This document shows positions 1 to 40,665 of a stretch of 40,665 nucleotides of DNA, piece after piece. The notes under the pieces were generated by a model that saw only the letters and a program-made list of their open reading frames with translations, did not search any database and was not told where the DNA came from. The stretch spans positions 1-40,665 of IMG/VR virus record IMGVR_UViG_3300020000_000034; one strand, written 5' to 3'. Source of the stretch: a virus. Both the position numbers and the translations under genes were made by a program. Within the stretch, counting starts at the first letter, position 1. Each line of letters starts with the position of its first letter.

Positions 1-1404
1 GACACCGGTTCCCAAGGCGTTCAGGGCGTGCAGGGCAATCCCGGGCCCTCGGGCCCCACGGGTGCGACGGGTGCCACCGGGGCTCCCGGCGCTACCGGCC
101 CCGTCGGCCCCGAGGGGCAGGTTGAGGTCTACGAGCAGCCGAACGACCCCGGCAGCGTCGAGATCGGCGCGCTGTGGGTGGACACCGACGAGCTTGCGCC
201 ATCGGTCGGCAGTGGCGGCGCTACCGAAGTTTTCGAATACGCCAATCTCGCGTCGTTCCCGGCGACGGGCGTGGTTGCCTCGATCTACGTCGCGAAAGAC
301 ACCAACAAGATGTACCGCTGGGATGCGGAGACGCCACCTGCCAATACCGCGCTGCCCGGCATTTCCGGCACGGTGCAGGTTGGTTCGACACTGACCGCCA
401 GCAGCGGGACGTGGAGCGGATCGCCGTCCTACACCTATCAGTGGAAGCGCGGCGGCACCGTCATCAGCGGCGCTACGGCAGGTACATATCTGCTGGTGAC
501 TGCCGATCTTTCCGCGATGATTACCGTCACAGTCACCGCCACCAATGGCGCGGGCAGTGCCAGCGCCACATCAACGGCGGTGGGACCGATTGCCGGTGCC
601 CCGGCCTATCAGGGGCCGGGCGACATTCTGCCGGGAGCCATTTGTTTCTACGGTTTGCGTGCCTACAGCGCCGCGCAGATGACCGGAACGACCAAGGCGA
701 TGAAGATTTGCGACAACAGCTTCAACTTCGCGACAGACATCTTTATTCTTCCAAGCGGACTGCTGGATTACGCCGCGCTGAATGCGTGGATCGCGGCGCA
801 CGGCACCGCAGTCGTACAGCTCTGGTATGATCAGCTGGCGACAGGCAGCGACATGACGTATGGCGTTAATGGTCAGTTGCCTCGCATTATTATCAGTCCG
901 ACAGGACTGACTGCTGGACGCGCGGCGCTTGTCTTTGACGGGTCACTCCCGACGAGACCACAGATAGCCCTCCCTGCTTTTGCGCAGCCATTTACCGCGT
1001 CTGTTGTCTCTCGCCAGACAGCGCAAACAGCCGGTGGTGTACCGAACGGAATATTCTGCGGCACTTCGCTCATTCCGCGTTTTGGCTACACCGGCAATAC
1101 GGCCACGTTCTATCTGCATGCGGGCGGCGGTACGTTGCAATTTGGCACCGCCAATATGAACACATGGTACGCCACGCAATGCGTCTACAATGGTGCTTCC
1201 AGCCACATCAACATTGCATCTGTCGCGTCGCCCAGTGGCGCGGACACACCTAACCAGAATGTCGGCAGCGGTGATTTTGGAGGCCAGCTTTTCTTTGGCC
1301 TGAGTGCCGTCCCCGAGCCGTTTACCGGATGGATTACTGAACTTTGTATTTGGCCGGGGGCCATAACGGCAGCTATAGGCGCGAACCAGATTGCGAGCCT
1401 GTGA
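1..1404 (+). CDS. Tail fibre/spike, C-terminal part (collagen-like, Ig-like, AbfB/lectin-like); 5' end outside window
   Basis: The frame is open from base 1, so this is the 3' part of a gene whose start is probably at 40494 across a circular join; the GTG at 28 lies inside the Gly-X-Y repeat and is not a likely start. Order: about 40 residues of Gly-X-Y repeat, a short linker, an Ig-like beta domain (about 355-600, with the WSGSPSYTYQW-type core), then a C-terminal domain (about 630-1400). The latter has the FYGLRAYSAA, LWYDQ, PRI and ALVFDG signatures typical of the AbfB-catalytic/concanavalin-like fold seen in phage spikes. Role inferred: receptor or polysaccharide binding at the tail tip. 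Whether it cleaves sugar cannot be told. Confidence 0.75.
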   Translation, partial: DTGSQGVQGVQGNPGPSGPTGATGATGAPGATGPVGPEGQVEVYEQPNDPGSVEIGALWVDTDELAPSVGSGGATEVFEYANLASFPATGVVASIYVAKDTNKMYRWDAETPPANTALPGISGTVQVGSTLTASSGTWSGSPSYTYQWKRGGTVISGATAGTYLLVTADLSAMITVTVTATNGAGSASATSTAVGPIAGAPAYQGPGDILPGAICFYGLRAYSAAQMTGTTKAMKICDNSFNFATDIFILPSGLLDYAALNAWIAAHGTAVVQLWYDQLATGSDMTYGVNGQLPRIIISPTGLTAGRAALVFDGSLPTRPQIALPAFAQPFTASVVSRQTAQTAGGVPNGIFCGTSLIPRFGYTGNTATFYLHAGGGTLQFGTANMNTWYATQCVYNGASSHINIASVASPSGADTPNQNVGSGDFGGQLFFGLSAVPEPFTGWITELCIWPGAITAAIGANQIASL

Positions 1405-1419
1405 TGGGAGCGATGTGAA

Positions 1420-1827
1420 ATGGCATATGTCGAATTATCCCCCAGTGCAGCGGGCGGCAGTGGCGGAGGCGGCATCAGCCAAGCCGATGCCGACGTCCGC
1501 TACGTCAATACGACCGGCGACGAGATGACGGGTAACCTGTCGGTATCGTCGGGCGACTATGGCGGCGTGTTCTGGAAAAATATCGCGGGCTACACCCGGT
1601 TCATGCGGACGAACCCCGGAGCAACTCCAAGCCTTTCGCTGATCAATGCGGCCGCGACCGTAGCGACACACATTTTCGGCGACGATGGCACGTTCACCAT
1701 CTCGGGTGCCTTGCGTATGGCTCCCCGCGCCACTCCCGTAGATCCAATCGATGGCGAGATGTGGATGACGGAGGCTGGCCTGTTTATTCGCATCAACGGC
1801 GTCACGAAACAGGTGGCATTGACATGA
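1420..1827 (+). CDS. Small tail-fibre protein with MTGxL repeat motif
   Basis: 135 residues. A glycine-rich N-terminus is followed by [19 protein letters not shown], the short 'YxNxxGDxMTGxL' repeat found in many phage tail fibres, then a beta-rich region. The C-terminal [19 protein letters not shown] resembles tail-fibre tip segments. The ATG at 1420 is preceded by GGGAG at 1406-1410, a good ribosome-binding site. Its stop overlaps the next start (ATGA at 1824-1827), so it is translationally coupled to the large fibre gene. It is probably an additional fibre subunit or connector; the exact position in the fibre is not visible. Confidence 0.6.
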
Positions 1828-3725
1828 ACTACGCCGTTCGCGTTCGCACCTCCGAAGGCTGGCAGGACCTCGCTCTCGCCGGGCCGCCGGGCCCGACAGG
1901 TCCTGCCGGGCCGACAGGGTCAACCGGGGTGCAGGGGCCGGTGGGTCCGGCCGGGCCGCAGGGGTCGGCTGGCACCGGCATCAACCTCAAAGGTCAGGTG
2001 CCAAACGTCGGCTCGCTGCCGCCGACAGGCAACGTCGAGGGTGACGCCTACGTCGTCACCGCGACTGGTGATCTCTGGGTATGGGATGCCGATACCTCGG
2101 CGTGGATCAACGCCGGTCCCATCCAAGGGCCGCCGGGACCCACGGGAGCCACGGGCGCGCAAGGCCCGAAGGGCGACACGGGCGCAACGGGCCCTGCCGG
2201 TGCCACGGGCGCAACCGGTGCTCAAGGCCCGAAAGGCGACCCCGGTGTGCAGGGTCTCCAAGGCACGCCCGGCGCAACGGGTGCAACGGGTGCAACCGGC
2301 GCGCAAGGCGATCCCGGCTTGCCGGGCCCTCAAGGCGTCAAGGGCGATACGGGTGCGGCGGGTACGCCCGGCGCGACGGGGGCGACCGGCGCGCAGGGGC
2401 CGCAGGGCTTGCAGGGCGTCAAGGGCGATACCGGCGCAACCGGCTCGCAGGGGCCGCAGGGCATTCAGGGCGTGCAGGGCGTCAAGGGCGATCCACAAGT
2501 GCCCAGCGATGCCGCGCCGCTGATGGATGGCACCGCCGCGCCGGGAACGGCGCTACTCTACGCACGCGGCGACCACCGCCACCCCAGCGACACCTCGCGG
2601 GTGGCGAAGGCTGGCGACACCATGACCGGGACGCTGACCGCGCCCGGCATCATCTCGACCGGCAATTTCATAAGCTCAGTGACCGCGACACCGACCACCG
2701 GCAGTTACTACTTCGGCAATACCGGCACCAAGTACCTGTCTTTTGACGGCACCAACTTTCAGTTTGGCGGAGGTGCGCTCTACGCTCCCGGCATCATCTC
2801 GACCGCCAATTTCGTCAGCACAGTGACTGGGGCACCGACTACCGGCAGCTACTACTTCGGTAACACCGGCACCAAGTACTTGACTTATAACGGTACCAAC
2901 TTCCAGTTCTCCGGAGGTGCCGTGATCATGACGGGCGGTGCCTCCATCACCGTGCCTGCGGGGGTCACACCGCTCGCTGTGACCGGATCGTATGGCAGTC
3001 TCATCATCGATAACAACGGCACCGGCAACAACTACATCGACGCCGCCACCGCGACGAACTTCCGCACCTTTGCAGGAGTGGCACACGCCACTATCGCTGC
3101 CGACGGCATCAAGCAGTGGATGGGCGGCAGCACCACCGACGGCGTCTACCGCTTCGGCAGCGCGGGCAGCAATTACCTCTCCTACGAGGTCGGCAAGTTC
3201 AATTTCCTCGGCGGTTTTGTTAGTGTTCCCGGCCTGAACGTCGGCATCAGCGGCCTCGATCCATACAACGCTGCTGCTCACATCACCTTCGCTGGTGGTG
3301 CTATTCAGTACGGCATGGGCTTCAGGCCCGCTGCGGATACCACCACCGCGATAGCGTTCGTAAACACGTCCAACGGCTCCGTGGGCCAGATTACCCAGTC
3401 CCCGACCGCCGTGACCTACGCCACCGCCTCCAGCGCCGAACTGAAGGAAGACCTGCGCAGCTTCGACGCGGGCAACATCATCGAACAGACCAACGTCTAC
3501 GATTTCGCGTGGCGGTCCACCAAGGAACGCTCCTATGGCGTGATCGCGCAGCAGGCCGTCGAGGTCTACCCGGCAGCCATCGTCCATAACGAAGAGAGCG
3601 AGGCCGGGCCCGAGTTCTGGGGCGTGGACTACTCGAAGTATGTGCCGGTGATCCTGCAGGAGCTTAAAGCCCTCAGGGCCCGGGTCCGTGAACTGGAAGG
3701 CTACTTCGAGGTGGAGCCAAAATGA
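1824..3725 (+). CDS. Collagen-like tail fibre with C-terminal S74 intramolecular chaperone
   Basis: 633 residues from ATG 1824, which overlaps the previous stop as ATGA. The upstream in-frame ATG at 1761 would overlap the preceding gene by 67 bases and is less likely. Order: short N-terminal anchor, Gly-X-Y repeats interrupted once by a globular segment (about 1980-2120), an MTGTL fibre motif, two tandem 48-residue copies (2643-2930), beta-rich shaft, and a C-terminal Peptidase_S74 domain. The latter carries [25 protein letters not shown] and a terminal helix; the Ser and the Lys five residues later fit the S74 catalytic pair. In this family the chaperone trimerises the fibre and then cuts itself off. 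Host-receptor binding is inferred. Confidence 0.85.
2643..2930 (+). repeat. Tandem 144-bp (48-residue) duplication in fibre gene
   Basis: Two consecutive, diverged copies start at 2643 and 2787, each encoding PGIIST.NF followed by [15 protein letters not shown] and an FQF-GG ending. The period is 144 bases, exactly 48 codons, so the frame is preserved. This is a shaft-lengthening duplication of the kind common in trimeric tail fibres. Confidence 0.85.
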
Positions 3726-3979
3726 CCCAGCTTGGCGACCGCTTCTTTCGCAGGGCCCGGCAACGTCCGGTGCTGACGATTGCAGTGATCGCCGTCATGA
3801 TCATCATCGTGGTGTTTCTGAGCGGCTGCGCCCAGCAACGGCTGGGGCTCGAACTCTACGACCCCGACGTTTACCGCCGCGCCGAAGTGGACGCGATCAA
3901 CGCCGAGATGCAATGCAAGCAGACCGCCCGCAACAGCCTCGATATGGCGCGCTGCACCGGCAACCGAAGAGGGCCCTAG
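3722..3979 (+). CDS. Small lipoprotein, possible spanin-like component
   Basis: 85 residues; ATG 3722 overlaps the stop of the S74 fibre gene (ATGA). A basic N-terminus (RFFRRARQR) leads into a strongly hydrophobic stretch ending in a lipobox LSGC, with Cys36 the expected lipidation site. The remaining 50 residues are polar and contain two more Cys. Small lipoproteins at the end of a late operon are often outer-membrane spanins that finish Gram-negative lysis, but no partner with a long periplasmic coiled coil is visible nearby. An unrelated envelope lipoprotein is therefore equally possible. Confidence 0.5.
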
Positions 3980-3981
3980 CC

Positions 3982-5661
3982 ATGTCTGACCTATTCACGA
4001 ACGCCGGTACCCAGAATTTTCTGAACAATCAGAACAACCAGATGGCGCAGTGGAACCAGCAATCGAACGACGCCCTGAACGGCGGGCTGTTTGCGTACAA
4101 CCATAATACGCCATACGGCCCCGGCGGATTTGGGACGCCGTACTACCAGAACCTGACCAACTCACTGTCCCCTACGTTTGGCCCTGCCGCAGACCCCGGC
4201 ACCTACAGCCCCGGCAATCAACGCAACCTAAGCTCCTTCAGCGGCACGCCGTTGTCCCCCGGTGGCGGCGGCGGTGGCGGCGGCGCTTCGGTGTTCGACA
4301 CCGGGACCACGGCCTTTAACCCCTACGGCAACCTCAGTTTTGGCGCGGGGCAGCAAAACACGTTCGGCGGCGGTTTAAGCGCTGCCGTCCCCAACGTGTT
4401 CACCAGCGGGAGCGCGCCCTATAACGACTATGGCAATCCCGCGCTGGGAGCCGGGCCCCAGCAGAATACCTTCGGGCCCCCGCCGACGCCGGTCAGCGGG
4501 CCGTCCCAGAATATCTTCAACCCGTATGAGTATCTGTTCCAGAACCCCGATATCGCGCAACGAAACGAAAACCCGTGGGAGCACTGGAATACATACGGCA
4601 GGAACGAGGGCCGGGCCCTGACCTCGGACACGTTCGACGGGGCTGCGTATCTGAGGGCGAACCCCGACGTCGCGGGGCGCGGCGAGGACCCGTGGGAGCA
4701 GTACCTCAAATTCGGCATCAACGAGGGACGTACCGGCGGCTTCAAGGAGATGGATAATTATACGAAGCTGGCGAAAGCAGCGTACCTGCGGGATAACCCC
4801 GATATCGCGCAGCGAGGCGAAGACCCGTTCTGGCACTACAATACGTTCGGCAAGAACGAGGGCCGTGCCGCGCCGACGCCCGAGTTCGATTATTCAGGAT
4901 ATCTGGCGGCGAACCCCGACATCGCGGAACGCGGTGAAGACCCGTTCGAACAGTGGATGACCTACGGGGCCAACGAAGGCCGGGGCGGCTGGGACTTCGG
5001 AGGCCAGAAACGAAATCCGTTCCAGACCGGGACCGAAGGGTTTGATGATTTCGGCCTCGGTACCGGAGGCACAGGCAGCGGCAGCATGAGCCCCACCGGC
5101 AACTACGACCAATTCCAGTCCAGCGCCCGCGATCCCCTCACCAACCTCCTCGCGGGACAACGCCAAAGCTACGCAACTCTCGCCCGCAACGATCCGAACT
5201 TGATGTTCAAGTTGGTCGCGAAAGCGATGGAAGAAGATCAGAACAGTTCGGAAGGGCGCACGGCTGTCGTAGAGGCCATGCTGAACCGGCTGAACGCGAC
5301 CGGGCAGAACCCGCTGAACCCGAAATACTACCCGACGGATAAAGAAGCGTACAACGCCGAGATAGAGCAGCGACTGCGGAACAATCCCGCGCTGTATGCC
5401 CAAGTCCTCAAGGACGTGGAGCGGGCCTTCGGCGGCTCGAACTTGGCGAAATTCGGCACCAACTGGTCGAGCGGTAAGACTTGGGAGAGGGAACAGCCGC
5501 TCGTCAACCCAACGCTAGCTCTGGGAGCCAACAATTTCTATATCAAGAACCTCGGCACCCCCGCTGGAGTGGCGTTTGCGGGCCCCGGTATCACGGCGCA
5601 AAACAACAAGTGGTTTAACAATGTGAGCAGAGCCTCCCCGAATATCTTCCCAACGCCTTAA
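3982..5661 (+). CDS. Repeat-containing protein with possible C-terminal cell-wall hydrolase domain
   Basis: 559 residues from ATG 3982, just after the lipoprotein gene. The first 180 residues are Asn/Gly-rich low complexity. Four copies of a 39-45 residue repeat follow, beginning at residues 184, 223, 268 and 307. Each reads Y-L-x-x-N-P-D-[IV]-A, then P-[WF]-x-[QH], then G-x-N-E-G-R; this resembles repeats of secreted bacterial surface proteins, and I cannot name the family. The C-terminal 170 residues hold a segment (SSEGRTAVVEAMLNRL, later GANNFYI) that lines up loosely with SleB-type hydrolases (E-G-Q-x-A-V...L-N-R, G-A-x-x-F). A virion-associated or lysis muramidase is plausible but unproven. 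The stop overlaps the convergent neighbour. Confidence 0.5.
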   Translation: MSDLFTNAGTQNFLNNQNNQMAQWNQQSNDALNGGLFAYNHNTPYGPGGFGTPYYQNLTNSLSPTFGPAADPGTYSPGNQRNLSSFSGTPLSPGGGGGGGGASVFDTGTTAFNPYGNLSFGAGQQNTFGGGLSAAVPNVFTSGSAPYNDYGNPALGAGPQQNTFGPPPTPVSGPSQNIFNPYEYLFQNPDIAQRNENPWEHWNTYGRNEGRALTSDTFDGAAYLRANPDVAGRGEDPWEQYLKFGINEGRTGGFKEMDNYTKLAKAAYLRDNPDIAQRGEDPFWHYNTFGKNEGRAAPTPEFDYSGYLAANPDIAERGEDPFEQWMTYGANEGRGGWDFGGQKRNPFQTGTEGFDDFGLGTGGTGSGSMSPTGNYDQFQSSARDPLTNLLAGQRQSYATLARNDPNLMFKLVAKAMEEDQNSSEGRTAVVEAMLNRLNATGQNPLNPKYYPTDKEAYNAEIEQRLRNNPALYAQVLKDVERAFGGSNLAKFGTNWSSGKTWEREQPLVNPTLALGANNFYIKNLGTPAGVAFAGPGITAQNNKWFNNVSRASPNIFPTP

Positions 5662-6032
5662 AACCATCGGGGCGGATTACTCAGAGGCTCGCAACTCCGA
5701 TGGTTTTTCGGCACGGGGGTAGTGCCCTCGGTCGCCTGTTCCCATTGTTTCTGGGTCCACAGCTTGCCGGGCTTGCCAGCATCGATACGCCCGTAAAAAC
5801 AGAACCCTTGCGCGATCAACTTGTCTTGCAGCCTGCCGGAAAGGGCGCAGGCTTTCCTGATGTTCAAGTCTTTCTCCAGCATTTCGGGGTTAGTCCGACC
5901 GCCACACTGCCCGAATACTTGTTGGAGCTTGCGGATGTCTTTCCACTGCGCTGCCGTAGCGGTGTGCTTGGCTTCAGCGAAAGACGGCCCTGCTGAAACC
6001 AGCAGGGCCGCGACGATCACGAGGGCTTTCAT
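5658..6032 (-). CDS. Exported small Cys-containing protein, unknown function
   Basis: 124 residues. The ATG at 6032 is chosen because it begins a clear Sec signal peptide (MKALVIVAALL, then SFAEA as cleavage region) and overlaps the upstream stop as ATGA. The mature part has four Cys, enough for two disulfides, which suits a periplasmic location. It is the last gene of the leftward operon and overlaps the convergent neighbour's stop through a shared TTAA. I do not recognise a family. A role in the envelope, such as blocking superinfection, is only a guess. Confidence 0.7.
   Translation of the reverse strand: MKALVIVAALLVSAGPSFAEAKHTATAAQWKDIRKLQQVFGQCGGRTNPEMLEKDLNIRKACALSGRLQDKLIAQGFCFYGRIDAGKPGKLWTQKQWEQATEGTTPVPKNHRSCEPLSNPPRWF
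5660..5708. terminator. Bidirectional terminator at convergent gene junction
   Basis: AAAACCATCGG (5660-5670) pairs perfectly with CCGATGGTTTT (5697-5707), an 11-bp stem with a 26-base loop. The plus strand continues the T run to 5708, and the minus strand also ends in TTTT. It sits exactly where the rightward late operon and the leftward early operon meet, and lies inside the last codons of the leftward gene. Confidence 0.75.
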
Positions 6033-6391
6033 TCGGCGACTTCCTTGAGCGGGACCACCGTCTGCTTGACCGGGGCCCGGGCCCCGAGAGGCGGCATCGG
6101 CACGAGCCCTTGGAAACAAGCCGCGAACGCCAGATAGTTCATTCCGTCAACGTAGTTGTCGATCTTCTCCGGGCTGCTTTTGGACCGTATCAGTTTGACG
6201 ACGGCCAAGACCATCGCGACGTCGCGCGGGGTCAAGGGCTTTCCGATAACAACAGACGCCACGGCGGCAGCCTCCCTGAAGTTTTGCTCGATATCGCTGA
6301 CGTTGTCGTAGTCGCTTCCCCTCGCGTTGATAACCTCGAACGCGAGGGAGAGCAGTTCACCCGGGTGGGGCCTTTCGGGAATGTTCGACAT
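6029..6391 (-). CDS. DUF6378-like phage protein
   Basis: 120 residues, soluble and helical. The pattern (GELLSLAFEVINARGSDYDN, then I-G-K-P-L-T-P-R-D-V-A-M, K-L-I-R, and D-N-Y-V-D-G-M-N-Y-L) matches the DUF6378 family common in phage replication regions. That match is from memory of the family. The function of the family is not known. Start and stop both overlap neighbours as ATGA, showing tight coupling with the ssDNA-binding protein gene upstream. Confidence 0.65.
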   Translation of the reverse strand: MSNIPERPHPGELLSLAFEVINARGSDYDNVSDIEQNFREAAAVASVVIGKPLTPRDVAMVLAVVKLIRSKSSPEKIDNYVDGMNYLAFAACFQGLVPMPPLGARAPVKQTVVPLKEVAE

Positions 6392-6933
6392 CAGAAGGGC
6401 ATATCCTCTTTTTCCTCGACTGTGCCGTCATCGAAGGCGGACGAGGCTGCGGGGCGACCGTCGAGCCGCTGGCGGCCCTCGGACTGGATCACCTGAAGGT
6501 GGTTGAGGCCGAAGGAAACGCCCTTCCTGCCGGTGTGGGTCCACGCGAACGGGACCACGTTGGCGCGCACAAGCTGGCCCGACCAGACCTGTTCCGGCAA
6601 CAGGATGTCCTGCCGGTTGGTGTCAACAATGCCCGGCTTGTTCTTCGACCACGGCGAAATGTAGGTGTGACCGGCGTGGTAGCCGTCATAGGCCTTCTCA
6701 CCCGCGTCGCGGAACGGCATCTTGATGGTCTTGAGTTGGACGTTGTCGCCCCACTCCTTGCGGGCCGCCGCGATGCAGGCGTCCTGCATGGCCTTGTAGG
6801 CGGGGGACTTCTGCTGTGCCGGATCGAAGATCAGCGAGCAGGAGTAAACGGGATCGCCGCCTTCTGCGCGAGGTCTCGGGGTGAAGACGTTCGCGAACGA
6901 AAGCGTGGCGTAGGGGGTATTGATGGCAGTCAT
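6391..6933 (-). CDS. ssDNA-binding protein, DUF2815 family
   Basis: 180 residues. Features are the N-terminal TPYATLSFANVFTPRP and SLIFDP, a central DAGEKAYDGYHAGH, and an acidic tail ending EEKEDMPF, typical of phage DUF2815 proteins that act as single-strand binding proteins; the acidic tail usually recruits partners. Start 6933 is preferred over an in-frame TTG at 6999: it has a strong AAAGGAAC ribosome site, and a sigma70-like promoter lies just upstream of it. It follows the DUF2800 nuclease gene, a frequent pairing in phages, which suggests a recombination/replication role. Confidence 0.8.
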   Translation of the reverse strand: MTAINTPYATLSFANVFTPRPRAEGGDPVYSCSLIFDPAQQKSPAYKAMQDACIAAARKEWGDNVQLKTIKMPFRDAGEKAYDGYHAGHTYISPWSKNKPGIVDTNRQDILLPEQVWSGQLVRANVVPFAWTHTGRKGVSFGLNHLQVIQSEGRQRLDGRPAASSAFDDGTVEEKEDMPF

Positions 6934-6969
6934 GAGTTTGGTTCCTTTTTCAAATCTGGTAACAGGGAT

Positions 6970-6999
6970 ACAATACGTCTTTTCTAACTCCTCTGTCAA
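6970..6999 (-). promoter_or_regulatory. Internal leftward sigma70-like promoter for the ssDNA-binding protein
   Basis: On the minus strand, TTGACA (6999-6994, perfect -35) is followed after 18 bases by TATTGT (6975-6970). The start site would fall near 6963, about 30 bases ahead of the ATG at 6933. It lets the abundant ssDNA-binding protein be made independently of the operon promoter. The -35 also overlaps the stop codon of the nuclease gene. Confidence 0.6.
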
Positions 7000-7733
7000 G
7001 CGTCATCAAACACGGCGGCGGCATGTTTTTGATGCTTGCCGTTGAAGGCGTCGCACTCGGTCTTGCGGACGCACCAGCGGCAATGCGCGCCCGCGTTCTC
7101 GGTCGGGTCGCCGCCCTTGATCCGGGCCACGACGGGCCGCACCTCGGTGTCGCGCCACTTCCGCAGGGCTCCCAGCGTCGTGTCGTGCGAGCGCAGCGGC
7201 GGGCCCTCGATGCGGGGCTGGCAGATGGTCAGCGTGACCTTGGTGCCTGCTGTCGGGCCCTCGACGTGGTGCGCGAACGCCAGCGCATAGAATTTCAGTT
7301 GCGGGCCATCGGGACCCACCGTGACGCCCTTGCCAAACTTGAGGTCCACGACGTGGATCTCATCCGCCAGCCGGTCGTAGACGCCGCAGTCGAGCGTGCC
7401 CCAGACCATGCCGTCGGTCCTCGGCACGACGAGGCGCTTCTCAAGAACGACCTCGACGCCCCACCGGGCCCTGAGGCTCTGGACGTGGGTGACGTAGGGA
7501 TTGATGGCCCGGGCCATGCCGGGCGACACGATGAACTCGTCGCCCTCGACGGTGATCTTGTCGGGCAGGAAGATATCGCCGTTGAGCGTAAGCTCTGCGA
7601 CGGTGTGCGCGGCGGTACCTTCTTTCGCGAACTTCGACGAAGGGCGCGTCATGCCCTTCGTCTTGGTGACGCTGGCGGGGCACGCCATCCACATCGCGGC
7701 CGAAGAAGGCGAGCAGGCGGCGTGCGCGCTCAT
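6996..7733 (-). CDS. PD-(D/E)XK nuclease, DUF2800 (Cas4/RecB-like)
   Basis: 245 residues. The N-terminal SAHAACSPSSAAMWMACPAS and FAKEGTAAH are signatures of DUF2800. The nuclease core follows: WGTLDCGVYD, VVDLKFGKGV (the D-x-K of PD-(D/E)XK) and QLKFYALA. The C-terminal CRWCVRKTEC supplies Cys residues which, with an upstream Cys, resemble the Fe-S cluster of Cas4/AddB-like nucleases. Likely role: exonuclease for recombination or end processing. Start 7733 gives ATGA overlap with the upstream stop as elsewhere in this operon; an ATG at 7748 is the alternative. Confidence 0.85.
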   Translation of the reverse strand: MSAHAACSPSSAAMWMACPASVTKTKGMTRPSSKFAKEGTAAHTVAELTLNGDIFLPDKITVEGDEFIVSPGMARAINPYVTHVQSLRARWGVEVVLEKRLVVPRTDGMVWGTLDCGVYDRLADEIHVVDLKFGKGVTVGPDGPQLKFYALAFAHHVEGPTAGTKVTLTICQPRIEGPPLRSHDTTLGALRKWRDTEVRPVVARIKGGDPTENAGAHCRWCVRKTECDAFNGKHQKHAAAVFDDA

Positions 7734-8119
7734 CGGCTGCACCGCCATGACGAGCCCCGGACAATGCGCCGCTTGCCATGACGGGCGCAGATGTCGGCGA
7801 CCGGCGTCGCCGACGCCGACTGAACTTTCTTCTCGGGCTTCGCCTCGGCCGCTTCCGGCATCGTCACCGGCTTTTCGGTCTTGCCGGGCGTGATCGGAAT
7901 GGTTCTGATCACGCCGGGCGGCGGCGGGGTCAGGTTGCGGCTGGATACGCCGGATACGTCGATAGAGCCAAGACTGATGTCCCGCGCCATCGAGTTGTCG
8001 TTCAGCATGTAGCCGAGTTTCAGGGCCTCGACCTTAGCCTGTTCGGAGGGCTCCGGGGCAAGGTCCCCTGCCGCCGAAGCGGCAGGGATCAGTGCGAGCA
8101 GGAGGAAGAGACGCTTCAC
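7730..8119 (-). CDS. Small exported protein, unknown function
   Basis: 129 residues starting with a compact Sec signal peptide (MKRLFLLLALIPAASAAG). The mature chain is Pro/Glu/Lys-rich in the middle (PPPPGVIRTIPITPGKTEKP) and ends in a basic Cys-containing tail (DICARHGKRRIVRG). There are no recognisable domains. Both ends overlap neighbours as ATGA. An envelope protein in the middle of a DNA-metabolism operon is unexpected. Confidence 0.65.
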   Translation of the reverse strand: MKRLFLLLALIPAASAAGDLAPEPSEQAKVEALKLGYMLNDNSMARDISLGSIDVSGVSSRNLTPPPPGVIRTIPITPGKTEKPVTMPEAAEAKPEKKVQSASATPVADICARHGKRRIVRGSSWRCSR

Positions 8120-8691
8120 GTCAGGGCCCCTTTGTCGATGGCGTCGCGGATCGGCACGAAGGCGTCAGGCGGCAACTCGCGGAAGCTCTTCGCGCCGTTG
8201 CCGAAGCGAGAGAGTAGCTCGAACACTTCCGCCTGCTTGCCGTTGGCGTAAGCGGTCTGGAGGTCCGAGATCGTGCTTTGACGCAGCTTCACGATTTCCT
8301 CGGGTGAGGGTGCTGCCTTGGCCGCCTTGGGGGCCTTGACGGCCTTGGGCGGCGGGGGCGGAGCCTCGTCTTGATCCTCTTCCTCGGGTTCATCCACAGG
8401 CGGCGGCGGAGCGGCTTTCTTGGCGGCAGCAGCCTTGGCTAACGCCGCTTGCCGCAGGCGCTCGTCGTTCGCCTTCTGCTTTTCGGTGCGGGGTTTCTCC
8501 ACAGGCTTGCCCACAGGGTTATCCCCCGGTGGTGAGATAAATGTTTCGCCACTGTCGAACGGGTCAGGGCCCGGGCCCTGAGCCTCGTCGGAGGGGGCTG
8601 CGTGCGGCACGGGGTGATCTGCCGCAGCAAGTAGCCCTCGAATTTGGACAAGAATGCTGTGGAAGTTCGGGCCTTCAAAGCTCAGTTTCAC
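8116..8691 (-). CDS. Hypothetical protein with Ala/Lys/Pro linker
   Basis: 191 residues. A short N-terminal segment (MKLSFEGPNFHSIL) and a long charged Ala/Lys/Pro/Glu linker (about residues 50-130) lead to a helical C-terminal domain (KLRQSTISDLQTAYANG..FELLSRFGNGAKSF). This arrangement is seen in uncharacterised phage replication-region proteins. The helical domain with a flexible tether may bind DNA or a replication partner, which is inference only. It overlaps the upstream gene by 17 bases and the downstream gene by ATGA. Confidence 0.6.
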   Translation of the reverse strand: MKLSFEGPNFHSILVQIRGLLAAADHPVPHAAPSDEAQGPGPDPFDSGETFISPPGDNPVGKPVEKPRTEKQKANDERLRQAALAKAAAAKKAAPPPPVDEPEEEDQDEAPPPPPKAVKAPKAAKAAPSPEEIVKLRQSTISDLQTAYANGKQAEVFELLSRFGNGAKSFRELPPDAFVPIRDAIDKGALT

Positions 8692-8932
8692 TGGTCGTCT
8701 CCTTGGTTTCAGTTGCGAGGATAGTTTCGGTGATCTTGGTCTTGGCGGCGTCGATGGCGTTCTTGACGCTGCGGGGCATGGCGCTCATCCACGGGCGATA
8801 GACGACCTTGTACTCTGCCACCTCGACCACGTCGCGGGTGGCGCGGTCGAAGTGGACGAAATAGCAGCGAAGTTCGCTGTCCGTCACCTTGATGGTGACG
8901 TGCTTTGGATTTCGGATGCTAGGGTCTTTCAC
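8675..8932 (-). CDS. Small hypothetical protein
   Basis: 85 residues. The GTG at 8932 is chosen because it overlaps the stop of the helicase gene as GTGA, the coupling pattern of this operon; the longer open frame upstream is an antisense-type artefact inside the helicase gene. The N-terminal half looks like a small beta fold (HVTIKVTDSELRCYFVHFD) and the C-terminal half is helical and Thr/Glu-rich. No family recognised. Confidence 0.6.
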   Translation of the reverse strand: MKDPSIRNPKHVTIKVTDSELRCYFVHFDRATRDVVEVAEYKVVYRPWMSAMPRSVKNAIDAAKTKITETILATETKETTSETEL

Positions 8933-10290
8933 GCTGTTTTTCCTTCGTCGAACAGTTGGGTGAAGTCCCGGGCCTTGCGGACGAGAAGCCCGTTGATGAG
9001 GTCGTCGATGGTCCCGCTGGCGGAAAGCATGCGGGCCACTACTCCGTCCTTCTGGCCGATCCGGTGCACGCGACACGCGGCTTGCGCGTTGTCCATCGGG
9101 GTCCAGCTACTCTCCACAAACACGACATCGGAGCATTTGCATTTGGGCCCCACGAGAGTGATCGCGGTTCCGGCCGCCTGAATGTTGCCGACGAACACGC
9201 GGCACCGTGGATCGCTCAGGAACTTATCGACGGCTTCTTCGCGCTCTCGCGGGGTAGACTGGCCGGTGAGGACCGCAGGGGCGTATTCCCCAAGCTGGTT
9301 CTTCAGGGCGGTAATCACATCGAGGTGGTGCGCGAACACCAGCACCTTGCGATCCTCGGGGAGATTTTCGAGCATGTCGATGATGTAGTCGGTTGCGCCC
9401 CTGAGCTTCGCGAGCCCCAGCATCCGGCGCAGCGTCATCAGCGAAGCGTCGGAAGCGACCCGGCGCAGGGCATCGGTCAAATCCTCTTCGGGCGTGCCCG
9501 TCGCGCTTTGCCGGGTGACGGCACTGTTCAGCCGTTCGAGGTCCATCACGGACAGGTGCCCGGCGTCCAACGGCACGGGTATCTGGTCCCACAGGATCGG
9601 CGGCAAGTCCTTGAAAACCTCATCCTTGCGGACACGCATCATGAACGGCGCGATCAGTTTCTTGAGGACGTCGAGGTTCTTGGACCCCTCGATGATCCGG
9701 ACCATCGGGCCCCCGCCAAACGAGCGGTGCGTCACCTTGCAGAACTTCTCCTCGTACTCGTGCCGGGGCATGTTGATGCCCTTCGGCCAGCAGATCGACA
9801 GCAGCGTGTAGAGTTCTCCCGCGTGGTTCTTCATGGGGGTGCCGCTGAGGGGGGTGATGTCGCCCAGCCTCGGGGCCGCGCGCCGCAGGGCATTCACCCG
9901 GTTGTTGGAAGGCGCGTTGAAGGCCTGAGCCTCGTCGATGGCGGTCATGTCAAAGGAGGCCCCCAGCGCCAGCGCCGCCGGGATCGCGCCGTTGGCTTGG
10001 GACATGAGGCCGTGGCTCACGATGAAGAAGTGCGCGGGCTTCTTGAGGTCGGCGGCCGAGTTGACGATGACGAAGGTGTAGCCCGGGGCCCAGAGACCTA
10101 TTTCGCGTTTCCAGACCAGCTTGGCGCTGGCGGGACAGAGTATCAGGACGCGCTTGGCGCGGCGGATCAAGACGGCTTCGATAAACGTGCGGGTCTTGCC
10201 GATACCCATGTCGAGCCCAAGATAGGTCGGGATTTTCTCCGCGATCCGCATGGCTCCGGTGTGCTGGTGGGGGAAGAGGGGCTTGCTCAT
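8929..10290 (-). CDS. SNF2-like superfamily 2 helicase/ATPase
   Basis: 453 residues. Motifs in order: PHQHTGAM (Q-like), Walker A GLDMGIGKT at 25-33, VLILCPASAKLVW (Ia), DEAQ at 119-122 (motif II), LSGTPMKN near 148 (motif III), and near the C-terminus a helicase-C half with VLVFAHH, VFVGNIQAAGTAITL and QAACRVHRIGQ (V/VI). This is the compact SNF2-type ATPase common in phage replication modules. It translocates on DNA and may aid replication-fork processing or recombination. Its ATG overlaps the upstream stop as ATGA. Confidence 0.9.
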   Translation of the reverse strand: MSKPLFPHQHTGAMRIAEKIPTYLGLDMGIGKTRTFIEAVLIRRAKRVLILCPASAKLVWKREIGLWAPGYTFVIVNSAADLKKPAHFFIVSHGLMSQANGAIPAALALGASFDMTAIDEAQAFNAPSNNRVNALRRAAPRLGDITPLSGTPMKNHAGELYTLLSICWPKGINMPRHEYEEKFCKVTHRSFGGGPMVRIIEGSKNLDVLKKLIAPFMMRVRKDEVFKDLPPILWDQIPVPLDAGHLSVMDLERLNSAVTRQSATGTPEEDLTDALRRVASDASLMTLRRMLGLAKLRGATDYIIDMLENLPEDRKVLVFAHHLDVITALKNQLGEYAPAVLTGQSTPREREEAVDKFLSDPRCRVFVGNIQAAGTAITLVGPKCKCSDVVFVESSWTPMDNAQAACRVHRIGQKDGVVARMLSASGTIDDLINGLLVRKARDFTQLFDEGKTA

Positions 10291-10757
10291 AGGGGCCTCT
10301 GGCGCATTCCGGGGACATCACGGTGTTCGTCATAGCTCACGTCGCGCTGCGACCAGCCGACGTTGACCTGCACGCCTTCGGGCTGGACCCACAGGTGCCA
10401 CTTGTTGGTGGTGTCCACCTTGCGGCTTTCGGCCGGATAGAGTTCCACGGCCTCGCGCTCAGGACCCGCGATCTCGTTCTTGATCTGCTGGAAGTGCCGC
10501 CAGTCCTTGACCATCCCGCCGTCGCGGCGGCGGATGTTCAAATGGAGGCAGCCGGGGTGGTACTCCTCGACGGCGATCTGGTAGATGTCGTTGGCGTAGA
10601 ACCGGCAGCGATCATTATAATCCTGCAAAAAGGCCCGGGCCGTAGCTTCGTCATAGCCATAGTGAGCCATGACCTCGGTGATCAGTTTGGGGTTCATCGG
10701 CTCGAAATCCTCGGGACCGATTTCGGTCAGCGGCTTCCAGTGTCGGGGGGCCTTCAC
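10287..10757 (-). CDS. DUF7694-like phage protein
   Basis: 156 residues from GTG 10757, which overlaps the resolvase stop as GTGA. The block DWRHFQQIKNEIAGPEREAV followed by ELYPAESRKVDTTNKWHLW is characteristic of a small phage domain I know as DUF7694; its function is unknown. Upstream are helical segments and LHLNIRRRDGG. The position between resolvase and helicase suggests a replication or recombination accessory role. Confidence 0.65.
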   Translation of the reverse strand: MKAPRHWKPLTEIGPEDFEPMNPKLITEVMAHYGYDEATARAFLQDYNDRCRFYANDIYQIAVEEYHPGCLHLNIRRRDGGMVKDWRHFQQIKNEIAGPEREAVELYPAESRKVDTTNKWHLWVQPEGVQVNVGWSQRDVSYDEHRDVPGMRQRPL

Positions 10758-11248
10758 GCGAATACCTCCGGTTCGCTGGCTCCGCCAGCGGTGCGAGGGA
10801 TGATGCACTTGACGTAGTACCAGTCACCGATCAGCAAAGCCTCTGCTCTATCGGCGTCTTTCTTGCGGTCGAGGTGCCGGTTGTGTTCCGGCCACTTCCG
10901 GATGGCGAGGGCCCGGCCGGGTTCCTTGTCCCGGCCAAGCCCGTGGTGGGCCTTCCACTGGGAGGGCGTCACGAGCGTCAGCGGGAGCCTCAGGGCCCCG
11001 GCGACGCCGTGGATGATGCCGACGCCCATCCCGAACTTGAACGTGCTGGAGAGGCCCTGAAGCGGCATGGCGTGGACGTTCTCGACGACCATCCTCTCCA
11101 CCTTCATGTCCTGCAGGGCGTGCGCGAACGCGACGGCATCCAGCATACCGTTGACGGTGCGGATGTCGTCCACGAACACGGGCGTGTGATCGTGGAACAC
11201 GGCGATGGCGGCATGGACAGCCCCGGGGTCGATGGCGGCGAAAATCAT
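10754..11248 (-). CDS. RuvC-like Holliday-junction resolvase
   Basis: 164 residues. RNase H-fold catalytic acids are visible: Asp7 in FAAIDPGAVHAA, Glu56 in MVVENVHAMP, and Asp131/Asp133 in KKDADRAEALLIG. TPSQWK and the final D-x-D-x-x-E-A-L arrangement match RuvC-type nucleases. Role: resolving branched replication or recombination intermediates before packaging. Start 11248 (MIFAAIDPG) is preferred over 11260 because it overlaps the stop of the small membrane-protein gene as ATGA. Confidence 0.85.
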   Translation of the reverse strand: MIFAAIDPGAVHAAIAVFHDHTPVFVDDIRTVNGMLDAVAFAHALQDMKVERMVVENVHAMPLQGLSSTFKFGMGVGIIHGVAGALRLPLTLVTPSQWKAHHGLGRDKEPGRALAIRKWPEHNRHLDRKKDADRAEALLIGDWYYVKCIIPRTAGGASEPEVFA

Positions 11249-11346
11249 AGGGCCCGCCATTCGGCGATCAGCAGCGCGTACAGCGACACCACGAGCGCCA
11301 CGGTGATCGCGGCGGCGAGGACGGCGATAACGTCGATGCTATCCAT
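11245..11346 (-). CDS. 33-residue single-pass membrane peptide
   Basis: ATG 11346 is preceded by AGGAT nine bases upstream and overlaps the preceding gene's TAG; the stop overlaps the resolvase ATG as ATGA. The peptide is MDSIDVIAVLAAAI, then a further hydrophobic run to about residue 27, ending IAEWRAL: one transmembrane helix with an acidic N-terminus. The coupling at both ends and the fit to the operon pattern are the evidence that it is translated. Function unknown; too short to assign a family. Confidence 0.65.
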   Translation of the reverse strand: MDSIDVIAVLAAAITVALVVSLYALLIAEWRAL

Positions 11347-11647
11347 TTTCGATCATCCTGCGGGCACGGCCTTTTTTCGGGTCGAGCTTGAAATCGCGGA
11401 CGAGGGCGTCCATCGGCGTTTCGATAAGCCCCTCCGCCTGCGCCAGCGCGAACAGCGCCGGGGCCCAAGCCCCGGGGATCGAGTTCCGGGTGGACCAGCC
11501 CTGAATGGTGTCCACGCCCGGCGGGAAGAACCCGCGCGCCATCAGCTTGTCCGTCAGGGGCCCGACGCCGCCGAGTTTCTCGATGATGTCCCGCACCTTC
11601 CACACCGGGGCGGACGGGGCGAAGAGGATACGCTCACGCTTCGGCAT
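11339..11647 (-). CDS. carph-isopro/YdaS-like HTH DNA-binding protein
   Basis: 102 residues. The central region (VRDIIEKLGGVGPLTDKL, then TIQGWSTRNSIPGAWAPALF) follows the carph-isopro pattern: GG-x-x-x-L-T, a recognition helix before W, then I-P and a final helix. This is a Cro/YdaS-type helix-turn-helix. It is the second gene of the leftward operon and close to the divergent promoters, so control of the early switch is a reasonable inference. An AGGAG site lies seven bases before ATG 11647. Confidence 0.7.
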   Translation of the reverse strand: MPKRERILFAPSAPVWKVRDIIEKLGGVGPLTDKLMARGFFPPGVDTIQGWSTRNSIPGAWAPALFALAQAEGLIETPMDALVRDFKLDPKKGRARRMIENG

Positions 11648-11648
11648 T

Positions 11649-11936
11649 TCATTTCTCCTGTAGCTTGACGGTCTTAAAGTGGGTCTTCTTGAGGAACGGC
11701 GCGATCACATCGGCACCGAAGGTTTCTTCAAGGGCTTTACGATCCAGCGTCTCGCGGCTACCGGGAATGATTACGGCGGTGTGCTGGTCGCCTTCGAGGC
11801 TTGCGCCTTCAGCCAAGAGCATGTCGCGCAGTTCGTCGGCGCGGCCCTGCATGATCTTGATCTCTTCGCGGGTGGCGGCGAGTTCGTCGGCGGGGTGGAT
11901 GTTGGGTCGTTCGACTTGAGTTTTCTTGGCGGCCAT
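11649..11936 (-). CDS. Small charged hypothetical protein, first gene of leftward operon
   Basis: 95 residues from ATG 11936 with a strong AAAAGGAAC ribosome site, the same as that of the ssDNA-binding protein. An N-terminal amphipathic coiled-coil-like helix (ADELAATREEIKIMQGRADE) is followed by a small domain ending FLKKTHFKTVKLQEK. The upstream in-frame start at 11993 would overlap the promoter and is rejected. Being first after an early promoter, it is probably made early and abundantly. No family recognised. Confidence 0.7.
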   Translation of the reverse strand: MAAKKTQVERPNIHPADELAATREEIKIMQGRADELRDMLLAEGASLEGDQHTAVIIPGSRETLDRKALEETFGADVIAPFLKKTHFKTVKLQEK

Positions 11937-11965
11937 CACGGTGTTCCTTTTGTCGGTGTATGGGA

Positions 11966-11993
11966 GTTGTATCACGCAGAAAAGCATTGTCAA
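11966..11993 (-). promoter_or_regulatory. Leftward early promoter
   Basis: Minus strand TTGACA (11993-11988) is followed after 16 bases by TACAAC (11971-11966), and then about 30 bases later by the ATG at 11936. It drives the whole leftward operon. Its -35 box overlaps that of the rightward promoter on the other strand by five bases. Confidence 0.65.
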
Positions 11994-12015
11994 CCCCTTT
12001 TTTGTGGGGTATATT
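11987..12015 (+). promoter_or_regulatory. Rightward promoter of DNA polymerase operon
   Basis: TTGTCA (11987-11992) is followed after exactly 17 bases by TATATT (12010-12015), a near-consensus sigma70-type promoter with a start near 12022 and the polymerase ATG at 12040. The spacer carries a C4-T6 run flanked by G4. Confidence 0.75.
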
Positions 12016-12039
12016 CGTTGACCCTACCGGAGCCCCCAC

Positions 12040-14016
12040 ATGCCGCGCCCCACACATGATTTGCATTTCGACTTCGAGACCTACTGCGATCTGGACCTGA
12101 AGAAAGTCGGCGTCCACCGCTACGTCGCGGACCCGTCCTTTCGCGTGATGTGCGTGGCGTGGAAGATGGACAGCCAGCCGGGCAAGTCCGCCATTGTCGG
12201 CAACCGCCTGCCGCCCTCTTTCCTGCAGGCCCTGCAGAACGTGGACGTGCAGGGCCACGCCTTCAACGCCGCGTTCGAGACGGCCGTGCTGGAGCGGCTG
12301 GGGGTGTTCGTCGCCATACCCATCAAATGCACCATGCAAAGGGCCTTGGCCTATGGGCTTCCCGGCAGGCTTGAACAGGCGGCGGCAGCGTTAGGGTTGG
12401 CTTCGCAGAAGGACATGGCGGGCCACCGGTTGATGCTCCGCATGTCGCGGCCACAGAAACCGGGCGATGGGCCGTGGACCATAGGAGACTACGACGCGCT
12501 GACAATCTACTGCGAAAAAGACGTCGAAGCCGAGGCGGCGCTGTCGGACGCGATCCCCGAATTGCAGCCTGACGAAGACGAGCTTTCGAGGCTCGACGCT
12601 CTCATGAATACGTCCGGCGAACTGGGGACGGATTTGCACCGGGTGCTGGATTTGAAGCTGGCCGCCGAGGCCGCCGAGAAGGAGGATGCGGCACGCTGCG
12701 CGGTCCTGACTGCTGGCGCAGTTACCTCTCCGGGGACGCAGACGGCAAGGCTGTTGGCGTGGCTGGCGTCGAAGGGCTGTAGCCTCGTAGATACGACGCG
12801 GGCCACCATCGAAGAAGCCCTGCTTAACTTCGCGACGGCACCGCCGGGGCTGATGGACAACGTGGTCGAAGTGCTTCAGATCAGGCTGCGGATGGCCCGG
12901 GCCTCGACGCGCAAGCTGGAACGCATGACGGCGATGACGGGCCACGGCGGAGGGCTCCGGGGCCAGTTCCAGTTTTGCGGGGCCGGTCGAACCGGCCGCT
13001 GGTCGGGGCGGGGCGTGCAAGTCCAGAACCTGCCGCGCATCCCCAAGGGCTTCGATCCGGATTTGTTTTGCGACATGGCCCGGGCCGCCACGTCGCCGCG
13101 CGCCGTCGGCGCGTTAAACGCGATCACGTCGGCACCGATACTGGATTGCGTCTCGTGGTCGCTGCGGTCCTGCCTGAAGGCGACCGACGATCAGAAACTT
13201 CTTTGGTCGTTCGACTTCTCGCAGATCGAGGCCCGTGTCCTCGCGTGGCTCGCGGGGCAGCAGGACATTCTCGCGGTGTTCGCGGCAGGCGACGACGTCT
13301 ACGTCTGGGCGGCGGCGCAGTTCGGCTCGAAGGACCGGCAACTGGGGAAGGTATTGGTGCTGGCGCTGGGCTTCGGCATGGGCGCGACCAAGCTGCGGGA
13401 AACCGCCCTGAAGAGCTACGGCGTGCGGCTCACGTCGGGGGAAGCCGAGAAGTTCAAGAATGTCTGGCGGCAGGCCAACCACCACATCGTCAGCTTCTGG
13501 TCCGAGATAGATCATGCGGCGCGGCAAGCCATCTTCCGGCGGGGGACGGTCTATGCCGTCGGGGGCTCTGGCGTCGCGTTCGTCTGCACGCCCAAGACGC
13601 TTCAAATGCGATTGCCGTCGGGGCGAGTTCTCTACTATCACAAGCCTCGTCTCGACGCGGTCAGCGGCAGCATCGTGTACTGGGGTGCCGAGGTCGGCGG
13701 CCGGTGGGTCGAGCAACGTACATGGGGCGGCAAGCTGGCCGAGAACGCCACTCAAGCGGCGGCGCGGGACATCATGTCGGAGGCGATGCTTCGCGGCTAC
13801 CGGCGGCACGCGCTGGTGCCGTGCATGACGGTCCACGACGAACTGGTCTACCCGCTACCAACAGGCTCGTCGCTGGCGGCAGTCTCGTCCCTAATGAACG
13901 CCTTGATGCTGGAAGCGCCGCCTTGGGCGGGCGGGTTGCCGCTGGCGGGCGAACACAAGATCATGCGTCGCTACGGTATTGCGGCGTCATATATGGCGAT
14001 TGCAAAAGGACCCTGA
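12040..14016 (+). CDS. Family A DNA polymerase with 3'-5' exonuclease
   Basis: 658 residues. N-terminal exonuclease: HFDFETY with Asp11 and Glu13 (Exo I), plus a YCEKDVEAE Exo III-like segment near 160. Polymerase palm: motif A FDFSQIEAR with Asp392, motif B R433-x3-K437 followed by LGFGMG, motif C VHDELV with His599-Asp600-Glu601. In motif B the position of Taq Phe667 is Leu and that of Tyr671 is Phe445, a pattern common in phage enzymes. No 5'-nuclease domain is present. Phage replicative polymerase. GGAG at 12028 serves as ribosome site. Confidence 0.95.
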   Translation: MPRPTHDLHFDFETYCDLDLKKVGVHRYVADPSFRVMCVAWKMDSQPGKSAIVGNRLPPSFLQALQNVDVQGHAFNAAFETAVLERLGVFVAIPIKCTMQRALAYGLPGRLEQAAAALGLASQKDMAGHRLMLRMSRPQKPGDGPWTIGDYDALTIYCEKDVEAEAALSDAIPELQPDEDELSRLDALMNTSGELGTDLHRVLDLKLAAEAAEKEDAARCAVLTAGAVTSPGTQTARLLAWLASKGCSLVDTTRATIEEALLNFATAPPGLMDNVVEVLQIRLRMARASTRKLERMTAMTGHGGGLRGQFQFCGAGRTGRWSGRGVQVQNLPRIPKGFDPDLFCDMARAATSPRAVGALNAITSAPILDCVSWSLRSCLKATDDQKLLWSFDFSQIEARVLAWLAGQQDILAVFAAGDDVYVWAAAQFGSKDRQLGKVLVLALGFGMGATKLRETALKSYGVRLTSGEAEKFKNVWRQANHHIVSFWSEIDHAARQAIFRRGTVYAVGGSGVAFVCTPKTLQMRLPSGRVLYYHKPRLDAVSGSIVYWGAEVGGRWVEQRTWGGKLAENATQAAARDIMSEAMLRGYRRHALVPCMTVHDELVYPLPTGSSLAAVSSLMNALMLEAPPWAGGLPLAGEHKIMRRYGIAASYMAIAKGP

Positions 14017-14028
14017 GAGGCAGATTAT

Positions 14029-14081
14029 GAGGGTTCGCCCTCAAAAGAAAACGGCCTTCGCGGGGGCTGCGAAGGCCGTTT
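14029..14081 (+). terminator. Two hairpins after the polymerase gene
   Basis: First a short hairpin, GAGGG-TTCG-CCCTC (14029-14042), then a 13-bp perfect stem (14049-14061 with 14069-14081, seven-base loop). The plus strand has only TTT after the large stem while the minus strand would have a T-rich tail. It may act as a partial terminator or attenuator between polymerase and primase-helicase, or as an RNA-processing/stability element. The rest of 14017-14150 shows no gene. Confidence 0.55.
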
Positions 14082-14150
14082 GAGAACAAGCTCCGGACCC
14101 TACCAAAAGACCGGAACTCAACCACCCAACCGACAAAGAAGGATAGTCAC

Positions 14151-16424
14151 ATGGCTAACCATACAGAGGCCTCGCGGTTCCTCCAAGCGGTTTTTCCTGA
14201 CCATGCGGAACACGCTATTTTCGCCAACCTTCATCCGCCTGCAGCTACGCGCGATTATACTGCTCTGGACGGCACGCGCGATTGCTACTGGAGCGTGGCG
14301 GCTTTTGATCGAGGACACCTCTCGCGCACCACCGATAAAGCCTTGGAAGTTCGAGCCCTAGTGATCGACGACGTCGGCACGAAGGTCAAAGGGCCCGCCG
14401 TGCTGGGGGCCATCGGAGCCCCGACGGCTGTCGTCGAAACGTCGGCAGGCAACTACCAATGGGTCTACCGGCTGGACCCTGCGGTCCCGGTGGCGGACTG
14501 GGCGCGGTTCTTCGCTTCGGTGGAGTTTCTCGTGGGCACCAAGCTGGAGGGTCGCGACGCGGTGCATCTGTTCCGGCTTCCGATGGGCGTGAACACCAAG
14601 AAAGGCCGGGGCGGTTTTAAGGTGCGGCTGGCCGAGGCGATACAGGGGCTCGCGATGGACCCTGCGACCGTCGATCCGGTGCAGGTGGCGCGGTCAAGCA
14701 CGGCAGGGAGCGTCGGCGGCGGGGACATGGATATCAAAAAGCTGCGGGCCCTGATGGCTCTTATACCCAACGATCTCGACGACAGGGGCGAGTGGATCGA
14801 AGTGGCCCACGGGCTCAAGGCGCTTTGCGAGAACGATGCCGACGGGCTGGTGGTGTTCGACGAGTGGTCGGCGGGACATGCGAGCTACGACGCCGAGGAG
14901 ACGCGGCGGGTATGGGATAGCCTTGGGACCGGCGGGCTGCGGTCGAAGGGTGGGCGTCTCAGGGCCCGGGCCGAGGGCTCGAACCCGCAGGGTTTTGCAT
15001 CTCTGGTGTTCGACGATGATCCGCCGCCGCCGCCGCCTCCACCGGCAGCGCCGGTGGCTGGGGCTCTTCCCACCCATCCCACGCACTGGTCGATGTCTGC
15101 CGACGTGTCCCGGGCGGAGAGGGGACGTCTGGGGTGGATCAACGGGGCTGCGGGGTCATGGGCCATGTTCGATCCCGTGATGCTGCGCTGGGTGATCTCG
15201 ACGAACGAGGCGGCGCTTCACGAGGCGGTGCGGGAGAGCATCAGTCGGCATCTGCTGGGGACGGACCCGAAGATGACGGCGCAACTGCTCAAGGCGGGCT
15301 GGCATCATGCTGTGGCTTCGCTGGTACGGCTGCGGCCGTCGCTCTGTCTCGAACGAGACGCGTTCGACGCCAACCGTGATCTTCTGGGGCTGCCGGGTTT
15401 TGTTCTGGAGATGGACGCGATGGGGCTGGGCGTGACGGGAAGGCCCGGGGCCCCGAAGGACTTCGTGACGAGGAGCACTTCCACGAAGATCGCACCGGCA
15501 GGCGCAAAGGGAAAATACTGGGAGAAGTTTTTGGACGACTTCACGCAGAAGGACCCGGAGCTTCGCCGCTGGTGGCAGGTGTTCTGCGGTTATTGCCTGT
15601 CGGGCCATACAAGCGAGCATGTGGTTGTCTTTGTCTATGGGCCCGGCGGCAACGGCAAGAGCGTGTTTTTGGACATGATCGGCGAGGTGATGGGGGACTA
15701 TCATGAGCGGGCGGATCACCGGGTATTCATGGACAGCAAGGGCGGCAAGCATCTGGCTCCTCTGGCGGTGCTTGAGGGGGCTCGTCTGGTTACGGTTCCT
15801 GACGTGGCTGTTGGTGCGACTTGGGACATGGGGCTGGTCAAGCAGGCGTCGGGCGGTGGGGCCATTACGGCAAACCGCATGCGGCAGGACCCGACGACGT
15901 TTGTGCCGCAGTTCAAGATCGTCATGGCGGGCAACGAGAAGCCTCGTCTGGATACGGTCGATGATGGCGTTCGACGTCGCATGCGGCTGGTACCCGCGCT
16001 GTTTCGGCCCAAAGCGGTCGATGTGGGGCTAGTGGACAAGCTGCGAGGGGAGAAGGCTGAGATATTGCGGTGGATGGTGGACGGCTGGGTCGGCTGGGCG
16101 GCGGGGGGCCTTCCGGCATGCCGGGCGATCCATGACGCAACCGAGGAGTATCTCGACAATGCCGACGTTTTTGGGCGGTGGCGGAAGGAGTTTATTATGG
16201 ACGTTGGGGGCCGCGTGGCGGTGAAGGACAGGGTCTACGTTGGTGAGGCTTTCAAGACGTGGGAGGCTTTTCGGGAAGACAACAAGAGCCATGCGACGGG
16301 CCCTCACACGTCGCAGGAGTTGGGGACCAAACTCCGAGAGGGCGGGTATGTGGTGGATCGGGATAGGCATGGAAAGTACATCGAGGGTGTTGCGTTGAAA
16401 ACCAAACCCAAAAAGGTATTCTGA
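14151..16424 (+). CDS. Primase-helicase (D5/P4-type, superfamily 3)
   Basis: 757 residues, AAGGA ribosome site nine bases upstream. The N-terminal about 190 residues resemble RepB-like/archaeo-eukaryotic primase folds (ALVIDDVGTK, VETSAGNYQWVYRL, HLFRLPMGVNTK). A PriCT-2-like domain lies at about 200-265 (LRALMALIPNDLDDRGEW, HASYDAEETRRVW). After a proline run comes the D5 N-like region and SF3 helicase: Walker A GPGGNGKS at 497-504, and downstream MAGNEKPRLDTVDDGVRRRM (sensor/arginine finger). It primes and unwinds DNA for the polymerase. Three-domain fusion of normal length. Confidence 0.9.
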   Translation: MANHTEASRFLQAVFPDHAEHAIFANLHPPAATRDYTALDGTRDCYWSVAAFDRGHLSRTTDKALEVRALVIDDVGTKVKGPAVLGAIGAPTAVVETSAGNYQWVYRLDPAVPVADWARFFASVEFLVGTKLEGRDAVHLFRLPMGVNTKKGRGGFKVRLAEAIQGLAMDPATVDPVQVARSSTAGSVGGGDMDIKKLRALMALIPNDLDDRGEWIEVAHGLKALCENDADGLVVFDEWSAGHASYDAEETRRVWDSLGTGGLRSKGGRLRARAEGSNPQGFASLVFDDDPPPPPPPPAAPVAGALPTHPTHWSMSADVSRAERGRLGWINGAAGSWAMFDPVMLRWVISTNEAALHEAVRESISRHLLGTDPKMTAQLLKAGWHHAVASLVRLRPSLCLERDAFDANRDLLGLPGFVLEMDAMGLGVTGRPGAPKDFVTRSTSTKIAPAGAKGKYWEKFLDDFTQKDPELRRWWQVFCGYCLSGHTSEHVVVFVYGPGGNGKSVFLDMIGEVMGDYHERADHRVFMDSKGGKHLAPLAVLEGARLVTVPDVAVGATWDMGLVKQASGGGAITANRMRQDPTTFVPQFKIVMAGNEKPRLDTVDDGVRRRMRLVPALFRPKAVDVGLVDKLRGEKAEILRWMVDGWVGWAAGGLPACRAIHDATEEYLDNADVFGRWRKEFIMDVGGRVAVKDRVYVGEAFKTWEAFREDNKSHATGPHTSQELGTKLREGGYVVDRDRHGKYIEGVALKTKPKKVF

Positions 16425-16428
16425 TGGC

Positions 16429-16547
16429 GAATGATGTACATGGTGTACATGAAAACCATTACGCGCGTAAGAAAAATCTAGTCTCATTATAGGACCACAT
16501 CATTCTTATGGCGGGAATGGTTTTCGTGTACACCATGTACATCATTC
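16429..16547. repeat. 32-bp near-perfect inverted repeat, candidate operator or origin
   Basis: The left arm (16429-16460) and right arm (16516-16547) are complementary over 32 bases with a single T-G wobble, separated by 55 bases. Each arm holds two TGTACA-type palindromic words about nine bases apart. It lies between the primase-helicase gene and the small HTH gene, in an otherwise empty 168-base gap. It lacks the T run of a terminator. Confidence 0.85.
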
Positions 16548-16592
16548 CCGATTTGGGCTGCTGCTGGAGTGGACGCGAGGGGGAGGTTTACA

Positions 16593-16871
16593 ATGGATCA
16601 TAGGACTGCCGGAATGGTCGCCGAGATGTACGAAAGCAAACTGTTCAGTGCCACCGAGGTCGGAAGGCACTTTGGTGTTTCGCGCCAGCTTGTCAGGGCC
16701 GTGACCAGCAAGATGCTGTCCAAGAGACGGCGTGAGCGTTCGATGGCGTTCTTCGAGAAGCACGGGCTCGACGGGCCGGTGCCGGATCACCTGCGCAAAG
16801 AGTATTATCTGGCGACTGCGCCGCTCGAAGAACTGGGCGGCCTCGTAATGGAAAACCCGGTCGATCCTTAA
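16593..16871 (+). CDS. Small HTH DNA-binding protein
   Basis: 92 residues from ATG 16593 with a GGGAGG ribosome site seven bases upstream; the longer in-frame start at 16569 lacks one. Residues about 10-40 (MYESKLFSATEVGRHFGVSR, then QLVRAVTSK) form a typical helix-turn-helix with FGVSR at the turn. A basic helix (KMLSKRRRERSM) follows. Probable regulator, perhaps acting on the inverted repeat just upstream. The last seven codons are included in a 21-bp direct repeat. Confidence 0.65.
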   Translation: MDHRTAGMVAEMYESKLFSATEVGRHFGVSRQLVRAVTSKMLSKRRRERSMAFFEKHGLDGPVPDHLRKEYYLATAPLEELGGLVMENPVDP

Positions 16872-16894
16872 TAGAAAACCCGGTCGATCCTTAA
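16851..16894 (+). repeat. 21-bp direct repeat, two copies
   Basis: The identical 21-base word beginning GAAAACCCGGTCGATC occurs at 16851-16871 and 16874-16894, a period of 23. The first copy encodes the end and stop codon of the HTH protein and the second is non-coding. It is a recent duplication or a pair of binding sites. Confidence 0.9.
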
Positions 16895-16907
16895 AGGGAT
16901 TTTCCCC

Positions 16908-17078
16908 CGTGCGCGCCCGCGCGCCCGCGCGCCCGCGCGCCCGCGCGCCTGCGCGCCTGCGCGCCTGCGCGCCTGCGGGCCCGCGCGCCCGCGCGCCTGC
17001 GCCCGCGCGCCTGCGCCCGCGCGCCCGCGCGCCTGCGCGCCTGCGGGCCCGCGCCCGTCACGCGCACGCCCGCGTCGC
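16908..17078. repeat. Extreme GC low-complexity tract of GCGCGCCY octamers
   Basis: About 170 bases made almost only of G and C, built from the eight-base unit GCGCGCC followed by C or T, with two GCGGGCCC interruptions. Open frames across it encode only Arg/Ala/Pro repeats and are not genes. Alternating purine-pyrimidine runs can adopt Z-DNA. The tract separates the replication operon from the AAA+/VWA module. Confidence 0.85.
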
Positions 17079-17090
17079 GAGCCCCAAAAC

Positions 17091-17106
17091 GTAATGGTAC
17101 CATTAC
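17091..17106. promoter_or_regulatory. 16-bp perfect palindrome, operator-like
   Basis: GTAATGGTACCATTAC is a perfect palindrome in a short AT-richer patch right after the GC tract. Its size and symmetry are those of a dimeric repressor site, but no promoter can be placed confidently beside it. Confidence 0.5.
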
Positions 17107-17114
17107 AATTGATA

Positions 17115-17139
17115 GGGCTTCCAAGGCCCTAGGAAGCCC
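17115..17139. other. 8-bp hairpin in intergenic region
   Basis: GGGCTTCC (17115-17122) pairs with GGAAGCCC (17132-17139) across a nine-base loop. There is no T run, so it is a structured RNA or backup termination element rather than a clear terminator. The remaining intergenic bases to 17234 hold only GC-rich runs. Confidence 0.45.
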
Positions 17140-17234
17140 GGGGGTGCGTTTAGGGCCCCGGGGGCCATCTCCCTAGCGGGGGCCCAAAATAAACTCCCTA
17201 CGGGCCTTCCCAAGGGCTTCTGGAGGGCAAGCAA

Positions 17235-17264
17235 AAGCCCCGGCACCTTGCGGGGCCGGGGCTT
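17235..17264 (-). terminator. Rho-independent terminator of the leftward AAA+/VWA operon
   Basis: AAGCCCCGGC (17235-17244) pairs with GCCGGGGCTT (17255-17264), a 10-bp GC-rich stem with a ten-base loop. Read leftward, the stem runs into TTTTGC. It sits about 40 bases beyond the stop of the CobT-like gene, as expected. Confidence 0.75.
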
Positions 17265-17302
17265 GATACGCTTTGCGAGGCTTTCGGGGCTGTGGTCCCG
17301 GT

Positions 17303-19168
17303 TCAAAGGGCCTGCAGGACCCGGACGAAATGGTCAAGCCCGACGTCGGCAATGGCTTGTCCCGGGGCCACGCGAACCTCTGCCTTGAACGAGCCCCGCA
17401 GGGCCGTGAAAATCGAAACGTGAGCGATCACGGTTCCGCAGGTTTTCTCAAGATGCCGCGCCATTCGCTTGACGGTTTCTTGGCCGTAGTCGCAGCCCCC
17501 GTCCGTCACCAAAAACAGAACCCGACGCTTGCCGGGGGCCCGTGCCGCTTGGGCCACGGCAGCCCGCGCCATATGGGGGCTCAAGGGCGTGCCGCCGTCC
17601 GCTTGGTTCACAAGGACCCCAAAATCCGCCGGATTAGGCGTGCGCTTGCCTGCAAGGGCCCCGGCCCGGATGTAACCTATGGAATTGAAAACCTCCGTTG
17701 TGCAGGACGCCCCGACGCTGGCTGCCGCTTGCGTCACGATCAAGCCCACCTCAAGGGCTGCGGACATCTTGCCCGCGTCGCCCATACTGCCGGATGCATC
17801 TAGCAGGACGTGAACGTCAGTATCAAAACCCTCGCAAACGTCACGGCGTTCAAAGATTGTTGACGAACCTGCGGCGACGCGGGCCAGCGCGCTACGGTTC
17901 AAGCGTCCCGTGCGTTTTCCGCCTTCCCGTTCGTCGGTATCGTTAGCCCTCAAAGCCCGCGCCAAAAGGGCGCGCTGTTTGGAAGCACGGGCTGCCGCGC
18001 TCTTGAGGCGTTCGGCATTGGGGCCGTTGCGCGAATGGCCTTGATCCTTGGGCTTCATGCCGATAATCCCGCTACGCAGGATGTTGATGACCACGCGTTC
18101 GTTGACCGCTTCCGCGCCCGTGAGGTTTTCGTCGGCGCTATCGTCGGGGGCTAGTTCCCGTTCGGTCAGGTCCTTGTCGTTTTTCACGGGCTTTTCATCA
18201 GCGTCAAAGGTTCCATCTCCCTGCCCCTTGCCGCCTTTGCCCCCTTCCTCGCCCTCAGAACCTCCGGTTTCACCGGAGGGGCTTTCAGTCTCGCTAGGAG
18301 GGCCGTCCGTGCGTTCGTCCTGCTCGCCCTCGCCTTCCTCGCCTTCCTCGCCCTCGCCCTCTCCCTGCCCTTCCTGCGGGCCTTCCTCGCCCTCGCCCTC
18401 GCGGGGCTGCGCCCCGCTCTCGCTCTCGCCCTGCTCGCTCTCGCCCTGCTCGCCCTGCTCGCCCTGCTCGCCCTGCTCGCCGGGGAAACCACCGGGGCCG
18501 TCAACCTGAGGGGCCGCAAGGGCTGCCATGATACGCTTTGCAAGGGCTGTACAATCGGCCGTCGATTTGCACGCGGCCAAATCCGGCAAGGCCCAAGCCA
18601 AAACGGCGTGAACCGTCCCGCCTGCTTTGATTTGCGCGTCGATCCAAGCCAAATCGGAACCGTCGAAAGCATAACCATTGGCCGCACGCCCTAGAACGCA
18701 AATGGTCCACCCGAATTCGCGGCGAGCGTTCGGTTTCCAGCCATTGGAACGGGCTTCCACAATCTTGCGGGACAAGAGGCGGGAAAGGACGCTTTTAGCG
18801 TTCGGCACAATGCCTGAAACGATAAGGGCTTTTTCCATTCGGACATCTTCCAGCGCGTTGACCATGCGGGCCACGCCGTCGCGGCATGCCGCCTGCCACG
18901 CCACCATATCGGTATGCGCGGGATGGCCTAACTCGTGAAGCAAATAGGAAACCCAGTTTTCGAATTCGGCTTGCGTCATGCGGGACGCCGCAGGGCGTAC
19001 GGGCATGTTCACCTTGATGTTATAGGCGTCCCAAGTCACGGACGCCGTTTGCGCGGCGCTATCGCAAACCAAAAGCACGCGGGCGATTTCACGGGGGCGA
19101 AGCACCTTGATAAAATCGTTTGCGACGCTTTCCAGCGCGGTCAGAGCTTCCGGATAAGTATATGACAT
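17303..19168 (-). CDS. CobT-like VWA protein with HExxH metallopeptidase-like motif
   Basis: 621 residues. The N-terminal domain (1-220) contains LLHELGHPAHTD with His78-Glu79 and His82, a zincin-type HExxH, and downstream NALEDVRMEK whose Glu107 could be the third ligand. Residues about 225-345 are an acidic Gly/Glu/Gln linker. The C-terminal VWA domain (about 445-621) has a complete MIDAS: DASGS (457-461), Thr527 in GGTP and Asp556 in VTDGG. It is organised like CobT, the partner of the CobS AAA+ ring in cobaltochelatase, but no CobN-like subunit is encoded here. A metal-dependent protease or remodelling adaptor is more likely than cobalamin synthesis. Codon use differs from neighbours. Confidence 0.8.
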   Translation of the reverse strand: MSYTYPEALTALESVANDFIKVLRPREIARVLLVCDSAAQTASVTWDAYNIKVNMPVRPAASRMTQAEFENWVSYLLHELGHPAHTDMVAWQAACRDGVARMVNALEDVRMEKALIVSGIVPNAKSVLSRLLSRKIVEARSNGWKPNARREFGWTICVLGRAANGYAFDGSDLAWIDAQIKAGGTVHAVLAWALPDLAACKSTADCTALAKRIMAALAAPQVDGPGGFPGEQGEQGEQGEQGESEQGESESGAQPREGEGEEGPQEGQGEGEGEEGEEGEGEQDERTDGPPSETESPSGETGGSEGEEGGKGGKGQGDGTFDADEKPVKNDKDLTERELAPDDSADENLTGAEAVNERVVINILRSGIIGMKPKDQGHSRNGPNAERLKSAAARASKQRALLARALRANDTDEREGGKRTGRLNRSALARVAAGSSTIFERRDVCEGFDTDVHVLLDASGSMGDAGKMSAALEVGLIVTQAAASVGASCTTEVFNSIGYIRAGALAGKRTPNPADFGVLVNQADGGTPLSPHMARAAVAQAARAPGKRRVLFLVTDGGCDYGQETVKRMARHLEKTCGTVIAHVSIFTALRGSFKAEVRVAPGQAIADVGLDHFVRVLQAL

Positions 19169-19196
19169 TGCTAGGGTTTTCCTATGTTGAAAGCAG

Positions 19197-19252
19197 AAAA
19201 GGGGCCTTTTGGGCCCCCTTTTTACGCCTATTCGGGTTTGTTTGTCAAACCC
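19197..19252 (-). terminator. Two hairpins between the CobS-like and CobT-like genes
   Basis: Directly after the CobS-like stop, GGGTTTG and CAAACCC (19234-19252) form a 7-bp hairpin. Further leftward is a GGGGCC/GGCCCC stem (19201-19217) flanked by A4 and T5, a terminator shape in both directions. Because the CobT-like gene follows in the same direction, this is probably an attenuator that lowers its expression, and it could also stop rightward antisense transcription. Confidence 0.55.
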
Positions 19253-20749
19253 CTAGTAAGGGTTCGTTGCGTCGCCGAATGCTTGGGCTGCCGCCGAATT
19301 CGACGGCGTCACAATCGGGGCTGCGTCCTTGCCGTGAACCATGGCTTCAAAAGACACGTTCCACGCCAGATCGGCCAGCCCGTCGATTGTCGCGCGTTCC
19401 ACGGACGGCATCCGGCTTGAGAGCGTGGCCTTGAAGGCGTCCTGCGAACTAAAGCCATCTTGGATCATGCGAACCAAGGCGATCATTTGGCGCATGCTGA
19501 TAACCACGCCAGCGAGCGTCGGAATGCGCCTTGCTTGTTGCACCCAATCGGCCAAATGCCGCGCTGCAGGTAATGGGCAGCCCGTGTGGTTCGCGAGGGC
19601 TTCCGCCTCACGCTGCGGGCTCAAATAATCCATATGGATCATGCGAGCGAAACGCGTAACCAAGGCCACATTGCTAACGTTGGTTCCGGCATAAAGCCCG
19701 CCTTCGTCCCCGCTTCCGGCCGTGTTATCGGCGACCACGAAAACCACGCCGTCCGCAGCGTGAACCACTTCACCGGTTGGGAGCGTCAAGGACCTATGCT
19801 CGCTGGCCGCATGCTGAATAATCGCCTGCACGCTAGGAGGGGCCAGCGTCAATTCATCGATCAAGATCACGGTCCCGGGTTGCCGCAGGGCTTGGGTGAA
19901 CGAACCATCCACCCATATGGTCTGACCGTTGACCAAGCCCGTTCCGCCAATAAGGGCTTCCGTATCGGTTTGCTTCATCATCTCGATTGAGACAAAGGGC
20001 CGTCCCGTGACTGCCGCAGCATAGCGCGGCATGGATGATTTACCCGACGCGGACGGCCCGACTAACCACACGTTTTCGCCTCTTTCCCAAGAGGTTAGCA
20101 TGGTCGCCATCTGATTACGGTCCACGACGTAATGAGGGTCAACGGCCGGGGCTGCCGCACCGGTCCAAAGCGTCACGGACGCGTCAAGATAAGCGTCATG
20201 CTTGCGTGTCGGAAAGAGCGTGCGAACCGTAACCCGCTTGTCCCTGCGGGCCTTGGGGAGCGTGCGGGCCTTGGGCATTTCGCCCGGGGCCACTTCCACA
20301 ATGCGTTCAATTTCCACAATGCGTTCAATTTCCACGGGCCCCTTATTGGCTGCCGCGATCACGGGCCCAAGGGCCTTGCCGAGTTCCTGCCGCATAAGAG
20401 GGCTCATGAGTTGTTCCACCGGGGCCAAAACGCCGTCAAGCTCATAGCCATGCGGGGCCGATACGCTTTGCGAGGCTGCCGCCGGTTCTGCATCTTCCAT
20501 CGTTTCATCATCCATGAGGGTTTCGGGGGCATCCACCTGCGAGCCCTGCGGGCTTTGGCCTAGGATGGTTTCGATTTGGGCCGTTAGGGCCGGATGCCTG
20601 AGGGCGAATTCCAAGAGGTTTGAATTCAGGGCTTTTGCCGAGATGATGCCCTTTTCCACGAGATAGGCGGGCCAAGAGGTATGGGCCTTAACAAGGGCGC
20701 GAATGGTGCCACGGGCATGCGAGGGGATTTGAGTATTCAGGGAAAGCAT
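19253..20749 (-). CDS. CobS/MoxR-like AAA+ ATPase
   Basis: 498 residues from ATG 20749 (AAAGG eight bases upstream); an in-frame TTG at 20779 is weaker. The N-terminal 170 residues are helical, with an IERIVEIERIVEV duplication. AAA+ core: Walker A GPSASGKS at 231-238, Walker B VILIDEL with Asp298-Glu299, sensor-1 VVADN, and GLYAGTNVSNVALVTRFARM. The core's GD-x-x-GLY-x-GT signature is that of CobS, the hexameric chelatase motor; Arg366 or Arg369 would be the finger. Forms an operon with the VWA protein downstream, as CobS/CobT and MoxR/VWA pairs do. Target unknown. Confidence 0.9.
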   Translation of the reverse strand: MLSLNTQIPSHARGTIRALVKAHTSWPAYLVEKGIISAKALNSNLLEFALRHPALTAQIETILGQSPQGSQVDAPETLMDDETMEDAEPAAASQSVSAPHGYELDGVLAPVEQLMSPLMRQELGKALGPVIAAANKGPVEIERIVEIERIVEVAPGEMPKARTLPKARRDKRVTVRTLFPTRKHDAYLDASVTLWTGAAAPAVDPHYVVDRNQMATMLTSWERGENVWLVGPSASGKSSMPRYAAAVTGRPFVSIEMMKQTDTEALIGGTGLVNGQTIWVDGSFTQALRQPGTVILIDELTLAPPSVQAIIQHAASEHRSLTLPTGEVVHAADGVVFVVADNTAGSGDEGGLYAGTNVSNVALVTRFARMIHMDYLSPQREAEALANHTGCPLPAARHLADWVQQARRIPTLAGVVISMRQMIALVRMIQDGFSSQDAFKATLSSRMPSVERATIDGLADLAWNVSFEAMVHGKDAAPIVTPSNSAAAQAFGDATNPY

Positions 20750-20810
20750 TGGTAGGGCCTTTCGGGTTGGTAGGGTCAAGAGCCCTGACTTCTCATTGGC
20801 CGGGGCTCGC

Positions 20811-20917
20811 TGTCAACCCCTCAGGGCCCGCATGCCCCGATTTATTTAGGGCCGTTCTGATATAGGATTATGATCCAAATCTAGGGTTACATTCCTAAAA
20901 ACGGCATTTTAGAACGG
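20811..20917 (-). promoter_or_regulatory. Upstream region of the AAA+/VWA operon with inverted CCGTTCT sites
   Basis: A perfect -35 TTGACA lies on the minus strand at 20816-20811 but no good -10 follows at 16-18 bases, so the promoter call is weak. CCGTTCT (20852-20858) and AGAACGG (20911-20917) are inverted copies 52 bases apart in an AT-richer stretch and may be regulator sites. No open frame in 20750-21201 looks like a gene. Confidence 0.4.
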
Positions 20918-21026
20918 AACGTGAATTCACCGCCCATGCGTTTGATTTGAGAGGGGGTGCATATGGAGCCCCCAATCGTAAGGCCCCTCAGGGCTCTTCT
21001 AAAGCCCGGCAAAGGGCCTTCTAAAA

Positions 21027-21056
21027 GTTCCGTCGTATGCATCATACGTATGGAAC
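21027..21056. promoter_or_regulatory. Interrupted inverted repeat, operator-like
   Basis: GTTCC and CGTATG (21027-21039) are mirrored by CATACG and GGAAC (21043-21056) around a three-base centre, with two versus three unpaired bases between the half-blocks. A second perfect palindrome, TCGGAT-A-ATCCGA, follows at 21067-21079. Both lie in the gap upstream of the late operon. Confidence 0.5.
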
Positions 21057-21081
21057 CGGGTGTTTTTCGGATAATCCGAGG

Positions 21082-21157
21082 CCGAAACGGACTAGTCCCG
21101 TTTTGGTATCTTGTTGCAAATCGAGACTAAACCGTTTTGACAATAGGGCCGTTTCGG
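21082..21157. promoter_or_regulatory. Four-copy CCGTTTYGG operator-like cluster
   Basis: Copies are CCGAAACGG at 21082-21090 (inverted), CCGTTTTGG at 21098-21106, CCGTTTTGA at 21132-21140 and CCGTTTCGG at 21149-21157. The third overlaps the -35 box and the fourth lies in the spacer of the late promoter, the arrangement expected for a repressor or activator of the packaging/structural operon. Confidence 0.65.
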
Positions 21158-21166
21158 CACTATTAG
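21137..21166 (+). promoter_or_regulatory. Late-operon promoter
   Basis: TTGACA (21137-21142) is followed after 18 bases by TATTAG (21161-21166). The small terminase ATG is 35 bases further on. The 18-base spacing equals that of the internal promoter at 6970-6999. No other strong promoter is seen before the structural genes. Confidence 0.6.
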
Positions 21167-21201
21167 TCAAACCCTAGGTTTCCGAGAGGGGCAGTGCAAA
21201 G

Positions 21202-22104
21202 ATGGCTGCGATTATTTCAAGGGGCTTGCGTCAAAAGACTGAGACCGGCCCGGCCCTGCTAGGGCGTGATTTGACGGACGCACGGGAAGAGCTATTCGTT
21301 CGCATGGCATGCGACGGCATCGCCCTAGGTGTTGCCTTCACAAGGGCTGGTTTCAATCTGCACCGTAAAGACGCCCCAAGCCTCTTGTTCGCCCTGCCGC
21401 GCATCCAAGAGCGTGCCGCAGCCATCCTTGAGGCCCGCCGGACTACAGGCGTTGTGACGCTCCCTGAGGTAACGGCCATGTTGCAAAGGGTCTTTAGCGG
21501 GGCCGTGAACGCTGACGAATTCAGCGCGGCCCATAACGCCGCATTCTCGCTCGCTCGCCTGTATGGCCATGTCACGGACAAGGCGACGCTTGAGGTTTTG
21601 CGAAGGCCTTCGCGCGATCCTGATGCCCCGGCAGAGCAGGCCCTTGGGGCTTGGGTAGCGGGCCTTGGGGGCTCGCCCCTAGAGGGCTCTTTCCTGCGTC
21701 ATCCTGAGGGCTCAGAGCCCCAAATAGCACGCGTCTCCGACGCGCCCGCCCCGCCATTAGGGCTCAACGAGCCCCCAAACCCCAATGGTTTCAATGCCTT
21801 AGCAGGGCCCGAGCCTTCGAGCCTTGAAGGGCCAGAGCCTCAAGGCTCAGGATTATCTAATGAAATCAATGACTTAGGTTTGATCACATCCGATTGGATC
21901 GCATGCGATGGAGGCGTACCCGGGCGACCCGAAAACGGGGCCCCAACTGGGCCGGTAACTGGGACCCCTGTGGCTGGCGCACGCACCACGCTATTAGGAC
22001 CCCGGGCCCCCAAAAAAGGGGCCCCCTTCCAGCGCGGTAAGGTACCGGTTAAAAAACGGGTATTGAGCCCTCGGATACCTAGCGCGAAGGATTTATTCGG
22101 GTGA
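21202..22104 (+). CDS. Probable terminase small subunit
   Basis: 300 residues. The N-terminal half is helical; the segment GIALGVAFTRAGFN near residue 40 and ALPRIQERAAAILEARR can be read as a small-terminase HTH plus oligomerisation helices. The C-terminal half is a disordered Pro/Gly/Glu-rich tail with a basic end (KKRVLSPRIPSAKDLFG). The call depends mostly on position: its stop overlaps the TerL start as GTGA. It would recognise phage DNA and start packaging. Lower third-position GC than TerL suggests a different origin. Confidence 0.55.
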   Translation: MAAIISRGLRQKTETGPALLGRDLTDAREELFVRMACDGIALGVAFTRAGFNLHRKDAPSLLFALPRIQERAAAILEARRTTGVVTLPEVTAMLQRVFSGAVNADEFSAAHNAAFSLARLYGHVTDKATLEVLRRPSRDPDAPAEQALGAWVAGLGGSPLEGSFLRHPEGSEPQIARVSDAPAPPLGLNEPPNPNGFNALAGPEPSSLEGPEPQGSGLSNEINDLGLITSDWIACDGGVPGRPENGAPTGPVTGTPVAGARTTLLGPRAPKKGAPFQRGKVPVKKRVLSPRIPSAKDLFG

Positions 22105-23513
22105 AGATCGTCACGGGCTTCAAGCCTCAACCCGGGCCCCAGCATCATTTTCTGACGTGCCCTGCCGACATTGTCGTTTACGGCGGGGCCCGGGGAGGCG
22201 GCAAGTCCTTTGCGAGCCTCGGTGAATTCTGGTGCCACGCCGAGGACTGGGGCCCCAACGCCAAGGGCCTGATGCTCCGCAGGTCACGCGAGGACCTTAA
22301 AGACACCATCGACGTTGCCCGTCAGATGTACGGGGATGCCGCCGAATGGAAAGACAAGGAAAAGCAGTTTCGCTTCCGGAATGGTGCCGTCTTTCACATG
22401 GCGTATCTGGAGAACGATGCCGATGCCATGAACTATCAGGGCTGGTCTCTCACCCGGGTGTATGTGGAGGAACTGACGCAGTACCCGAGTTCTGCTGGTA
22501 TCTTCAGGTTGTTCGCGACGCTCCGGGGCTCTGCCGGAGTGCGCTGCCAGTTCCGGGCAACCTGCAATCCCGGGGGCCCGGGACATCACTGGGTGAAAAG
22601 CTGGGTGATCGACAACGGCCCGTACCGCCCCGTGAAAGACGCCGAGACGGGGCTGATCAGGATATTTATTCCCGCCAAGATTACCGACAACCCGGCGCTG
22701 CTGAATAACGACCCCTCCTACATCAACCGCCTCAAAGCCTCGGGCAGCCCCGCGCTCGTCAGGGCTTGGCTCGACGGCGACTGGAGCATCATCGAGGGCG
22801 CGTTCTTTCCGGAGTTCAATCCCGACAGGCACGTCATCACGCCGCCGCGAATTCCTCTTCACTGGACCCGCTTCAGATCGATGGATTGGGGCTCCGCCTC
22901 GCCTTTCTCCCTCGGCTGGTGGGTGGTGGCGCAGGACGATTTCATCCACGATAACAGACGCATCCCAAAAAACGCGATCATCAGATATCGCGAGTGGTAT
23001 GGGGCCTCGGGCCCCAACAAAGGGCTGAAGCTCCCCGCTGACGCCGTAGCCAAGGAGGTCGTGCGTCGTGAAACAGATGGACGGGGCTTCAGAGAGCCCA
23101 TCGCCTACGGAATACTGGACCCTGCTGCGTTCGCGGTCGTGTCAGGTCCGTCAGTTGGTGAAACGTTTGCACGTCATGGCGTGTATTTCCGGCGTGCCGA
23201 TAACTCGCGTGTCTCTACGCCGAAGCGGATGGGTGGTTGGGATCAAGTCCGATGGCGTCTCAAGGGAGACGAAGACGGCGACCCGCTCATCTTCTTCGTC
23301 GATCACTGTCGCGACGCGATCCGTACCCTCCCGATGCAGCAGCACGACGACAACCGCCCCGAAGACCTCGACACCGAGGGCGAGGACCATGCCGTTGACG
23401 ACATCCGCTACGCCTGCATGAGCAGGCCCTTCGGCGCGCGCATCGAGGCCGACGAAGACCTCAACCCTCTCATGATCCGCAACGCGTTTAAGCTGGACGA
23501 ACTTCGCGACTAG
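22101..23513 (+). CDS. terL: Terminase large subunit
   Basis: 470 residues from GTG 22101. ATPase: Walker A GGARGGGKS at 28-36, Walker B RVYVEEL with Glu123-Glu124, and the coupling-type motif TCNPGGPGH. C-terminal RNase H-like nuclease starts at RSMDWGSASPFSLGWW with its catalytic Asp, then GILDPAAF and EDHAVDDIRYACMSRP with the last acidic residues. This is the motor that cuts and pumps DNA into the prohead. Full family length; headful or cos type cannot be told from sequence alone. Confidence 0.95.
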   Translation: MKIVTGFKPQPGPQHHFLTCPADIVVYGGARGGGKSFASLGEFWCHAEDWGPNAKGLMLRRSREDLKDTIDVARQMYGDAAEWKDKEKQFRFRNGAVFHMAYLENDADAMNYQGWSLTRVYVEELTQYPSSAGIFRLFATLRGSAGVRCQFRATCNPGGPGHHWVKSWVIDNGPYRPVKDAETGLIRIFIPAKITDNPALLNNDPSYINRLKASGSPALVRAWLDGDWSIIEGAFFPEFNPDRHVITPPRIPLHWTRFRSMDWGSASPFSLGWWVVAQDDFIHDNRRIPKNAIIRYREWYGASGPNKGLKLPADAVAKEVVRRETDGRGFREPIAYGILDPAAFAVVSGPSVGETFARHGVYFRRADNSRVSTPKRMGGWDQVRWRLKGDEDGDPLIFFVDHCRDAIRTLPMQQHDDNRPEDLDTEGEDHAVDDIRYACMSRPFGARIEADEDLNPLMIRNAFKLDELRD

Positions 23514-23545
23514 GTGTAGGGCTCGAAAGACGGGGGAAACACCAC

Positions 23546-23980
23546 ATGTCGGCAGGCTACGAGGACCAGCTACCGCAAGGCTCCGACAACGGCGCGTGGC
23601 TGCGGGATGCATTCGCGCAACTTCTCGCCCAACAACCCGGCGGACAGGCGGTGCCGCAGGAAGCCGTCTGGCAGCAGCAGGGCCGCGATCAGTTCCCCGC
23701 CCCCATGCGCCCGCAGGCGTGGGACCTGCCGCCGGATGCTGGAAACAAGCCGGGAGACTTCGCCGTGATGCCGCAGCGGTCGATGGACCCGAGGGGCATG
23801 AACTTCCCGCAAGCCCAACCGGGCCCCGGGGCTCCCAACATTGTCCCGCCGCCACAAATGCCGCCGGTTCCGCAAGCACAGCTGCCGCCCGAAAGAGACC
23901 CAGCCCCGTTTCATGGCAAGGGCCAGTACGTCATACCGAAATCCCCGAAAAAGAAGCCGAAAGCCAAGGATAAGGACTGA
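23546..23980 (+). CDS. Pro/Gln-rich hypothetical head-region protein
   Basis: 144 residues. A short helix (NGAWLRDAFAQLLAQQP) precedes a Pro/Gln/Met-rich disordered region and a Lys-rich end (KSPKKKPKAKDKD). GGGGGAA precedes the ATG, and the stop overlaps the portal start (TGATG). Low complexity prevents a family call. It may be a small head or packaging accessory. Confidence 0.6.
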   Translation: MSAGYEDQLPQGSDNGAWLRDAFAQLLAQQPGGQAVPQEAVWQQQGRDQFPAPMRPQAWDLPPDAGNKPGDFAVMPQRSMDPRGMNFPQAQPGPGAPNIVPPPQMPPVPQAQLPPERDPAPFHGKGQYVIPKSPKKKPKAKDKD

Positions 23981-26418
23981 TGGCGGAGACCTCCTACTCC
24001 AAGGGCGACGATCTCCCCCGCGTAGCCCCCATGTCTCCCGAGGGCGACAAGCCTGACGCCCCCGACATCGCGGCCTCCAATCCTGCCGACGTGGACACCT
24101 CTTTCTGGGAACGGGCCCTAGCTGATGCCGAGCGTGCCGAAAAAGACTGGCGAACACGCGGCCGCGAAATCGTCCAGATTTACCGGGGCGACCTCCCCAT
24201 CACCCGCCCGAAAGTCGGCAAGACCCAATCCCTCACCCGGACGGGTCAGTCCAGCGTTTTCAATATCTTGTACGCCAATACCGAAGTGATGCTCCCGGCG
24301 GCGTATTCGAAACCGCCGGATCCGGTAGTAAGATCGCGTTTCGTGAAGAAATCGGCGATGCCGCCGCTGCCGCCACCTCCGATGATGCCGCCTCCGGGGA
24401 TGGGGCCACCGCCTCCTCCGGGGATGGGCCCTGTAGGTGAACCTATGCCGCCCGTGGGTCCCGGAGGGCCCGGAGCGCCAATGGCTCCACCTGCGGGGCC
24501 TATGCCCCCGCAAATGATGCAGCCTCCACCCGGTGCGGCTACCCCGCCTCCCGGGATGGCAGGGCCGCCCATGCCGCCTCAGCCTTCTGGCGGCATGGGT
24601 CCGCCCGGCATGATGGGCGGCGGACCACCGATGCCGGGCGGTGGCGGCGATATGTTGGGGGGCATGCCTCCGCCGCCGGGCCAACCCGTCGGGCCCCAGA
24701 CCGTTCCTCAGCCCGCGCCGATGCCGCCCGGCATGCCCAGCCAGCAGGACATCGAGACGGCGGCTGCCGTCATGGAAAAGGCCCTCGAAATCGTCGCTGG
24801 AGACGAAGCGAGCCACGCGGCCGTCGAAGCTGCCGTCAGAGACATGCTGTTGCCGGGACGCGGGATTTGTCGTGTCCGCTGGAAACCTGTTTTGAAGCAA
24901 GTGCCCGTCGAGGACCCAGTGATGGGCGGCCCGCTGCAAAACCCGATGACCGGCGAGCCCCAGATGAAGGACACGAAAATCTGGGAGACCGTAGACGACG
25001 AGTATGTCTTCTGGGAGGACATCCTTCTTGATGCCGTGCGCCAGCACGGCGACGTCGAATGGATTGCGTTCCGGCACCTCTTTTCTGAAAAGGCGCTTCT
25101 CTCCGAATTCGGAGATAGCGAAAAACTCAAGCAGTACACCGACGCCGGGAAAATTTCGGAGCTACTGAAATGGACCGAGGAAAGCGCCGCCAAATCGCCC
25201 GTTGCAGGCGGGCCTTCGCCGAAGACCGCTGGCAAGTTGGACAGTGTCGTTCGCAAAGCCATGGTCTGGGAAATCTGGAACCGCTCGACGCGCGAAGTTC
25301 TCTGGATCATTCGAGAAGGCGGTGGCTGCGCGCTGCGTGTCGATCCCGACGTTCTTGGGTTGCAAGGATTTTATCCGATACCCAAGCCGATTTGCGCCGT
25401 TGTGACGACAGACAGCATGATCCCGAAGGCGTTCTATGACCTCTACGCGCACCTCGCCGCCGACCTCGACGACACTTCTCGACGAATTTCTGATCTCACT
25501 GCCAAGATCAAGGTTCGCGGCGGTTACAACGCGGCCAACAAGGACATCGCCAATCTACTTACGGCAGACGACGGCAAACTCCTGCCCGTCGATGGTGTGG
25601 ACCTTATGTCAGGGGGTCTGCAAAATCACATATGGCTCGTGCCTATTCTCGAATGGGTGAACGCGCTCAAAGAACTCTACATGTCCAGAGATCAGCAGAA
25701 GAACGCGATCTATGAGATCATCGGGATTGCCGACATCATTCGCGGCGCGACCAACCCGTACGAGACCGCCACCGCGCAGCGCATGAAGGGCACCGTCGGA
25801 AGCGGCCGCATGCGCGGCGTGCAGACCAACGTCGCCAACTTCACCCGCGATTTGATGCGGCTGAAAGCCGACATCATCGCCCGCAACTTCGATGCCGACA
25901 CCCTCACCCTGATGACCGGCGAGAACGTCACGCCCGAGATCATGGACATCCTGCGCAACGATTTCACACGGTTCTGCTCCATCGACATCGAGACCGACAG
26001 CACGGTCCAAGCCGACGAAGCCACCGAGAAGGAAGCCAACGCGCAAATCATGCAGGTGATCGGCGGCGTGATGCAGTCCTCGCAGGGCCTGCTGATGGCG
26101 GGGCTGCTGCCGCCGCCGATGGTCATCAACCTCACCCTCGAAATGATCAAGATGCTGCTACATCCGGTCCGTCACTCACGTGGCGTGGTCGATCTGATCG
26201 ACGGCTATCAGGAGATGCTCCATGCCTACATGCAGGTCGATCCGACCGGCGCGATGATGCGCCCGCCGATGCCGCCACCCGGGGCCCCGCAGGGCCCGCC
26301 CGGGGCTTCTCCGGGCCCGACCCGGGGCCAGAACGGCAAGGGCCCGCCCAAACAGCCACCGACGCAGCAACCTCTGCCCGCAGCAGGCGTTGGACCCCCG
26401 CCCCCCGGAATGATGTAA
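23980..26418 (+). CDS. Portal protein with large Pro/Gly/Met-rich insertion
   Basis: 812 residues. The portal part is recognised from FWERALADAERAEKDWRTRG, SVFNILYANTEVMLPAAYS, the helical MEKALEIVAGDEASHAAVEA followed by LLPGRGICRVRW, and the long helical stem/crown. Residues about 127-253 form an insertion made almost entirely of Pro, Gly and Met, splitting the N-terminal part. The C-terminal about 50 residues are again Pro-rich. Role: dodecameric DNA gate at the head vertex, partner of TerL. Portals of this type are normally about 550-700 residues, so the insertion explains the excess. Confidence 0.85.
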   Translation: MAETSYSKGDDLPRVAPMSPEGDKPDAPDIAASNPADVDTSFWERALADAERAEKDWRTRGREIVQIYRGDLPITRPKVGKTQSLTRTGQSSVFNILYANTEVMLPAAYSKPPDPVVRSRFVKKSAMPPLPPPPMMPPPGMGPPPPPGMGPVGEPMPPVGPGGPGAPMAPPAGPMPPQMMQPPPGAATPPPGMAGPPMPPQPSGGMGPPGMMGGGPPMPGGGGDMLGGMPPPPGQPVGPQTVPQPAPMPPGMPSQQDIETAAAVMEKALEIVAGDEASHAAVEAAVRDMLLPGRGICRVRWKPVLKQVPVEDPVMGGPLQNPMTGEPQMKDTKIWETVDDEYVFWEDILLDAVRQHGDVEWIAFRHLFSEKALLSEFGDSEKLKQYTDAGKISELLKWTEESAAKSPVAGGPSPKTAGKLDSVVRKAMVWEIWNRSTREVLWIIREGGGCALRVDPDVLGLQGFYPIPKPICAVVTTDSMIPKAFYDLYAHLAADLDDTSRRISDLTAKIKVRGGYNAANKDIANLLTADDGKLLPVDGVDLMSGGLQNHIWLVPILEWVNALKELYMSRDQQKNAIYEIIGIADIIRGATNPYETATAQRMKGTVGSGRMRGVQTNVANFTRDLMRLKADIIARNFDADTLTLMTGENVTPEIMDILRNDFTRFCSIDIETDSTVQADEATEKEANAQIMQVIGGVMQSSQGLLMAGLLPPPMVINLTLEMIKMLLHPVRHSRGVVDLIDGYQEMLHAYMQVDPTGAMMRPPMPPPGAPQGPPGASPGPTRGQNGKGPPKQPPTQQPLPAAGVGPPPPGMM

Positions 26419-26433
26419 CCCAAGGAGAGCGAT

Positions 26434-26967
26434 ATGGCTCAGAACCAAAGCAATAACCTGCCGGGACCATCCGGAAAATCTGGCCCCGGCAATACCCCCG
26501 GCACGCCGGAAAAAGACCCCAAGGACAAGCCCGAACTCGCGGGCATCCCCAAGGACCCGAACGAAGACCCGAACGAGCGCGATCAGGACCCGGATCATCC
26601 GGCGAACATCACCCCTGCCTACACGGGCGATCCCAGCCCGCGCCCGGTTGCTGAAGGCATCACCGTGCCGCCCGCCGAACTCCTGACCGAGCAGGAAAAG
26701 GAAGCGGCTGCCGGTGGTCCGAATGCGGGCGTCGGCCCCGTCACGCCCTCCGCCGTCACCACGGGCCCTGTCGAGACCATCGAAGACCTCGGCATCGGCC
26801 CCCGGACGCCGTATCCCACCGGCAACCCGCCGCCGTCGCGTGAAGAAACTACCCTTTCGCAGGGCATCTGGCACGGCGACGAGGCCGATGCTCCGGTTGC
26901 GAAAGACGCCCGCTACGACGAGGCCCGTGACATGCCCGACCAGTATGCGGAGGACCCGACGCGATGA
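26434..26967 (+). CDS. Pro/Asp-rich hypothetical protein
   Basis: 177 residues after a clear AAGGAGAG ribosome site. The whole chain is Pro/Gly/Asp/Glu-rich and looks disordered (GTPEKDPKDKPE, DPNEDPNERDQD), with a slightly more ordered C-terminus (LSQGIWHGDEADAPVAK). It overlaps the next gene as ATGA. Unknown structural-region accessory. Confidence 0.6.
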   Translation: MAQNQSNNLPGPSGKSGPGNTPGTPEKDPKDKPELAGIPKDPNEDPNERDQDPDHPANITPAYTGDPSPRPVAEGITVPPAELLTEQEKEAAAGGPNAGVGPVTPSAVTTGPVETIEDLGIGPRTPYPTGNPPPSREETTLSQGIWHGDEADAPVAKDARYDEARDMPDQYAEDPTR

Positions 26968-27575
26968 CGCAGAAACTGCCTCTCCCCCTCACGGCGGCGA
27001 TGCTGGCGAAAGCCAACGCCGCCCATGAGGGCAAGCCGCGCTACGACAGCGCACCGAATGTCGCCGCCGACTGGCACGGCGGCGATTTCGGTCAGGATGT
27101 GGACATTGCCGAAGCCACGCAGGCCATCGCCAACAGCCACTCCGCCTTCACCGCAACGGACTACGACCCGCAGCATCAGGAGGGCAAGGGCAAGAACATG
27201 GTGCCGAAGCTCACCCCGCTGGCCGACATCGGGAAAGACTACGGGACCTATAGCGGCAGTACCTACCGCAACGGGGCCATCCAGCCGCGACAACCTTACC
27301 CGGACAGCACGTCGCCGCCGTCGGTGGCAAGCGTGAGCCCGGCCACGGGTTTAGCTGCGGGCGGCACCGCCGTCACGATCTCCGGCAACGGCTTCACCGG
27401 AGCCACCAACGTGACGTTTGGCGGCACGGCGGGGACCGCAAGGGTCGTGGTGAACGCCAACACCATCACGGTGACTAGCCCGGCGCACGCTGTCGGGGTG
27501 GTCGATGTGGTCGTAACGACGCCGAAAGGCGCTAGTTCGACCAGCGGCTTCAGCGACAACTTTACCTACACATGA
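26964..27575 (+). CDS. Virion-type protein with C-terminal IPT/TIG domain
   Basis: 203 residues. The first 110 are polar and uncharacterised. Residues about 115-203 are an IPT/TIG immunoglobulin-like domain: SVASVSPATGLAAGGTAVTI, then SGNGFTGATNVTFGG, TITVTSPAH and VVDVVVTTPKG. Such domains decorate phage heads and tails and may adhere to cell surfaces or mucus glycans. Its place between portal and scaffold suggests head decoration; this is inference. Confidence 0.7.
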   Translation: MTQKLPLPLTAAMLAKANAAHEGKPRYDSAPNVAADWHGGDFGQDVDIAEATQAIANSHSAFTATDYDPQHQEGKGKNMVPKLTPLADIGKDYGTYSGSTYRNGAIQPRQPYPDSTSPPSVASVSPATGLAAGGTAVTISGNGFTGATNVTFGGTAGTARVVVNANTITVTSPAHAVGVVDVVVTTPKGASSTSGFSDNFTYT

Positions 27576-27841
27576 GCGGCTCCGCCAGACCCAACGACCA
27601 GATGCATCTACCGGGACTTGGCGTCCCGGTAGACCCGTGGACCGGCCACGCCCTGCCGCCGGTTGTCACTCAACGCCTGAAGAAGCTCAAGGAGGCGGAA
27701 CACGCGTTCCGCCTCGCGCTTCACGAACTCGACGGCACCACCGAGGGCTCGCTGCCGGGCAACCGCCACATGGCGCTGGCCTTCGAGGCGCTGGACCAGA
27801 CCCGGATGTGGGCGGCGGCGTCGATCATCGAAGGGGGCTGA
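27572..27841 (+). CDS. Small helical protein, candidate Acb2/Tad1-type anti-defence sponge
   Basis: 89 residues, ATG overlapping the previous stop as ATGA. After a Pro-rich N-terminus, two helices: VTQRLKKLKEAEHAFRLALH and a C-terminal helix with R65, then a leucine/alanine face and the ending QTRMWAAASI. The pattern of a lysine-rich first helix, an Arg before the second helix, and an M-W-A near the end matches what I recall of the Acb2/Tad1-hairpin family. Those proteins bind cyclic nucleotides or gcADPR and blunt CBASS and Thoeris. Alternatively it is simply a small structural protein. Confidence 0.55.
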   Translation: MSGSARPNDQMHLPGLGVPVDPWTGHALPPVVTQRLKKLKEAEHAFRLALHELDGTTEGSLPGNRHMALAFEALDQTRMWAAASIIEGG

Positions 27842-27842
27842 G

Positions 27843-28112
27843 ATGCCGGTCTATGTCCTCTATAAGGGCCGCCTGATCGACAAGCGGGACAAGCCTGCGG
27901 AATACCGGGGCCCCGCCTCGGACCTGCCAGCGCCTGCCGTGCAGTCGTTCGCGGCCTATCCAAGCCCCATCGACGACACCACGATCTCGTCGCACCGCCA
28001 GCGCGACCGCGATCTTCACAATTCCGGCAGCTACGACCCGCGTGATACCCCCGCGTCATTCAGGAAAGCACGAGATGGCAGGCGAAAACAACGCAGCACC
28101 TCCCTCACTTAG
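27843..28112 (+). CDS. Small hypothetical protein
   Basis: 89 residues. MPVYVLYKGRLIDKRDKP starts a short beta segment; the rest is Pro/Ser/Arg-rich and likely disordered, with a basic C-terminus (RKARDGRRKQRS). Its last 38 bases overlap the scaffold start, so the C-terminal residues may be constrained by two frames. No family recognised. Confidence 0.55.
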   Translation: MPVYVLYKGRLIDKRDKPAEYRGPASDLPAPAVQSFAAYPSPIDDTTISSHRQRDRDLHNSGSYDPRDTPASFRKARDGRRKQRSTSLT

Positions 28113-29280
28113 GGATATAGCTGAACAGGCTTACGACGACCTCGAAACCAATGCCGAGGCCGACATCCCCGCCGAGGGCCCGGGCCCCGAAACGGAAGGG
28201 GCTGTCGAAGAAACCCTTGCCACGGACGAAAGACCGCGCGATAAAAGTGGGCGTTGGGTGTCCAAATCAGAGGGGCCCCAGCCGGGCGAAGCAATCGAGC
28301 CTCTCGATCCAGCCCCGAAGAAACCAATTCAGGCTACCCCAGAGCGACCGACTGCTGATCCAGCTACCGCACCCCCGGCGGTGAAAAGCAATCAGGTACC
28401 GGAGCATTGGAGCGCGGAAGACAAGGCGACCTTCGCCAAGCTGCCGCAAGAGGGGCAAGCGTTTCTCCTCAAGCGTCACGGCGATATGGAAGCCGAGTTC
28501 ACGCGCAAATCTCAAGCGAGTGCGGGAGCAGTCCAGTTCACGAACGCGCTTGCGCCAGTCTTCCGCGACCCGCAAATCGCGAAGTCGCTGCAGGCAGCCG
28601 GAGTTAATCCTGTCCAAGCGATCCATGAATGGGCCAACTGGCACCGCATGGGGAGTTCGGAAAATCAAGAGGATAAATTCAAGCTGCTGGTGGACCTGAC
28701 GCAACGCATGGGTCTGGACCCAGCGCGCATTTTCTCTGCCTTCACCAATCCGCCGCCGAATTCGACGGGTCTCTCCGAGGAGGACCTCAAGGACCCGGCA
28801 GTCAAGTTCATCGCCGATCACCTCGGCAAGACGCAAAGCAAACTCGTTGCCCTAGAGGGGCAGTTACAGCAGAGAGAACAACGCGAGCAACAAGCTCGCG
28901 AGCAGATGCAGGTACAACATGCCAAGCAGGGGGTCGATGGTTTCGCGGACGAGAAGGGGAAAGACGGCCAGCCGTTGCGTCCCTACTTCAACACCGTGCT
29001 GCCGCTTATCCTCGACATGTTCAAGGCCAATCCGGAACGGAATTTGGCTGATACCTACGATGCTGCCTGCTGGGCTCACCCTGAAGTCCGGAAGCACATG
29101 CTCGCCGCCGAAAGGCACCGCGAGCAGTCGCAACATGACGTCGCAAGGGCTCGTCTCGCACAGCGCGGCAATACGCGGGGGCTCACGGCTCCCGTCGCAA
29201 GGCCCGACCAAGCGAACGGAGCCTCGAAGGGGGGTATGCGAGATGCAATCGAGCGCTCTGCTGATGAAGTCGGCTTCTGA
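28075..29280 (+). CDS. Probable scaffolding/capsid assembly protein
   Basis: 401 residues from ATG 28075 with AGGAAAG upstream. It is acidic and helical; EHWSAEDKATFAKLP, EGQAFLLKRHGDMEAEFTRK and AGVNPVQAIHEWANW are typical of phage scaffolds. A Gln/Glu/Arg coiled coil (about residues 255-285, QLQQREQREQQAREQMQ) follows. The position directly before the capsid gene supports the role of guiding prohead assembly and leaving later. Confidence 0.75.
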   Translation: MAGENNAAPPSLRDIAEQAYDDLETNAEADIPAEGPGPETEGAVEETLATDERPRDKSGRWVSKSEGPQPGEAIEPLDPAPKKPIQATPERPTADPATAPPAVKSNQVPEHWSAEDKATFAKLPQEGQAFLLKRHGDMEAEFTRKSQASAGAVQFTNALAPVFRDPQIAKSLQAAGVNPVQAIHEWANWHRMGSSENQEDKFKLLVDLTQRMGLDPARIFSAFTNPPPNSTGLSEEDLKDPAVKFIADHLGKTQSKLVALEGQLQQREQREQQAREQMQVQHAKQGVDGFADEKGKDGQPLRPYFNTVLPLILDMFKANPERNLADTYDAACWAHPEVRKHMLAAERHREQSQHDVARARLAQRGNTRGLTAPVARPDQANGASKGGMRDAIERSADEVGF

Positions 29281-29297
29281 TCTCATGGGGAGCCAAC

Positions 29298-30251
29298 ATG
29301 GCCGAACCTACCGTCACCCAACTCGTCGCGACCACGCTCAACAATTACCACAAGCAGTTTGCCGATAACGTCTCGAACTCCAATGCAGTCACGGCCCTCT
29401 TACGCGAAGGCAACCGCGTCCGCGTCATCGAGGGCGGCAGGTCCATTGCCTGCCCGCTGACCTACGCCGAGGAAACCTTTGCGTGGTATCTCGGGACCGA
29501 GTTGCTCTCGCGAGCCACGAAAGAGACCATCTCCGAGGCTCACTACGACCCGGCGAACGCCGTGGCCTCAGTGACCCTCTCGGGGCCTGATCTGGCGAAG
29601 AACAGGTCCCGCGAGCGGATTTTGAACCTCTTGGAAGGCAAGCTCGACAACGCCGAAGCCACCATGAAGAACAACATCACCAAGGCTGTCTATGGCGACG
29701 GTACGGTGGCGAAGAGCTTCGTCGGCCTCAAAGGCATGGTCACGCCCGACGGCCTCGGTCTGATCGGGGGCATCGATGCTGCGACGTGGACCTTCTGGAA
29801 GAACCAGTTCCAAGTCGTGACGCGCGCCACGGGCCTGCAGTACCCGGCCCTCAAGGCCGCGATGAACGCGCTCTGGATGAAGCTGATCCGTGGTGCCGAG
29901 AAACCCGACCTGATCGTCGCCGACGCCGAAATCTATGGCACCTACGAGAGTGGCTTGCAGGAGAACCAGCGTTATGCCGACGCCAAACTCGGCAGCCTCG
30001 GCTTCGAGACGCTGAAGTACAAAAGCGCACCGCTGGTGTTCGACGGTGCGGCGACCGGCATCACCGGGGCCTACTTCCTGAATACCAAATACATGAAATT
30101 CGAGATTTACTCTGGCAGGAATTTCGAAGCCCTCGATCTGCCGGACCAGTCGCCCGATATGGACGCCGTGACCAAGCATCTCGCCTTTATGGGCGCGCTC
30201 ACGCTATCCAATCGTTCGATGCAGGGCAGGCTCACGGCAACGGGTACCTGA
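29298..30251 (+). CDS. Major capsid protein (HK97-like fold)
   Basis: 317 residues. N-terminal arm and E-loop region (VRVIEGGRSIACPLTYAEET), spine-helix region (RERILNLLEGKLDNAEATMK), then P-domain (WTFWKNQF, ALKAAMNALWMKLIRG, PDLIVADAEIYGTYES) and A-domain strands (GAYFLNTKYMKFEIYSGRNF). The order and length fit podovirus HK97-fold capsid proteins such as the T7-like and related groups. GGGGAG precedes ATG 29298. A terminator directly follows, which would let the gene be highly expressed relative to those downstream. Confidence 0.88.
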   Translation: MAEPTVTQLVATTLNNYHKQFADNVSNSNAVTALLREGNRVRVIEGGRSIACPLTYAEETFAWYLGTELLSRATKETISEAHYDPANAVASVTLSGPDLAKNRSRERILNLLEGKLDNAEATMKNNITKAVYGDGTVAKSFVGLKGMVTPDGLGLIGGIDAATWTFWKNQFQVVTRATGLQYPALKAAMNALWMKLIRGAEKPDLIVADAEIYGTYESGLQENQRYADAKLGSLGFETLKYKSAPLVFDGAATGITGAYFLNTKYMKFEIYSGRNFEALDLPDQSPDMDAVTKHLAFMGALTLSNRSMQGRLTATGT

Positions 30252-30258
30252 CCTACAT

Positions 30259-30295
30259 AACGGCGACCGTCTGCGGGGAGCGCGGTCGCCGTTTT
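30259..30295 (+). terminator. Terminator after the capsid gene
   Basis: AACGGCGACCG (30259-30269) pairs perfectly with CGGTCGCCGTT (30283-30293), an 11-bp stem, followed by T4 at 30292-30295. Probably partial, since no promoter is evident before the next rightward gene at 30321. Confidence 0.75.
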
Positions 30296-30320
30296 CCCCG
30301 CGCTCCCCGATGGAGCGAGC

Positions 30321-30872
30321 ATGTCTGATACCCCAACTTTGGTGCGGTTCTTCTCTGGCTGGGAGCGTGATGGCGAGGGCCCCGACGGGCTGCCGCTGTA
30401 CCGCGAGGTCATTCGCGTGCGAATGGACCGCCCGCCTTTTCTGTCGCTGGAGCGCGAAGCCGAAGAAGCCGACTTCGTCGATCATCCCGGGCCCTATGAG
30501 CTTTACCAGAAAACCTGCGAGGGTCGTAAGCGGATTGTCGGCTACCCGCTGGCGCTGTGGCCCGCATGCGCGCCGCATATTTTCCAGATGTGTGCGATAC
30601 GAGATATTCATACTGTGGAACAGTTGGCGCAGGTCGTGAGCGGCAAGCGCCGCAGCGAAGCCGTCAAGACCGTGCCGCCGGATGTTCTCGAACTCGCGGA
30701 TCGCGCCGTCAAGATGATCGAGATGCACGGCAAGGCTGGACAATACGAGGAGATCGTCAACCGCCTTCAGGGCGAACTTGACGCAGTGAAGGAACAGCAC
30801 ACCGAGGCGATGACCACCATCGCCGCGCAGAAGACCCTGATCGACACCCTCAGGATGAAGGTCGCCGTATAA
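30321..30872 (+). CDS. Hypothetical head-tail region protein with coiled coil
   Basis: 183 residues. The N-terminal half is a compact domain (VRFFSGWERDGEGPDGLPLY, IVGYPLALWPACAPH); the C-terminal half is a long helix (ELADRAVKMIEMHG, then EEIVNRLQGELDAVKEQHTE) probably forming a coiled coil. It overlaps the next gene as TAATG. Its position between capsid and connector suggests a head-tail joining or structural role; I do not recognise the family. Confidence 0.6.
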   Translation: MSDTPTLVRFFSGWERDGEGPDGLPLYREVIRVRMDRPPFLSLEREAEEADFVDHPGPYELYQKTCEGRKRIVGYPLALWPACAPHIFQMCAIRDIHTVEQLAQVVSGKRRSEAVKTVPPDVLELADRAVKMIEMHGKAGQYEEIVNRLQGELDAVKEQHTEAMTTIAAQKTLIDTLRMKVAV

Positions 30873-31294
30873 TGCCGAGACTGGCCACCATTGCCTCCGC
30901 TATCTCCGACGCCTCGCTGGAGATCGGGCTCATTCAGCGGCCCGTGACGCTGGTGATGAACACGGCGGATCAGGACATCGCGCAGATGCTGGCGCTGCTG
31001 AGCAACGTCGCCGACGAGTTGATGCTCGATCCGCCGTTCCGCGATGTCCTCGGCGACGGCAACTGGCTCTCCGACAGCACCGGGACCGTCAGGAAGGACC
31101 GGCCCACGGCGGACGACGACCTGTTGCTATTCGACCCGAGGCTTGCGGTGAACGGCCTCAAATACCGCTTCCTCAAAGCCAAGGGGCTCGAATACGGCGA
31201 GGAGCAGCGCGACTTCATCACGAGGCTCAACAAGATCGCGGGGCGTAACGCCCCCGTGATCGACCTCAACGAAGACCCGGGGCGCATCCAATGA
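30872..31294 (+). CDS. Head-tail adaptor/tail tubular protein A-like
   Basis: 140 residues. All-helical pattern (LLSNVADELMLDPPFRDVL, LLLFDPRLAVNGLKYRFLK, EEQRDFITRLNKI) fits small adaptors that dock below the portal, such as T7 gp11-like tail tubular protein A and related connectors. ATGA couples it to the large beta-rich gene downstream, the usual partner. Confidence 0.6.
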   Translation: MPRLATIASAISDASLEIGLIQRPVTLVMNTADQDIAQMLALLSNVADELMLDPPFRDVLGDGNWLSDSTGTVRKDRPTADDDLLLFDPRLAVNGLKYRFLKAKGLEYGEEQRDFITRLNKIAGRNAPVIDLNEDPGRIQ

Positions 31295-32883
31295 AGATGT
31301 TTCCCGCAGGAATGCTCCCCCTCAAGAACCGGCGCGGCACGCCGACGCGGCTGCTCAACAGGGGCCGCCCCGCCGCCAAGGTCGCGCACCTAAGCGCGCC
31401 CTTGAAAGGGCTGTCGCGCTCGGCCGCGCTGCGCGAGACCGACCCGTTGCTGGCCTCGGTCCTGACCAACTGGATCGTGCTGGACGACCGCATCAGCGTG
31501 CGGCCCGGTTACACCAAGATAGCGCAACTCGCGTCCAATACGCCGATCTCGACGCTTATCCCCTACTACGGGAACAACGTCATCCCCCGGCTCGCCGCAG
31601 CGTCCGGCGGCAAACTGTATGACCTTGTCGGGGGTCAGGTTGCTGCTGGCTACGACGTTAACGGCGACGACTGGGCGTGGACGACATTCAGTAACCTGTC
31701 CACGGCGGATTACACGATCCTGTGCAACGGTTTTGACGGCGTCAATTCGTGGGACGGCACCGTCTTCCGGCAGGAGCCCATTACGGTAGGCGTGGAGACG
31801 TGGATCAACCCGCTGAAGTTCGACAAGGTGCTGTCGCACATGAACCGGCTCTGGTTCGCCGACAGTGAAAACCTCGCGATCTACTATCTGCCGCTTCAGC
31901 AGAAGAGCGGCGCGGTGGAGTTGTTTCCGCTTGACGTGCTGTTCAAGCGCGGCGGGCACATTCAAGCCATCGCCACATGGTCCATCGACGGCGGCACCGG
32001 TCTTGACGACGCGCTGGCGATCTTCTCAAGCAACGGCGAAGTCGCGATCTACTCAGGCGTGGACCCTGAGAGCGATTTCAAGCTCGTCGGCATCTTCCGC
32101 TTCGACGCGCCGATGTCCAAGAACAGCCTGATCAATTTCGGCGGCGATCTCTACGTCATGATCTCGACGGGCCTCGTGCCGATGACGACGCTGATCCGCG
32201 CCGAGACCGAGAACCTCGGCCTGTCCGACATGAACGTGATGGACGAGTTCGAGCGCGTCGCGAAGAACAACCGCCCCGATTTCGGCTGGCAGGTCATCCT
32301 CAACGGCCACACCGGGCACGCGATCTGTAACCTGCCGCTGAACAACGGCGGCTACCAGCAGATGGTGCGGAAGATGCCGTCGCAAGTCTGGACCAAGTGG
32401 ACCGGTGTCCCGTCGCGCTGCTGGGGCTGGCTCGACAACCACACTTATTTCGGCGACGACACGGGCGGCATCTATCGCGGCGGCACCGAGTATCTCAGCG
32501 ACAATGGTAAGGCCATCGAGGTCGATCTGCAATTTGCGTGGTCGAGCTACAAGAGCGTGTCGATAAAGGACTTCAAGCTGGTCAAGCTCTACACCATCAG
32601 CGACGGTCTGGTGCGGCCTTTCATCGACATGCAGGTGGACTACAATAACACCCTGCCGATCAACCAGCCTGAAACGGATGACGGGCCGTTCGGCGGCGCG
32701 GTGTGGGACGTCGCGACGTGGGACGTGGATTACTGGAACTCCGACCCGATTGCCCGCAAACACTGGCAGGGCGTCACGGGCCTCGGGCGCGTCGGGGCCC
32801 CGCGCCTCCGCGCCAGCGTCTTGGGCTGCACCTACGCCATCACCGGGATCGATGTGATCTACGAGCAAGGAGGGCTGCTGTGA
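31291..32883 (+). CDS. Tail tube/DNA-stabilisation protein (tubular B or P22 gp10-like)
   Basis: 530 residues, rich in beta strands and aromatic residues. Repeated short blade-like motifs (ILCNGFDGVNSWDG, LSHMNRLWFADSENLAIYY, ALAIFSSNGEVAIYSG, WKxWTGVPS) suggest a beta-propeller-like body as in the podovirus proteins that plug the portal and form the tail nozzle. VLTNWIVLDDRISVRPGY at about 58-75 is typical of their N-terminus. Coupled as ATGA to the adaptor and as GTGA to the next gene. Confidence 0.65.
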   Translation: MKMFPAGMLPLKNRRGTPTRLLNRGRPAAKVAHLSAPLKGLSRSAALRETDPLLASVLTNWIVLDDRISVRPGYTKIAQLASNTPISTLIPYYGNNVIPRLAAASGGKLYDLVGGQVAAGYDVNGDDWAWTTFSNLSTADYTILCNGFDGVNSWDGTVFRQEPITVGVETWINPLKFDKVLSHMNRLWFADSENLAIYYLPLQQKSGAVELFPLDVLFKRGGHIQAIATWSIDGGTGLDDALAIFSSNGEVAIYSGVDPESDFKLVGIFRFDAPMSKNSLINFGGDLYVMISTGLVPMTTLIRAETENLGLSDMNVMDEFERVAKNNRPDFGWQVILNGHTGHAICNLPLNNGGYQQMVRKMPSQVWTKWTGVPSRCWGWLDNHTYFGDDTGGIYRGGTEYLSDNGKAIEVDLQFAWSSYKSVSIKDFKLVKLYTISDGLVRPFIDMQVDYNNTLPINQPETDDGPFGGAVWDVATWDVDYWNSDPIARKHWQGVTGLGRVGAPRLRASVLGCTYAITGIDVIYEQGGLL

Positions 32884-33371
32884 TCGTGAAATTCGGCAAC
32901 CTCCCCCCGGACGCGCAGTCGATGCTCACCAAGCACCTGCGCGTGGACTTCAGTCATTGCGACTTCAAGGCCCCGCGCTGGTTTTCGGCATGGGCCCGTA
33001 ATGACCAAGGGCATATAGCGGGCATCTTCGCCATCGAGTTTCCGTTCTGGTTCGAGGGCCGGGTGACGATCATGGTTCTTGACCCGCGCTGCATGTCGCG
33101 GCGGGTGCTGCGCGCGATCTTCACGGCGGCATTTACCAACGCGCGGCGACTGACTGCCGAAGTCGAGCCGGACAATCGCCGGGCGCTGCGGCAGGTGCAG
33201 CGGCTGGGCTTCGTCTACGAGGGCTATCGCCGTCTGGGGCTCGAAGGCTCCCGCGACACCCTCGTCTACGGCATGCTGAAGGACGACTGCAAATATCTGC
33301 CGGGCTACAAGGGCCCGACCGTGATCGCCAACCCGACGTTGTCTGCCGACGTCTACGAGCGAGTACACTGA
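32880..33371 (+). CDS. GNAT-fold protein, internal virion protein A-like
   Basis: 163 residues from GTG 32880 overlapping the previous stop. The C-terminal half holds the GNAT signature AEVEPDNRRALRQVQRLGF, then VYEGYRRLGLEGSRDTLVYG. The acetyl-CoA loop Q/R-x-x-G-x-G/A is not obvious, so catalysis is doubtful. Podovirus structural regions often carry such a GNAT-like gene after the tail tube genes; its role there is unknown. Confidence 0.65.
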   Translation: MIVKFGNLPPDAQSMLTKHLRVDFSHCDFKAPRWFSAWARNDQGHIAGIFAIEFPFWFEGRVTIMVLDPRCMSRRVLRAIFTAAFTNARRLTAEVEPDNRRALRQVQRLGFVYEGYRRLGLEGSRDTLVYGMLKDDCKYLPGYKGPTVIANPTLSADVYERVH

Positions 33372-34300
33372 TGGTATCTCAACCGGACCCCCCGAACCCC
33401 TATGCGACGGCTGCTGCCCAAGGCCAGCAGAATATGGCGTCGAGCCAGTACAATACGGTTGCGAGCAACGTCAACGAGGTCAATCCCTACGGCACGGTGA
33501 GCTACCGGCCTATCGAGCAAGTCCCGATCTACACCAACGGCCAGATCAGCGGCTACGCGCCGCGCTATGAGCGCACCACCGCGCTCTCGCCGGATCAACA
33601 GAAGCTGCAAGGGCTCGAAACCCAGACCAAATACAACATGGGCACTGCTGGTGTCGAGCAGTCGGCAAAGCTGCGCGAGCATCTCGGGCAGAGTATCGAC
33701 ACCAGCCAGTGGACGCCGTGGCAGAACCAACTCAATACGCAAGGGCTGCGACAGGATCAGGGCCCGACGGATCGCGCCGGTATCGAAAAAGCGATGATGG
33801 AGAGCTACGACCGCAGTCAGGGCGCGGCCAACAAGTCGCAGGAGGCCCTGATGGCGGCCCGGGGCCTGTCCCCCGGCGGCAAAGGCTACGGCAACTATCA
33901 GCGGGAAGTGCTGGATGCGCGCGGCGAGGCCGCCCGTAAAGCCTACATCACATCGGGCGATGAAAGTCGCAGGGCCCAAGCCGCCTACAACGACGTGTCC
34001 ACCGGCCGCTACAACATGGATAAGTCGCTGGCCGAATACTACAACGCGATGCGCGGCAGTCAGGCGCAAGAGACCATGGCGATGCGTAACCAACCGATCA
34101 ACGAGATCACCGCCTTGATGTCTGGCGGTCAGGCGACCGTTCCGCAATTCCAGCCATTCCAAGGCTCGCCGATCCAGTCGCCAAACATTGGCCAGTACAT
34201 CAGCGACAACTACAAAGCCGAGAGCGCAGCGGCGGCGCAGACCAACGCGGGCATCTTCAGCATGATTGGCGGTCTTGCGAAGATGGCCCCGATGCCGTGA
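33371..34300 (+). CDS. Internal virion/ejection-type protein
   Basis: 309 residues, TGATG-coupled. The N-terminus PNPYATAAAQGQQN, then NVNEVNPYGTVSYRP, is shared by many podovirus structural proteins. The middle is helical, Ala/Gln/Tyr-rich, and the end is a hydrophobic Gly-rich helix (NAGIFSMIGGLAKMAP). Ejection-type proteins that enter the host envelope with DNA look like this. Exact role not known. Confidence 0.6.
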   Translation: MVSQPDPPNPYATAAAQGQQNMASSQYNTVASNVNEVNPYGTVSYRPIEQVPIYTNGQISGYAPRYERTTALSPDQQKLQGLETQTKYNMGTAGVEQSAKLREHLGQSIDTSQWTPWQNQLNTQGLRQDQGPTDRAGIEKAMMESYDRSQGAANKSQEALMAARGLSPGGKGYGNYQREVLDARGEAARKAYITSGDESRRAQAAYNDVSTGRYNMDKSLAEYYNAMRGSQAQETMAMRNQPINEITALMSGGQATVPQFQPFQGSPIQSPNIGQYISDNYKAESAAAAQTNAGIFSMIGGLAKMAPMP

Positions 34301-34310
34301 GGAGAATGAG

Positions 34311-34682
34311 ATGGGTTCGAGTGGCGGCGGCGGATATGGCGGCCCGATACAGTCAGTGGTAGGCCCGGCGATGCCGGGACTGCCGATTGCTGGCGCGGAC
34401 AGCACGGTTGGCAACCCGTTCGAGTATGGGAAATTCCAGAGCTTTCTGCCAGACCTCGCGCCCGAGGGCCGTAACCCGATGGCGACGGGGCTGCGGCCCG
34501 AGATGCTGCAATACGAAGCCCCCAGCGGCGACATGCAGCAGAGCAGCAGCAGCGACGCGGCGGTTCAGGTCCTGCGTGACGAACTGGCGAGGGCTCTTGC
34601 ACGCCCTGCGGCAGCACCGCCGCAGGCCGGTGGCCCGTCTGCCATGCTTGGCGACTACAATCCGGCACGTGGAGGCGGCTGA
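34311..34682 (+). CDS. Small Gly/Pro-rich virion-region protein
   Basis: 123 residues from ATG 34311 after a strong GAGGAG site; the earlier in-frame start at 34266 lies inside the previous gene. A Gly-rich N-terminus (GSSGGGGYGGPI) leads to a short helix (AAVQVLRDELARALARP) and a disordered end. Small structural or assembly protein by position only. Confidence 0.55.
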   Translation: MGSSGGGGYGGPIQSVVGPAMPGLPIAGADSTVGNPFEYGKFQSFLPDLAPEGRNPMATGLRPEMLQYEAPSGDMQQSSSSDAAVQVLRDELARALARPAAAPPQAGGPSAMLGDYNPARGGG

Positions 34683-34685
34683 CCC

Positions 34686-35678
34686 ATGGCGAAATCCATC
34701 ATGTTCAGCAGCGTGCCGAAGGAAGGTGGACAGTACGAGTTGCCGTCCGACAAGCCGCGCATACGCACGAGGATCACGCCTGAACTGATGCGGTCTATCC
34801 GGGGGATCGAGAGCGGCGGCAACCCGAACGCACGCACCGGAAAGTACAAGGGCCTGTACCAGCTTTCGGACGATGAATTCAAACGGCTGGGTGGGAAAGG
34901 CGACATTTTCAACGGCAAGGAAAACGAACGCATCGCCGCGCTCAAGCTGCAAAATGAAGCCGATCAGGTGGCGAACAAGCTCGGGCGAGAACTGACGCCC
35001 GGCGAAATCTACCTCGTGCACCAGCAGGGCGTCGGCGGCTCCTACGAACACATCACCAAGCCGGATCGTCCGGCGTGGCAGTCCATGCACGCGACGGGTG
35101 AAGGCCGCAACAAGGGCGAAGGTTGGTCCCGGCTGGCGATCTGGGGCAACGTCCCTGACAAGGATAAGGCCCGCTACGGCTCCGTCGAGAACCTCACCAG
35201 CGGCGAATTCGCCAAAATGTGGAATGCTCGCGTCCTGCGCGGCATGGGGCAGGGCGGTGCGGACACCGCGAGCGTCGTTCAACCTGCCGCCACCGTCGTG
35301 CCCAACCCCTTGGACGATCCGGAGGGGAACACCGCGAGCCCTGCGAGCCCTGCGAGCCCCGCCGCTGAAACCCAAGCGAACATCGCCGAGGCGGGCGGCG
35401 GCGAACCGAACAAGGGGGCATTGGCTGAAGTGGCAGGCGATAAAACGAAGTCCAAGCAGGAGATCGCGGGAGACGCATTTTCGGGCCTCGGCGAACTCTT
35501 CGCCAAGGGCCCGGTGGCCCAGAACGCGGCCCGGGCCTCGGGCCCTGCCAACCTTCCGTCAGCGTCCCTGCCGATGCCGCCGGGTATTCAGCCTGTCGTC
35601 GATCCCCGGATAGCCGAGGCGCAGCGGCAGCAATTGGCTATGGCGTTGCAACGACTGAACAGCAGAAAGTTGTACTGA
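34686..35678 (+). CDS. Virion-associated lytic transglycosylase (SLT-like)
   Basis: 330 residues. The N-terminal domain has the hallmark RSIRGIESGGNPNA with the catalytic Glu in ESGG, followed by KGLYQLSDDEFKRLGG, and later LTPGEIYLVHQQGVGG (the A-Y-N/H-Q type motif). These are the conserved blocks of soluble lytic transglycosylases. The C-terminal 150 residues are Ala/Pro-rich and flexible. It would locally open peptidoglycan for DNA ejection. Confidence 0.8.
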   Translation: MAKSIMFSSVPKEGGQYELPSDKPRIRTRITPELMRSIRGIESGGNPNARTGKYKGLYQLSDDEFKRLGGKGDIFNGKENERIAALKLQNEADQVANKLGRELTPGEIYLVHQQGVGGSYEHITKPDRPAWQSMHATGEGRNKGEGWSRLAIWGNVPDKDKARYGSVENLTSGEFAKMWNARVLRGMGQGGADTASVVQPAATVVPNPLDDPEGNTASPASPASPAAETQANIAEAGGGEPNKGALAEVAGDKTKSKQEIAGDAFSGLGELFAKGPVAQNAARASGPANLPSASLPMPPGIQPVVDPRIAEAQRQQLAMALQRLNSRKLY

Positions 35679-35679
35679 G

Positions 35680-37005
35680 ATGGCAATTTTCGCATCCACC
35701 ACCACGTCGGGCTACAGCGACCCGATGAAGGCGATGACCATCAAGGCGCTGGAGCAGCGGCAGAAGGACTTGCTGGCGCAGCAGGCGGCGGAGAAGCCCG
35801 ATGCCGCTATGATGGCGACCATCCCGGGCGGTATCGGTCATGTTCTCGGCGTTGTCGGCGACCGCATGCAGCAGGGGCGCGCCGATCAAGCCCTCGCGGC
35901 GCAGAAGGAGACGCTGGCGCGGGTAATGGCGGGCGTCGATTGGGAGAAGGGCCCGACCTCGCAGCAGGTAGCGATCATCAACTCCGCCGACCCCGAACTC
36001 GCCCGGCAGGCGCTCTCGACCTTGGCGGAGAACCGCCGGGCGGCGGCACAGATCGCATCGACAAACCGGGGGCAGGACATCACCGCGCAGACCACAACCC
36101 GTGGTCAGGACGTAACGGCCCGTGGTCAGGACATAACGGCAAGCACCGCAACCCGTGGTCAGGACATCGACGCCCGGGGTCAGGACATAACAGCCCGTGG
36201 TCAGGACATCGGGGCGCAGACCGCAACTCGTGGTCAGGACATGACGGCAAACACCGCAGCCCGTGGTCAGGACATCGACGTTAGGGGGCAGGATATCGGA
36301 GCAAACACTGCGGCCCGAGGGCAGGACATCACGGTTCGGGGACAGGACATCGGGGCGGATACCGCCACGGAAGACCGCGCCAGCCGGGAGCGCAACGCCA
36401 AGCTGACGGCCGACGCCACCGTGGCTGCCGCCGCTGCCGACCCCGTCAAGGCCAAGGCGGTGGCGGAACTGGAGCAGCAACTCACCCAGAAGAACCTGAT
36501 GGTCAACGAGCTTGGACGGGCCCAAGAGGCGCTCGACAAGGGCATTTTCACGGGGCCTTCAGCAGGGGGCCAGACCGCACTTGGCAATGCCCCGCTCGTC
36601 GGCAATTACCTCGGCGACAAGGAAAAGGCCCAGCGCACCACCGAGTTCGACAATACCATGAACAAGGTCGCCACCGGGGCGATGTCCAACATCCTGAAAG
36701 GCCAGTCCACCGACTTCGAGATGAAGAAATTCATCGCGATGTACAACAACCCGAACATCTCGATGGAAACCAAGCGCGCGGCGTTCGGCGACGTGCTGGC
36801 GGCAGCGAAGCGCGACCGCGAAATCGAAGAACGCGCCGTCAGAAAAGTCGGTGGCGACACCACTCAGATCGCGCCTTCATCCGGGGCCGCGCCTGCACCT
36901 GCCGGTGGAGAAGTGGTGAACGCCGCTTCCGAGGCTGACGCCCTGAAGCTCTCCCCGGGCACGCGGTTCAAGCTGCCTGACGGGCGAACAGGGACGGCAC
37001 GCTGA
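35680..37005 (+). CDS. Internal virion protein with 11 RGQD heptad/hendecad repeats
   Basis: 441 residues. N-terminal helices (KALEQRQKDLLAQQAAEKPD) and a glycine-rich hydrophobic bit precede 11 copies of R-G-Q-D-[IMV] at residues about 130-227, spaced by 7 or 11 residues, the spacing of a continuous coiled coil. A long Ala/Glu helix region and a small C-terminal domain (ASEADALKLSPGTRFKLPDG) follow. TGATG couples it to the next gene. Location suggests an ejection-type protein forming a helical tube or bundle. Confidence 0.6.
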   Translation: MAIFASTTTSGYSDPMKAMTIKALEQRQKDLLAQQAAEKPDAAMMATIPGGIGHVLGVVGDRMQQGRADQALAAQKETLARVMAGVDWEKGPTSQQVAIINSADPELARQALSTLAENRRAAAQIASTNRGQDITAQTTTRGQDVTARGQDITASTATRGQDIDARGQDITARGQDIGAQTATRGQDMTANTAARGQDIDVRGQDIGANTAARGQDITVRGQDIGADTATEDRASRERNAKLTADATVAAAAADPVKAKAVAELEQQLTQKNLMVNELGRAQEALDKGIFTGPSAGGQTALGNAPLVGNYLGDKEKAQRTTEFDNTMNKVATGAMSNILKGQSTDFEMKKFIAMYNNPNISMETKRAAFGDVLAAAKRDREIEERAVRKVGGDTTQIAPSSGAAPAPAGGEVVNAASEADALKLSPGTRFKLPDGRTGTAR

Positions 37006-38582
37006 TGGCAGAAAAACTGGAGTTCGATACCGCCCCTGCACCTGTCGAAGGCGAGCGGAAGCTCGAATTCGACACGCCGTCGCGCGAGCAGGAAATCCGC
37101 CGCGAAAGGCTCCAGCGCCTGCTGGCGGCGGGCGAGCCCGGCTTCTCGGAGCGGCTCAAGGGGCAAGTCACGTCGGGCGTGATGCAGCCCATCGGCGGCG
37201 TGATGTCGGTGATCGAGGGCAAGCTCAAAGGCAGCGACGCGACGGCGGGCGAACTCTATCGTGGCGGCGTCGGTGCCGAAGAAGACTACCGGCAGCGCGC
37301 CATCGACAATACCAGCAAGGGCTGGAAGGCCCCGCTGGGGGTGGCAACGGATGTTGTCGGAAGCCTCGTCGGCGGCGGCAAGTCCACGGGCCCCGCGAGC
37401 CTTGGCAAGCAGATGCTCCAGTCCGGCGTGCAGGGCGCTATCGAAGGGGCCTCCAACAACGCCAAGGACGTCGGTAGCGCCGCTGGCGGTGCCGTCGTCG
37501 GCGGCGGCCTCAGTGCCGGGACCACCGGCATCCTCGGGGCCCTGCTGGGCCGCTTCAAGGACGCCGTGACCAAGAAAGACCTCGGTGTCGCCAGCCGGGG
37601 CGGCAGCGGTCAGCAGATGAAAACCGATGCGGGCGAAATCTTCGAGACGCTCAAGGACGCGGGTATCAAATACAGCGCCAAGGAAGCCGCGCCACTAACC
37701 GGGAACGTGGTGAACAAGCTCGTTCAAGAGGGCTTCAACCCGAACATGCACAAGCAGCTAATCCCGGTTCTTGAAGAAATCGGAGGCACGCAGGGGCGGG
37801 GCATGACATGGGCCCAATTGCGGAACATGCAGACCCAGATTAGCGATTTGAAGGCCAGCCCGGATCCGCGCCTGCGGCGGATCGCGGGCGAACTGGCTGA
37901 CGAAGTGGATAATTTTCTCAATACGGCCAAGCCGACCATGCCTGCCGCCAGCGTTGCTGCCGGGGTTAACCCGGCCAAAGACGTCAATACGGCCAAGGAA
38001 CTCTACGCCAGCGGCAAGCACTCCGCAAAAATAGAGGGCATGGCCGAGGTCGCCGCCAAGGCTGACGACCCGGGAAAAGCGACACAGTCGGTGTTCCAGA
38101 AATACTCCGACAATTTCACCAAGAACCCGGGCAAGTTCAACCCGAACAATCCGGAGCAGCGTCGCCTGATAGATACGATTGCCGAGGGCTCGCCGAAGAC
38201 GGCGGCAGCGGCGAAGAGCTTGGATCGCTGGGGCAACAATCTGCTCGGCTACGGCACCGCAGGCGCAGTGGGAGGCGCGGCGCTGCCCTTCGTGTTCAAC
38301 GACGAAAAGGGCCTCGGCAGCGGGGCCTCGACCGCCGGGCTGGCGGCGATAGCAGCGGGCTTGGGCGCAAAAGGGGCCAGCGGCGGGCTGAAGCGCATGA
38401 TCGCCGAACAGGGCGCGGATCGCGTCAACGATCTCCTGCGCAACATCGCCACCGGCTCGACAAAAGAACTACCGGGGGCCTATGTCCCGCGCGAATTGCT
38501 CGCGAAGATAATAGCCAGCCGGGACGCCGCACGGGGCGCGGGCAACTACGCCGCGAGCTTCGTCAATGAGAAGGATAGATAA
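37005..38582 (+). CDS. Large internal virion/ejection protein with Gly-rich hydrophobic segments
   Basis: 525 residues. Two LEFDTxx motifs at the N-terminus (KLEFDTAPAP, KLEFDTPSRE) are a hallmark of a family of phage proteins in this position. Two hydrophobic Gly/Ala segments (AAGGAVVGGGLSAGTTGILG near 165-185 and TAGAVGGAALPFVF, then ASTAGLAAIAAGLGAKGA near 420-460) could insert in membranes. The helical middle contains NMQTQISDLKASPDPRLRRI. Probably ejected into the host envelope with DNA. Confidence 0.65.
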   Translation: MAEKLEFDTAPAPVEGERKLEFDTPSREQEIRRERLQRLLAAGEPGFSERLKGQVTSGVMQPIGGVMSVIEGKLKGSDATAGELYRGGVGAEEDYRQRAIDNTSKGWKAPLGVATDVVGSLVGGGKSTGPASLGKQMLQSGVQGAIEGASNNAKDVGSAAGGAVVGGGLSAGTTGILGALLGRFKDAVTKKDLGVASRGGSGQQMKTDAGEIFETLKDAGIKYSAKEAAPLTGNVVNKLVQEGFNPNMHKQLIPVLEEIGGTQGRGMTWAQLRNMQTQISDLKASPDPRLRRIAGELADEVDNFLNTAKPTMPAASVAAGVNPAKDVNTAKELYASGKHSAKIEGMAEVAAKADDPGKATQSVFQKYSDNFTKNPGKFNPNNPEQRRLIDTIAEGSPKTAAAAKSLDRWGNNLLGYGTAGAVGGAALPFVFNDEKGLGSGASTAGLAAIAAGLGAKGASGGLKRMIAEQGADRVNDLLRNIATGSTKELPGAYVPRELLAKIIASRDAARGAGNYAASFVNEKDR

Positions 38583-38584
38583 CC

Positions 38585-38818
38585 ATGGCCAAAACCACCG
38601 CCGACGTGCCGCCTCAGGTCGCCAAGGAATATTCCAAGGCCCCGCGCGGACAGGCTATTTCCGAAGCCACTGGGGACGGCTACACCAAGACCAAGAAGAT
38701 GCAAAAAGGCGCGCAGAACCCCGGCAGCCAGTTCGGGCTGCCGAAGTCCCCTAGCAAGGGCCCGGGCCTTCATTTGCGGATTTCGATCCACCCCGACACC
38801 GACAAAGACATGAAGTAG
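38585..38818 (+). CDS. Small basic hypothetical protein
   Basis: 77 residues, Lys/Pro/Ser-rich (KEYSKAPRGQAISE, TKTKKMQKGAQNPGSQFG), with a short beta-like end (LHLRISIHPDTDKD). It starts two bases after the ejection-protein stop. No clear domain and no family recognised. Confidence 0.55.
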   Translation: MAKTTADVPPQVAKEYSKAPRGQAISEATGDGYTKTKKMQKGAQNPGSQFGLPKSPSKGPGLHLRISIHPDTDKDMK

Positions 38819-38834
38819 TGAAGGGGTAGCCGAT

Positions 38835-39881
38835 ATGCCGTTCAACGGTTCAGGCGTTTTCCAGCGTGTCCGCAACTGGGTGCAGGACGCGGCGGCGGGC
38901 ATCAAGATCAAGGCTGATCTGCACGACAGCGAAGACGACAACTTCGCCGCTGGCATCTCCAACTGCATCACCCGGGACGGCCAGAGCCTCATCACCCAGA
39001 ACATCCCGTTCAATTCGAAGCGGATCACGGGCCTTGCCGACGCGATCAACCCGCAGGATGCCGTCACCAAATCGTATGCCGACACCAAGCTAGCCGCTGG
39101 CGGCGGCTCGATGACCGGCGACATCACCATCTCATCAATCAATCCGGCGCTGTGGCTCAACAGCGTCCCGGGCGGCAGCAGCAACATCAACGGAACGGAA
39201 GGCGGCAAGCAACGCTGGCTGATGCGGCTCGGCAACGACAGCCCCGAAACCGGGTCCAATGCGGGCTCGGACTTCGACCTGCATCGCTACGCCGACGACG
39301 GCACGTATCTCGGGCAATCCCTGCTAATCAATCGCATCAACGGTGCGATGGCGTTCGGTACGTGGGGCACCATGAGTTCCGTCGGCCTCAATATGTCCGT
39401 CGGAAAGATCGCGACACCGGGCGCTGTCGAGGCGTTAAGCGTCACCACGTCAGGCAGCATTTTCTGTTACGGGATTGTTTATGCGCTCGGCGGTAACCTC
39501 GTGTCGCGCTCGAACGGCGGCACGGCGGGCATTCAGTTGCAGAAGAGCGACGCCTCGGTTGCCGCCGAGTGGTACTGGGACCCGGTCGACAACTCCGTGA
39601 CGTTCTGGAACCGGGCCGCCCCGGTGTCGATCTCCTGTGCGGCCGACGGCAAGGTGAAGCTGGCCAATGGCATCCAGTCCAAGGCGGGCTTCAGCGGCGG
39701 CTACGGCACGGTTTGCTACAATCTCAACTGGACCGGCTCGGGTTTCGATCTCTACGCCGACGACCAGCGTCAGGGCCGCATCGCCTACACCGGGGCCATC
39801 ACGGCGCTGGAGGAAGACCTCCAAGCGAAGATCGACGCCCTGCAAGCCCGCATTGAAGCCCTCGAAGCCAAGGGAACCTGA
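38835..39881 (+). CDS. Tail fibre protein with adaptor-type N-terminus
   Basis: 348 residues with AAGGGG before ATG 38835. The N-terminus (MPFNGSGVFQRVRNWVQDAA, then DSEDDNFAAGISNCITRDG) is the head-proximal segment shared by many phage tail fibres that attach to the tail. ITGLADAINPQDAVTKSYAD and SMTGDITI are standard fibre repeats. A beta-rich body ends in a heptad coiled coil (ALEEDLQAKIDALQARIEAL). It is probably the fibre anchor for the collagen-like fibres that follow. Confidence 0.75.
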   Translation: MPFNGSGVFQRVRNWVQDAAAGIKIKADLHDSEDDNFAAGISNCITRDGQSLITQNIPFNSKRITGLADAINPQDAVTKSYADTKLAAGGGSMTGDITISSINPALWLNSVPGGSSNINGTEGGKQRWLMRLGNDSPETGSNAGSDFDLHRYADDGTYLGQSLLINRINGAMAFGTWGTMSSVGLNMSVGKIATPGAVEALSVTTSGSIFCYGIVYALGGNLVSRSNGGTAGIQLQKSDASVAAEWYWDPVDNSVTFWNRAAPVSISCAADGKVKLANGIQSKAGFSGGYGTVCYNLNWTGSGFDLYADDQRQGRIAYTGAITALEEDLQAKIDALQARIEALEAKGT

Positions 39882-39884
39882 CCG

Positions 39885-40493
39885 ATGCTGTACTCGACGG
39901 TCTACATCAACTGGATGGGGCGGGCCCCGATTGGCTTCACCGCCGCGATGGGGGAACTCGGCTATTTCTATTATAGTTTCAAGAACCAAGCCAACCAGCC
40001 CTATACGAACATCAAGAACATGCACCCGCAGATGGTGATGCGCCCGTTCACCCGATCCGGGGCCGTCGGCTACGACATCGACATCTACGACGAGGATGGA
40101 GCCGCCGGTCTGGCCAAGGTTCCCGCGTCCGTCCTGAACGACGACTACCACATCGAACTCTACACCCGGGATGCCGCAGGAGCGCCGCAGGTGATGTTCG
40201 CCTACGGGCGCTTGTCGATGGACGGCTACGGCTACCGGAACACGGGCCCGCTTGGTCCTGCTACGTTCCAGACCGGCCCCAGCGGGCCTGCGGGCCCCGT
40301 GGGTGCGACGGGCGCGGAGGGACCCAAGGGAGACCCGGGCATACGCGGATCGCGCTGGTACACGACCTCCGGGCCGCCCAGTGCTTCCGTACCCGGCGGC
40401 GACCGGGTGGTGGGCGATATGTGTCTGGATGAACTCACTGGCGACGTCTACCGCTGGAACGGCACGGCGTGGACCGCATTCAAGGGCGTGTGA
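39885..40493 (+). CDS. Tail protein with collagen-like segment
   Basis: 202 residues. The N-terminal domain (MLYSTVYINWMGRAPIGFTA, VMRPFTRSGAVGYDIDIYDE) is not recognised. A short Gly-X-Y run (TGPSGPAGPVGATGAEGPKG) leads to a C-terminal segment with a GDxVxGDMCLDELTGDVYRW core and GTAWTAFKGV. The same kind of segment (VVGD..Y/W..TG) occurs after collagen runs in other fibre genes here. Its stop is immediately followed by the next ATG. Confidence 0.65.
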   Translation: MLYSTVYINWMGRAPIGFTAAMGELGYFYYSFKNQANQPYTNIKNMHPQMVMRPFTRSGAVGYDIDIYDEDGAAGLAKVPASVLNDDYHIELYTRDAAGAPQVMFAYGRLSMDGYGYRNTGPLGPATFQTGPSGPAGPVGATGAEGPKGDPGIRGSRWYTTSGPPSASVPGGDRVVGDMCLDELTGDVYRWNGTAWTAFKGV

Positions 40494-40665
40494 ATGGCTT
40501 GGGGGCTTGAAACCAACATCAAGGGACCTCCCGGGCCGAAAGGCGACCCGGGTGCCGCCAGTTCCGTGCCGGGTCCGCAGGGCCCGAAGGGCGATACCGG
40601 CGCGCAAGGCGTCCAAGGCGTCAAAGGCGATACCGGCGCAACGGGTGCCCAAGGCGTCAAGGGCG
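40494..40665 (+). CDS. Start of collagen-like tail fibre gene (partial)
   Basis: 57 codons plus one base to the window end. After MAWGLETNIK it is pure Gly-X-Y repeat (GPPGPKGDPGAASSVPG and on). In a circular genome it would continue into the frame open at base 1, giving one fibre of about 524 residues with Gly-X-Y stalk, Ig-like and AbfB-like head. End-to-end joining leaves one extra G; if the last and first G are the same base, the frame continues as KGDTGSQG. Confidence 0.7.
   Translation, partial: MAWGLETNIKGPPGPKGDPGAASSVPGPQGPKGDTGAQGVQGVKGDTGATGAQGVKG

Follow-up and report, generated by a model that had tools for sequence, protein, structure and literature searches.

Paired genes annotated as cobS and cobT are a widespread feature of tailed viruses: the cobST cluster is known from tailed viruses of eight orders and belongs to the core of the T4-like cyanophages (PMC8651126), and further phage cobST pairs have been described elsewhere (PMC9503304). 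The published reading of these genes is a role in vitamin B12 synthesis; the annotation of phage cobT as a 'peptidase' has been called mistaken and a hijacking of CobN has been proposed (PMC8651126), while the function of cobS in phages has been noted as uncertain (PMC11288001). In viral ecology papers the two genes are routinely counted as B12 auxiliary metabolic genes. The gene pair considered here, from a window comprising the whole 40,665 bases of the virus contig IMGVR_UViG_3300020000_000034, belongs to this phage kind (PHROG_249 with PHROG_5298, PHROG_459 and PHROG_1576), in which the two genes likewise lie side by side, in tailed viruses infecting a wide range of hosts. The suggestion of an earlier note that the pair represents an undescribed system therefore has to be given up, as such pairs are published and the AAA gene occurs in hundreds of phage records. 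What has apparently gone unreported is a broadly conserved, metallopeptidase-like HExxH site predicted from the sequence of the second protein: we found no report of such a site in CobT or phage VWA proteins in the open-access literature.

The cellular CobS and CobT proteins (TIGR01650, TIGR01651) show near full-length homology to the phage proteins, and the MIDAS, the acidic linker and the residues equivalent to E107 and E112 of the window VWA protein are common to both. Cellular CobT differs in lacking the HExxH motif, in forming a clade of its own and in having CobN as a partner in the known enzyme. The combination of an AAA+ ATPase with a VWA/MIDAS domain and a disordered linker is likewise encountered in NorQ-NorD, in other MoxR AAA+/VWA pairs and in midasin, which include the best fold matches of the VWA part, although the targets differ. 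We know of no HExxH domain of the window kind in any of these systems. The DUF2201 (PF13203) putative metallopeptidase-VWA proteins resemble the window protein in having an HExxH domain followed by a VWA-like domain. As the family of the N-terminal domain itself DUF2201 was rejected, there being no Pfam match and an hhalign probability of 0.5%.

Table 1. Features of the gene pair and its surroundings in the window.
Feature	Position	Strand	Role or basis
AAA+ ATPase, CobS/MoxR (AAA_5) type, 498 aa from ATG	19253..20749	(-)	operon gene 1
Walker A GPSASGKS, residues 231-238	20036..20059	(-)	motif
CobS-type signature GDEGGLYAGT	19682..19711	(-)	motif
Intergenic gap, 84 nt, with T-tailed hairpin	19169..19252	(-)	folding
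CobT-like VWA protein, 621 aa: HExxH domain, acidic linker, VWA/MIDAS domain	17303..19168	(-)	operon gene 2
N-terminal domain, residues 1-221, predicted zincin-like metallopeptidase	18506..19168	(-)	AlphaFold + invariant columns
HELGH (HExxH), residues 78-82, within predicted helix 66-85	18923..18937	(-)	motif + model
NALED, residues 104-108, candidate third metal ligand E107, within predicted helix 100-118	18845..18859	(-)	motif + model
Gly/Glu/Gln-rich acidic linker, residues about 225-345; 225-318 predicted disordered	18134..18496	(-)	AlphaFold
MIDAS motif DASGS, residues 457-461	17786..17800	(-)	T527 + D556 complete site
Terminator-like hairpin, 7 bp stem, 3' of VWA gene	17236..17257	(-)	hairpin scan + folding

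The two-gene leftward operon described in the earlier note is present as it had proposed, with both open reading frames at the expected positions (Table 1). As for the terminator that the note attributes to the operon, a terminator-like hairpin does follow the VWA gene, though the region holds 8 such sites against 7.2 expected from shuffles, which is no excess. Matches like the T-tailed hairpin between the genes are also no commoner in the GC-rich DNA scanned than in shuffles; hairpins resembling it are found in several close relatives. It is a possible attenuator and could lower the amount of the VWA protein relative to the AAA protein, which would fit a 6:1 complex.

The profile, motif and tree results support the view that a CobS/MoxR-like AAA+ protein is paired with a CobT-like VWA protein. 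The first protein matches AAA_5 (Pfam, 6.7e-16) and PHROG_249, annotated 'porphyrin biosynthesis' (7.8e-48). In addition to the CobS signature recognized previously, it has a Walker B motif (VILIDE) and a Walker A motif in which G231, G236 and K237 are invariant across the AAA alignment. Features of the MoxR class are present on both sides, with an AAA_5-type ATPase bearing Walker A and Walker B, and an adjoining gene whose product has the complete MIDAS that had been noted. The VWA protein has no match of its own in Pfam or NCBIfam. It matches PHROG_1576 (7.5e-24) and, mainly over the low-complexity linker, PHROG_5298, a 'cobalamin biosynthesis protein' (8e-7); matches to PHROG_459, PHROG_5073 and PHROG_819, which likewise lie largely on the linker, were discarded as evidence of function. 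A profile of the whole family recovers the solved CobT structure (9uka) from the PDB at 5e-54, over the linker and the VWA domain, and Foldseek searches with the whole model find the midasin MIDAS domain and NorQD first.

The earlier note missed a zinc-protease-like HExxH...NxxED site in the N-terminal domain of the VWA protein, formed by H78, E79, H82, N104, E107 and D108. When five very different phage VWA proteins were aligned, these six residues and E112 were among the invariant columns. Across 35 sequences with a mean column identity of 24%, the invariant columns of the N-terminal domain are exactly H78, E79, H82, N104, E107, D108 and E112, the invariance of the last four being owed partly to the search pattern. 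The combination typical of zincins, namely a conserved HExxH with a conserved acidic third ligand downstream, is thus found in this protein. HExxH also occurs in some non-peptidases.

AlphaFold2, run on the window VWA protein with 34 relatives, predicts the VWA domain well and gives about 90-98 pLDDT in most blocks of the N-terminal domain; modelled alone, this domain reaches a mean pLDDT of 92.0 and a pTM of 0.88. HExxH and E107 are placed on two helices of this confident domain, suggesting that H78, H82 and E107 might form a single metal site. A sequence search of the PDB with the domain found nothing, and its fold matches there are non-significant (best E 0.47), with mostly zinc metalloproteases at the top of the list; the weak zincin matches include ZMPSTE24, selecase, M61, SPRTN and LasB. 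In BFVD the significant matches are other phage CobT/VWFA proteins, including a halovirus protein, followed more weakly by phage zincins of the M34, SprT and IrrE types.

The site is broadly conserved in viruses. A scan of viral sequences with the pattern NxxED..E yielded 44 loci. The way the loci were chosen accounts for the conservation of those columns, whereas HExxH lies outside the pattern. HExxH is present in 43 of the 44 VWA reading frames; at the remaining locus (L037) the gene is split and HECGH...NIVED stands on an N-terminal frame of its own, so that the whole site is found at every locus. The N-termini of two Burkholderia VWA proteins (L059 and L071) were left out, as they seem to start within the overlapping AAA gene, translated in a different frame. 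A further sample of 16 named phages and phage-plasmids, from hosts among the Proteobacteria, Cyanobacteria, Actinobacteria and Bacteroidota, was reached via the AAA or the VWA gene, independently of the NxxED pattern. Fourteen of them keep HExxH (ICP2, SSU5, CMS-2020a, Mae-Yong1326-1, CRP-810, T5S1, P-HM1, RHph_Y2_11, an Acinetobacter element, Woes, BS162P1, HTVC008M, OC and Cantare), with variation of the downstream NxxED part in ICP2 (NMVVD), Woes and Cantare. Both genes of the pair show dN/dS of 0.11-0.14 in two close pairs, and are thus under purifying selection; close relatives retain the residues of the ATPase and of the MIDAS, whose loss the earlier note had set as a ground for refutation.

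The cellular proteins present a different picture. From an alphaproteobacterial set, 31 CobT proteins scoring above the TIGR01651 cut-off were examined, and in every one of them the aligned columns lack the HExxH residues (a single HDxxH elsewhere and a single HExxH in an upstream overlapping frame both lie outside them), whereas E107 is present in all 31 and E112 in 30. Phage and cellular CobT profiles nonetheless align over nearly their full length (E 1.8e-41), and the N-terminal domain alone aligns with the cellular profile at 2.3e-5 with a probability of 76%. In quick maximum-likelihood trees, which are unrooted, supported by SH-aLRT only and contain long branches, cellular CobS and CobT each form a tight group, a single Burkholderia sequence joining that of CobS. 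Both window proteins lie outside these true cobaltochelatase clades: the AAA protein is placed in a set of 24 viral rows (itself and 23 others; SH-aLRT 96), and the VWA protein in a 31-row set, including plasmid and genome forms, in which every member has HExxH (SH-aLRT 97). The HExxH state changes at least five times on the VWA tree but is strongly clustered, and one of the five changes is the split gene L037, scored as a loss though its N-terminal frame has the motif.

A separate IMG/VR contig carries a VWA gene 100% identical to that of the window, and the identity of 100% extends to its neighbouring frames, primase and DNA polymerase among them. The AAA partner adjoins the VWA gene in nearly all viral loci, and the two genes stay side by side in relatives. 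Seven relatives are the closest (L008-L011 and L014-L016), and in these the pair is inverted beside TerS-like, TerL and portal genes; if the flank extends far enough, primase and DNA polymerase come on its other side. L012 and L013 are more distant and have the pair on the TerL strand. The identical contig, the kept adjacency, the kept inverted position at the terminase genes and the low dN/dS together show that the observation is more than chance. In other phages the pair is found near DNA polymerase III and ligase, near gp45/46/47 and the clamp loader, or near primase and helicase, a replication-gene context that is a tendency in the loci read rather than a count against background. A tblastn search located the AAA protein in 515 records of phages, the majority of them cyanophages in which it is annotated CobS; the closest named phage found was Microcystis phage Mae-Yong1326-1, with 31% identity for both proteins. 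A DNA-level search of phage records with the pair gave no match, and the AAA alignment had no stretch conserved enough for a viral-contig query. Relatives of the VWA protein also occur in over a thousand plasmid records. Among those read, the pair lies beside DNA polymerase III on an Acinetobacter plasmid, and on three conjugative or mobilizable plasmids the VWA gene follows a DUF3150 gene, with an AAA gene in 2 of 3 and HExxH kept in all three forms. An anti-phage defence system was rejected, as PADLOC gave no match for the window proteins.

Sequence, phylogeny and predicted structure together suggest, with a probability of roughly 0.6, that the pair works in the manner of MoxR-class AAA+/VWA pairs, as an AAA+ ring with a MIDAS adaptor to which a probably active metallopeptidase is attached. 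It is most likely not a cobalamin enzyme. The proposal of the earlier note, a remodelling or proteolytic machine rather than a cobalamin enzyme, therefore remains the better reading, given the separate clades, the lack of CobN in the record and the HExxH...NxxED site; proteolysis itself is what we infer from that site. The AAA+ protein would form an ATP-driven ring on which the VWA domain docks, its MIDAS metal gripping an acidic residue of the client. ATP hydrolysis would pull the flexible acidic linker and so reposition the N-terminal domain and the client, which this domain, as a zincin-like metallopeptidase with its metal on H78, H82 and E107 and with E79 as general base, would probably cut. 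In NorQD a finger of the VWA protein reaches into the pore of the AAA+ protein, the linker is twisted as ATP is consumed, and the MIDAS is thought to bind the client (PMC13036017, PMC9976466); if the phage pair acts alike, it should pull on a MIDAS-held client. Since the genes often lie among those for DNA replication, and next to terminase in this lineage, we would guess, with low confidence, that the client belongs to viral DNA replication or nucleoprotein complexes.

The site could instead belong to a metal-insertion chaperone like NorQD: a metal bound by the HExxH domain would be passed on to a metalloenzyme of phage or host origin, and no protein would be cut. Metal insertion is the task of NorQD as well as of CobNST, divalent metals are bound by HExxH, and the VWA part is a close fold match to NorD. 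We nevertheless consider this rather unlikely. In zincins the residue equivalent to E79 acts as general base and does not bind the metal; a protein that only carries metal would require the histidines and could dispense with this base, yet E79 is as invariant as H78 and H82 in the 35 sequences, which favours hydrolysis over mere metal binding. Moreover, NorD is absent from the listed fold matches of the N-terminal domain, and no common metalloenzyme neighbour of the pair was seen in the loci read.

Somewhat more doubtful is a pure remodelling machine, whose N-terminal domain would do no more than serve as a scaffold or bind the client, as it does in cellular CobT, with HExxH left over as a relic. 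The uniform lack of the motif in the cellular CobT proteins examined is consistent with this, as are the phages hairong and BUCTxx99, which retain the pair with HExxH replaced by SEIAK and REVST, respectively; in some lineages the domain can thus do its work without being catalytic. However, a relic would be expected to decay, whereas no column of this otherwise divergent domain is invariant other than those of the seven motif residues, N104, E107, D108 and E112 partly owing to the search pattern.

If the metallopeptidase reading is extended to the whole family, phage and plasmid 'CobST' would be widespread two-gene AAA+ metalloproteases filed under vitamin B12, and cellular CobT a relative with a decayed protease site. 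We put this forward tentatively, at a little under even odds; the unrooted tree is compatible with a loss of HExxH in cellular CobT, without proving the direction. Were the pair an AAA+ metalloprotease, the counting of phage cobS and cobT as B12 genes would need revision, a common phage gene pair would acquire a function open to testing, and the question of where the cobaltochelatase motor came from could be reopened.

The least probable alternative is an auxiliary B12 pair that borrows host CobN and raises cobalt insertion into the corrin ring, its product feeding B12-dependent enzymes such as class II ribonucleotide reductase; it was proposed in PMC8651126, and is favoured by the near full-length homology to CobT, by the 178.7 bits of CRP-810 CobT on TIGR01651 and by the fact that some hosts may have CobN. 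Against it, the window AAA protein scores 42.9 bits where the NCBIfam CobS equivalog cut-off is 558.55, the VWA protein has no match to the CobT equivalog, the trees separate both from cellular CobST, and a PF02514 search of the whole record found no CobN, in agreement with the earlier note. B12 synthesis also leaves unexplained a conserved HExxH that real CobT lacks. Furthermore, the pair is carried by phages or phage-plasmids whose hosts are E. coli, Klebsiella, Salmonella and Vibrio cholerae; E. coli is not known to make the corrin ring de novo and Salmonella employs the CbiK route, and neither is known to use the aerobic CobN route. B12 synthesis has been engineered in E. coli with foreign cobN, cobS and cobT (PMC6249242).

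Among 63 alphaproteobacterial genomes with a CobT over the cut-off, whose assemblies are not all of known completeness, 28 showed no gene of the CobN/BchH family. Caulobacter vibrioides, a control genome, is likewise CobT-positive and CobN-negative. Cell genomes of this kind point the same way as the AAA+ metalloprotease reading of the phage pair.

A CobN/BchH-family gene (CobN is the partner of cellular CobS/CobT in the known cobaltochelatase) was not detected in 28 of the 63 genomes with CobT over the TIGR01651 cut-off in the alphaproteobacterial set (G001-G120; assemblies not all of known completeness). The Caulobacter vibrioides control genome shows the same pattern, with CobT over the cut-off and no CobN/BchH-family gene detected. 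In a 2025 paper, Caulobacter cobT is named as one of the genes that influence fitness when cells are stressed with EDTA and copper. Cellular CobS/CobT may have a second role.

Between the window and its seven closest relatives (L008-L011 and L014-L016), the terminase TerL retains about 87-92% identity, whereas the AAA and VWA proteins mostly show about 61-75% over their aligned parts, so divergence is much more rapid in the pair than in the gene for packaging. Hairpins separate the two genes in the window and likewise in L008, L009, L010, L014 and L015; often the first lies immediately 3' of the AAA stop codon and the second carries a T-run.

Coordinates of features in the compared loci
Feature	Locus	Position
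AAA-VWA intergenic gap with hairpins	window	19169-19252
VWA gene as two overlapping ORFs, one N-domain, one VWA	L037	4223-7008

The two-ORF arrangement in L037 resembles a split of the gene already described for HHTV-2. The zinc-protease-like HExxH motif of the VWA protein has been lost, and the pair retained, in Pseudomonas phage hairong and Stenotrophomonas phage BUCTxx99 (L054, L055). In a plasmid variant (L056, L058, L060) a DUF3150 gene is directly followed by the HExxH-VWA gene, with RecT/exonuclease, SSB or toprim genes in the neighborhood.
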